DNA from: Nannocystineae bacterium
GTDB taxonomy: Bacteria > Myxococcota_A > Polyangia > Haliangiales > Haliangiaceae
DNA length: 51,384 bases
Direction of reading: 5' to 3'
Assembly (NCBI GenBank): GCA_007133195.1
Contig: SLNH01000024.1
Location: forward strand, 1 to 51,384
Under the pieces are notes generated by a model. That model made no database searches. It saw only the letters and a list, made by a program, of their open reading frames with translations, and was not told the DNA's origin. A program made the position numbers and the translations under genes. Below are positions 1-51,384 of the stretch, piece by piece. Within the stretch, counting starts at the first letter, position 1. The number at the start of each line of letters is the position of its first letter.

Positions 1-1527
1 GCCCTCGAGGAACTGCCGCCGACGCGAGAGCGCGGCCGCGCCCTCGCGGGGCTTTTCGAGCTCGAAGGCCAATGTGGTCGAGCGGCCCGAGAACTGTTTG
101 CGCGCCAGGACTTGAGCGAAGCCGTCGCTACGGCGGATCGCTGCGCCAGCACGGAAGGAGAGCAGGTGGCGGTGGCGGCGCTCCTCCTTCAGGGAAAGCT
201 CGAAGAAAGCGCGCGCCGCGCCGAGCAGTTCCCGCGCGATAGTTGGCGGCCGGACCTGCCGCTCGCGCTCTATCTCCACGCGGAGCGCTGGGAGGACGCG
301 AGGCGCGCGCTCTCCGGCGCGAGCTCCAGCGGCGGGTTGAAGGCGTGCATCGATGCGTGGCTCGCAATCGAGTTGGGCGAGCGACCGGCCGAAGAACCAG
401 CCTGGCGCGAGTCCGTCGCTTGTACGAATCTGCGCGCCGATCAGCTCGAGGGCAAAGAGCGTCTCGAGTTTCTCCGTGACCACGGCTCGCCGTACGAATC
501 CATCCGGGAACCCCAGCTACTGCTTGCCCTCGAAGCGGGGCTCGACAGCGGCGTTTTCGTAAAGGGCGATCGAGACGACCACAACACTGCGTTTGGCGCC
601 ATCGCCCTCGAGCTCTTCGGGGCAGACCGCGCAGACGGCGCAGACGGCGCGGACGGCGGGTCGATCTCTGAAGTCGAAGCGCGCGAGCAGGTGATCTTCG
701 ACATCGACACTCGGCTGAGCCTGAGCGTTCGCGAGCTCGAATCCCTCTTTCTTGACTGGATGCAGATTCAGGCTTTCGAGGCCCCCCTCGGCCTAAGCGT
801 CGCCGTTGCCGACCAAGCGGCACCGGTCGTCGGCCACGGCGTGGCTTGGGATCTGGCCCCGTCAGCGGTCCTGGGCGCCGCGTTCGCCGCGCTTGGGGAC
901 GATCACGACGCTGCGCGTCAAGACGCCGCAGGAGTTCACCAAGCCGTCGAGCAAATGAACGCCTGGCGCAAAGCCCACGAGGGCCACGCTCCCGCTCGCG
1001 CGCTCGAAGGGCCGCGGCTCGCGGGCCTGCTCTCGTTTCTCGGCGGCAAAGCCCCAGAGCCAAGCGCCGTTCCACGCGGACACACGTATGGCCTCCAATA
1101 CCTCACCGCGCAGCGGCGCGCCTGCGCGGCGGGAGATACACCTTCATCCCGCACGGACTCGCCGCTCGAGGGCTTCGGGCGCGCGTGCCGCGGCAATCCC
1201 GAAGCCATCGTGGAGGCGGAGCCGGACCGTCTCCACCCGTGGAGCGAGACGCGACATGTTCTCTTGGCCATCGCGCCCGCCCTCGGTAAAGACGCGCGGG
1301 GTCTGGCGTCAAAGCTCGCGCACGCGCCACTTTTGCCGGACGTAAGCGCGACGGTCGATCTGCATAACTCCTACATCCTGGCCACCCAGATGCGGCTCAT
1401 CTACGACGGGCTCGGCAAAGCGACCGTCGCTGAGCTCTGGGAATCGCGGTCGCTCGCGCTGAAGGGCGCGCTGCTCGCACGAGGTCCGGCTGTGCCGCTC
1501 GCTTACCTCGACCAACTATCGTGGTAA
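1..1527 (+). CDS. Unrecognised protein, 5' end outside window
   Basis: The reading frame is open from the first base of the window and closes with TAA at 1525-1527, so about 508 C-terminal residues are visible and the true start lies upstream. I do not recognise a family. The visible part is mostly Ala/Leu/Glu-rich helix-like sequence; the first ~110 residues (GKLEESARRAEQF, ERWEDARRALSG) have the spacing of TPR-like helical hairpins, which is only a resemblance. A short low-complexity ADG/ADG stretch lies near residue 215. No membrane segment, no lipobox and no cysteine motif is visible. Codon use is strongly GC3-biased like its neighbours, which supports real coding. Function unknown. Confidence 0.75.
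   Translation, partial: ALEELPPTRERGRALAGLFELEGQCGRAARELFARQDLSEAVATADRCASTEGEQVAVAALLLQGKLEESARRAEQFPRDSWRPDLPLALYLHAERWEDARRALSGASSSGGLKACIDAWLAIELGERPAEEPAWRESVACTNLRADQLEGKERLEFLRDHGSPYESIREPQLLLALEAGLDSGVFVKGDRDDHNTAFGAIALELFGADRADGADGADGGSISEVEAREQVIFDIDTRLSLSVRELESLFLDWMQIQAFEAPLGLSVAVADQAAPVVGHGVAWDLAPSAVLGAAFAALGDDHDAARQDAAGVHQAVEQMNAWRKAHEGHAPARALEGPRLAGLLSFLGGKAPEPSAVPRGHTYGLQYLTAQRRACAAGDTPSSRTDSPLEGFGRACRGNPEAIVEAEPDRLHPWSETRHVLLAIAPALGKDARGLASKLAHAPLLPDVSATVDLHNSYILATQMRLIYDGLGKATVAELWESRSLALKGALLARGPAVPLAYLDQLSW
631..657 (+). repeat. Three tandem 9-bp units
   Basis: GCAGACGGC occurs twice in direct tandem, followed by GCGGACGGC, encoding an ADG-ADG-ADG run inside the first protein. 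It is an in-frame low-complexity coding repeat, probably a flexible linker. Confidence 0.7.
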
Positions 1528-1795
1528 GCCGCGGGACGAAGGGCTGGTGTGACGCGCACCGGGAGGCGGTCACAGCGAGCGAGGTACGAAGAGGGGGTCA
1601 CACGAGGTGGGCCGGCTTTCGCCGTTCGCGGTGCTACGATCGCCCGGGTCGAGCACCGGCCGGCGGTGTGCGCATGACGCATGTCGCACTGAATCGGCAC
1701 ATCGCGGCACACGGGGATGATGTTGTACCCCTTCCGGCGAGGCCTGCGATCGGTCTCGCTGCGGCGCACCATGGCGCGCGCGGAGGCCCAGACCG

Positions 1796-2182
1796 TTGAC
1801 CGGGCCGAGCGCTTGGGTGCCGATCCGACTCGAGGACCTCCCGCCCGCGACGACGCTGGGAGGTCGCCCGCTGCGACCTGATCACGTGATCACCGTAGAG
1901 CACGGGATCGAGGCTGCGTTTTATGAAGACGGCGCCCTCAGATGGGTGCGCAACCATCGCGGTGGCGATTTCCGTAAGCGTTGGGCGCTCTACCTTGTGT
2001 GGGGAAAGAACGAGGGCGTTGCTCGGCTGGAGGTAGGCTCGGGCGCTACCCCAGACTGGGAGGAATACCGAGAGGGATACGTGGAGCGGTTCGACGCGTG
2101 GTCTGACGGCAGTCCCGCCCGCGAGCGCGATTGGCGCGACTGGGTCACGAGCTGGCTGGACACGATCTTCAACACGTTTTGA
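1796..2182 (+). CDS. Hypothetical small soluble protein (128 aa)
   Basis: A 128-residue product with no signal peptide or membrane segment. It is rich in Trp and charged residues (RWVRNHRGGDFRKRW near residues 44-58; ERDWRDWVTSWLD near the C-terminus), suggesting a compact soluble domain. I do not recognise the family. The start used is TTG at 1796; an in-frame GTG at 1886 would give a protein of 98 residues. The TTG overlaps the TGA of a 41-codon frame beginning at 1674 (TTGA), which would allow coupled translation, but that short frame has no other support. An extended -10-like element (TGCTACGAT) ends at 1638. It converges on the RND gene. Confidence 0.5.
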   Translation: MTGPSAWVPIRLEDLPPATTLGGRPLRPDHVITVEHGIEAAFYEDGALRWVRNHRGGDFRKRWALYLVWGKNEGVARLEVGSGATPDWEEYREGYVERFDAWSDGSPARERDWRDWVTSWLDTIFNTF

Positions 2183-2308
2183 GCCGGTTCGGGCGGACTC
2201 GCCGTCGACCGCGCCGGTGACGCCGGGGCCGTGAGCCACATCCGGCTGGTGTCGTCACCACGGACCAGCGCCGCGGGCGATTCCACCTGAACTCTTCGAA
2301 CCGACGCC

Positions 2309-5300
2309 TCAGCCCTTGGGGCCACGCCGCGATCGCGCCGTCATTGTGCTTATACGGTGCGCGCCCGCCACGAGGGTGTAGGCGATGCCGGGAAGCGCCA
2401 GACATGCGATCGGGATGGACAGAAGGAGCGCGCCGGTGAGCGCGATCGCGAGCGGCTGAAGGAGGCCGAAAACCTCCGCGCCGCCGACGAGCAGCGGGCT
2501 CATGCCGATCACGGTGCTCGCCGCCGTGAGAGTGATCGGGCGGAGGCGCCGGCGGCCGGCGGCGCGAAGGGCGCTCGCGTGCTGGCCGGGCTCGTCTCCC
2601 GACGCGGCGCGGCTCGCTTCGGAGAGCACCAGGATGACGTTATTGGCGACGATCCCGACGGCGATCAAGAGGCCCGCGAGCACCATCGCGTCGAGCGGTC
2701 GCCCGAGGACATATAGGAGCACCACGGATCCGGCCGCGGACAGGGGGATGGTGAACAGGCCCGCGATGGCGTAGGCGAATGTCCCGTATTGGATGACGAG
2801 CAGCGTGAGCACCAAGACGAGCGCCAAGGTGAGCGCCACCGAGAACGTCCGCCGCGTCTCCTCGAGCGCGTCGATCTCACCCTCCATCCACCAGCTCACG
2901 CCGTCGGGGAGCCCCAGATCCGCGAGGGCGCGCTCGGCCGCGTCCGCCGTGTCGCGCGGGCCGGGCCCCGCCGGATCGAGGCCGGCCGCGATGCGGACGA
3001 CCCGTTGGCCGTCGCGCCGCTCGATGTGCGTGGGCTCTTCGACGAGCTCGAACTCGACCAGGTCGCCGAGGCGCGCGTCGGCGGGGGCCGTCGACAAAAG
3101 CCGCAGCTGGGTCAACTGGTGGGGCGCCCCCGCTCGCGCGCGGTCGTAGCGGGCGCGGAGCACCAGCGGCTCGCCGAATTCCATGCGCTCGCGCAAAACG
3201 CGCCCCTCGAGGGCGTACTCGACCACGTGCTCGAGCTCCGCAGGCTCGACTCCGAGCTCGGCGAGCCGATCGTAGTCGGGCACGGCGCGCCAGCGCGGGC
3301 TCACGCCGGCGCGCACGCGCTCGACGTCGGTGAGGCCTTCTACCTGTTGGAGCGCGCGGACGATTTGCGTTTCGATCTCGGCCAGCGCGAGCAGGTCGCC
3401 GTCGTCCCGGGTAAGCACGGCGATGAGATCGTCGTCGGCGAGGCGGGTCTGTACGCCCCGGATGCGCGGGAGGGTAAAGCGGGCGCTGAGCTCGGTCATC
3501 TCGAGGGCGTCGATGGCCTCCCGCGCCGCCTCCGACCACGCGGCCGAGGATCGCTCGTCCGTATCGACCTGGACCATGAAGTTGGCCGTCGCGGGGCGAA
3601 ACGAGGGCAAGCCCTCACGGAAGTATCCGCCCACGGTGGTAAAGACCGACTCCGTGCCGCGGACGTCCGCCAGCTCGCGTTCGACCCGCTGAGCTATCAG
3701 ATCCATGTCGTCCGCCGGAATTCCGGCCGGATGGATCAGGCGAACTTCGACGAAGCCGTCGTCTACGACGGGCAGAACCTCGAAGGGGAGCGCGCGGCCG
3801 CCCAAAACGAGCACGATCGCGCATACGGCCATGGCGCTCCACGCCCCGGCGGGGTGTTGAAGGATGCGCCACCGTCGCCGCGGTTCGTCCGGGCGCCTCT
3901 CCTTTTCGTCGCTTCCGCCCGAGCTCGGCGGATCGGCGCTCGAATCGGTTGCGGGGGCCGCCTCTTCCCCGTCGTCATCGCCGTCGGCGGCTTGGCCGGC
4001 CGGTTGGGCGCGCGCGACCGCGCCGAAGGTGGGCAGCAAGACGAGCGCAAAGATAAACGAAAATGCCGCGGCGACCACCACCGTCCAGATCAAGGGCTGA
4101 AAGAGGAGCGCCACGAGGCCGCGCACGAGCAAAAACGGCAAGACGGCTGCCAACGTGGTGAGGAGCGCGCCGAAAAGCGGGCCCGCCACGTCGACCATGG
4201 CTTCGATCGCCGCGCGCTCATCCGAGGCTCCCCGACGATCGAGCCGATCGAAATAGATGATCGCGTAATCCAGCCCCATCCCCACCGACAGCAGGAGGCC
4301 GGCCAGCGTGAGCAGATTCAGGCTCTGGCCCATCGCGCCCAGGACCAACACCGCCGCGGCCAAGCTGGCCGCGACGATCAGCGCGACCAGCGGGGCCCGG
4401 CGACCGAGGCGCATGGTGAGCGCGAGCAGGATCATCGCCAAGAGCGCGCCGCCGACCGCCGCCACGACCACGCTTTGCACGGCGCTTTGGGTGACCACCG
4501 AGTCGTCGAACAGGGTGGTGGCCTCGATGTCGGCGAGGGCCTCGGACTCGCCGGTCTGCGCCACGACCTCCGAGACCTCCTCCGCGACGTCCAAGGCGTG
4601 CGCCGCCGGCGAGCGATGAACGGTGACGAGCACCGCCGAGCGCCCGTCCAATCGGGTGCGCAGGCTCTGCTCCGAGGGCCGCCTCGCCACGTCGGCGACC
4701 GACGCCAGGTCGATCATCGTGCCGGTTTCGTCGGCGGCGAGCGGCTGGCTCGAAAGCGCGCGCACCGACCACCCATCGCGATCCAGAATACCGATGCCCT
4801 CGAAGCCCGGGGCCCGCAGCGTTCCGCTCGGCGGCGGTTCGGTCGCCTCGACCAAGCTCTGCTCGAGCGCGGGAAGGCTCACCCCGAGCTCCACCTGCCG
4901 CTCGGGATCGACGCCCACCACCAGCTCGGCGGTCTCCTCGCGCCCGATGAAGACCTGCTCGACACCCTCGATCGACCGAATCCTCGGCAAGAGGCTCGCC
5001 CGCAGCCGCTGGCGAATCTCCGGCGCCGACATCGCCTCCGAGCCGAAGGCGAGCTGGATGGCTGGCTCCTCGTCCGTGGCTACGGCGAAGACGCGCGGAT
5101 CGGGGAATTCGCGGGGAATGTGGGCGCGCCCCCGAGCCACGGCCTGGTTGACGTCCTGGAGCGCTCGATCGATGTCGTAGCCGGGGTCGAAAAACAGCTC
5201 GAGATAGGCGCGGCCGTCGCCGGAGCGACTCTCGAGGCGGACGACGCCCGGAACCCCGTCTAGCGCCGCCTCCAGGGGCTCGTTGATGCTCTCCTCGATG

Positions 5301-5500
5301 ACGCGCGAGGTCTGGCCCGGCAGATCTCCGATGACGCGGATCTGCGGGTAGCGGATCTCGGGAAGGAGCTGGACCGGCATCGTGGTGAGCGCGACGCCGG
5401 CGAGCGCGAAGACCACGAGCACGACCGCCGCGACGGTCTGGCGGCGGCTCGCCAGCCATCCGAGCAAGGTGGCCAGCGCGGCGGAGGTTGCGCCTCTCAC
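2309..5500 (-). CDS. RND efflux transporter permease (AcrB/HAE1-like)
   Basis: Inner-membrane proton-driven pump subunit of a tripartite efflux system, 1063 aa, the usual length. It has the standard RND plan: N-terminal helix followed by PVQLLPEIRYPQI, a first periplasmic porter domain, TM2-6, an acidic loop (about residues 520-560), a second porter domain and TM8-12 near the C-terminus. In TM4 the proton-relay pair is Asp411-Tyr412 (GLDYAI), unlike the Asp-Asp of AcrB, and the TM10 Lys is Asn (ANNVIL, Asn953). The GTG start at 5500 overlaps the TGA of the upstream adaptor gene (GTGA), so translation is probably coupled; a longer frame upstream lies inside the adaptor gene and is not used. 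Substrate cannot be told from sequence. Confidence 0.93.
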   Translation of the reverse strand: MRGATSAALATLLGWLASRRQTVAAVVLVVFALAGVALTTMPVQLLPEIRYPQIRVIGDLPGQTSRVIEESINEPLEAALDGVPGVVRLESRSGDGRAYLELFFDPGYDIDRALQDVNQAVARGRAHIPREFPDPRVFAVATDEEPAIQLAFGSEAMSAPEIRQRLRASLLPRIRSIEGVEQVFIGREETAELVVGVDPERQVELGVSLPALEQSLVEATEPPPSGTLRAPGFEGIGILDRDGWSVRALSSQPLAADETGTMIDLASVADVARRPSEQSLRTRLDGRSAVLVTVHRSPAAHALDVAEEVSEVVAQTGESEALADIEATTLFDDSVVTQSAVQSVVVAAVGGALLAMILLALTMRLGRRAPLVALIVAASLAAAVLVLGAMGQSLNLLTLAGLLLSVGMGLDYAIIYFDRLDRRGASDERAAIEAMVDVAGPLFGALLTTLAAVLPFLLVRGLVALLFQPLIWTVVVAAAFSFIFALVLLPTFGAVARAQPAGQAADGDDDGEEAAPATDSSADPPSSGGSDEKERRPDEPRRRWRILQHPAGAWSAMAVCAIVLVLGGRALPFEVLPVVDDGFVEVRLIHPAGIPADDMDLIAQRVERELADVRGTESVFTTVGGYFREGLPSFRPATANFMVQVDTDERSSAAWSEAAREAIDALEMTELSARFTLPRIRGVQTRLADDDLIAVLTRDDGDLLALAEIETQIVRALQQVEGLTDVERVRAGVSPRWRAVPDYDRLAELGVEPAELEHVVEYALEGRVLRERMEFGEPLVLRARYDRARAGAPHQLTQLRLLSTAPADARLGDLVEFELVEEPTHIERRDGQRVVRIAAGLDPAGPGPRDTADAAERALADLGLPDGVSWWMEGEIDALEETRRTFSVALTLALVLVLTLLVIQYGTFAYAIAGLFTIPLSAAGSVVLLYVLGRPLDAMVLAGLLIAVGIVANNVILVLSEASRAASGDEPGQHASALRAAGRRRLRPITLTAASTVIGMSPLLVGGAEVFGLLQPLAIALTGALLLSIPIACLALPGIAYTLVAGAHRISTMTARSRRGPKG

Positions 5501-6594
5501 GAGCTCTCCACCGGCTCGACCCGCTCGCCTTCCGCATAGCGGCGGGGCTCGTAGCGGATCACCCATTCGCCGGCGCGGAGGCCTTCTTCGATCTCGACGC
5601 CCTCGGGATGGCCACGCCCCTGCGTGACCGCGCGCCGGCTCACTTCGCCCGACGCCTCGTCGACGATAGCCACCCAATGGTCCCCACCGTCGGCGGCCAC
5701 CGCCGTCCACGGAACGATGAGCACTTCCTCGGGCGCTTCGTAGACGACCTCGACCCGCCGAGGCCGATCGACGCGGGCGTCCGCGACGAAAATCCGCGCC
5801 CGCACGAAGCCCAAATGCGTAGCGCCGAGGAAGTCCACGTCGCGGATGGCGAGTTGGGAGCCGTCATCGTCCACGATGGTCACGGCCTCGAGCGGATCGA
5901 AAAAACCGGTCTCACCGGCGGGAATGGAGAGCTCGACCCCCGCGCTTTCCGCATCGGCGATCCGGAACAGCTCGTCTCCCTCCGCGACGTGGGTTCCCCC
6001 CGCGATGCGCGCCGCGGCGATTCGTCCGCTCGTCGGCGCTCTGACCACGCCGCTCGAATACGCCGTCTCCAGCTCGGCGCGCTCGTCCACGGCGTCGAGG
6101 AGGCGAAGCTCCGCTTCGCTGAGCTCGGCCGGTCCTGCCGCGCCCTCCTCGACCAGTCGCTCCCAGCGCTCCACCTCGCCGCGGAGGTGGGCGATCCGGT
6201 CGTCGAGCACGCGCCTGCGCTCGGCAACCGCGGGGCCGGCGACGCGGGCGACGGTGTCCCCCTCCTCGACGCGATCGCCCTCCGTGGCGTCCACCGCGAG
6301 GACGACGCCGCGATGCGGCGCGGCGACGGCGCGCTCGGCGAGCAAAGAGAGCCTGCCTCCCCAGCGCCGGGTCTCCACGAGCTCGGTGCGCGCTGCCGCG
6401 CTCACCTCGACCTCGGGCAGCGCCTCGGCCTCGGCCGAATCCCGGGCCTCGGCGCGTTCGTCCGAGCATCCCCCAATGCATCCCCCAATGACGGCCGAAA
6501 GCGCGAGCGCCCAAACCGCCACGGCCAAACCGCGCACCGCGAGCCGGAAAGCCCGAGGTACCCTCACCGCCTGCGACGGCCTATCAATGCTCAT
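5497..6594 (-). CDS. Efflux RND periplasmic adaptor (HlyD/AcrA family), lipoprotein
   Basis: Membrane fusion protein linking the RND pump to its outer-membrane channel, 365 aa. Residues 1-43 form a lipoprotein-type signal (hydrophobic stretch, then VIGGC39 and IGGC43). Next come a first half-lipoyl segment (PHRGVVLAVDATEGDRVEEG), a helical hairpin (about residues 120-180), the second half-lipoyl (VRAPTSGRIAAARIAGG) and C-terminal beta-barrel domains. The ATG at 6594 lies 11 bp inside the preceding tolC-like gene and has GAGG about 9 nt upstream. Middle gene of a tolC-hlyD-RND operon on the minus strand. Confidence 0.9.
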   Translation of the reverse strand: MSIDRPSQAVRVPRAFRLAVRGLAVAVWALALSAVIGGCIGGCSDERAEARDSAEAEALPEVEVSAAARTELVETRRWGGRLSLLAERAVAAPHRGVVLAVDATEGDRVEEGDTVARVAGPAVAERRRVLDDRIAHLRGEVERWERLVEEGAAGPAELSEAELRLLDAVDERAELETAYSSGVVRAPTSGRIAAARIAGGTHVAEGDELFRIADAESAGVELSIPAGETGFFDPLEAVTIVDDDGSQLAIRDVDFLGATHLGFVRARIFVADARVDRPRRVEVVYEAPEEVLIVPWTAVAADGGDHWVAIVDEASGEVSRRAVTQGRGHPEGVEIEEGLRAGEWVIRYEPRRYAEGERVEPVESS

Positions 6595-7936
6595 GATCGC
6601 CGCCCTCGATGCGGGGCTGTTCGCCATCGGGCCTTGTTGCTCCGGTAAGCCAGGAAGGGAGCTGCTCGGCACGGCCCGCCTGCTCGGCGAGATCGATGAG
6701 CGCCAAGGCGGTCTCGCGCTGCAACTGCACGAGCTCGAGCTCGACCTCCTCGAGCCGCTCGACGGCATCGAGCACCTCGCGCCACGGCCCTACGCCCTCT
6801 CGCCAGCGGAGCTCGGCGATCTCGAGTACTCGGGATGCGCGTTTTCGCTCGCGCTCGCGCGCGCTCCGCCTTTCGGAAAGGCGCCGCCGCGCCTGCTCCC
6901 AGCGCCTTTGTGCCCGCTCGCTCTCGAGCTCTAAGCTTTGCGCCTCCTCGCGATGGGCGATCGCCCGCAGCCTTTCGGCGTCGGCGCGCGCCTCCCGTAT
7001 CCCGCCGACATCGGGCCGCCACTCGGCGAAAAAGCCCACGTAGTACTCCGGTTGCAGCGAGCCCTCGAACGCCGGGGACGCATAGAGTCCGGCCGCGCCC
7101 AACGGTCCCGCCCGCCACGCCTCCTCCCGGGCGATTCGCGAAGCTGAAGCCTCGGCCGCCGCCGCCTGTGCGCGCGCATGGCGCGCCGCGGCGTGCTCCC
7201 CGCGGGCATCCTGCACCCGGCTCGCCTCGTCGAGGTCGAGGGGCTCGGGCTGTGCGCAATAGCCGACCCAGTCGGCGAGCTCGACCAGGGCCCGCGCGCG
7301 CTGAGACGACGCGTCAGCCACAACGCGGTCTAGGCGGGCGAGCGCGTCTTCGACGAGCTCGATCTCGTAGCGGTCTTCGACCCCCTCGGCGCTCCGCCGC
7401 CGCACGACCTCGGCGAGCTCGCCCACCCGCTCGCGATAATCCCCCACGAGAGATTCGATCTCCACCGCCAGCGCCGCTTCGACGTAGACCTGGGCCACGG
7501 CGAGGCGGTGATCGTGGGAGCGAAGGCCCTCTGCCTCGATCTGCGCGTCGCGGTCCCGCCTGGCCTCCAGCCGGGCTGGCCCTCTCTCGCTCCGAATGAG
7601 ATCCCACGAGAGCACGGCGGTCGCGTCGCCGCGCGCCGAGCGCCCGAGCTCGCGCTCGTCGCCCGGCCTGGCGCGCTGCCCGAGGTCTCCCTCTGCCCGC
7701 ACGCCGAGCTCGGGCGCCAGTTCCCGGGCGGCGGCGCGGACTTCTTGGCCGGCGGCCTCGACCCGCATCCGCTCGGCGGCGAGCGCCGGCTCCCGCTCGG
7801 CTGAGCGTTCGAATACCGCGCGCAGATCGAGGATGGGCTCCGTGCCGGCTGGCTCGGCACACTCGGCCGAGGCCGCGCTTGGCGCCATCCATGCCGGGGC
7901 GAAGACAACGATGAGCAGGTAAACGCGAGGCTTCAT
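6584..7936 (-). CDS. TolC-family outer membrane efflux protein
   Basis: Outer-membrane channel component of the same efflux system, 450 aa, typical for TolC/OprM-type proteins. A signal peptide spans residues 1-24 (MKPRVYLLIVVF... ending ASA before ECAEP). The mature part is dominated by long Ala/Glu/Arg-rich heptad-like helices in two halves, as expected for the internally duplicated channel fold. The ATG at 7936 is chosen because it begins the signal peptide; the open frame continues upstream without support. First gene of the operon; its stop codon overlaps the adaptor start. Confidence 0.87.
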   Translation of the reverse strand: MKPRVYLLIVVFAPAWMAPSAASAECAEPAGTEPILDLRAVFERSAEREPALAAERMRVEAAGQEVRAAARELAPELGVRAEGDLGQRARPGDERELGRSARGDATAVLSWDLIRSERGPARLEARRDRDAQIEAEGLRSHDHRLAVAQVYVEAALAVEIESLVGDYRERVGELAEVVRRRSAEGVEDRYEIELVEDALARLDRVVADASSQRARALVELADWVGYCAQPEPLDLDEASRVQDARGEHAAARHARAQAAAAEASASRIAREEAWRAGPLGAAGLYASPAFEGSLQPEYYVGFFAEWRPDVGGIREARADAERLRAIAHREEAQSLELESERAQRRWEQARRRLSERRSARERERKRASRVLEIAELRWREGVGPWREVLDAVERLEEVELELVQLQRETALALIDLAEQAGRAEQLPSWLTGATRPDGEQPRIEGGDHEH

Positions 7937-8514
7937 GGCGGTCCCGGGCGCGCCGGCTGCGGGGCGTCCGAGCGCTGCGCGAAATCGGGGGCGATGCGCC
8001 CTGCCCGCGTCGCCGAGCGGTGAGCTCGCCTGCCAGCTTCGATGTTCACGGCGACCTCTCCGGAGCTTACCGCATGTCGAGCCCGGCTTTCGAGCGAAGG
8101 TCACGGCTCGCTTTCGTCCCTTGCCTCGACGCCCGCGCTCGGTTTGCCGGCAGATGGGCGAACGACACCGGCTGCCGCGGGTAACCGGTGCCGACGGAGT
8201 ATCGTTGGGTCTCGCCGCAGCCACCTGAAGGGAGCGCGCGACGACCGAGCCAGGCATCGAGCCTCATGGAACGTCTCCATTGGGGTTCGACGTCCATATC
8301 TCCGAGCTGGCGACACCGTGACGGTGACCCACGTCAGGTGGGGTGCCCGGTGCGCCGGACCTCGCGCCTGGCGGGGGCCGCGCCGCAGGGGAGGCGGGAG
8401 TTGACGCGCGGCTCCGACGATGACTACATAGCCGCTTCACTCGAGTCGCTGTGGGGCGTGCATCGGTGGATTCATGAGCATCATCGCGGCCCCGCGCGCA
8501 GCCGCGGTTTCGGT
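7937..8514. other. 578-bp divergent intergenic region
   Basis: Lies between the tolC-like gene (minus) and the decahaem cytochrome gene (plus) and must hold promoters for both. Short frames here look like shadows. A plausible sigma70-type promoter for the cytochrome is at 8401-8430 and a small inverted repeat (CACCG-TGA-CGGTG) lies near 8315-8330. I see no RNA gene, and no clear promoter for the efflux operon. Confidence 0.6.
8401..8430 (+). promoter_or_regulatory. Candidate promoter of the decahaem cytochrome gene
   Basis: TTGACG (8401-8406) and TACATA (8425-8430) are separated by 18 bp and sit about 85 bp before the ATG at 8515. The -35 box is a 5/6 match to consensus; the -10 box is weak. 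Confidence 0.35.
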
Positions 8515-10806
8515 ATGAATCGACTATTGCCACTCGCCAGCCTCGCTCTCCCTCTAACCGGCGGATGCATCGAAGGGCCCGAGGGGGAGCCCGGAGAGCC
8601 CGGGGAGCCCGGGGAGCCGGGAGACCCCGGGGAGCCGGGAGAGCCCGGGGAGCCGGGAGAGCCGGGAGAGCCCGGAGAGCCCGGAGAGCCGGGCGTAGAC
8701 GCCGGCCCCCACGATCTCGCCGTGCCAAGCTTCACCCCGGCGACCATCGACAGCGTCGACGTCGACGGCGGCGAGGTGGAGGTCACGTTTACGATCGACG
8801 GCTACGACCGCGACGACGTCGACGTCGAGATCACGCTCGCGCGCTGGGTGCCCGAGGAGGATACTTGGCTGAATATGCTCATGCGTCCGCGCGCCCGTGA
8901 CACGGGCGCCGAGGTGATCCGAGCCGGAAACCTCCGCCTGCAGGGCGACGACGCCGTCACCGGCGGCGAGGACGGCACGTTCACCACGAAGATCAAAAGC
9001 CCCACGGCGGACTACGGCGGCCCCGGCCCGGTCGATTTCAGCGGCGGCGTCGTCTGGCGCCGAGATGGCGAAGATTCGGCCGCGCACTACTGCGGCGACG
9101 ACGCGGACTACTGCGAGTTCGTCCAATCGATCCTCGATCGCATCGCAGACCTCGGCTCGGGCTGGGATCCGGACGGGACCTATCGCGTGGGTGTGACGAG
9201 CCGCGACATCGGCATCGCCCGTTTCAACGCCATCGCGGACTTTGCGGGCGACGGGACGCTTTTGCCCTCGCGCACGGCCGACCACATGACCGAGTCGTCG
9301 TGCTCGAGCTGTCACGGCGAGCGCATCGAGCTGGGCGTCCACGGCAACCAACGCCACGACCCAGCCGTGTGCGTAAGCTGCCACAACGAGTTTACCTTCG
9401 ACGCGGCGAGCTCGGCCGCCGAGCCCGATGGCTGGGCTGCCATCGACGCCCAGTCGATGATCCACCGCCTTCACATGGGCATCGACGGCTACTCGGTCGA
9501 TGGCCGGGATTACAGCGACGTCCGCTTCCCCGACTGGACGTTCGGCCGCGGGGTGGGGCCGAAAAACTGCGTGTCCTGTCACCAGGAGGACGCCCCCGCC
9601 GACGAGGCCGCCTGGAACGTCGTGACCTTCGAGGCGTGCACGACCTGTCATATCGGCGACACACTCGAAGAGGCGATGCCGCACCTTCCGGACGACCATC
9701 CGAGCAATCCCGACTGCGGGCAGTGTCATACCCCTTCCTCGGACAGCTTCATTCCGTCGGCCGACGAGATCCACGGCGTGAGCGAGCGGCTCGGCGCGCT
9801 GGCCCGCGCCGACGACTACCAGGTTCACATCGCCGAAGTCAGCGGCGCCGTCGCCGGCCAGGAGCCGGAGGTCGTGTGGCAGGTCGTCGATTCCGCGGGC
9901 ACGGCCTACGACTTTTCCGAGATCACCGCCGAGGACTTTCACGTCGGCATCGGCTGGGGGCACGGTGACGATTGGATCAACGACGGCGTACCCTCGCGGG
10001 CGACCGGCGCCCGGGGCGATCCGTGGCCGCTCGACACCGCCGACGTCGATACCGTGTTCTCCGGCGACCAGGCGATAACCACTCTACCCGCACTGCCGCC
10101 CGAGGCCGCCGCGGGCCGCAATGGTTATGTCGCGATCTACCCCGACGGCCCAGGCATCGTCCACGACGAGGTCGAGACTCGGCCGAATACGGCGGTCGCG
10201 ACCATCACGCTCGGCGCCGATGTCGCCCAGGACCCGGAAAACGATCGCCGGCCGATCGTGAGCGCCGAGAACTGTCAGTCGTGCCACACGACCATCGAAC
10301 GGCACGGGACGGTTGCAGGCGACGACATCGCCGGCTGTGTTGTTTGCCATAACGCCGGCTCGCTAAGCCGCGACGACAGCGCGATGCAGGGCAGCGTCGA
10401 CTTCATGTACCTTCTGCACGCCGTGCACAGCCTCGGCGACGGTAAGCGCGAGTTCTTCGAGCGCCGCCGCGGCTTCGACGAGGGCGGCTACGGGTACGTC
10501 ACCCACGCCAACTCCTCGCTCGACTGCCAGTCGTGCCATGTGGGCGATAGCTACCGGACGCCGATCGATCCCGCGCACCGCCTCGGAATCATCGCCGACG
10601 ACGCCAAGGCCGCCTTCGAGGCCGGGACCGGCGTAAACTCTCCCCAGGCATCCACCTGCTATTCGTGCCATGAGACGGGCATCGACTCGGAGATCGACTC
10701 GTCCCTCAAGGCCCATATGAGCGTGCTGGGAGGCCATATGTTCGGCGAAGAGAGCCACGAGTCACTCCTCGAGCGCCACGAGGCGTGCGAGTTCTGTCAC
10801 GACTGA
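8515..10806 (+). CDS. Decahaem c-type cytochrome, OmcA/MtrC family, with collagen-like stalk
   Basis: Probable outer-surface lipoprotein for extracellular electron transfer, 763 aa. The sequence has exactly ten CXXCH motifs arranged five plus five (CSSCH, CVSCH, CVSCH, CTTCH, CGQCH; then CQSCH, CVVCH, CQSCH, CYSCH, CEFCH), with a haem-free beta-rich region between, matching the domain I-IV plan of OmcA/MtrC. Residues 1-18 are a signal ending in a lipobox-like LTGGC. Residues 21-59 are 13 Gly-X-Y triplets, nearly all GEP. The last haem motif is almost at the C-terminus. The ATG at 8515 is chosen because it starts the signal peptide. No MtrA-like or MtrB-like partner gene is in the window, so the trans-membrane electron route is not visible here. 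Family assignment is firm; physiological acceptor is unknown. Confidence 0.92.
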   Translation: MNRLLPLASLALPLTGGCIEGPEGEPGEPGEPGEPGDPGEPGEPGEPGEPGEPGEPGEPGVDAGPHDLAVPSFTPATIDSVDVDGGEVEVTFTIDGYDRDDVDVEITLARWVPEEDTWLNMLMRPRARDTGAEVIRAGNLRLQGDDAVTGGEDGTFTTKIKSPTADYGGPGPVDFSGGVVWRRDGEDSAAHYCGDDADYCEFVQSILDRIADLGSGWDPDGTYRVGVTSRDIGIARFNAIADFAGDGTLLPSRTADHMTESSCSSCHGERIELGVHGNQRHDPAVCVSCHNEFTFDAASSAAEPDGWAAIDAQSMIHRLHMGIDGYSVDGRDYSDVRFPDWTFGRGVGPKNCVSCHQEDAPADEAAWNVVTFEACTTCHIGDTLEEAMPHLPDDHPSNPDCGQCHTPSSDSFIPSADEIHGVSERLGALARADDYQVHIAEVSGAVAGQEPEVVWQVVDSAGTAYDFSEITAEDFHVGIGWGHGDDWINDGVPSRATGARGDPWPLDTADVDTVFSGDQAITTLPALPPEAAAGRNGYVAIYPDGPGIVHDEVETRPNTAVATITLGADVAQDPENDRRPIVSAENCQSCHTTIERHGTVAGDDIAGCVVCHNAGSLSRDDSAMQGSVDFMYLLHAVHSLGDGKREFFERRRGFDEGGYGYVTHANSSLDCQSCHVGDSYRTPIDPAHRLGIIADDAKAAFEAGTGVNSPQASTCYSCHETGIDSEIDSSLKAHMSVLGGHMFGEESHESLLERHEACEFCHD
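8575..8691 (+). repeat. Collagen-like (GEP)n coding repeat
   Basis: Thirteen in-frame 9-bp units encode GPE, four GEP, GDP and seven GEP. The DNA is a slippage-prone mixture of GGAGAGCCC and GGGGAGCCG units, so repeat number may vary between strains. It directly follows the lipidated Cys and probably forms a rigid stalk lifting the haem domains off the membrane. Confidence 0.9.
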
Positions 10807-10871
10807 GGAATTCGTCGATCTGGCTTTCGAGCGCGGCGCGATCGGCGTGGCGCAAACCGGCCGAGGGCGTT

Positions 10872-10877
10872 TACGCT
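10872..10877 (+). promoter_or_regulatory. Candidate -10 of a leaderless transcript (TACGCT)
   Basis: TACGCT lies exactly 6 nt before the ATG at 10884, which has no Shine-Dalgarno. Transcription would start at or next to the start codon. Confidence 0.35.
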
Positions 10878-10883
10878 GACGCG

Positions 10884-11795
10884 ATGTCGACACCGACGCT
10901 GCAAGATTCGCTGAACACGCGGCTGGCCCTGCAAATTTCGCTGTCCTCACTGCCGGTGGTGGAGGAGTGGATGGACGCCGACTTCGATCGCTGGCTCGAG
11001 AGCGTGCCCCTGCCGCCCGAGATGCCGGCCGGCGAAGGGGCGGCGTTTTCCGTCGCGCTCGGCTCCGATCTATCGCGCCTCCGGTGGGGCGCGACGGGCC
11101 ACCCGGCCGGCTTCATCCCCAAGATGTCTACCTACTTTCAGGCGCTCGAAACGAGCGGCGAGGACATCGAGCTCATCAACAAGGTGGGCGGCACCTTCGA
11201 GCCTGGGGACGTCGGCACCTGGGTGGCCGCCGGCGCCGGCGCGGTGACCACGGGTTGGCAATTCCGAAACGAGTTCGATCTCGCGCAGGTCCAGGCGCTG
11301 TTCGGCGATCACGAGGGGGCAAGGCGGCTCGACCGCTGGGCGGCGGCGCGCGGGGTCACGCGGTTTGGCCGCTTCGCCCAGGGGGTGGGTGCGCGACCGT
11401 TCACCGAGGTGGAGCTGCGCTTGCCCGGAGCCATCGACGATCAGCTCGACGCTGCCGAGGCCGGGTTTCGAGACCTCCTCGGCGCCGAGCTGTCCCCAGA
11501 CGCCCGGCGAGCGCTGCGCGCCTCGCGACCCGACCTCGCGCTCGCCGTGCGCATCGGCGGTGGCGCGATCGAGCGGGTCGCCGCCGTGGCTGCCGGCCCC
11601 GGACTCGACGTCGTCTCCGAGCTCTGCAAAGACGCCGGGCTCGGCTTCGACGGCGATGTGTCGAACATCCAAGGAACGCTGTCGGCCGACGTCGCGAGCT
11701 TCGAGTACGCGCGAGTCCGAGACGGCGGACCCCAGGTGGACATCCACCTCGCCGTGGGCGCCGCCGGCGACCTGCGGAGCCCTGGGCTGAATTGA
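10884..11795 (+). CDS. Unknown soluble protein (303 aa)
   Basis: I do not recognise the family. No signal peptide, membrane segment or metal-binding cluster is visible. The sequence alternates amphipathic beta-like segments (AFSVALGSDLSRLRWG; LALAVRIGGGAIERVAAVAAG; PQVDIHLAVG) with helices, hinting at a repeated alpha/beta module. The ATG at 10884 is preferred over the upstream frame, which runs back into the cytochrome gene; it lacks a Shine-Dalgarno but has TACGCT 6 nt upstream. It starts 77 bp after the cytochrome and could be co-transcribed or independently expressed. Confidence 0.6.
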   Translation: MSTPTLQDSLNTRLALQISLSSLPVVEEWMDADFDRWLESVPLPPEMPAGEGAAFSVALGSDLSRLRWGATGHPAGFIPKMSTYFQALETSGEDIELINKVGGTFEPGDVGTWVAAGAGAVTTGWQFRNEFDLAQVQALFGDHEGARRLDRWAAARGVTRFGRFAQGVGARPFTEVELRLPGAIDDQLDAAEAGFRDLLGAELSPDARRALRASRPDLALAVRIGGGAIERVAAVAAGPGLDVVSELCKDAGLGFDGDVSNIQGTLSADVASFEYARVRDGGPQVDIHLAVGAAGDLRSPGLN

Positions 11796-11949
11796 CCAGC
11801 CTGCGAGCGCGCAGCGATCAGTCGCACGCCGCGAGATGCGAGATCGGGGAGCTTCACGGTGCTCGGCGCCTGCGTCCCTGGCCGGCTTCCAGGCGGAACG
11901 CACGTGGCACGAACTTGGCATGACAACGAACTCCCCCGCAGGAGTCGAG

Positions 11950-13098
11950 ATGTTTTTGTTCCGCGTCGCCTACCAAAAGCTGCTCAAGCCGATCCTATTT
12001 TGCTTCGACCCGGAGGCCGTGCATCGCCTATTCGTCCGCGCTGGCGAGCTCTTCGGCTCGACCGCCGCCGGCCGCTGGCTCGTCGGCAGAGTCTACGGCT
12101 ACCGAGGCCCCGACGTCTCCCGTGTCGTCGATGGCATTCGTTACCCGGTTCCCGTGGTCCTCGCCGCTGGCTTCGACTACAACGGTCGCCTCACGCAGAT
12201 CCTCCGCAGCGTCGGTTTCGGCGGCGTCGAGGTGGGCTCCGTGTCCGCCCGTCCGTGCGCCGGAAACGAGCCCCCGCGGCTTCGTCGCGCCGTCCGCTCC
12301 CAGAGCCTCGTGGTCTACAAGGGACTGAAGAATGACGGCGTCGATCGCATCATCGAGCGCCTGCAATCGCGGGATCGCCAGCCGGGCTTGGTCGTCGGCG
12401 TCTCGATCGCCATGAACAACGACCCGGAGACGGCGACCGTCGAGGCGGCCATCGACGACTACGCCACTGCGCTCGAAAGGCTCGCACAGGCCGATATCGG
12501 CGACTACTACACGCTCAATATTAGCTGCCCAAACGCCCACCTCGGTGAAAACTTCGCCCACCCCGACAGGCTGCGCCGGCTGTTGGCGCGCCTGGACACC
12601 GCGGCCGTGAACAAGCCGCTTTACGCCAAGATGCCGATCGGCCTCGACTGGGATTCCTTTCGCGAGCTCATCGACATCCTGCGCGAGCACGGCTTCTCGG
12701 GCGTCATCATCGGCAACCTCAACAAGGACTACGCCTCGCTCGATGACGCCGACGAGGCGCCCGATGCGTACCGCGGCGGCCTGAGCGGCAAGCCGTGCCG
12801 CGAGCTCTCGACCGAGCTCATTCGCATGACCCGCGCCTATGTCGGCCCCGAGTTCACCATCATCGGCTGCGGCGGCATCCTCAGCGCCGCGGATGCCCTC
12901 GAAAAGCTCGACGCCGGCGCGGACCTTTTGCAGCTCATCACCGGCATGATCTTCGAAGGTCCGCATCTCATGCGTGACATCGCCCGGGCGCTCGCCGACC
13001 GCCGCCTCAGCACCGCGTCTCGGTCGCGTCTCGATAGCAACGTGGCAGACGGCCGGGAACAGCCCGGACGGGCTCACGGCAACCGAGCTCTGCTGTAG
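11950..13098 (+). CDS. pyrD: Dihydroorotate dehydrogenase, class-2-like, with cysteine catalytic base
   Basis: Oxidises dihydroorotate to orotate in pyrimidine synthesis; class 2 enzymes pass electrons to quinone at the membrane. The 382-aa protein has the N-terminal helical extension of class 2 (residues ~1-50), the FMN-site AAGFDYNG (72-79), GFGGVEVGSV (89-98) with the following RPCAGNEPPRL, and GLSGKP near residue 280. The catalytic motif is NISCPN (190-195): Cys193 stands where class 2 enzymes have Ser (Ser175 in E. coli), as in class 1. NRMGFNN is also replaced (YKGLKND). The ATG at 11950 has AGGAG 5 nt upstream; an in-frame ATG at 11920 lacks one. Orotate specificity is likely but less certain because of these changes. 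Confidence 0.85.
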   Translation: MFLFRVAYQKLLKPILFCFDPEAVHRLFVRAGELFGSTAAGRWLVGRVYGYRGPDVSRVVDGIRYPVPVVLAAGFDYNGRLTQILRSVGFGGVEVGSVSARPCAGNEPPRLRRAVRSQSLVVYKGLKNDGVDRIIERLQSRDRQPGLVVGVSIAMNNDPETATVEAAIDDYATALERLAQADIGDYYTLNISCPNAHLGENFAHPDRLRRLLARLDTAAVNKPLYAKMPIGLDWDSFRELIDILREHGFSGVIIGNLNKDYASLDDADEAPDAYRGGLSGKPCRELSTELIRMTRAYVGPEFTIIGCGGILSAADALEKLDAGADLLQLITGMIFEGPHLMRDIARALADRRLSTASRSRLDSNVADGREQPGRAHGNRALL

Positions 13099-13245
13099 CC
13101 TGTCTCGACGACCTCGACCCAGCCGACCTCGTCGCAGCGCCTGTCAACTATCTCCACGGCCGCGCCGACACCTGGGAGATGCCCGACGAGGTTCGGCACC
13201 TGGGACGGACACTCGTCGTCGCTGCGGCGGGGTCGCCCGATGCAC

Positions 13246-13488
13246 TTAGGTGGCGGCAGCGCGCTGATCGCCGAGGTCTCGAACGGGCGCGGTTCCGCGC
13301 GGCACATCGGGCCCCAAACCTTTTTGGAGCAGCGTTTTGTAGTGAGGAACGAGAGCTGTGGGCACCGCCAACCGAACGCGGTGATAACCGGCGAAACAGA
13401 TCACGACCTCCCCGTCGTCCCCTACCTCCTCGATCGTGATGTAGTCGTCTCGAAGCCCGGGCTCGTGATCAGATCGACGCGGTTGCAT
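13246..13488 (-). CDS. Small protein of unknown function (80 aa)
   Basis: An 80-residue protein preceded by an almost perfect ribosome binding site, AAAGGAGG (complement of 13498-13505), ending 9 nt before the ATG at 13488. This is one of the strongest Shine-Dalgarno sequences in the window and argues the gene is real. The middle (YITIEEVGDDGEVVICFAGY) looks like a beta-rich core; the ends are charged. No membrane segment, cysteine motif or recognised domain. It converges on pyrD with a 147-bp gap. Function unknown. Confidence 0.6.
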   Translation of the reverse strand: MQPRRSDHEPGLRDDYITIEEVGDDGEVVICFAGYHRVRLAVPTALVPHYKTLLQKGLGPDVPRGTAPVRDLGDQRAAAT

Positions 13489-13920
13489 GGTTCGTCTCCT
13501 CCTTTGGGCCCCGTCACCACGCGCGGCAATGGGCTCAGCAGCTCGTGGCCGACGTGGGGCGTAGGACGGCGGGGTTGTTCAAATCCTGTGCCAGCCGATC
13601 CGGGGGCTTTCGCCCGGAAATTCTCGAAAATCCTGCGCCAGGCCAAGCACCGCGCGAAATTCACACGCGAGGGGCCAGGCGGCAGCCCGCCGGGCCCGCG
13701 CGAATTGACGGACAAGCGTTGGCAGGCGGTGTGCCATCCCCTGTTTTGGCGGACGGTGCGCCGAGCTGCGACGCCGGCCGCCGGCTTTCGCGCGCCCACG
13801 GGCCGCAAGGTACAAGTTCGGCTCGCAGGTGACGGATTCGCGGACGCGCCGGTTTCGCCTACCCGCGCAGCTCGTCGCGTCGGGGCGAGCTCGTAAGCAC
13901 GCTCGGGGGCTCGAGCCCTG
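13489..13920. other. 432-bp intergenic region
   Basis: Separates puuD (whose stop is at 13921) from the 80-aa gene, both on the minus strand. Apart from the Shine-Dalgarno at 13498-13505, the only motif I can point to is a sigma-54-like TGGCAC-N5-CTGCC on the minus strand at 13721-13736; it is half palindromic, so GG-N10-GC also reads on the plus strand. The short frames here do not look coding. Confidence 0.5.
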
Positions 13921-15105
13921 TCAGTTGACGGGGGCGCCCTGGGCGACCCAGCGCATGACTTTCATGCGCTCCTCGTCGGTCATGTGGGTGCGGTTGGCGG
14001 GGGGCATGGTCTCTGACTCGACGCGGATGCCGATGCGGCGCGCGGTGTGCTCGATCTCGGCGGGACGCTCGAGGGTGAGGCCGTCGGGCGGGGCGGAAAA
14101 CAGCGGATCCGAGGGCGTCTCGCCGTGGCAGGTGGCGCATCGCTCGGACAGGATCATCTGGACCTCCTCGAACGGCACCGGCTCGGTTTCGGCCAGCGCG
14201 GGATCATCGATCGCCGACGGCGCGGGCCGATCCATGAGCGCGAGCGCGACGAGCAGGGCCAGGGACGCCGACGCGATGATCGCGGAGCGCCAGTAGGGGA
14301 AGTGAAAGCGGATATTCATGAAGTGGCGCACCAGGGCACCGCCGATCATGAGCGAAAACAGGATCGCCCAGTTCAGGTGGTGGCCGTAGGCGCTCGGGAA
14401 GTGGATGCTCACCATCGTGAAGATGAGCGGGAAGGTCATGTAGTTGTTGTGGATGGAGCGCTCCTTGGCGCGGAGCGAGAGCGCCCGGTCTTGCTCGCGG
14501 CCCTCTTTGGTGGCGGCCGTGAGCTCCACCTGGGAGGGGATGATCACCATCCACACGTTGCCGGTCATGAGGGTCCCCAAAAGGACGCCCACGTGAATGA
14601 ACGCGGCACGAGGGGCCAGGATTTCGGATAGCCCCCACGCCACGGCGACGAGCGCCGCGAGGCAGATCGCGCCGGCCAAGATGGGCCTGTGCCGGAGCGG
14701 GGAGCGCCAAAGCAGGTCGTAAAACACCCACCCGGCGATGAGCGTCCCGATTCCCACCGCGATCGCCGTCGTGTGCGCCACGTGGCCCTCGCCCGGGTTG
14801 ACGAGCCAGGCGCTCTCGCCCACGTAGTACACGACGATGAGGAGCAGGATCCCCGAGGCCCACGTCGACAGGTTTTGCCACATGAACCAGTGGACCTTGT
14901 CGGGCATTTGGCCCGGTTCGAGCAGCTTCTTTTCGATCTGGTAGTACGCCCCCGAGTGAAGGAGCCAGATCTCGCCGTCGATCCCCTCCTTTTTGACGAG
15001 GTTGCGATCGAGCCAGTTGAACAGGAGCGAATTGCCGATCCACATGATGCCGGCGATCACGTGAAACCAGCGGAGGAGCAGGTCGAGAAGCTCGCTTGCG
15101 CTCAT
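13921..15105 (-). CDS. puuD: Membrane urate oxidase with cytochrome c domain (PuuD family)
   Basis: Oxidises urate to 5-hydroxyisourate and passes electrons to its own haem instead of making H2O2. The protein has 394 aa, close to known PuuD length. Residues 1-290 form about eight membrane helices with the family signature HNNYMTFPLIFTMVSIHFP (219-237). Residues ~305-394 are a cytochrome c domain with C323-A-T-C326-H327 and probable axial Met367 (TMPPANRT). The ATG at 15105 has GAGGTGAGG just upstream. It lies 51 bp after the CcoP-like gene and is the last gene of a three-gene minus-strand operon beginning at 18080. The neighbouring HIU hydrolase, OHCU decarboxylase, allantoinase and allantoicase genes support urate as substrate. 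Confidence 0.93.
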   Translation of the reverse strand: MSASELLDLLLRWFHVIAGIMWIGNSLLFNWLDRNLVKKEGIDGEIWLLHSGAYYQIEKKLLEPGQMPDKVHWFMWQNLSTWASGILLLIVVYYVGESAWLVNPGEGHVAHTTAIAVGIGTLIAGWVFYDLLWRSPLRHRPILAGAICLAALVAVAWGLSEILAPRAAFIHVGVLLGTLMTGNVWMVIIPSQVELTAATKEGREQDRALSLRAKERSIHNNYMTFPLIFTMVSIHFPSAYGHHLNWAILFSLMIGGALVRHFMNIRFHFPYWRSAIIASASLALLVALALMDRPAPSAIDDPALAETEPVPFEEVQMILSERCATCHGETPSDPLFSAPPDGLTLERPAEIEHTARRIGIRVESETMPPANRTHMTDEERMKVMRWVAQGAPVN

Positions 15106-15156
15106 CCCTCACCTCGGGCGATCGGCGCCGGTCGGCGCGACGGAGCGGGCCTCATG

Positions 15157-15681
15157 TTATCGAGACGCCTCCCCTTCGTCGCGTTCCTCGCGGATCGTGA
15201 GCAAGTAGGCCGTGATGTTCATGCAGGTGGCGGGGCCGAGGGAGCCCCAGGGGGGCATCCCATCTTCATTCCGCCCCTCGACGATGGTCGTGTAGATCTC
15301 CACGGGGGAGCTTTCTGTGATCCACTCGGTGCTGCGAAGGTTCGGGCCCACGTCGCCGCCTTCGCCGGCTGGCCCGTGGCAGCTCTCGCAGCTTCGCTCG
15401 TAGGCTTCCTCCCCGCTCTGCACGGCGAAGCGATCACCCGCGAGCTCGCGCAGCATCTCTTCGCTCACCATGGCGCCGTCGTCTAAGGCGGCCGCGCGCT
15501 CGGCGAAGTAGCGCTCGACCGAGCCCGGCGGCGTGGCGATGCCATACCAGAGCCAAAACACGAGCGCGGCGGCGAGCCCCGCGCCGAGCAGCCAGCCAAA
15601 GCCGGCGCCGAGGGGCCGATCGACGACCGGTATTCCGCCGAGCTTCGTCGTGTTGCCGTCGCGGCGGTCTGGGACGGTCAC
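15157..15681 (-). CDS. CcoP-like membrane-anchored mono-haem cytochrome c
   Basis: A 174-aa protein with one membrane helix (about residues 25-49) and a single c-type haem site, C98-E-S-C101-H102, with probable axial Met142 (GMPPWG). The N-terminal region before the helix (KLGGIPVVDRPL) and the following YFAE segment resemble CcoP of cbb3 oxidase, but true CcoP has two haems and is about 300 aa, so this is a half-size form. GTG start at 15681 overlaps the TGA of the CcoNO fusion (GTGA). Role inferred: electron carrier between PuuD's cytochrome domain and the fused CcoN/CcoO-like protein. Confidence 0.85.
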   Translation of the reverse strand: MTVPDRRDGNTTKLGGIPVVDRPLGAGFGWLLGAGLAAALVFWLWYGIATPPGSVERYFAERAAALDDGAMVSEEMLRELAGDRFAVQSGEEAYERSCESCHGPAGEGGDVGPNLRSTEWITESSPVEIYTTIVEGRNEDGMPPWGSLGPATCMNITAYLLTIREERDEGEASR

Positions 15682-18080
15682 GGCTCGTCCCCCAAATCGC
15701 CGCCATCGTAACCGTCGGGCGGCTGGTCGCCGTCGGCAGAGCCGGGAACCTGGCCCGCGCGGGCGCCTTCGCCGTCTTCGCCGTCTTTGCCGTCTTCGCC
15801 GGCTGGGAGCGGCTCGCGGCCGTCCTCCGTCGCCTGGCTTCGGCCGAGGCGGCGCAAATACGCCAAAAGCGCCACCATCTCGCTGTCGGTATCGACGGAC
15901 GCGCCGCGCGCGCTCTCGAGCTCGGCGGCAATCTCTTCTCCCTCGCGGAGCGCCGCCTCCTCGGCCGCTTGGACATCATCCCTGTCGTAGGGCGCGCCGA
16001 GCGCCGCGAGCGCTCGGAGCTTGCGCGGAAGCGCGGCGAGGTCGGCGGCGCGATCCTCGAGGTGCCGGTACGAGGGCATCGGCGCGCCGGTCGTGGGCTG
16101 GGCATCGGCCACGTGCGCATGCAGCGCCGCGAGGTCGTGGCGCGCGCCCACCCGCGCGAGGTCGGGGCCTACGCGCCGCGTTCCCCATAGCGCCGGGCGC
16201 TCGTCGGGATCGACCGCGAGGGTCGGCGAGCCGTAGCGCGCCACCTCCGCCAGGGTCGGCCGGACGTTCTGGGTGTGGCAGCTCGCGCAGCCCTCGCCGC
16301 GATACACGTCGCGTCCGGCCAGCTCGAGCGGCGTGTAGGGCGCCTGTGCCTCCGGCGGCTCGGGCGGGGCCGCCGACACCGCCGCGGTTTGCACGATTCC
16401 GCCCCCCAGCGCGGCGACGGCGACGAGGACGGTGAGCGCGGGGGCGTGGCCCTCGAGCCGGGCGTGAAATCCGGCCTCGCCGGGCGCTCGCGCTGCGGCC
16501 AAAAACACGGCCGTCACCACGCACGCGGCCAAAAACGCGCTGGCGAGCGCACCCAGCGGATCGGCGCGCTCCGCGAGGGCGAAGAGCGCGACGACGACAG
16601 CGGCCGCCAGCACCGGCGGGGACAGAAGGAGCTCGCGCAGGCCCGCTTCTCGGGTGTCGCCGGCATCGGCCGGATCGATCTCGGTGTCTCGCTCCCCCGA
16701 AGCGCCGCACCACAGCGTGCGGGCCAGATTCCAAATCAAAATGACGAAGCCCAATACGTACAGCCCGCCGCCGGTGACGCGGACCAGGTAGGGCAGGCGC
16801 AGCGCCTCGATCGTCTCGGACAGCTCGTAACGAAGCCCGCCGGCGGCGTCCTGGCTCGCCAGCATCGCGCCCTGCGACGCCCCGGCCAGCCAGGTGGCCC
16901 CGACGTAAAGAGTGAGCCCGACGACGGCGAGGTAAAGGTGAGCGCGCGCCGCCGCCGGCGAGTGCAAGCCCGTCCCGCACGCGCGCGGCACGAGCCAGTA
17001 GAGCAGGGCGGCCGCCGAAAATCCGGTGAAGCCGAGTGAGCCCAGGTGCGAGCGCCCGTGCATCCAGTCGGTGTAGCCGGTGACGAGCGATAGGCCGCCG
17101 AAACCGAGAAGCACCGCCTCGAGCGCCGCCAGCCCGAGACACACGAGCGCCGCGGCCCAAAACTGCAAGACGGGATCGCCGAGCAGGCGCGAGCCGGCGC
17201 CGCGCATCGTGCCGAAACCGCTCGCGACCGCCGCCGCGGCCGGGATCCACACGAGCAGGGCGACGGCGATGCCGAGAGTTTTCAGCCAGTCGGGCACGGG
17301 CGCGTTTAGGAGTCGCTCGGGGGCGGCCCACCCGGCGACGAGCACGAAGCTCCAAAAGTGCAGGATGGCCAACCGATGCGAAAACAGCGGGCGCGCCGCC
17401 GCTTGCGGCACCACGAAGTACATGAGGCCGAGGAGCGGGGCGGTGAGCAAAAAGCTGTCCAGCCCGCGCTCGCGCCAGGCGTCCACGACCGCCGAGCTCG
17501 CTCCCCCGAAGACGGGATAACTGTCCATCGCGCCCACCGGCACGGCCAAGAGGCCGGCGAGCTTCACGCCCGCCACGCCCACGATCCCGGCGATGAAAAA
17601 CCACACCGACACGTAAAGGCGAGCGCGGCCGCGCCGCCGCACCATCGCGAAGAAGTTCGCCGCGAACGAAAGCCATACGAGCGCCAGCGCGAGCTCGATC
17701 GGCCAGGCCAACAGCGCGTCGCCCGCGCCCCCGCCGCGTCCCAAGACGAGGGCGATCGCGCCCAGGGCCACGATCGCCTGCCAGCCCCAAAAGTGTGCGG
17801 CGCCGAGCCTCGGCCAGGGGAGCGAGGTCGCCAAAAGCCGCTGGCTGGCGAAATACACGCCGGCGAACACCACGTTGGCGGCGAAGGCGAACACGGCCAG
17901 GTGGATGTGGAGCGGTCGCAGGCGCGCGAACGACAGCTCCGGCGAAAGCTGCGCGTTGGGCGCGAGGAGCTGGACTGCCACGAACAGGCCGGCGGCCATG
18001 CCGAGGGCGCCCCAAACCAGGGCCGCCGCCGCAAACCGGCGGGCGACGCGATCGGTATAGACGAGGGGCGCGCTGTTCAA
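15678..18080 (-). CDS. CcoN-CcoO fusion lacking the oxygen-reduction site
   Basis: An 800-aa membrane protein: residues ~5-470 are CcoN-like (cbb3 oxidase subunit I, about 12 helices), ~475-560 add further helices, ~575-745 are CcoO-like with C598-A-S-C601-H602 and Met in PMPSY, and the tail is Asp/Gly-rich. The CcoN part aligns without gaps to Pseudomonas CcoN as I remember it, at a constant offset of two. Low-spin haem b ligands are kept (His58, His345). CuB ligands are Arg205, Glu255 and Arg256 instead of His; the cross-linked Tyr is Ala249; the haem b3 ligand is Arg343. It should therefore transfer electrons but not reduce O2. The TTG at 18080 has GGAG 6 nt upstream and fits family length; GTG at 18137 is the alternative. 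First gene of the operon with the CcoP-like gene and puuD. Confidence 0.88.
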   Translation of the reverse strand: MNSAPLVYTDRVARRFAAAALVWGALGMAAGLFVAVQLLAPNAQLSPELSFARLRPLHIHLAVFAFAANVVFAGVYFASQRLLATSLPWPRLGAAHFWGWQAIVALGAIALVLGRGGGAGDALLAWPIELALALVWLSFAANFFAMVRRRGRARLYVSVWFFIAGIVGVAGVKLAGLLAVPVGAMDSYPVFGGASSAVVDAWRERGLDSFLLTAPLLGLMYFVVPQAAARPLFSHRLAILHFWSFVLVAGWAAPERLLNAPVPDWLKTLGIAVALLVWIPAAAAVASGFGTMRGAGSRLLGDPVLQFWAAALVCLGLAALEAVLLGFGGLSLVTGYTDWMHGRSHLGSLGFTGFSAAALLYWLVPRACGTGLHSPAAARAHLYLAVVGLTLYVGATWLAGASQGAMLASQDAAGGLRYELSETIEALRLPYLVRVTGGGLYVLGFVILIWNLARTLWCGASGERDTEIDPADAGDTREAGLRELLLSPPVLAAAVVVALFALAERADPLGALASAFLAACVVTAVFLAAARAPGEAGFHARLEGHAPALTVLVAVAALGGGIVQTAAVSAAPPEPPEAQAPYTPLELAGRDVYRGEGCASCHTQNVRPTLAEVARYGSPTLAVDPDERPALWGTRRVGPDLARVGARHDLAALHAHVADAQPTTGAPMPSYRHLEDRAADLAALPRKLRALAALGAPYDRDDVQAAEEAALREGEEIAAELESARGASVDTDSEMVALLAYLRRLGRSQATEDGREPLPAGEDGKDGEDGEGARAGQVPGSADGDQPPDGYDGGDLGDEP
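15771..15797 (-). repeat. Three tandem 9-bp units in the acidic tail of the CcoNO fusion
   Basis: On the plus strand GCCGTCTTC-GCCGTCTTT-GCCGTCTTC, encoding an EDG-KDG-EDG run in the C-terminal tail. Low-complexity coding repeat; probably disordered. Confidence 0.65.
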
Positions 18081-18108
18081 GTCGAGCTCCGGGATCGAGC
18101 GAGTGCGC

Positions 18109-18114
18109 AGTTTA
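18109..18114 (-). promoter_or_regulatory. Candidate -10 of the ccoNO-ccoP-puuD operon
   Basis: TAAACT on the minus strand lies 28 nt before the TTG at 18080, leaving room for the GGAG ribosome binding site in a short leader. I see no good -35. If correct, the GTG at 18137 would be untranscribed, which supports the TTG start. Confidence 0.3.
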
Positions 18115-18180
18115 CCAGCGCAGGGCGCCGACCTCACAGCCTCGCGCCGGCGGTCGGCCAGGCCGGCTCGGCCGGCCCGC

Positions 18181-18210
18181 TTGCTCGGTTTGTGCGCCCG
18201 TTGATACGCT
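18181..18210 (+). promoter_or_regulatory. Candidate promoter of the cysteine synthase-glutaredoxin gene
   Basis: TTGCTC (18181-18186), an 18-bp spacer and TACGCT (18205-18210) preceded by an extended -10 TG (18202-18203). Transcription from about 18217 would give a leader of about 70 nt before ATG 18288. Confidence 0.4.
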
Positions 18211-18287
18211 CTGCGCTTTCCCGGACCGGGCGCACGCGGCGGAGTCGGCCCGCCGGTCGCGCCTCACAGCACTGCGAGCACACAGCG

Positions 18288-19769
18288 ATGATATTCGACA
18301 GTATTCTCGGCACAGTCGGGAACACGCCCACGGTGAGGCTCGAGCGCCTCGAGCCCGAAGGCGTTCAGCTTTACGCGAAGGTCGAGGCGCTAAACCCCCT
18401 CGGCTCGGTCAAAGACCGGCTCGCGCTCGGCGTCATCGAGCACGCGGAGCGCGCGGGCCATCTCGAGCCCGGACAGACCGTCGTGGAGGCGACGAGCGGC
18501 AACACCGGGATCGGCTTGGCGATGGTGTGTGCTCGCAAGGGTTACCCCCTCGTGGTGACCATGGCGGAGAACTTCAGCATCGAGCGCCGCCGCCTCTTGC
18601 GGTTTCTCGGCGCCAAGGTGGTGCTCACGCCTGCCGCGCTCAAGGCGACGGGGATGCTGGCGAAGGCCAAGGAGCTGGCCGACGCTCACGGCTGGTTTTT
18701 GTGCCGGCAGTTCGAAAACGATGCCAACGCCGAGATGCACATGCGCACCACGGGCCCCGAGATCCTGCGGGACTTCGCGGATCGATCCCTCGACTACTGG
18801 GTGACCGGGTTCGGCACGGGCGGGACGCTCAAGGGCGTTGCTTCCGTTTTGCGCGAGCGGAGCCCGAAAACGCGCATCGTGGTATGCGAGCCCGACAACG
18901 CCGCGATTCTGGCGAGCGGCGTCGACCAAAAGCGCGAGGCGGACGGTTCCCCGGCGGAGCGGCATCCCAGCTTCCGCCCGCACCTGATGCAGGGGTGGAC
19001 GCCGGACTTCATCCCGAAGCTCACCGCCGACGCCGCCGCGGCAGGAGCCATCGACGAGTTTTTGGCTGTGAGCGGGGCCGACGCCATGGCCAAGTGCAGG
19101 GAGCTCGCGCAGAAGGAGGGTGTCTTCGTCGGCATTTCGGCGGGGGCCACGCTCGCGGGCGCGCTCGAGGTCGCGCGCCGCGCGCCCGAAGGGGCCAACG
19201 TGCTGTGCATGCTTCCCGATACGGGCGAACGCTACCTGAGCACGCCCTTGTTCGAAGACGTCCCCGTGGACATGACCCCGGAAGAGGACGCCATCGCGAA
19301 ATCGACCCCGAACTATCGTTTCGACGTCAAGCTCCCATCGCCGGCGGCAGCGGGCGGGGAGGCGCCGGAGCTCGACGCGAGCGCGGAGCGGTACTTCGAC
19401 GAAGCCGTGGCCGACACAGATCAGCCGTTGACCGTGTTCGCGCTCGAGTGGTGCGAATTCTGCTGGTCGGTGCGCAAGCTGTTCGGCAAGCTCGGCGCCC
19501 GATATCGGTCGGTGGACCTCGACTCCGTCGCGTATCAAGAGGGCGATTTCGGCGGGAAGATCCGCGCGGTCCTCAAGCAGCGTGAAGGCCTTCCCACCGT
19601 GCCGCAGGTCTACGTGGGCGGGCGCCACATCGGCGGCGCCACCGAGACCTTCGAGGCGTACAAAAGCGGCGAGCTCCAGCGGCTATTGAGCGAGAGCGGC
19701 GTCGCCTACGATGACAGAGCCGACTTCGATCCGTACTCGCTGCTACCGGGCTGGCTGCACCCGCGCTGA
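18288..19769 (+). CDS. Cysteine synthase fused to a C-terminal glutaredoxin
   Basis: PLP enzyme of the O-acetylserine sulfhydrylase / cystathionine beta-synthase family (residues 1-~325) joined to a glutaredoxin domain (~380-470), 493 aa. PLP Lys42 lies in NPLGSVKDR; the asparagine loop is TSGNTGIGLA (69-78); the phosphate-binding loop is GFGTGGTLKG (174-183). The glutaredoxin domain has C389-E-F-C392, a TVPQVYVGG segment with cis-Pro (437-445) and GG near 449. Expected to make cysteine from an acetylated or phosphorylated serine and sulfide, with the glutaredoxin possibly delivering sulfur or keeping thiols reduced; the exact acceptor is not determined. ATG 18288 (or 18291) starts the conserved N-terminus. 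It splits the urate region, divergent from ccoNO and convergent with the HIU hydrolase. Confidence 0.88.
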   Translation: MIFDSILGTVGNTPTVRLERLEPEGVQLYAKVEALNPLGSVKDRLALGVIEHAERAGHLEPGQTVVEATSGNTGIGLAMVCARKGYPLVVTMAENFSIERRRLLRFLGAKVVLTPAALKATGMLAKAKELADAHGWFLCRQFENDANAEMHMRTTGPEILRDFADRSLDYWVTGFGTGGTLKGVASVLRERSPKTRIVVCEPDNAAILASGVDQKREADGSPAERHPSFRPHLMQGWTPDFIPKLTADAAAAGAIDEFLAVSGADAMAKCRELAQKEGVFVGISAGATLAGALEVARRAPEGANVLCMLPDTGERYLSTPLFEDVPVDMTPEEDAIAKSTPNYRFDVKLPSPAAAGGEAPELDASAERYFDEAVADTDQPLTVFALEWCEFCWSVRKLFGKLGARYRSVDLDSVAYQEGDFGGKIRAVLKQREGLPTVPQVYVGGRHIGGATETFEAYKSGELQRLLSESGVAYDDRADFDPYSLLPGWLHPR

Positions 19770-19784
19770 AAGGCTGCTTTCAGC
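19765..19784. terminator. Bidirectional hairpin at a convergent junction
   Basis: GCTGAAAG-gctg-CTTTCAGC is a perfect 8-bp stem with a 4-nt loop. Each arm contains a stop codon: TGA at 19767-19769 for the plus-strand gene and TGA (complement of 19780-19782) for the HIU hydrolase. There is no T-tract, so intrinsic termination is uncertain; it may stabilise both 3' ends. Confidence 0.5.
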
Positions 19785-20163
19785 TCCCTCGGTACGTGGT
19801 GTAGCCGAACGGCGAGAGCAAAAGCGGCACGTGGTAATGCTCTCCCGGGTCGTCCACGGAGAACGCGAGCGTCACGAACGGGTGAAAGCAGCTCTCGCCG
19901 CGGGCCTCGAAGTAGGGGCCGGTCTCGAAGTGGAGCCTGTAGACGCCCGAGCCGGGAATGTGGCCGCCGTCGAGAAGCGAGCGGCAGCGCCCGTCGTCGT
20001 CGGTTTTCCCGCGCGCGATCTCCGCGAACGCCTCGCCCTTCTGCGCTTCGAGAATCACGGTGACGCCGGCGGCGGGGCGCCCCCGGGAGGTGTCGAGAAT
20101 GTGCGTGGTGATTCCGCTCATGGCGCAGGTGTACCAAAGATCGGCACGGAGCGCGGCGCTCAT
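19780..20163 (-). CDS. uraH: 5-hydroxyisourate hydrolase (transthyretin-like)
   Basis: Hydrolyses 5-hydroxyisourate, the product of PuuD, to OHCU. The protein carries the family hallmarks: an N-terminal HILDTSRGRPA, a central Arg (VYRLHFETGPYF) and the C-terminal tetrapeptide YRGS that defines HIU hydrolases and separates them from vertebrate transthyretin. The ATG at 20163 overlaps the stop of the upstream allantoicase gene (ATGA), giving 127 aa; the more family-typical start is ATG 20121 (113 aa, MSGITTHILD). Neither has a good Shine-Dalgarno, so coupled translation is likely. Last gene of the allantoinase operon. Confidence 0.92.
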   Translation of the reverse strand: MSAALRADLWYTCAMSGITTHILDTSRGRPAAGVTVILEAQKGEAFAEIARGKTDDDGRCRSLLDGGHIPGSGVYRLHFETGPYFEARGESCFHPFVTLAFSVDDPGEHYHVPLLLSPFGYTTYRGS

Positions 20164-21662
20164 TCCCCGAGCAGGTGCTTGTCGAGGCGCAGGTGGGTGA
20201 TCTTGCGCTGCTCCTCGGCGGCGACGCGGATCTCGGTGTCGCGATCGTTTCGCATGCGCGCGCGCAAGGTGGCGAGGATCTCCTCGGGAGCCTTGCCGGT
20301 GGCGCAAATGAGGAAGGTAAAGCCGAACGCTTGTTCGTAGCGCTCGTTTTCCTCGGCGAGCGCCGCGCGAACCTCGTCGCCGGCCTCGCCCACGCGGGCC
20401 TGTTCGCCCTTGGACCACGCCGACGCGGCGCGCTCCCCGATCCGCGGGTGGGCGGCGATCGCCTCGAGCCATGCCTTTTCGCCGAGTGAGCGCCACACGT
20501 GGTCGGCCACCTTGCGCAGCTCGGCCAGGTCGGAAAACGGCCGCGCCGCGGCGATCTCGTCGGCGAAGGCGGTTTGCGCGCAACACGCGCGAATCGCCTC
20601 GGCGGCCTCGTGCTCCGGTGCGGCGTTGAAGCGCATGAGGGCGAGCGCGAGCCGCCGCGCGCGCTCGGTGCGCCCGTAAAGGCGCAGGCGGGCGAGGCCT
20701 CCGTCTGGGAACACGCGCAGTCGGGCGTGGGTCACGGGGCCGGCCGACAGTCTGACCTCCTCGTCGAAAAGGTGCCGGGTATCGGGCTCGAGATCGGACT
20801 CCAAAATCGGCTCGAACGGGATCGTGTCCCACGCGCTGGGGTCGGCGGGGGGCTCGGTGACGCTGGCCACCTCGAGCCGGCACGAGCCAGGCGCGTTGCC
20901 CTTGAAGTGGGACGTGTCGATCTCCGCGGCGCGAATTACCCCGGCGCGGCCGAGCGCCACGACCACCCAGTCGTGGCCGTCGTCGCGGCGCCGCTTGGTC
21001 TCCCAGCCGTCGCCCATGTTGCGCGCCGGCCGGGGCAAAAGCAGGTTTTGGCTGGCCCCGAAGAACATATCGCTCTGCGCAACCGCGCGCCCGCCCAGGC
21101 GCGCGCCGGCGAGATCCACATCGCCCCCGGCGGCGTCCACGCGGTTCCAATCGGGGACCGCCTCGCCGCGGATGCGCAGCCGGGCGACGCCGCCGTCGGG
21201 GATGATGGTGAGCCGGATGTGCGTGACGGGCGTGCCCTCCTGCACCGGGATCTCGTTCGGGCAGTCGCCGCGAAGGTCGGTCTCGGCGACGAGGGGGATC
21301 CACGGCGTAGCGGGATCGGTGAGGGTGGCGACCGATGGCGTGCCGGGCAGGGTGCACGCGTCGATGCGGCACCGCTCCGGGTAGTTGCCGCGAAAGTGCG
21401 TCGTGTCGACGACGACGCCGCGGACGATCCCGCGGGCGCCGAGGCGGATGATGCACACGTCCTCCCCGGGCACCCGGCGACGGCGGGTCTCCCAGCCGTC
21501 CATCCACTTGCCGCGATCCGTGTACTCGTCGGGCAGAAACTCGGGCGCGCTCGCGTGAAGGAGCCGCTCTTTGGGCGCGAAGAAGTCGTCGTTGGCGTAG
21601 ACGACGACGCCGCCCAGGGCCTCGGAGGCCAGGTCGATGAGGTGGGAGAAGGCCGTTGTCAT
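20160..21662 (-). CDS. alc-uraD: Allantoicase fused to OHCU decarboxylase
   Basis: A 500-aa bifunctional protein. Residues ~10-335 are allantoicase (allantoate to ureidoglycolate plus urea), with the two internal repeats visible as GKWMDGWETRRRR (51-63) / RNMGDGWETKRRR (214-226) and DTTHFRGNYP (86-95) / DTSHFKGNAP (249-258). Residues ~340-500 are OHCU decarboxylase (OHCU to S-allantoin), with catalytic HPRIGE (405-410) and FLICATGK (450-457). The two activities are non-consecutive: allantoinase acts between them. ATG start at 21662. It sits 82 bp after the allantoinase gene and overlaps the HIU hydrolase start by 4 bp. Confidence 0.93.
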   Translation of the reverse strand: MTTAFSHLIDLASEALGGVVVYANDDFFAPKERLLHASAPEFLPDEYTDRGKWMDGWETRRRRVPGEDVCIIRLGARGIVRGVVVDTTHFRGNYPERCRIDACTLPGTPSVATLTDPATPWIPLVAETDLRGDCPNEIPVQEGTPVTHIRLTIIPDGGVARLRIRGEAVPDWNRVDAAGGDVDLAGARLGGRAVAQSDMFFGASQNLLLPRPARNMGDGWETKRRRDDGHDWVVVALGRAGVIRAAEIDTSHFKGNAPGSCRLEVASVTEPPADPSAWDTIPFEPILESDLEPDTRHLFDEEVRLSAGPVTHARLRVFPDGGLARLRLYGRTERARRLALALMRFNAAPEHEAAEAIRACCAQTAFADEIAAARPFSDLAELRKVADHVWRSLGEKAWLEAIAAHPRIGERAASAWSKGEQARVGEAGDEVRAALAEENERYEQAFGFTFLICATGKAPEEILATLRARMRNDRDTEIRVAAEEQRKITHLRLDKHLLGE

Positions 21663-21744
21663 AGCTGGTGCTGTCCTCTTCCGTCGCCGCGTGACGTGCG
21701 GCGCCGGGGCCCGGTGTCAGGCGGGCTCGAAATCGGGCCGGGTT

Positions 21745-23091
21745 TCAGGCCCGGACCTGTCCCGTGGGCTCGGCCACGACCTGTCCGCGGTCGTAGACGA
21801 GCTCCCCGCGCAAAAACGTCTTTTGCACGGCGCCGCGGAGCCGCTTGCCCGAGTAGGGGGTGAGCGGGTGGCGGTGAAACAGGCGGGTGGGATCGACGTC
21901 GAGCTCCGCGTCGGGGTCGAAGAACACCACGTCGGCGTCGTATCCCGGCGCGATGGCCCCCTTACCGGACAGGCCGGCGAGCTTTGCCGGCGCGCGCGCC
22001 ATCCACCGGGCGAGGGACTCGAGCTCGTAACCCCGGCTTCGCGCCTCGGTCCAGGTGACGGGCAGGGACAGCTGAACGGACGAGATGCCGCCCCACGCGC
22101 ACAGAAAGTCCCCGGCCTTGAGCTCTTTGAGCGACGGCACGCACGGCGAGTGATCGGAGACCACCATGTCGAGGAGCCCGCGCTCGAGATAGGCCCAAAG
22201 CTGGTCTCGATTTTCGCGTTCGCGGATCGGCGGCGCGCACTTGTACTCCGTGGCGCCGCGCGGGATGTCCTCGGCCGCCAGGGTGAGGTAGTGCGGACAG
22301 GTCTCCGCGGTGATCCGGGCGCCGGAGGCCCGCGCTCGTTCGATGCTCTCGGCGGCGCCGGCGGCGGACACGTGCACGATGTGGACACGCCCGCCGGTTT
22401 CGGCTGCGAGCTCGCTCAAAAGCGCCGCCGCCTCCGTCTCGGCGCTCGCAGGCCGAGTTTGCAAAAACGCGGAAAACTCCCGCGGATCGCGCGCGTCGGC
22501 CGCGTTCTCGGCGCCCGCGACCTCCCCCGGGTGCTCCGCGTGGACGAGCAGCGGCGCGCCCGTCGGCGCGAGGATCTCGAGGGCGCGTCGCACCTCATCG
22601 GTCGAGACCGCGGGAAACTCGTCCACGCCGGAGTCGATGATGAAGCACTTGAAGCCGCACACACCCTCGCGAAGCAGGGGTTCGATCTGGTCTTCGTTCC
22701 CAGGGACGACGCCGCCCCAAAATGCCACGTCCACGAAGCACTGCGGCGAAGCGGCGTTACGCTTTTGCCGCAACCCCTCCAAGGTGGTGGTCGGGGGGAT
22801 GGCGTTTAGCGGCATGTCCACGAGCGTGGTGATGCCGCCCGCCGCCGCGGCGCGCGTGGCCGTCGAAAACCCCTCCCAGTCGCTGCGCCCTGGCTCGTTG
22901 ACGTGTACGTGGCTGTCGACCAGTCCCGGCATCACCACGGCGTCGCCGGCGTCCACGATCGCGCTGCCGGGCGGCGTGTCGTCGTAGGCGGTGATGGCTT
23001 CGATGCGCCCGTCGCGCACGTGAAGCGCGGCGGGCTCCGTGCCGGTCTCGGTGATTACGCGGCGACCGCGGATGACTTTCATCGGCGACAT
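21745..23091 (-). CDS. allB: Allantoinase
   Basis: Zinc-dependent cyclic amidohydrolase opening allantoin to allantoate, 448 aa. Metal-binding residues are visible: DSHVHVNEPGR (H61, H63), the carboxylated Lys148 in GFKCFII, His in LLVHAEHP (~184) and HIVHVSAA (~240), and Asp in SDHSPC (~315). Overall length and these motifs fit allantoinase rather than dihydroorotase, and the neighbours (allantoicase, OHCU decarboxylase, HIU hydrolase) settle it. ATG 23091 has GGGGGA about 7 nt upstream; 23082 and 23115 are alternative in-frame ATGs. First gene of the operon allB, alc-uraD, uraH. Confidence 0.93.
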   Translation of the reverse strand: MSPMKVIRGRRVITETGTEPAALHVRDGRIEAITAYDDTPPGSAIVDAGDAVVMPGLVDSHVHVNEPGRSDWEGFSTATRAAAAGGITTLVDMPLNAIPPTTTLEGLRQKRNAASPQCFVDVAFWGGVVPGNEDQIEPLLREGVCGFKCFIIDSGVDEFPAVSTDEVRRALEILAPTGAPLLVHAEHPGEVAGAENAADARDPREFSAFLQTRPASAETEAAALLSELAAETGGRVHIVHVSAAGAAESIERARASGARITAETCPHYLTLAAEDIPRGATEYKCAPPIRERENRDQLWAYLERGLLDMVVSDHSPCVPSLKELKAGDFLCAWGGISSVQLSLPVTWTEARSRGYELESLARWMARAPAKLAGLSGKGAIAPGYDADVVFFDPDAELDVDPTRLFHRHPLTPYSGKRLRGAVQKTFLRGELVYDRGQVVAEPTGQVRA

Positions 23092-23607
23092 GAGGCTTCC
23101 CCCGGTTGGATGCATTCGGTGGGCTGGAGCCGGCGCGCGGTCGCGGCGCTCCTGCCTGCAGAGGGTTCGCCCAGCCTCCGGAGGCGCCTCGGCTGGCGGG
23201 GCAGGGCGAGCTGGGCGAGCAGCGCTCGGTATTGCGCGCGAGCCGGCGTCTCCCGCGCGATTACTCCGCTCGGTCGCCGCCGCGCGCCTGGCGGTCGCGG
23301 TGGCGCGGCTTCGCGTACGACCCCCGGCATTCGCTGCGCCCTGGTCAGTTCGTCGGGGGAGTTTTCCGTGTTACGGCACCCGCCGCCGGCGGGGCGGGGG
23401 CGCGCTAACTCGGGTGCGCCGTGTTCATGGGCCCCGAGCTCATCGAGCCCGCATGGCATGGGCGTTTGAGCCTAGACAAATCCCATCCGGTTGTCGAGCC
23501 GGGCTCAAGAATATCGCGTTCACGTATGACGACCCGGACCACCCGAGCTCGGCCCAGGCGCGGGCGCGCGCTGGCGGCGCCGTAAGCAGCGCGTCGCCGC
23601 CGCCAGT
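23092..23607. other. 516-bp intergenic region
   Basis: Lies upstream of the allantoinase operon and downstream of the DUF2203 gene, both on the minus strand, so it should hold the operon promoter. I see no convincing promoter, operator palindrome, RNA gene or coding frame in it. Confidence 0.5.
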
Positions 23608-24096
23608 TCAGTGTACGGACTTAGACCGCGATGGCGGCGATTCGGGCTCGTCCTCGTGAAGCTCTGAGACGGGCTGGCGGCCGGCAAAGCCCGAGGTGAG
23701 CTCGTGCCAGTAGCCGACCGCGCGCTCTCCGTATTTCCAGCACAGCCAAACCTCCCGGCCCTCGTGCAGGGAAAGCCAATCGACGAGGCCCTCCTCGAGA
23801 TCCTTGATGACGCAGCCTTGGCCCTGGACCTCGGCCACGTGCTCCTTGAGCGTTTCGACGAGGCCGCGGAACATGCCGAGGTCGCGGATCACCTCTTCGG
23901 GGGCATCGCCCGGGACCTCGATGTCGCCCTCTTCCAACTCGCTCTGCTCGACGGGATATCCCGCGGATTCCAGCCGCTGGTAGAGCGTCTTGAGGAGGCC
24001 GCGCACCTGCATGATGCTCTCGAAGAGCTCGGTGAGGCGCGCGACGCGAGCGTTGGCTTCCTGCACTGTGTAGTAGCGCTTCTCGTGCCCTGACAT
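23608..24096 (-). CDS. DUF2203 family protein
   Basis: A 162-aa soluble, helical protein. The opening KRYYTVQEANARVARLTELF is typical of the DUF2203 family, and the sequence continues with a heptad-rich helix pair and a C-terminal segment with EVWLCWKYGERAVGYWHE. The molecular function of this family is not established. ATG 24096 chosen for the conserved N-terminus; it has no Shine-Dalgarno, but TATACC (complement of 24107-24112) lies 10 nt upstream. It follows the dacB-like gene by 131 bp on the same strand. Confidence 0.75.
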   Translation of the reverse strand: MSGHEKRYYTVQEANARVARLTELFESIMQVRGLLKTLYQRLESAGYPVEQSELEEGDIEVPGDAPEEVIRDLGMFRGLVETLKEHVAEVQGQGCVIKDLEEGLVDWLSLHEGREVWLCWKYGERAVGYWHELTSGFAGRQPVSELHEDEPESPPSRSKSVH

Positions 24097-24227
24097 TCCA
24101 CGCAACGGTATAGCACAAGGCAGCGACGGGTGCTCGGGCCCGATCGAGCCACCCGGGAGCCACACGCCGCTGCCACCCGCGGCGCCCGGACGCCGAAAGC
24201 CAGACGCCGAACGCTGCGCGCGAGCGT

Positions 24228-25856
24228 CTAACGTTCGTGCCGCCGCAGGTAGGTCACGATCGCGCCGGCGATGTCGTCTTGCAGGTCACGGGCGTCGCGG
24301 CGGCCGCGGCGGGGAACGCCGTCCATCAGGATGGAAAACGCAAGCGGCTCGCGACTGTCGACCGCGGCGTAGCCGGACAGGGCCGACACGTTCATGAGCG
24401 TGCCGGTCTTGGCCCTGACGACGCGCTCACCGGGGCCTCGGGACAGGCGCCGGCGCATGGTGCCGTCCACCCCGGCGACGGCGAGCGAGCTTTTGAGCTC
24501 GCTTCCGTATTGGTAGTCCCGGTGGGCCGTGGCCAGCACGGCGACGATATCCTGGGGCGAAAACGCGCTCGCGTCGAACAGGCCCGAGCCGTTATCGTAG
24601 CGATAGCTCCCCGGCTCGAGGCCGACCTCGTCTTCCAGATACTCTCGCACGACGGCGAGGCCATCGTCCCACGTCGCGGGCCGGCCCCGCGCCACGATTT
24701 CGGCCCCAAGGGTCTTGAGGAGCGTTTCGGCGACGTGGTTGTTCGAGTACTTGCCGAGGCTGCGGACGATCACGGCGAGGGGCAGGCTCTGGTGCAGGGC
24801 GAGCGCCTCGGCGCCGCGCGGGACCGCTCCCCGCCGAACTTCCGGCTCCTCCACATCGAGCCCGCGCTCGGCGAGCAGGGCGAGTAGCGTGCCGCCGGCG
24901 TATTCGGCGGGGTGGGCGATTCGGCTCCGCTGGCTGTGCACGCGGCCGGCGCGGACTTGTCCGGACACGGCGAGGTGCATGCCGTCGTCGGTCACGCGCG
25001 GGGTGACGCGGACCCGCGTCCGCCCGCGCCGCACGGTCGCCACCCGGCCGCCCAGCTCGGCGTAGGCGGTCGGCGGATCGATCGACACGGAAGCAGCGCC
25101 CCGCCCTTCGGGGTGCGGCGCCGCGGCCACGGTGATGGTGTTGAAGTTGAGCGACGCGGCGCCGACCGGTGGCCGGTAGGAGGCGTGCTCGTCGGATGGT
25201 TCCTCGAACTCATCGAAGTGGGGCGGGCTCGTCTCATCGTCGAACGCCCGATCGTCGACCACGACGCCCCCGTCCACGCGCCGGACCCCTCTCCGGACGA
25301 GCTCGTCTACGAGCTTTCGCAAGTCGCCGGTGTCCAGGTAGGGGTCTCCGGTGCTGCGAAGGTAGAGATCGCCGGGGATCACGCCGTCGGCGTCGACCTC
25401 TTCGCCGTATAACGCCGTTTGAAACCGGAAGTCCGGGCCGAGGTAGGCCAGGGCCGCCGCGGTGGTGATGATCTTGCTGTTCGAGGCGACGTTGAACGCG
25501 CCGTTTGCCTCGCGCTCGTAAAGGACCCGCCCTCGGTGAAGATCGGTGATGGCGATCCCCACGCGGGCGTCGTCCAAGACCGACGGCACATCGCTCAGCA
25601 CCGACTCGATGTCGCGGGCGAGATCGTCTGCTGCCGGGCTGTCGGCTCGCTCGTCCGCCTGAGCGAGCGCGCGGCGCGTACTGCCAGCGCCGCCCGCGTG
25701 GGCGCCCGTTTGGGGATCGCCCGCCTCCCGGGCGCGCTCGGCGATCTCGGCGGCGGGCTGCGCGTGGGGCGAGGGCGACGCGTAGCCGAGCCCCAGGCCC
25801 GCCGCGGCGAGACCGAGCGCGAGGGTCACCGCAGCGGGGACGGCGCGGGATCTCAT
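24228..25856 (-). CDS. dacB: D-alanyl-D-alanine carboxypeptidase/endopeptidase, PBP4 (S13) family
   Basis: Periplasmic peptidoglycan peptidase trimming cross-links or terminal D-Ala, 542 aa. The N-terminus has a signal-like hydrophobic segment (residues ~6-27) and then an Ala/Glu-rich linker. The three penicillin-binding motifs are in order: S125-N-S-K128, SNN in KYSNNHVAE, and KTG in RAKTGTLMN. A large insert between the first two motifs is typical of class C PBPs. ATG 25856 is used; GTG 25865 is the in-frame alternative. No Shine-Dalgarno; TAATAT lies 9 nt upstream of the ATG. Divergent from the substrate-binding protein gene with only 48 bp between. Confidence 0.9.
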   Translation of the reverse strand: MRSRAVPAAVTLALGLAAAGLGLGYASPSPHAQPAAEIAERAREAGDPQTGAHAGGAGSTRRALAQADERADSPAADDLARDIESVLSDVPSVLDDARVGIAITDLHRGRVLYEREANGAFNVASNSKIITTAAALAYLGPDFRFQTALYGEEVDADGVIPGDLYLRSTGDPYLDTGDLRKLVDELVRRGVRRVDGGVVVDDRAFDDETSPPHFDEFEEPSDEHASYRPPVGAASLNFNTITVAAAPHPEGRGAASVSIDPPTAYAELGGRVATVRRGRTRVRVTPRVTDDGMHLAVSGQVRAGRVHSQRSRIAHPAEYAGGTLLALLAERGLDVEEPEVRRGAVPRGAEALALHQSLPLAVIVRSLGKYSNNHVAETLLKTLGAEIVARGRPATWDDGLAVVREYLEDEVGLEPGSYRYDNGSGLFDASAFSPQDIVAVLATAHRDYQYGSELKSSLAVAGVDGTMRRRLSRGPGERVVRAKTGTLMNVSALSGYAAVDSREPLAFSILMDGVPRRGRRDARDLQDDIAGAIVTYLRRHER

Positions 25857-25865
25857 GAGCCGCAC

Positions 25866-25871
25866 ATATTA
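25866..25871 (-). promoter_or_regulatory. Candidate -10 of the dacB-like gene (TAATAT)
   Basis: TAATAT on the minus strand lies 9 nt before ATG 25856. The divergent intergenic space is only 48 bp, so a leaderless or near-leaderless transcript is plausible. Confidence 0.4.
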
Positions 25872-25892
25872 GCACCGGCGGCGCGGGGCGGC

Positions 25893-25898
25893 CAGAAT
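25893..25898 (+). promoter_or_regulatory. Candidate -10 of the substrate-binding protein gene (CAGAAT)
   Basis: CAGAAT lies exactly 6 nt before ATG 25905. Weak hexamer, same spacing as at 10884, 39993 and 47232. Confidence 0.3.
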
Positions 25899-25904
25899 AG
25901 GCCC

Positions 25905-27575
25905 ATGTTGCACGAATCGACATCGCCGCCGGGGAGCTTCGTCGCGCGGACGGCGGCGCTGTCCGCGGCGCTCGCGGCTATTGCCGTCGGGCTCGCCTGC
26001 GCGAGCCTGGCCACGGAGCGGCAGACGCCCGACGACGAGCTCATCGTCTTGGTCCCAGACGAGATTCGAAACCTCGATCCTCGCTTCGCGATCACGAACT
26101 ACGACACCAAAGTCTCCAGGCTCGTCGCGCCGGGCCTGATGACTATCGACCAGCCGTCGCTCGAGCCCGAGCCCGCGCTCGCCGAGTCGATCGAGGAGGT
26201 CGACGAGGTGACGTGGGACGTCGTTTTGCGCGAGGACGCCCGGTTTTCCGACGGCTCCCCGGTGCGCGCGGAGGACGTCGCCTACACCATCGAGTCGACC
26301 CTCGATCCCGACACGGGGAGCCTGTATCGCCAGGGGTTTTTGGATCGCTTCGAATCGGTGGAGGTGCTGGGCCCGCAAAGAGCGCGGCTGCACCTCGCAC
26401 AGCCGATCGCCACCCTGTTTTCAGACCTCGATTTCGGCATCGTGAAGGAGCCAGATTCTCGTGCGGAGATCCCGCCGCTGCCGACCGAGCCGTCGGCCGC
26501 GGCGCTCGCCGCCTGGATGCAGGCCTACCTCGATGTGGCGCGCGTGTCGCCGGCGGCGCGCGGCCCGGTGATCGGCGCGGGGCCCTACCGGGTCGTGGAG
26601 CACCGCCGCGACCGCGTGCTGCTCGAGAAAAACCCCTACTACCACGGCGAGCCCGGGCGCATGGAGCAGATCGAGCTGCGCACCGTGGAGGACGCGAACG
26701 CCCGCACCCTGATGCTCGTCGGCGGATCCGCCGATCTGACGCAAAACACCGTCCGCATGGATCTGGTCTCTCAGGTGGAGCGCCAAGACCGGCTGGAGCT
26801 TCAAACCGGCCCGGGCGCGGTGCTGTCCTTCTTGATCATGCACAACGACCACGAGGCGCTGTCGGACGTCCGCGTGCGGCGGGCCATCGCGCACGCCATC
26901 GATCGCGAGCGCATCATCGACGCCAAGTACGACGGGCGGGCCGAGCGGGCCACGGGCCTCATGCCCTCGGAGCACTGGGCCTATAACGGTGACGTGGAGC
27001 GCTACGACTACGACCCCGGGCGCGCGGCCGAGCTTTTGGACGAGGCCGGATTTCCGGATCCGGGAGACGGCTCGCCGCGGCTGTCGCTCCGCTACCGCAC
27101 GAGCGCGAATCCGTTTCAGGTCGCGGTCAGCCGGATCATCGCCTCGCAGCTCGGCGAGGTGGGCATCGACGTGGACGTCCGCGCGTTCGAGTTCCACACG
27201 TTTCTCGAGGACGTCAAACAGGGCAGCTTCGACCTCGCGTCGATGGGCACCGCGCCGATCACCGAGCCGGATTATAGCTACGAGTACTTTCACTCCGCGC
27301 GCATCCCCGACGAGGACGATCCCGACAGCAACAATCGCTCGCGGTATCGGAACGAGCGCGTAGACGAGCTCGCCGAGGCCGGGCGCCAGGAGATGGACCG
27401 CGACCGCCGGATCGAGATCTACGCCGAGATGCAGGAGATTTTGGCTCGGGACGTGCCGGTGGTGCCGCTTTGGCACGCCGACAACGTGGTCGTTCGAAAC
27501 GTCGATGTGAAGGGTTATGAGCTTCTGCCGACGGCGCGCTTTCACGGCCTCGCGAGCGCCGAAAAGGCGCGCTGA
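25905..27575 (+). CDS. Peptide/nickel-type ABC transporter substrate-binding protein
   Basis: Periplasmic solute-binding protein of the SBP_bac_5 (OppA/DppA) family, 556 aa. Residues 1-32 form a hydrophobic export signal ending near Cys32, an imperfect lipobox (GLAC). Family hallmarks follow: NLDPRFAITNYD, WDVVLREDARFSDGSPVRAEDVAYTIE, VIGAGPYRVV, DVRVRRAIAHAIDRERII and the C-terminal LARDVPVVPLWH. No permease or ATPase genes accompany it, so it either serves a transporter encoded elsewhere or has a sensing or chaperone role. Ligand unknown. ATG 25905 starts the signal sequence; no Shine-Dalgarno. Confidence 0.88.
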   Translation: MLHESTSPPGSFVARTAALSAALAAIAVGLACASLATERQTPDDELIVLVPDEIRNLDPRFAITNYDTKVSRLVAPGLMTIDQPSLEPEPALAESIEEVDEVTWDVVLREDARFSDGSPVRAEDVAYTIESTLDPDTGSLYRQGFLDRFESVEVLGPQRARLHLAQPIATLFSDLDFGIVKEPDSRAEIPPLPTEPSAAALAAWMQAYLDVARVSPAARGPVIGAGPYRVVEHRRDRVLLEKNPYYHGEPGRMEQIELRTVEDANARTLMLVGGSADLTQNTVRMDLVSQVERQDRLELQTGPGAVLSFLIMHNDHEALSDVRVRRAIAHAIDRERIIDAKYDGRAERATGLMPSEHWAYNGDVERYDYDPGRAAELLDEAGFPDPGDGSPRLSLRYRTSANPFQVAVSRIIASQLGEVGIDVDVRAFEFHTFLEDVKQGSFDLASMGTAPITEPDYSYEYFHSARIPDEDDPDSNNRSRYRNERVDELAEAGRQEMDRDRRIEIYAEMQEILARDVPVVPLWHADNVVVRNVDVKGYELLPTARFHGLASAEKAR

Positions 27576-27660
27576 CGCGATTAGAGCCTGCTCCAGGCGT
27601 TCCAAGCCTTGGGACGACAATTCGGGATGGGCGCGCAGGTGGCGTCGGTGGTATCACGGC

Positions 27661-29013
<1,353 letters not shown>

Positions 29014-29129
29014 CCCGGGCCAGACGCGGCACCGGCCGAAGCCCGCGGACGCCGCGCGTCGGGCGGCGCTCCCCGCACCGGGCAGCCTCCTCATCCACCG
29101 CGCCGGCCTGACCCGCTTTGGACCGCAGC

Positions 29130-31118
29130 TCAGGACTTCGAGGCGGAGCGCCGTCGCTTGCCCGGCGCCGGCTCGTACTTGAACAGGACGCCGGCGAGCG
29201 GGGGGAGGGTTGCGACGATGGAGGCCGGCCGGCCGTGCGCGGGCACGTCGCTCGACTCGAGTCCGCCGTAGTTGCCCATCCCGCTGCCCCCATAGGCCTC
29301 GGCGTCGGAGTTTAGGAGCTCGCGCCAGTGTCCAGGCGCCGGGACGCCGATACGATAGTCGTGGCGGGGCACCGGCGTGAAGTTGAACGCCGCGAGGACG
29401 TAGCCATCGTCCGCCCGCGCTCGCCGGCCGAAGATGAGGACGCTCTGCGCGCTGTCATGGGTGTCGATCCACTCGAACCCCTCGGGCGAGACGTCGCGCT
29501 CGTGCAGCGAACGCTCGCTGCGGTAGACGCTGTTGAGATCGGCGACCAGCGCGCGGACGCCGCTATGGAGGGGATCGCCGAGGAGGTGCCAGTCGAGGCT
29601 CGTGTCGTGGTTCCACTCGCGCTCCTGAGCGAACTCGTCGCCCATGAAGAGCATCTTTTTTCCCGGCTGCGCGAACATGTAGGTGTAAAGGAGGCGCACG
29701 TTCGCGATGCGTTGCCAGCGGTCGCCCGGCATCCGGCCGAGGATCGAGCCCTTGCCGTGCACCACCTCGTCGTGGGACAGCGGCAGCACGAAGTTCTCAT
29801 TGAACGCGTAGATGGCGCGAAACGTGAGCTGATCGTGGTGGTATTTGCGGTGCACGGGCTCCTGACCGAAGTAGTCGAGGGTGTCGTGCATCCAGCCCAT
29901 GTCCCACTTGAGCCCGAATCCCAGCCCGCCGAGGTACGTGGGGCGCGAGACCATCGGCCACGCCGTCGACTCCTCCGCGATGGTTTGGACGCCCGGAAAC
30001 TGGTCGAAGACGGCCTCGTTCACGGCGCGGAGCAGGGAGATGGCGCCGAGGTTCTCGTTGCCGCCGTGCTCGTTGGGGATCCAGTCGTCGCCTTCGCGGG
30101 AGTAGTCGAGGTAGAGCATGGACGCGACGCCGTCTACGCGGAGCCCGTCGATGTGATACCGATCGAGCCAATAGAGCGCGTTCGAGATCAGGAAGCTGCG
30201 GACCTCGTTGCGATCGTAGTTGAAGATGAAGCTCTTCCAGTCCGGGTGAAAGCCCTTCCTCGGATCCTGGTGCTCGAACAGGTGAGTGCCGTCGAAGTAC
30301 CCGAGACCGTGCTCGTCGGTGGGGAAGTGCGCAGGCACCCAGTCGATGATCACGCCGATACCTCGCTGGTGCAGGATATCGACGAATTCCATGAACTCCT
30401 GCGGCGAGCCATAGCGGCTCGTGGGGGCGAAGTAGCCGGTGACTTGGTAGCCCCACGAGCCGGCGAACGGGTGCTCGGCGATCGGCATGAGCTCCACGTG
30501 AGTGAACCCACAGGAGATCACGTAGTCGGCAAGGCGCGGGGCGAGCTCGCGGTAGGTGAGGGAGCGGTTGCCCTCTTCCACGCTGCGGCACCACGAGCCG
30601 AGGTGCACCTCGTAGATCGACATCGGAGCGCCGAGCTCGTGGCGGGGGGCGCGGCTTTGCATCCACGCCTCGTCGCCCCATGTGTATTCCAGGTCCCAGA
30701 CCACCGATGCGGTCTGCGGCGGGACCTGATGGTACACGCCGAACGGATCGGCCTTGTCGACCCGGTAGCCCGCGTGATGAGACGCGATGTGATACTTGTA
30801 CAAATCGCCCCGCGAGGCGCCCGGCGCGAACCCTTCCCAAATCCCGGAGCTCCCTCTGGGCGAAAGCGGCGTCGCCTCCCTGTCCCAACCGTTGAAGCTC
30901 CCGATGACGCTCACCGCCGCCGCGTTCGGGGCCCACACGGCGAATCGCGCGCCGCGCTGGCCGTCCTCCTCGCGCAGGTGAACGCCGAGCCGCTCATACA
31001 GGCGCGTGTGGGTCCCCTCCCCGAACAGGTAAAGGTCGGTATCGCCGAGGAGGGACCCTGTGCCGCGCGTGGCCCGGGTCTCCTCGCGCGCGCTCGTCTT
31101 CTTGCTCGTCGTCGTCAT
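29130..31118 (-). CDS. glgB: 1,4-alpha-glucan branching enzyme
   Basis: Introduces alpha-1,6 branches into the alpha-glucan made by GlgE. 662 aa, with an N-terminal CBM48 ([20 protein letters not shown], 59-78), a GH13 catalytic domain with nucleophile Asp329 ([11 protein letters not shown]) and acid/base Glu382 (AEES), a conserved HDEVVHGK, and a C-terminal beta domain ending in a basic tail. ATG 31118 has AGAGGA about 11 nt upstream. Third gene of a minus-strand operon after glgE and treS-mak, 37 bp behind treS. Confidence 0.95.
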
Positions 31119-31155
31119 GTTCCAGATTCCTCTAAGCTGCCGCGAACGACGCCGT

Positions 31156-34506
<3,351 letters not shown>

Positions 34507-34518
34507 TAAGGAGTCGTG

Positions 34519-36525
34519 CTACGGCGCCGTGTCGGAGCCTGGAAGGATCCGGAACACGTGCGCGGGGAGAATGTGGGGGTTGAGCTCCACGTAGTTGTGA
34601 GGACCGCGCCACACGTAGCGCGCGTCCCCGAGGAGATCGTGGATCTCGAACGGCTGGGCGGGATCGACGCCGAGCGCGGCCAAGTCGAGGTGCGCGAACC
34701 CGGCCTGCGTGTGGTGCGGATCGAGATTGACGACCACCAGAACCACGTTGTCGCCGCTGGGGCTCGACTTGCTGTAGCAGAGCAGGGTGTCGTTGTCGGT
34801 GGCGTGGAATCGAAGTGAGCGATTGTCGTGTAGAGCGGGGTTTTCGCGCCGGATCCCGTTGATGCGGGCGATGAGGGGGCGGAGGCTGTCGGGGTGATCG
34901 AGATCCCAGCTTCGGAGCTGGTACTTTTCGTTGTCGAGGTACTCCCCGGAGCCGGGGCGACGCACGTGCTCCATGAGCTCGAACGCCGGGCCGTAGATGC
35001 CGTAATTTGCGGTGAGCGTGGCTGCCAGGACCAAGCGGGCGATGAACATGGGTCGCCCGCCGTGCTCGAGGTGCTCGGGCAGGATGTCCGGCGTGTTTGG
35101 CCAAAAATTGGGCCTAAAGAAGTCGACCACCGGCGGGGAGGTGATCTCCTCGAGGTAGGCGCGCAGCTCCGGCCCGCTCTCGCGCCACGTAAAGTACGTG
35201 TATGACTGGGTAAAGCCGAGCTTGGCCAGCGCGTACATCAGCTTCGGGCGCGTGAACGCCTCGGACAAGAAGATCGCGTCGGGGTGCTCGGCCTTGATCT
35301 CGGCGATGCACCACTGCCAAAAGCGAAGGGGCTTGGTGTGCGGGTTGTCCACCCGGAATACCTTGACGCCCTGAGCGATCCAGAACTGAAACACGCTGAG
35401 GAGCTCCTCCCACAGCCCGCGCCAGTCCTCGCACTCGAAGTTGAACGGGTAGACGTCCTGATACTTCTTGGGCGGATTCTCGGCGTATTGGATCGTCCCG
35501 TCGGGGCGGCGGAGGAACCACTCGGGGTGTTCGCGGACGTAGGGGTGATCCGGCGAGGCCTGAAACGCGATGTCGAGGGCGACGGTGAGTCCGAGCTCCT
35601 CCGCGCGGCGGACGAAGTGCCTGAAATCCTCGAGTGTCCCCAACTCGGGGTGGACGGCCTTGTGGCCCCCTTGATCGCTGCCGATCGCCCACGGGCTTCC
35701 TGGATCGCCAGGCAGGCAGTCGAGTCGGTTGTTCGGGCCCTTTCGGTGCGTGGTGCCGATCGGGTGCACCGGCGGGAGGTAGACGATGTCGAAGCCCATG
35801 TCGGCGACGTAGGGGAGGTGACCCGCGGCGTCGCGGAGCGTGCCGTGCCGTCCGGGCGGTCCCCACGATCGCGGAAACAGCTCGTACCAGCTCGAGGCGC
35901 GCGCCAACGGCGAATCGACGACGACGGTGAGCTCACGGCCGTAGCGGGCCGCGTGGCTGCGGTCGGGGTGGCGCGCCATGAGAGCGCCAAGCTCCGCCTC
36001 GAAGGCGAGTTCGGCGCGGGCGTAGGGATCGGCGCCCGAATCGCGTAGGGCCTTGGCATAGCGCGACAGGCTGGCCTCGTCCTCGGCGGCAGCCCGCCCG
36101 GCGGCGGCGGCGACCAGCTCTGCCCCCACGAGCAGATCCACGTCGGCCACGTCGCTGGCCTCGAGCTTGCGTGCCAGGCCGTGCAGCCAGCTCGGGAAGC
36201 CGTCCACCCAGGCCTCGAAGGTGTACAGCCAGCTGCCGACCTCATCGACCGTGAACGCGCCGGCGAAGCGATCGTTTACGAGCGGCGCGAGCGGCGCCTC
36301 GCGCCACTCCTGGTCGCGCGCGGGCTTGTAAAGGACGACGCCCGCGACGTGGTCGTGACCGTCGGCAACGAGGTCGAGCTCGACACGAACGACGTCGCCG
36401 ACGGCGCGTTTGATGGCATGGGCGCCCGCGTCGATCTCGGGATACAGGCCTTCGAGGACGACGCGGCGTCGGCCGTCGTGGACGTGGGGGGCAGGGGCTC
36501 GGCTAGAGCGGACAGTGGCGGTCAT
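34519..36525 (-). CDS. glgE: Alpha-1,4-glucan:maltose-1-phosphate maltosyltransferase
   Basis: Extends alpha-glucan with maltosyl units from maltose-1-phosphate. 668 aa, GH13 subfamily 3. Nucleophile Asp393 (FRVDNPHTKP) and acid/base Glu422 (FLSEAFTRP) are one residue off the positions I recall for Streptomyces GlgE (394, 423), and the linear donor-site segment IGTTHRKGPNN is present. An N-terminal beta domain (~1-115) and helical insert (~120-180) precede the barrel. ATG 36525 starts the conserved sequence; the longer frame upstream is Arg/Pro-rich and unlikely. First gene of glgE, treS-mak, glgB, divergent from glgX. Confidence 0.95.
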   Translation of the reverse strand: MTATVRSSRAPAPHVHDGRRRVVLEGLYPEIDAGAHAIKRAVGDVVRVELDLVADGHDHVAGVVLYKPARDQEWREAPLAPLVNDRFAGAFTVDEVGSWLYTFEAWVDGFPSWLHGLARKLEASDVADVDLLVGAELVAAAAGRAAAEDEASLSRYAKALRDSGADPYARAELAFEAELGALMARHPDRSHAARYGRELTVVVDSPLARASSWYELFPRSWGPPGRHGTLRDAAGHLPYVADMGFDIVYLPPVHPIGTTHRKGPNNRLDCLPGDPGSPWAIGSDQGGHKAVHPELGTLEDFRHFVRRAEELGLTVALDIAFQASPDHPYVREHPEWFLRRPDGTIQYAENPPKKYQDVYPFNFECEDWRGLWEELLSVFQFWIAQGVKVFRVDNPHTKPLRFWQWCIAEIKAEHPDAIFLSEAFTRPKLMYALAKLGFTQSYTYFTWRESGPELRAYLEEITSPPVVDFFRPNFWPNTPDILPEHLEHGGRPMFIARLVLAATLTANYGIYGPAFELMEHVRRPGSGEYLDNEKYQLRSWDLDHPDSLRPLIARINGIRRENPALHDNRSLRFHATDNDTLLCYSKSSPSGDNVVLVVVNLDPHHTQAGFAHLDLAALGVDPAQPFEIHDLLGDARYVWRGPHNYVELNPHILPAHVFRILPGSDTAP

Positions 36526-36608
36526 GATATCGTCTGCGGGCTTCCGTGGCGCCCGAGGCGTCCACGCCGGGAGTAGAACACGGATATCGGGAGCATCGAC
36601 AACAGCCG

Positions 36609-36656
36609 CTGACCGAATTTTCGACTTCGTCCCGATAATGGGCCGCCGCGGCGGCC
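36609..36656 (+). promoter_or_regulatory. Candidate glgX promoter with overlapping 16-bp palindrome
   Basis: CTGACC (36609-36614) and GATAAT (36634-36639) are 19 bp apart; directly after the -10 box lies GGCCGCCGCGGCGGCC (36641-36656), a perfect palindrome that would cover the transcription start. It is in the 271-bp divergent region between glgE and glgX and could be an operator serving both. In GC-rich DNA such palindromes also arise by chance. Confidence 0.3.
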
Positions 36657-36796
36657 GCGGCTCACGTGGTGACCGATCTCGCCACAGACGCACCACGCCG
36701 GCGCGATGGTCAGATGACCGCCGGGCGTGACACGTGACGTCGCGCCGCGTGCGCCTGTCCTGCCCCGTAACCGATCTGCGCGGAGTGACGTATCAA

Positions 36797-38914
36797 ATGG
36801 AGATTTTGCCTGGTGAGCCCTATCCGCTCGGTGCGACTTACGACGGGGACGGGACCAATTTTTCGGTGTTTTCCGAGGTCGCGGACCTCGTCGAGCTCTG
36901 CCTGTTCAGCGCCGACGGCCGCGAGACGCGCTACCGGCTGCCCGAGGTGACCGGCTTTTGCTGGCACGGCTATTTCCCGAGCGTGTCACCGGGCCAGCAA
37001 TACGGATTTCGAGTTCACGGCCCCTGGGCGCCCGCACAGGGGCTGCGCTGCGACCACCACAAGCTCCTGCTGGATCCCTACGCCAAGGCCGTCGTCGGCG
37101 GCGTGACGTGGGCGCCGGCGCTGTTTTCCACCGAGGAGGACGATCCACACGGCGAGCTCGTGGCACGCGACAGCGCGCCGTTCGTCCCCCGCTCGGTGGT
37201 GGTGGACTCCGCGTTCGATTGGGGCCCCGACCGGCGCCCGCGCACCCCGATGCACGAGACCGTGATCTACGAGGCGCACGTCAAAGGCCTCACGCGGCTC
37301 CGAAGGGACGTTCCTACCGAGCTCCGCGGCACCTACGCCGGGCTCGCCCACCCGTCCGTCATCGAGTATCTGAAGGGGCTCGGGGTGACGGCGATCGAGC
37401 TCATGCCCATCCACCAGTTCGTGCACGAGCATCACCTCGTCAAACACGGGCTGAGGAATTACTGGGGCTATAATTCCATCGCCTACCTCGCGCCGCACAA
37501 CGCCTACGGGGCCGCGTCGCGCCCGGGGAGCGAGGTGCGTGAGTTCAAGGAGATGGTCAAGGCGATGCACGAGGCGGGCATCGAGGTGATCCTGGACGTC
37601 GTTTACAACCACACCGCCGAGGGCGACCATCGCGGCCCCACGCTGTGCTTCCGCGGTTTAGACAACCGGGCGTACTATCGGCTCGCCCCGGACGATCCAC
37701 GCCACTACGTCGACTACACGGGCTGCGGAAACAGCTTGAACATGCGGCACCCGCACGTGTTGCAGCTCATCATGGACTCGCTGCGCTACTGGGTCCAGGA
37801 GATGCACGTCGACGGGTTTCGGTTCGATCTGGCCGCCGCGCTCGCGCGTGAGCTCCACGAGGTCGATCGGCTGTCCGCGTTTTTCGATCTCATCCACCAG
37901 GACCCGGTGATCCAGCAGGTCAAGCTCATCGCGGAGCCCTGGGACATCGGCGAGGGCGGCTACCAGGTCGGCAACTTCCCCCCGTTTTGGTCGGAGTGGA
38001 ACGGCAAGTACCGAGATACGGTGCGGGACTTTTGGCGCGGCGAGGACAAGACGCTCGCCGAGTTCGCCTACCGCTTCACGGGGAGCTCCGACCTGTACGA
38101 GACGACGGGCAGGCGGCCTTACGCGAGCATCAACTTCGTGACCAGTCACGACGGCTTCACGCTGCGCGATCTCGTGTCGTACAACGAAAAGCACAACTGG
38201 GAAAACGCCGAGAACAACCAAGACGGCGACGATCACAACCGATCGTGGAACTGCGGCGCGGAGGGCGAAACGGACGATCTCGAGGTCCTCTCTCTGCGCG
38301 CGCGCCAGCAGCGGAACTTTCTGACCACGCTGTTCTTGTCGCAGGGCGTGCCGATGCTGCTGCACGGCGACGAGCTCGGCCGCAGCCAGTACGGGAACAA
38401 CAACGGCTACTGTCAGGACAACGAGATCGGCTGGGTGAACTGGGAGCGCATCGACGAGGACCTGCTCGCGTTCACCACGGAGCTCATCGAGTTCCGCCGC
38501 TCCCACCCCATCTTCCACCGGCGCCGATGGTTTCAGGGGCGCCCGATTCGAGACGGAGCGCTCGCCGAGATCGGCTGGTTTCGGCCCGACGGCGACGAGA
38601 TGACCGAGGATGACTGGCACGTGTCGTTCGCCCGCGCCGTGGGCGTGTTCTTGAACGGAAAGGGGGCGAGCGTGGTGGATCAGCGGGGCCTGCGGGTGCG
38701 AGATGACTCGTTTTATCTCGTGATGAACGCCCACCACGGTCCGCTCGACTTCACGATTCCCAAGATCCTCGGCGGCGCCGGCTGGGTCGAGGTCCTCGAC
38801 ACGGCGAAGCTGCGGTTCACGAGAGGCGAGTCGCGCGTCCGGCCTGGGCGTTCGGTCGCCGCGACCGGGCGGTCCGTGGTGGTGCTGCAGAAGATCGACG
38901 AGCAGGAGACCTAA
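36797..38914 (+). CDS. glgX: Glycogen debranching enzyme (GlgX/TreX-type isoamylase)
   Basis: Hydrolyses alpha-1,6 branches of glycogen, 705 aa. CBM48-like N-terminus (GATYDGDGTNFSVFSEVAD, 12-30), then a GH13 subfamily 11 catalytic domain with nucleophile Asp344 (FRFDLAAAL), acid/base Glu380 (LIAEPWDIG) and Asp in TSHDGFTLRDL (~452), plus the characteristic GNNNGYCQDNE loop. ATG 36797 is chosen; GTG 36785 and GTG 36734 are in frame upstream. Divergent from the glgE operon and converging on the lipid kinase gene with only 5 bp between the stops. Confidence 0.94.
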   Translation: MEILPGEPYPLGATYDGDGTNFSVFSEVADLVELCLFSADGRETRYRLPEVTGFCWHGYFPSVSPGQQYGFRVHGPWAPAQGLRCDHHKLLLDPYAKAVVGGVTWAPALFSTEEDDPHGELVARDSAPFVPRSVVVDSAFDWGPDRRPRTPMHETVIYEAHVKGLTRLRRDVPTELRGTYAGLAHPSVIEYLKGLGVTAIELMPIHQFVHEHHLVKHGLRNYWGYNSIAYLAPHNAYGAASRPGSEVREFKEMVKAMHEAGIEVILDVVYNHTAEGDHRGPTLCFRGLDNRAYYRLAPDDPRHYVDYTGCGNSLNMRHPHVLQLIMDSLRYWVQEMHVDGFRFDLAAALARELHEVDRLSAFFDLIHQDPVIQQVKLIAEPWDIGEGGYQVGNFPPFWSEWNGKYRDTVRDFWRGEDKTLAEFAYRFTGSSDLYETTGRRPYASINFVTSHDGFTLRDLVSYNEKHNWENAENNQDGDDHNRSWNCGAEGETDDLEVLSLRARQQRNFLTTLFLSQGVPMLLHGDELGRSQYGNNNGYCQDNEIGWVNWERIDEDLLAFTTELIEFRRSHPIFHRRRWFQGRPIRDGALAEIGWFRPDGDEMTEDDWHVSFARAVGVFLNGKGASVVDQRGLRVRDDSFYLVMNAHHGPLDFTIPKILGGAGWVEVLDTAKLRFTRGESRVRPGRSVAATGRSVVVLQKIDEQET

Positions 38915-38945
38915 GCGCCCTACGGGCTGACGAGCCTGAGGGCGC
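38915..38945. terminator. Bidirectional hairpin between glgX and the lipid kinase gene
   Basis: Outer stem GCGCCCT / AGGGCGC (7 bp) encloses a small internal loop, an inner stem GGGCT / AGCCT (one G-U pair) and a GACG loop. It begins right after the glgX stop (TAA 38912-38914) and contains the TAG of the kinase gene (complement of 38920-38922). No T-tract follows. Confidence 0.5.
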
Positions 38946-39861
38946 CGGGCAAGATCTCGAAGGTGGCGGGGAGGATGCCGGGGGTTTCTCCGTCGACGTC
39001 GAGCCTCACGGGATCGGGATCGAGCGGCTCGGCGCTGACCTTCCGTGCCCGGCGGTGACTCACTTTGGCCTGGCCGAGGTGCGTGCCGGCGTAGACGCGG
39101 TGGCCGGAAAGCAGGATCTCGCGCGTCGTCATGTCGCCCAGGGCCACGACGTCGAACAGGCCGTCGCCGAGCTCGGCCTCCGGCGCGATCTGCATGCCGC
39201 CGCCGAAGTAGCGGCCGTTGGCGACCGCTACGTTGTGGATGGTCATGTCGAGCGGAGCGGCGGCGTCGTCGTCGAAGGTGAGGCGAACGCGCTTGTTCTG
39301 GTAGCGGAGGTTGGCGCGCGCCGTGGCGAGCATGAACGACAGCCGCCCGCCGAGGCGCTTGGATCCCTCGTTGACGATCTCGTCGACGACGCCGCTGATT
39401 CCGAACGAGGCGATGTTGATGAAGATGCGCTCGCGCCGCCCGCTCTCAGGCTCGACGAAGGACAGCTTGCCCGCGTCGATGTCTCGCGTCCGTCCTCGGG
39501 CCAGAATTTCGCACGCGGCCTCGAGCTCCTTGGGCATGCCGCAGGTCTTGCGAAAGTCGCCGCCCGTGCCGAACGGGAGCAGCCCGAGCTCCGCGTCCGG
39601 GGACAGCGGCTCGCTGTCGCGGAAGAACCCGCCCACGACCTCGTTCAGCGTGCCGTCGCCGCCCACGGCGATGACGCGCTCGGTGCCGGACTCGAGCGCC
39701 TGGCGGGTGATCTCCGTGGCCTCGCCCGGGCGGCTGGTCATGGCTTGTTCGAACGGGCCGTAGTGGCGGCGGATGACCGAAGACAGGTCGGCCCAGCGCC
39801 GGCCGAGGAGGCCCCGCTTGGACTGGGGGTTGACGACGAGGAGGGTGCTCTTCGTAGACAT
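38920..39861 (-). CDS. Diacylglycerol kinase-family lipid kinase (YegS/BmrU-like)
   Basis: Soluble lipid kinase of the DAGK catalytic family, 313 aa. The nucleotide-binding signature VGGDGTLNEVV (66-76), PFGTGGDF (95-102) and a C-terminal beta-sandwich ending in an IEILPGALRLV-like segment (FEILPGALRLV) are all present. The lipid substrate is not determined by sequence. ATG 39861 has no Shine-Dalgarno; TATACT lies 8 nt upstream. Divergent from the methyltransferase gene (131 bp). Confidence 0.9.
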   Translation of the reverse strand: MSTKSTLLVVNPQSKRGLLGRRWADLSSVIRRHYGPFEQAMTSRPGEATEITRQALESGTERVIAVGGDGTLNEVVGGFFRDSEPLSPDAELGLLPFGTGGDFRKTCGMPKELEAACEILARGRTRDIDAGKLSFVEPESGRRERIFINIASFGISGVVDEIVNEGSKRLGGRLSFMLATARANLRYQNKRVRLTFDDDAAAPLDMTIHNVAVANGRYFGGGMQIAPEAELGDGLFDVVALGDMTTREILLSGHRVYAGTHLGQAKVSHRRARKVSAEPLDPDPVRLDVDGETPGILPATFEILPGALRLVSP

Positions 39862-39869
39862 GCCGCGCG

Positions 39870-39875
39870 AGTATA
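39870..39875 (-). promoter_or_regulatory. Candidate -10 of the lipid kinase gene (TATACT)
   Basis: TATACT on the minus strand, 8 nt before ATG 39861 that lacks a Shine-Dalgarno. A good -10 match and consistent with a leaderless mRNA. Confidence 0.45.
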
Positions 39876-39980
39876 GAGCCCATCTCCAAAAACTCCCATC
39901 GCCTGACGCGCTCTAGGCTCGCCGTCGCGGCGCCTGGCGTGATGCGCGCAGGCGAGGAGCCGGCCGGCAGGGGGCTCGGG

Positions 39981-39986
39981 TACAAT
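39981..39986 (+). promoter_or_regulatory. Candidate -10 of the methyltransferase gene (TACAAT)
   Basis: TACAAT (5/6 match to TATAAT) exactly 6 nt before GTG 39993. It supports this GTG as start of a leaderless transcript over the upstream ATGs at 39939 and 39942, which would lie upstream of the promoter. Confidence 0.45.
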
Positions 39987-39992
39987 CGGGCC

Positions 39993-41750
39993 GTGCCGAG
40001 CGAAGCCGCACTTCGGGCGCTGTCGGGCGACCTCGACGCGGCCGAACCGGATGAGGGGCCCGACGGCCGGCGCTCGCGCGGTTCGCGGCGCGCGTCGGGA
40101 GCGTATTTCACGCCGCCTGCGCTCGTTCGGTTCGTGGTGGCAGAGGCGCTTCGGGCACGCGCCGCGGGGGAGTCGATCCGCTGGCGCGACGACGGCACAC
40201 CCGCGCTTCGAATCCTCGATCCGGCCGCGGGCGACGGGCGATTTCTCGCAGAAGCCGGTCGCCAACTCGCCCGCTGGGCGGCGTCGCGTGGGGCCGATTC
40301 GCGGGCGGTCGCGAGATCGATCGCGCGCCGGTGCCTGGTCGGTGTCGAGCGCGACCCGGCGTTTGCAGCGGCCGCGCGCCGCGCGCTCGGGGCGCCGGTC
40401 GTGCAATGCGGGGAAGCGCTCCTCGACCCGCCCAGGCAGCTCGCCGATCCGGTCGATGTCGTGGTCGGAAATCCGCCCTACCTCCGCTCCATCCACCTGG
40501 GCGCGGCGGACGCGCCGCTCCGCGAGGCGCTCCGGGGTCGGTTCGCCGCCACGTCGTACGGGGAGTGGGACCTATACGCGGCGTTTTTGGAGCAGTCGCT
40601 CGCGTGGGCGGCGCCCGGCGCGGAGGTGGGGCTCGTCGTGCCCTCGCGCTGGCTCACGGCGGCGTTCGCCGTCAAGCTGCGCGAAAAGCTGGCCGAGGCG
40701 CGCGCCGTGCGCGCCATCGTCGACTTCGGGGCTCATCAGATTTTCGGCGGCGCGACCACCTACGCGAGCGTGGTGTTCCTGTCGCGCAGGCGGCAGCCGC
40801 GGGTCGAAGTGGCGCGCCTCGAGTCGGGATCGTGGGAGCGGGGCAGCATCGACGCCGCGAGCTTGGACGACAGGCCGTGGCGAGTGAGCGTAGGCGCGCG
40901 CCGAGACGCGCTGTCGGCGATCTCGCGCGGGCCGGCGCTCGGCGATGTCGCGCGGGTGGCCAAGGGCGCGGGCACGAACGCCGACCGGGTGTTCTTGTTG
41001 GAAGACGCCAGGGCGCGAGGCGGCCGCGTTTTCGGCTACTCCCCTCACCGCGGTCGGCGCGTGGAGGTGGAGGCCAATATCACGGCTCCTTGCGTGCGCG
41101 GGCGCGACGTCGAGCCCTACGGCGCGGTGCCCCGCTCGCTCCGCTGCATCATCCCCTACGAGCGCGAAGGGCGGCTTTACAGCGCCGGCGCGCTGGCGGC
41201 GGCGTTCCCGCTGGCGGCGGCGCATTTCGAGGCGTGCCGGGCGCGGTTGGAGGCGCGGGAGCGCGGGCGGTTCGCGGGGGCGACCTACTACTGCTTCGGC
41301 CGGCCGCAAAACCTGAGCTTTCACCGCGATTCGGCGCCGAAGGTGGTGTTCCCGGACGTCGCGCGCGAGGGGCGCGCGCTGCTCGACACGACCGGCGCGA
41401 TGCTCCTCGACACCGCCTATGCGCTCCGCACGACGGACGAAGGTGGCTACCCGCTCGGTGTCGTGCTTGCCGTGATGAACTCGCCGATCGTCGCGCTCTG
41501 GCTCCGAGAGACGGGAATTCGGCTGCGCGGTGACTACGTGCGGATGAAGACCGCCTACCTCGCTTCGCTGCCGCTGCCCCCGCCGTCGCGACACACGCGC
41601 GCCCTCGCCGACCTCGGCCGCCGCGCCGCGGGCGGTGACGGGCGAGCGGCCTCCGCTCATCCGGCGCCCTCGCGCGAGGAGCTAGGCGACCTTTTGCGGC
41701 GCGCCTACGGCCTGTCTACGGCCGCGTGGGCGGGGCTTTCGCGCGCCTAA
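39993..41750 (+). CDS. Orphan N6-adenine DNA methyltransferase (TaqI/Eco57I-like)
   Basis: 585-aa SAM-dependent DNA methyltransferase. The N-terminal GAYFTPPALVRF (36-47), SAM motif I LDPAAGDGRF (75-84) and catalytic NPPY (160-163) define the gamma-type N6-adenine class; the C-terminal half, with FGRPQNLSF and a final KTAYLASLPLP, resembles the TaqI/Eco57I target-recognition domain. No nuclease motif (PD-(D/E)XK) is evident in the protein and no restriction gene is adjacent, so it is either a regulatory/orphan methylase or a remnant of a restriction system. Start GTG 39993 follows a TACAAT box. It converges on the Fe-S protein gene. Confidence 0.88.
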   Translation: MPSEAALRALSGDLDAAEPDEGPDGRRSRGSRRASGAYFTPPALVRFVVAEALRARAAGESIRWRDDGTPALRILDPAAGDGRFLAEAGRQLARWAASRGADSRAVARSIARRCLVGVERDPAFAAAARRALGAPVVQCGEALLDPPRQLADPVDVVVGNPPYLRSIHLGAADAPLREALRGRFAATSYGEWDLYAAFLEQSLAWAAPGAEVGLVVPSRWLTAAFAVKLREKLAEARAVRAIVDFGAHQIFGGATTYASVVFLSRRRQPRVEVARLESGSWERGSIDAASLDDRPWRVSVGARRDALSAISRGPALGDVARVAKGAGTNADRVFLLEDARARGGRVFGYSPHRGRRVEVEANITAPCVRGRDVEPYGAVPRSLRCIIPYEREGRLYSAGALAAAFPLAAAHFEACRARLEARERGRFAGATYYCFGRPQNLSFHRDSAPKVVFPDVAREGRALLDTTGAMLLDTAYALRTTDEGGYPLGVVLAVMNSPIVALWLRETGIRLRGDYVRMKTAYLASLPLPPPSRHTRALADLGRRAAGGDGRAASAHPAPSREELGDLLRRAYGLSTAAWAGLSRA

Positions 41751-41768
41751 ACAATCACGCGTTATGCG

Positions 41769-42959
41769 TCATGGCGCGTCGCTCGTCGAGGAGGGCCGCT
41801 TTGGGGCGCTTGGCTCCGCCCCCGGCGCGCGATCGCCCGTCGCGTCGGGGGACGGCTGGGCGCCGGCGGCGTCGGCGACGTAGGCGTGTAGGTCAGTGAC
41901 CTCGACGCCGCGCGGGGCGTTACGAGCCAGCATGTACGAGCACGTACCGCACGAGGTCACCACCGTGCCGCCGCCGCGCTGGGCGATCTCCCGAAGCCGC
42001 TGGGCGGCCATCGCGTCGGCGGTCTCCGGCATCGTTTTGGGCAGCATCCCGCCGCCGCCGCAGCAAACCGTATCGACCCCCGACCACGAAAACTCCCGCA
42101 CGTCTGCGATCTGCGCGAGCACGCGGCGCGGCGCCTCCACCACGCCCGCATAGCGCGACAGGTAACAGGGATCGTGATAGTAGACGCTCTCGCCGCGATT
42201 GCGCTTCGGTGTGCGCGAGATGCGATCCGCCAAAAATTCGGGGACGGACAGGACCTCCGTGGAGACGTTGATCCCCTCCGCGGCGTATTGCGTGCGCATC
42301 GTGTACACGCACGCCGAGCACCCCACGATGGCCGTCCGCGCGCGCTTCAAGTCGCCGGCGACCTTGGCGGCGTGCCACCGAAACATGTCTGGATACCCGG
42401 CCGCGAGCAGGGGGTAGCCGGCGCACGCGCGGCCGATGTCGGCGACCTGCACGCGGTCGTCCGTGGCGGCGTCGAACAGGGACAAGGCCTTCGAAATCCC
42501 CTCGGGCGCCTTGTCGATCGCATCGCAGCCCGGGAAGAACGTCACCGTGGTGTCGGCGCCCAGTCGGTCGCGCGGCACGTGCTCGCGCACGCGCTCGGCG
42601 AGCCGCTCGTCGCGGTTTCTAAACCGGGCCGGATAATCGGTGAGCCGAGGATGACCCACGCCGCGCGAGGTGGCCTCCGCGCGCCCGCTGAACAAAACGA
42701 GGCCCGGCTCGTTATCGTGCTCGCAGTACACGGTGCAGTGCCTGCACCCCGTGCACCCCCAAAGCGGCTCGGCGGCGGGCTCGCTCCACGGGACGCGGCC
42801 GCGGCGCAGCTGGTTCAGCGTGTCCATCTTCGCCTGCGGAATGAGCGTCTCCCGGGCGCTGGCGTTCGACACCGGGCACGCAAGCCGGCACATCTTCGGG
42901 CAGTAGGTACAGTAATCGAGCTGCTTGGCGACGCCCTCTGGCGAAAAGGGAGATGACAC
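41769..42959 (-). CDS. (Fe-S)-binding electron-transfer protein, GlcF/HdrD-like
   Basis: 396-aa soluble iron-sulfur protein that would pass electrons from the flavin oxidases upstream to the respiratory chain. Two N-terminal [4Fe-4S] sites: [13 protein letters not shown] (from C17; one residue longer spacing than usual) and [11 protein letters not shown] (~68). Two cysteine-rich CCG-like domains follow: PGCD...GRACAG...GCSAC, and DPCYL...VCCGGGGM...CGTC. The tail is Pro/Ala/Asp-rich. GTG 42959 has AAGG about 9 nt upstream; GTG 42977 is the alternative start. Last gene of the operon headed by the AGPS-like oxidase; its role parallels GlcF of glycolate oxidase. Confidence 0.85.
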
Positions 42960-43043
42960 GGCGCCGGACCTTAGCACACGCGCAGGGGGGAGCCCTAAAG
43001 AGCACCCACCGCCTGAACCGCCCCTGGGATCGCTCCCCTTTGC

Positions 43044-44374
<1,331 letters not shown>

Positions 44375-44378
<4 letters not shown>

Positions 44379-46063
44379 GACAGGCCCCCCGCAGACAGCC
44401 CGAGCTTACCGGGGTTCATGATGTCGTCCGGATCCATACTGGCCTTGAGCGCCTCCAAGATGGCCATCGACTCTCTGTGCTCCTCGCGCATGTGGAGGCT
44501 CTTGAGCAGACCCACGCCGTGGTGGTGGCTGATCGTGCCGCCGGCCCTCGTGGCCGCTTCCATCCCGCTCCGCCACAGCTCGTCGTACAGCTTCTCCGCG
44601 TGCTTTTGGTTGTCGGCGTACCCGGCGAACGTAAAGTAGATCGAGCAGCCCTCGGGGTAGGCGTGCGACAGGTGAGCCATGACCAGCGCGTGCTTGGCGA
44701 TCGCCGCTCTGACGGAGCGGTAGAGATCGACCAGGCGCTCCCAGGTCGAGGCCACCTCCATCGTGTCGACGAACGCCCCCGCGCGAAACGCGGGCGACAT
44801 TTTGTAGCTCACGCTGTAGCGATGCTCGAGCCACCGCCGCCCTGGTTCTTCGCCGAGGTCGACGCCGCCCGCGCGCTCGAGCTCCCCGAAAGTGAGCCGA
44901 GCTTCGGTCTCCGTGCGCACGCGCGATCCCTCGAGCCCGACGATCATCCGGCAGCCGCGGCGCAGGCCCCGGGAGGCCACCGGCCCGGCCACGTTGTTGA
45001 ACAGGCGCGGCCGCGACAGCGTGGCCGCGACCAGCTCGCGGCGGAGGCTTTGGGTGAGGCCGCGGCGCCGATCTTTGGGTACGAGCTGGCCGACGATTTG
45101 GCCGAGGAGGCCGCTTCGCTCCTCGACGTCGGCCGACTGCGTGGGCACCCGCGGCAGCGCGCCGGCGCCCGCGGGCGGCGACGGGGCGTGGTGGTGACGG
45201 ATATCGGCGGGCGCGCGATCGCCGCCACCAGATAGCGCGTTCATGAGGGTGTCGAACTCGTCGTACAGGCGCAGCACCGCGGGGCGGAGGCCGCGCTGCA
45301 TGATCCGCCGCAGCGCCTCGATTCCTCCGATGAGGTCAGGGAACGAATAACCCCGCAAGACCCGCAGCTCCGGGGCTGGGCTCACGCGCAGGCGCGCCGA
45401 GGTGATGACGCCGAGGGTGCCTTCGCTGCCCACGAGGAGCTGCGTCCAGCTCGGGCCGCGGTGGGAGCGCGCCAGCCCGTCGGTGTCGATGATGTCGCCG
45501 CGGCCCGTGACCATCGTGACGCCGGCGATCCGATCCTCGACCTTGCCGTACTTGCTCGACATCTGCCCGGCCGCGCGCGTCGCGACCCACCCGCCTACCG
45601 TGGACACGTAAATCGACGATGGAAAGTGGCCGAAAGTATAGCCACGCGTGGCGAGCTCGCGCTCGAAGTGCTCCCCGTTCGCCCCGGCCTGCACATCGCA
45701 AATCAGATCGTCGCGATCGATTTTCGCCACGGCGCTCATGCGCTTTAGGTCGAGGGCGATGCCGCCCTTGACGGGCACCGTACCTCCGCACACGCCGGAG
45801 CCGCCGCCGTAGGGGATGATCGGGACGCCCTGACTTCGAGCCACGCGCACGATCTCGGCCACCTCGCCCACCGTCTCGGGCCAGACCACGAGGTGGGCGC
45901 GGTGGGGCAGCGGGGTCCCCTCCCGGATCGAGATGAGCAGGCGGGGCCACATATCCCGGGAATACGTGGTGAGATCGGTCTCTTTGGCCGAAATTCGGTC
46001 GTCGCCGACGATGGGCCTCAGCGCGCGCGCGAGCCGATCGCTGTCGATCGCAGGACGGGTCAT
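44375..46063 (-). CDS. FAD-dependent oxidase, alkyl-DHAP-synthase/GlcD-like
   Basis: 562-aa flavoprotein. FAD-binding segments YGGGSGVCGG (~85-94), GHFPSSIYVSTVGGWVATRA, and GSEGTLGVIT; C-terminal ISHHHGVG near 510 and DPDDIMNPGKL are shared with alkyldihydroxyacetonephosphate synthases and with related hydroxyacid oxidases. A Pro/Ala-rich insert lies near 290-312. The operon partners (a second FAD subunit and a GlcF-like Fe-S protein) favour a membrane-chain-linked 2-hydroxyacid or glycolate-type dehydrogenase over ether lipid synthesis, but the substrate is not determined. ATG 46063 lacks a Shine-Dalgarno; TACGGT lies 8 nt upstream. Confidence 0.85.
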
Positions 46064-46071
46064 GGCGGATG

Positions 46072-46077
46072 ACCGTA
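46072..46077 (-). promoter_or_regulatory. Candidate -10 of the flavin oxidase operon (TACGGT)
   Basis: TACGGT on the minus strand, 8 nt before ATG 46063. Matches only the TANNNT core. Confidence 0.3.
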
Positions 46078-46181
46078 TGCGCTGCGCCGGCGCGCGCGCA
46101 AGCGCTCAACGCTCGCGCGGGGCGCTCGATGGGCTCCGCGTGGGCTTGCGCGCCCGGCTCGAGTCGTAGGAAGAACGGACC

Positions 46182-47090
46182 ATGCTAGACGCGGCGCAAG
46201 CGCGAGACGTAAATCGAGTCGTCGTCATCGGGGCGGGCACCATGGGCACCGGAATCGCGCACGTGGCCGCGCTCTCCGGGTGCGCGGTGTCGCTGGTCGA
46301 TGTGGACGAAGGCGCCCTCACCCGAGCGCGCGAGCACATCCGGGCCAACCTCGAAAAGGGGGTGGAAAAGGGCAAGGTGGAGGCCGAGGAGGTCGGGGCG
46401 GCGCTGTCGCGAATCGACACCGCGGGCGAGCTCGGTCCGGCGCTCGCCGGCGCGCAGGTCGTCATCGAGGCGGTTCCGGAGACGCCCGAGCTCAAGCGCC
46501 GCGTGTTTCGCGACGTGAGCGAGGGCGCCGGCGGTGGGGCGCTCTTGGCGACGAACACGAGCTCGATTTCCGTGGCCGCGCTGGCGTCTGAGGCTCGATT
46601 TCCGGAGCGCGTCGTCGGCATGCATTTTTTCAATCCGGTTCACATCATGAAGCTCGTGGAGGTCGTCACCCACGACCGCGCCGCGCCCGGGGCGGTGTCG
46701 CTCGCGCGGGAGCTCGCCGAGCGATTCGGCAAGACCGCGATCTCCGTGCGGGATGCGCCCGGTTTTGCCTCGAGCCGGCTCGGCGTCGCGATCGGGCTCG
46801 AGGCGATGCGGATGGTGGAGCAGGGCGTCGCGTCGGCCGACGGCATCGATACCGCCATGCGGCTCGGTTACGGCTTCCCGATGGGGCCGCTCGAGCTCAC
46901 CGATCTGATCGGTTTGGACACCCGGCTCGGCATCGCCGAGTACCTGGAGGGCGAGCTCGGCGCGGCGTTCTCGGTGCCGGCGATCCTTCGCGACAAGGTG
47001 GCGGCGGGCAAACTCGGGAAAAAGCGGGGGCTGGGGTTTTATCGCTGGGAGGACGGGCGCCGGGCGGAGCCCGATCCAGACGACGGGTGA
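46182..47090 (+). CDS. 3-hydroxyacyl-CoA (3-hydroxybutyryl-CoA) dehydrogenase
   Basis: 302-aa NAD(P)-dependent dehydrogenase interconverting 3-hydroxyacyl-CoA and 3-oxoacyl-CoA. Rossmann motif GAGTMGTGIAH (17-27), NTSSISV, the signature HFFNPVHIMKLVEVV with catalytic His, and GFPMGPLELTDLIGLD in the C-terminal domain. Length and single-domain form fit the Hbd/PaaH type used in butyrate, PHB or fatty acid metabolism. ATG 46182 with AGGA about 11 nt upstream. Divergent from the flavin oxidase operon (118 bp). Confidence 0.92.
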   Translation: MLDAAQARDVNRVVVIGAGTMGTGIAHVAALSGCAVSLVDVDEGALTRAREHIRANLEKGVEKGKVEAEEVGAALSRIDTAGELGPALAGAQVVIEAVPETPELKRRVFRDVSEGAGGGALLATNTSSISVAALASEARFPERVVGMHFFNPVHIMKLVEVVTHDRAAPGAVSLARELAERFGKTAISVRDAPGFASSRLGVAIGLEAMRMVEQGVASADGIDTAMRLGYGFPMGPLELTDLIGLDTRLGIAEYLEGELGAAFSVPAILRDKVAAGKLGKKRGLGFYRWEDGRRAEPDPDDG

Positions 47091-47219
47091 CGGGGCGCCT
47101 CCGAGCCGGCGAGCGCCATGCAGGCGAGCGGCGGAGGTCGCCGTCCTCGGCGGCCGGGGCGAGCGCAACCGCCCCCGCGAACCGAGACGGCGCCGCTTGC
47201 CCCATCGGCCGAGCGGGCC

Positions 47220-47225
47220 CACAAT
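47220..47225 (+). promoter_or_regulatory. Candidate -10 of the four-helix membrane protein gene (CACAAT)
   Basis: CACAAT lies exactly 6 nt before GTG 47232, which has no Shine-Dalgarno. Near-identical in sequence and spacing to TACAAT at 39981. Confidence 0.35.
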
Positions 47226-47231
47226 GCCGCC

Positions 47232-47807
47232 GTGTCCGTATCGCCCGCGAGACGTCATCTTTGGGGGGCAGCGCTCGGGCTGGTCGCCGCCGCGCTTCTC
47301 ATCTTCAGCGCTTGGAGCTCGGCGTGGTGGAGCGGCCAGGACGGGGGCCTGTCCGTGTCCGCCGGCCTCCGCGCGGTGGAGCAGTGCAGCCCTGCGGGCT
47401 GTCAGCAGGCGGCGCTGGCGTCTTTAGGCGGTCAGGCGTGGATGCAGGTCGGAATCGGCGCGTTTACCGCGGCGATGGTAGGCGCCGCGCTCTTGTTCGC
47501 GGGTGTGGCCCGCGTGTTCCGCGCGCCGACGCGTCGCTCGTCCGTGCCGGGAGCCGCCGCCATCGCCTGCGTGGCCGCGGCGGCGCTCGGGGTCGTCTAC
47601 ATCGTGCTGACGCCGGCCAATGTGAGCGCGTTCGGCATCGCTTTGGCGATGCCCGCACACTTCGCCGGGGCCGCCATCGGTGCCGGCACGGGGCTGGCCC
47701 TGCTCACCCCCCGCGAAGCGCCCGCCGGCGAGTTGCCTAGCACGAGCGAACAGGACGCGGACGCCCCGGCGGCGGACGAAGCGGAAACGCCGCCCGCACG
47801 CGCCTAA
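47232..47807 (+). CDS. Four-helix membrane protein of unknown function
   Basis: 191 aa with four predicted membrane helices (about residues 9-32, 78-105, 108-131 and 133-155) and an acidic Pro/Ala-rich cytosolic-type tail. The first extracytoplasmic loop contains WW and two cysteines (EQCSPAGCQQ), giving a claudin-like outline (helix, loop with Trp and two Cys, three helices), which is a topology similarity only. No family recognised. GTG 47232 is preferred to upstream starts because the preceding sequence is Arg/Pro-rich and because of the CACAAT box. It lies between the acyl-CoA dehydrogenase and malic enzyme genes on the same strand. Confidence 0.65.
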   Translation: MSVSPARRHLWGAALGLVAAALLIFSAWSSAWWSGQDGGLSVSAGLRAVEQCSPAGCQQAALASLGGQAWMQVGIGAFTAAMVGAALLFAGVARVFRAPTRRSSVPGAAAIACVAAAALGVVYIVLTPANVSAFGIALAMPAHFAGAAIGAGTGLALLTPREAPAGELPSTSEQDADAPAADEAETPPARA

Positions 47808-47827
47808 AGCGGCGAACGGGTTTTAGG
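47803..47827 (+). terminator. Possible hairpin after the membrane protein gene
   Basis: CCTAAA (47803-47808) pairs with TTTAGG (47822-47827) across a 13-nt loop and includes the TAA stop (47805-47807). Short AT-rich stem; weak evidence for termination. Confidence 0.25.
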
Positions 47828-47913
47828 GGCGCTCGGCTGTGCTGGATCGGGCGATGCGCTCGCCGGCGCCCTCGTTAGCCGCTCGGCAGCTTGCGGCCGG
47901 TGAGTATGCCCAT

Positions 47914-47919
47914 TACTGT
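47914..47919 (+). promoter_or_regulatory. Candidate -10 of the malic enzyme gene (TACTGT)
   Basis: TACTGT lies 7 nt before ATG 47927, which has no Shine-Dalgarno. It favours this ATG over in-frame upstream starts (TTG 47891, ATG 47906). Confidence 0.3.
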
Positions 47920-47926
47920 GCGCCGG

Positions 47927-50182
47927 ATGGCGAAGGCGGACGCGCTCGAGTATCACACCCGCGGCAGGCCCGGGAAAATCGAGGTCACCCCGACCAAACC
48001 GCTGAACACGCAGCGGCACCTGTCGCTCGCATATTCCCCCGGCGTGGCGATCCCGTGCGAGGAGATCGAGCGCGATCCGGAGCTCGCTTGGGAGTACACG
48101 GCGCGGGGCAACCTCGTCGGTGTGATCTCGAACGGCACCGCGGTGCTCGGCCTCGGCGACATCGGGGCGCTCGCCGGCAAGCCGGTCATGGAGGGAAAGG
48201 GGTGCCTGTTTAAGAAGTTCGCCGACATCGACGTGTTCGACCTCGAGGTGAACGAGACCGACGTGGAGCGCTTCGTCGACATCGTGGCGGCGCTCGAGCC
48301 GACGTTCGGCGGGATCAACCTCGAGGACATCGGCTCGCCGGCGTGCTTCGCCATCGAAGAGAAGCTCAAGGAGCGGCTCACGATCCCGGTGTTTCACGAC
48401 GACCAGCACGGCACAGCGATCATCTCCGGGGCGGCGCTCTTGAACGGCGCTAAGCTGGCAGCCAAGAATCTGGCAGACCTCCGCGTGGTCGTTTCGGGCG
48501 CCGGCGCCTCGGCCATCGCGTGCGCCGAGTTCATGCTCTCGCTCGGCGTCTCCCGGGACGGCGTGGTGCTCGTCGACAGCAAGGGCGTGGTCCACGAGGG
48601 GCGCGAGGATTTAAACGAGTTCAAAAGGCGGTTCGCCGGCCCGGACGCCGGCCGCCGCACGCTCGCCGACGCCCTCGAGGGAGCCGACGTGTTTTTGGGC
48701 CTGTCGATCGGCGGTCTGGTATCGAAGGACATGGTCGCCGGCATGGCCGAGCGGCCGATGATCTTCGCGCTGGCCAACCCGGATCCCGAGATCTCGTATC
48801 CCGACGCGATGGAGGCGCGCCCCGACGCAATCGTCGCCACGGGGCGATCGGACTTCCCGAACCAGGTCAACAACGTCCTCGGCTTTCCGTACATCTTTCG
48901 CGGCGCCCTCGACGTGCGGGCCACGGCGATCAACGAGCCGATGAAGGTCGCCGCGGCGGAGGCCTTGGCTGCGCTCGCTCACGAGCCGGTGCCGCCGCCC
49001 GTGCTTTCCGCCTACGGTGGCAGGTCATTTCGGTTCGGGCCGAGCTACTTGATCCCGAAACCGTTCGATACGCGCGCGCTGTGGTGGGTCGCGCCGGCCG
49101 TGGCGCGCGCGGCGATGGACAGCGGCGTCGCCCGCCGGGAGATCGATCCGTCTGCCTACGCGGAGGAGCTCGAGCGGCGGCGCGCAGGGGCGAGCTACGA
49201 GATCACCCGGGACATGCAGCGCGCGGCCAAGGCCGATCTCAAGCGCATCGTGTTTCCGGAAGCGAGCAACCCCAAGCTCTTGCGCGCGATCCAGACGGTG
49301 ATCGAGGAGGGAATCGCCGAGCCGATCCTCCTCGGCGTGCGCAAGGACATCGAGGAGGCGTGCAAAGCCGCCGACCTGGATCTCCTCGACCACGAGCCGA
49401 CGATCATCAGCCCGCGCAGCGCCGAGCAGTTCGCGGAGTACGCCCAGCAGTATTTCGAGCTCCGCAAGCGCAAGGGCGTCACCCGGGGGCTCGCCGACAG
49501 CGTGCTCGGCAAGAGCAACTACTTCGGGATGATGATGGTGAGAAACGGGGAGGCGGACGGGCTCGTGTCGGGGCTCAAGCTGTCGTACCCGGAGACGATC
49601 CGTCCGGCGCTGCAGATTCTCGGTCTGCGCCCGGGCGTGCGCGTCGCCACCGGGATGTACATGATGGTGCTCAAGGACTCGGTGAAGTTTTTCGCCGACG
49701 CCACGATCAACATCGACCCGGACGCCGAGACGCTCGCCGACATCGCCGTGCAGGTCGCCGACGCGGTGGCCGAGCTACACATCGTGCCGCGCGTGGCGAT
49801 GATCTCGTTTTCGAACTTCGGCTCCGTCAAACACCCGGAGGCCGTCAAGGTCAAACGGGCGCTGGACATCGTGAAGCACAAGCGGCCCGATCTCGAGATC
49901 GACGGTGAGGTCCAGGCGGACTACGCGCTCGACAAGGCCAAGCTCGACGACGAGTTTCCGTTCGCCGAGCTCGGCGACGCCGCGAACGTCCTCATCTTCT
50001 CGTCGCTCGCCGCCGGCAACGCCGCCTATAAGGTGCTTCACTGCCTCGGCGGGGCCCAGGCGGTCGGGCCGATGCTCCTGGGCATCGACAAGCCGGTCGC
50101 CGTGCTGCAGCCGCACGTCTCGGTCGAAGAGATCGCGGACATGACCGCCTACACGGCCATGCTCGCGCAGATGCGCGGCTGA
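47927..50182 (+). CDS. maeB: NADP-dependent malic enzyme with C-terminal phosphotransacetylase-like domain
   Basis: Decarboxylates malate to pyruvate with reduction of NADP. 751 aa: malic enzyme N-domain and NAD-binding domain (~1-425; [37 protein letters not shown] split across the active site, and [15 protein letters not shown] as nucleotide-binding loop) followed by a PTA_PTB domain (~430-751; [15 protein letters not shown]), the architecture of E. coli MaeB (759 aa). The C-terminal domain is usually regulatory rather than an active transacetylase. ATG 47927 aligns with the MaeB N-terminus. It can convert malate derived from glyoxylate or the TCA cycle to pyruvate. Confidence 0.94.
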
Positions 50183-50442
50183 GCGCGGGCACCGCGGTAG
50201 GCGAGGGCGCGGCCGGCCGCGGGGCGAGGCCGCCTTGCGCGTGTGTCGCGATCGCCGCGGGTCTCCGCGCAGGGAAGGCGGCGCGCGATCGGCGAGCGCC
50301 CTCGGCCCGTGGCGCTTGAACGGGCATCGCCGCGTGGCGGCGGGCGGGCTTGCGAGTGGTGGACCGGTGCGCGGGTCGCGGCGTTTGAGTTGGCCCAGCC
50401 GGTGCATCAGCATTCGACGGTTACGCGGCTCGGGAGTGGGGC

Positions 50443-51384
50443 ATGGCGGAAGTCGAGCGGATGTGGATGCCGGTGGATCTCGGCGACGAGGTCGTCACCA
50501 TGCAGGCGCGGCGGTCGCAGGCGGCCCTGCCGCTCGCTCCGCCCGTCGTCATCGTTCACGGACTCGCGATCTCGAGCCGCTACGCGGAGCCTCTCGTCGC
50601 GGAGCTAGGCGCGCTGTTCGACGTTTACGCGCCCGATTTACCCGGGTTCGGCGGGTCGCGCTCCCTGCGTCCTCCCGCCGACCTACCGGCCATGGCCGAT
50701 CATCTGGCTAGGTTCATCGAAGCCGCGGGCCTGGCCCAGGTGAGCTTGTTCGGCCATTCGTTCGGCTGTCACATCGCGGTCGAGTGCGCCCGGCGACACC
50801 CTCGCCGGGTGCGCCGCCTCGTTCTGCACGCCCCGATCGGCGAGCCGGCGATCACCGCGCCGCGACAAGTGCTCCGGTACGTGAAAAACGCGAGGCGCGA
50901 GCCGCTTTTGCTCGGCCCGCTCATCGCCCGAGACGTGGTGCGGACCGGCGCGCGCAGGGCGATGGCCAGTTTTCGCACCTCGCTCGCCGAGCCCCTTTTG
51001 TCGCGGGCTTCCCAGATCTCGCAGCCGGCCCTCGTGGTCGGTGGCGAGCGCGACCCAATCGCGAGCCCTGCGTGGACCGAACGCGTCGCCGCCGCGATTC
51101 GCCGCGGGGAGTACGTCTGCCTTCCGGGCGTGGCGCACGCGGCGCTGTATTCGCACCCGCGCGCGCTCGCCGGCGTGGCGGCGCCGGGGTTGGCAGAACC
51201 GAACGAAGCGCTCCCTCGGGCGTGGAGCGATCACCGCGCCCCGCCGCCGGGCCCTGCCGGCGACGGCCCGCCGCCCGCGCCGATCGAGGAGCGGGACCGG
51301 GCGATGGCCTGCCTGGCGGCCACCGCCGCCGCCGTGGCGAGCGATCATCCGCGCGCACGGGCGCCGCGCCGGCGTCCGCCGCGC
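50443..51384 (+). CDS. Alpha/beta hydrolase, 3' end outside window
   Basis: The frame runs open from ATG 50443 to the last base, 314 codons without a stop, so it is truncated by the window edge. It has GGGAG 6 nt before the ATG. Alpha/beta hydrolase hallmarks: oxyanion segment VVIVHGL (35-41), YAPDLPGFGGS, nucleophile elbow GHSFG with catalytic Ser (~107), acid Asp in GGERDPIA (~204) and His in PGVAHAAL (~231). After residue ~240 the sequence becomes a Pro/Ala/Arg-rich low-complexity extension. Substrate unknown; could be an esterase or a C-C hydrolase. Confidence 0.82.
   Translation, partial: MAEVERMWMPVDLGDEVVTMQARRSQAALPLAPPVVIVHGLAISSRYAEPLVAELGALFDVYAPDLPGFGGSRSLRPPADLPAMADHLARFIEAAGLAQVSLFGHSFGCHIAVECARRHPRRVRRLVLHAPIGEPAITAPRQVLRYVKNARREPLLLGPLIARDVVRTGARRAMASFRTSLAEPLLSRASQISQPALVVGGERDPIASPAWTERVAAAIRRGEYVCLPGVAHAALYSHPRALAGVAAPGLAEPNEALPRAWSDHRAPPPGPAGDGPPPAPIEERDRAMACLAATAAAVASDHPRARAPRRRPPR

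Follow-up and report, generated by a model that had tools for sequence, protein, structure and literature searches.

A fused cbb3 oxidase subunit lacking its oxygen-reduction ligands lies beside a membrane urate oxidase gene in a myxobacterial genome

What can a cbb3 oxidase subunit still do once the residues of its oxygen-reducing centre have been replaced? The question is raised by a fused ccoN-ccoO gene of a Nannocystineae bacterium (assembly GCA_007133195.1, contig SLNH01000024.1), whose product we call CcoNO*. The whole stretch of 51,384 nucleotides that was analysed is referred to as the window. An initial annotation, made from the sequence alone, had described a CcoN-CcoO fusion in which the O2-reduction ligands were replaced, and had proposed that it carries electrons between c haems and quinone or another carrier. 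We examined the ligands, the extent of change in the protein, its descent and its gene neighbourhood.

Frame, fold and ligands of the fused subunit

The sole open frame of the interval runs from 18080 to 15678 on the minus strand, a strand that the initial annotation had left unstated. Its likeliest start is the TTG at 18080, which has GGAG ahead of it; an alternative GTG start at 18137 would give a protein of 819 aa. Pfam matches were obtained to COX1 for the CcoN domain (5.5e-55) and to FixO for the CcoO domain (4.5e-45). A phmmer search paired residues 6-465 with residues 7-468 of P. stutzeri CcoN (3MK7 chain A) and the sequence from residue 539 on with CcoO, so that the similarity to CcoN and CcoO is full-length. 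The alignment with Pseudomonas CcoN had been described as gap-free at an offset of two; the offset of +2 was indeed constant over about residues 47-369, with one-residue gaps outside that range. The AlphaFold model (pLDDT 81, pTM 0.86) had the CcoN fold when compared with 3MK7, with a TM-score of 0.96 (by target length) and an rmsd of 1.5 angstrom, although the presence of canonical homologues in its alignment means that the model alone cannot prove that the fold has survived. Judged by its sequence, CcoNO* is a cbb3 homologue by descent, yet it lacks the defining features of an oxidase.

Table 1. Coordinates in the window of the genes and key residues discussed (P.s., P. stutzeri numbering)
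Feature	Position	Strand	Remarks
CcoN-CcoO fusion gene (CcoNO*)	15678..18080	minus	800 aa, catalytic centre lost
CcoP-like mono-haem cytochrome c, one predicted membrane anchor	15157..15681	minus	start overlaps CcoNO* stop by 4 bases
puuD, membrane urate oxidase	13921..15105	minus	Urate_ox_N and cytochrome c domains
HIU hydrolase (transthyretin family), step after urate oxidation	19780..20166	minus	
Allantoicase repeats fused to OHCU decarboxylase, single frame	20160..21662	minus	
Amidohydrolase, probable allantoinase	21745..23115	minus	Amidohydro_1; allantoinase by context
His58 (P.s. His60), low-spin haem b ligand, kept	17907..17909	minus	alignment
Arg205, replaces CuB ligand His207 (P.s.)	17466..17468	minus	alignment
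Ala249, replaces cross-linked Tyr251 (P.s.)	17334..17336	minus	alignment
Glu255-Arg256, replace CuB ligands His257-His258 (P.s.)	17313..17318	minus	alignment
Arg343, replaces haem b3 ligand His345 (P.s.)	17052..17054	minus	alignment
His345 (P.s. His347), low-spin haem b ligand, kept	17046..17048	minus	alignment
CXXCH 598-602, CcoO haem c attachment, kept	16275..16289	minus	
Met668, CcoO haem c axial ligand, kept	16077..16079	minus	

The numbering of the CuB ligands as His207, His257 and His258 of P. stutzeri was taken from PMC3578206 and agrees with the offset of two. At seven key columns CcoNO* alone read H-R-A-E-R-R-H, and all other aligned CcoN homologues read H-H-Y-H-H-H-H (well over 100 homologue rows, some of which are the same gene repeated). 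The alignment bears out the replaced residues and the retained haem b and CcoO ligands of the initial annotation. A homologue with the same five substitutions was found neither among the aligned homologues nor in 318 genomes of the class. All five catalytic residues are changed and all six electron-entry ligands are kept (the two haem b histidines, the Cys, Cys and His of CXXCH, and Met668); by a naive figure, the chance of such a split of 11 positions at random is 1 in 462. Two residues remain of the six in the histidine sextet, which has been termed the signature of the haem-copper oxidase superfamily (PMC3413370). The haem b3 histidine and metal B ligands that mark a nitric oxide reductase or NO dismutase are replaced as well, by Arg343 and by Arg205, Glu255 and Arg256. 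We know of no case in which arginine substitutes for histidine as a haem iron ligand, which makes a normal haem b3-CuB centre in CcoNO* very unlikely as far as the sequence can tell.

The initial annotation had raised the possibility that the ligands were displaced elsewhere in the protein. CcoNO* has three new histidines, His60, His235 and His341, but in our judgement they could not restore the centre. Neither TM VI nor the TM VII CuB positions contain a new His or Cys, and His341, four residues ahead of His345, would by inferred helix geometry lie roughly on the haem b side of the helix, facing away from b3. A centre rebuilt from these histidines or other residues, or an artefact of misassembly in a metagenome-like genome, would be compatible with the new histidines and with a single copy, without orthologue, in a 496-contig assembly. 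Both are highly improbable: besides the positions of the new histidines, the contig G+C and the codon signal are even, the canonical active-site motif is absent from the other frames of the interval, and CcoG was not found.

Extent of the change and maintenance of the frame

According to the initial annotation, the loss was precise and confined to the catalytic site in an otherwise well-conserved protein. This did not hold. Of the 218 positions with 95% identity or more across 59 homologues, CcoNO* differs at 77, whereas each of the 59 homologues, given the same treatment, differs at a median of 1 and a maximum of 9. Invariant positions were lost more often in TM VI-IX, the helices around the binuclear centre (41/72), than in the other helices (18/78; Fisher p = 2.6e-5), and the CcoO part was the least changed (8/40). 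Thus, although the catalytic site is the focus of the loss, the change extends beyond it. The residues lost include, in P. stutzeri numbers, the Glu122/Glu125 pair, which we take to belong to a Ca2+ site, Trp203, and Ser240, Asn289 and Tyr317, which presumably belong to the K-type proton channel. Under these assignments, the channel positions of CcoNO* read Ala238, Ser287 and Leu315 and the Ca2+-site positions Gly120 and Leu123; Thr291 and Glu321 are kept in the same comparison. Nine charges are new (Lys173, Asp200, Arg203, Glu204, Arg205, Asp208, Glu255, Arg256 and Arg343), all at helix positions that are uncharged in 59 of 59 homologues. These lie in the helices around the old centre and, besides the conserved Glu321, are nearly balanced, with five positive and four negative. 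An ion-pair network may fill the emptied cavity.

In the tree, CcoNO* fell inside the myxobacterial fused-CcoNO clade (support 0.88-0.95, the placement of so long a branch being uncertain), suggesting that the canonical state is ancestral. Its terminal branch measures 2.64 substitutions per site compared to a median of 0.31. No close orthologue turned up in the genomes searched (35 from the order, 318 from the class and 379 from the phylum) or in viral contigs; plasmid ccoN genes among the 40 matches listed were 33-38% identical to CcoNO*. The extremely long branch, the 77 lost invariant positions, the failure to find ccoG and ccoS and the want of a conserved orthologue are what one would expect of a relic, that is, of a cbb3 oxidase whose function disappeared together with ccoG and which is now decaying, with puuD nearby only incidentally. 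However, all 800 codons are open, and the codon-position G+C is uniform along the gene (0.71-0.85 / 0.50-0.61 / 0.80-0.91) and resembles that of other genes in the window. When a relative was allowed to drift without constraint in simulation, a median of 7 stops (minimum 2; 200 runs) had already arisen by 70% identity. Collectively, these results favour a maintained protein. The losses are also non-random, sparing the electron-transfer ligands, and the gene overlaps an intact ccoP. We therefore consider a decaying relic unlikely, though it remains a serious rival. The initial annotation had preferred selection for another function over decay; the loss of the catalytic ligands with retention of the electron-transfer ligands and the open frame does argue against simple decay, but not by way of a confined loss. 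This pattern argues for a retained electron-transfer or structural role.

The puuD operon and the oxidase assembly genes

The fused gene, the CcoP-like gene and puuD are tightly spaced and co-directional, with puuD beginning 51 bases beyond the CcoP-like gene on the same strand. This operon was missed by the initial annotation. Relatives also have a mono-haem gene after ccoNO, to which the CcoP-like gene is homologous. PuuD is 46-55% identical to six myxobacterial relatives and keeps the residues that are invariant among those six; the protein is intact in its membrane domain, CXXCH and Met, and genes for HIUase and OHCU decarboxylase are nearby. A single-sequence structure model of PuuD was too poor for use (pLDDT 49). 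In four PuuD relatives (L174, L181, L184 and L186) the match to the window PuuD stops before the cytochrome c part and the frames are longer; their C-terminal domains may differ. The urate-pathway genes at 19780-23115 share the strand of CcoNO*, and between them and CcoNO* lies a divergent gene (18318-19769, plus strand) for a cysteine synthase-type PLP enzyme fused to a glutaredoxin domain. Elsewhere in the window, 8188-10806 (plus strand) encodes a predicted outer-membrane multihaem cytochrome with an MtrC/MtrF-like domain and about ten CXXCH motifs by eye; it also bears collagen-like GEP repeats, and a part in extracellular electron transfer is possible.

The gene order in relatives is ccoNO-ccoP-ccoG, and here puuD occupies the place of ccoG. 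All nine relatives tested have ccoG, which in the eight compared lies 868-1162 bases past ccoNO on the same strand. In this genome (496 contigs, estimated 99.2% complete), no TIGR02745 match to CcoG was found, which fragmentation could partly explain, and no FixS match to CcoS, a short family that is easily missed. A second CcoN or CcoO was not detected at E 1e-30; the genome encodes two caa3-type oxidases and one further COX1/COX2 pair. The joint absence of the catalytic ligands, of the Ca2+-site and K-channel residues (as assigned) and of the copper-assembly gene supports the view that CcoNO* would not be a terminal oxidase.

If not oxygen reduction, the operon with PuuD points to urate oxidation as the process that CcoNO* may serve. 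PuuD is genetically required for urate degradation, and the lack of a catalase response led to the suggestion that its electrons travel via cytochrome c, the acceptor being unknown (PMC4562309). No CcoNO- or CcoP-like gene was present in the stretches read of other puuD loci (30 short, 20 longer), which suggests that PuuD has no general need of such a partner, and no puuD was present at the retrieved ccoNO loci. The operon also bears on the quinone partner named by the initial annotation. A quinol:cytochrome c oxidoreductase, in which electrons pass between quinone and the c haems through the single haem b, would find its minimal set of ligands in the haem b and c ligands kept. Yet no quinone site was found in CcoNO*, and we know of none in any cbb3 CcoN, which also counts against this route. 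In addition, the operon belongs to a cytochrome c urate oxidase, and the high-potential c haems are ill-matched to quinone reduction. Quinone thus found no support as a partner, being energetically a poor match to a high-potential c-type chain, and we regard this version as quite improbable.

A possible relay or dock for PuuD

With moderate confidence, we propose from these sequence comparisons that CcoNO* is a non-catalytic cbb3 remnant, known from one genome, that was recruited to serve PuuD as an electron relay or dock. Several findings count for a relay or dock: the change of all five catalytic residues with the keeping of six electron-transfer ligands; the centring of the changes on TM VI-IX, with the CcoO part least changed; the nine near-balanced charges around the old centre; the stop/start overlap with ccoP and the closeness of puuD, both intact; the position of puuD in the ccoG place, with CcoG and CcoS not found; the caa3-type oxidases and the COX1/COX2 pair as possible acceptors; the survival of the open frame and its codon signal despite a very long branch; and the requirement for PuuD in urate degradation, with electron transfer through cytochrome c suggested (PMC4562309). 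Two count against it, namely the restriction to a single genome without an orthologue sharing the changes, and the other puuD loci, which lack a CcoNO/CcoP-like gene.

In such an arrangement, a complete cbb3 module (CcoN-CcoO fusion and mono-haem CcoP) would have lost its oxygen-reducing centre and been recruited as the membrane partner of PuuD. PuuD would oxidise urate, and electrons would move from its periplasmic cytochrome c to the haems of CcoP and CcoO in the docked CcoNO*, from which soluble cytochrome c or a caa3-type oxidase of the genome may receive them. The CcoN part would be mainly a membrane scaffold, in which the single haem b would act as a side store or as a structural cofactor and the ion-pair network would occupy the old catalytic cavity. 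CcoO, CcoP and PuuD all retain their haem c ligands, and the haem b ligands are retained as well. More tentatively, and with less confidence, CcoNO*, CcoP and PuuD may together form a urate:cytochrome c respiratory complex with a low-spin haem b and c haems but without a binuclear centre, an oxidase turned dedicated conduit.

Alternatively, the CcoN part could be a structural, assembly or regulatory subunit of a PuuD complex, or its Arg/Glu-rich cavity could bind a ligand such as the urate anion, with haem b purely structural. A haem b without b3 would be an electron dead end, the new charges are grouped around the old cavity, and CcoNO* lies in the puuD operon, all of which suit a role outside electron transfer. 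On the other hand, every ligand of the electron-carrying haems is kept, which would be needless in a pure scaffold, and the fewest changes fall in the CcoO part. We consider a role of this kind rather unlikely; like the relic, it remains a serious rival to a relay or dock.

The nearest known systems are the fused CcoN-CcoO cbb3 oxidases of Myxococcota and Verrucomicrobiota (NCBIfam NF011053 PRK14485), which CcoNO* resembles in the fusion, the fold, the haem b and CcoO haem c ligands and the mono-haem CcoP directly downstream. It is only 37-43% identical to them, and it differs in having lost the CuB, haem b3, Tyr, Ca2+-site and K-channel residues and in having puuD in place of ccoG. The PuuD here is an intact homologue of that described in PMC4562309, with HIUase and OHCU decarboxylase genes near, but unlike the other puuD loci read it has CcoNO/CcoP-like neighbours. 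Superfamily members with changed active-site residues are also known: putative NO dismutases alter catalytic-site residues singly, among other changes (PMC3413370), and Nitrospina CcoN has an altered CuB neighbourhood (PMC3578206). By the papers' descriptions, these changes affect single residues at or near the centre, whereas in CcoNO* the Tyr is gone together with four of the six signature histidines. In the literature searched, which gave partial coverage and no proof of priority, we found no haem-copper oxidase in which the entire catalytic set is missing and the electron-entry half preserved. If the proposed role is correct, CcoNO* would offer a natural test of the capabilities that the low-spin half of an oxidase has by itself, and PuuD could gain a first concrete partner.
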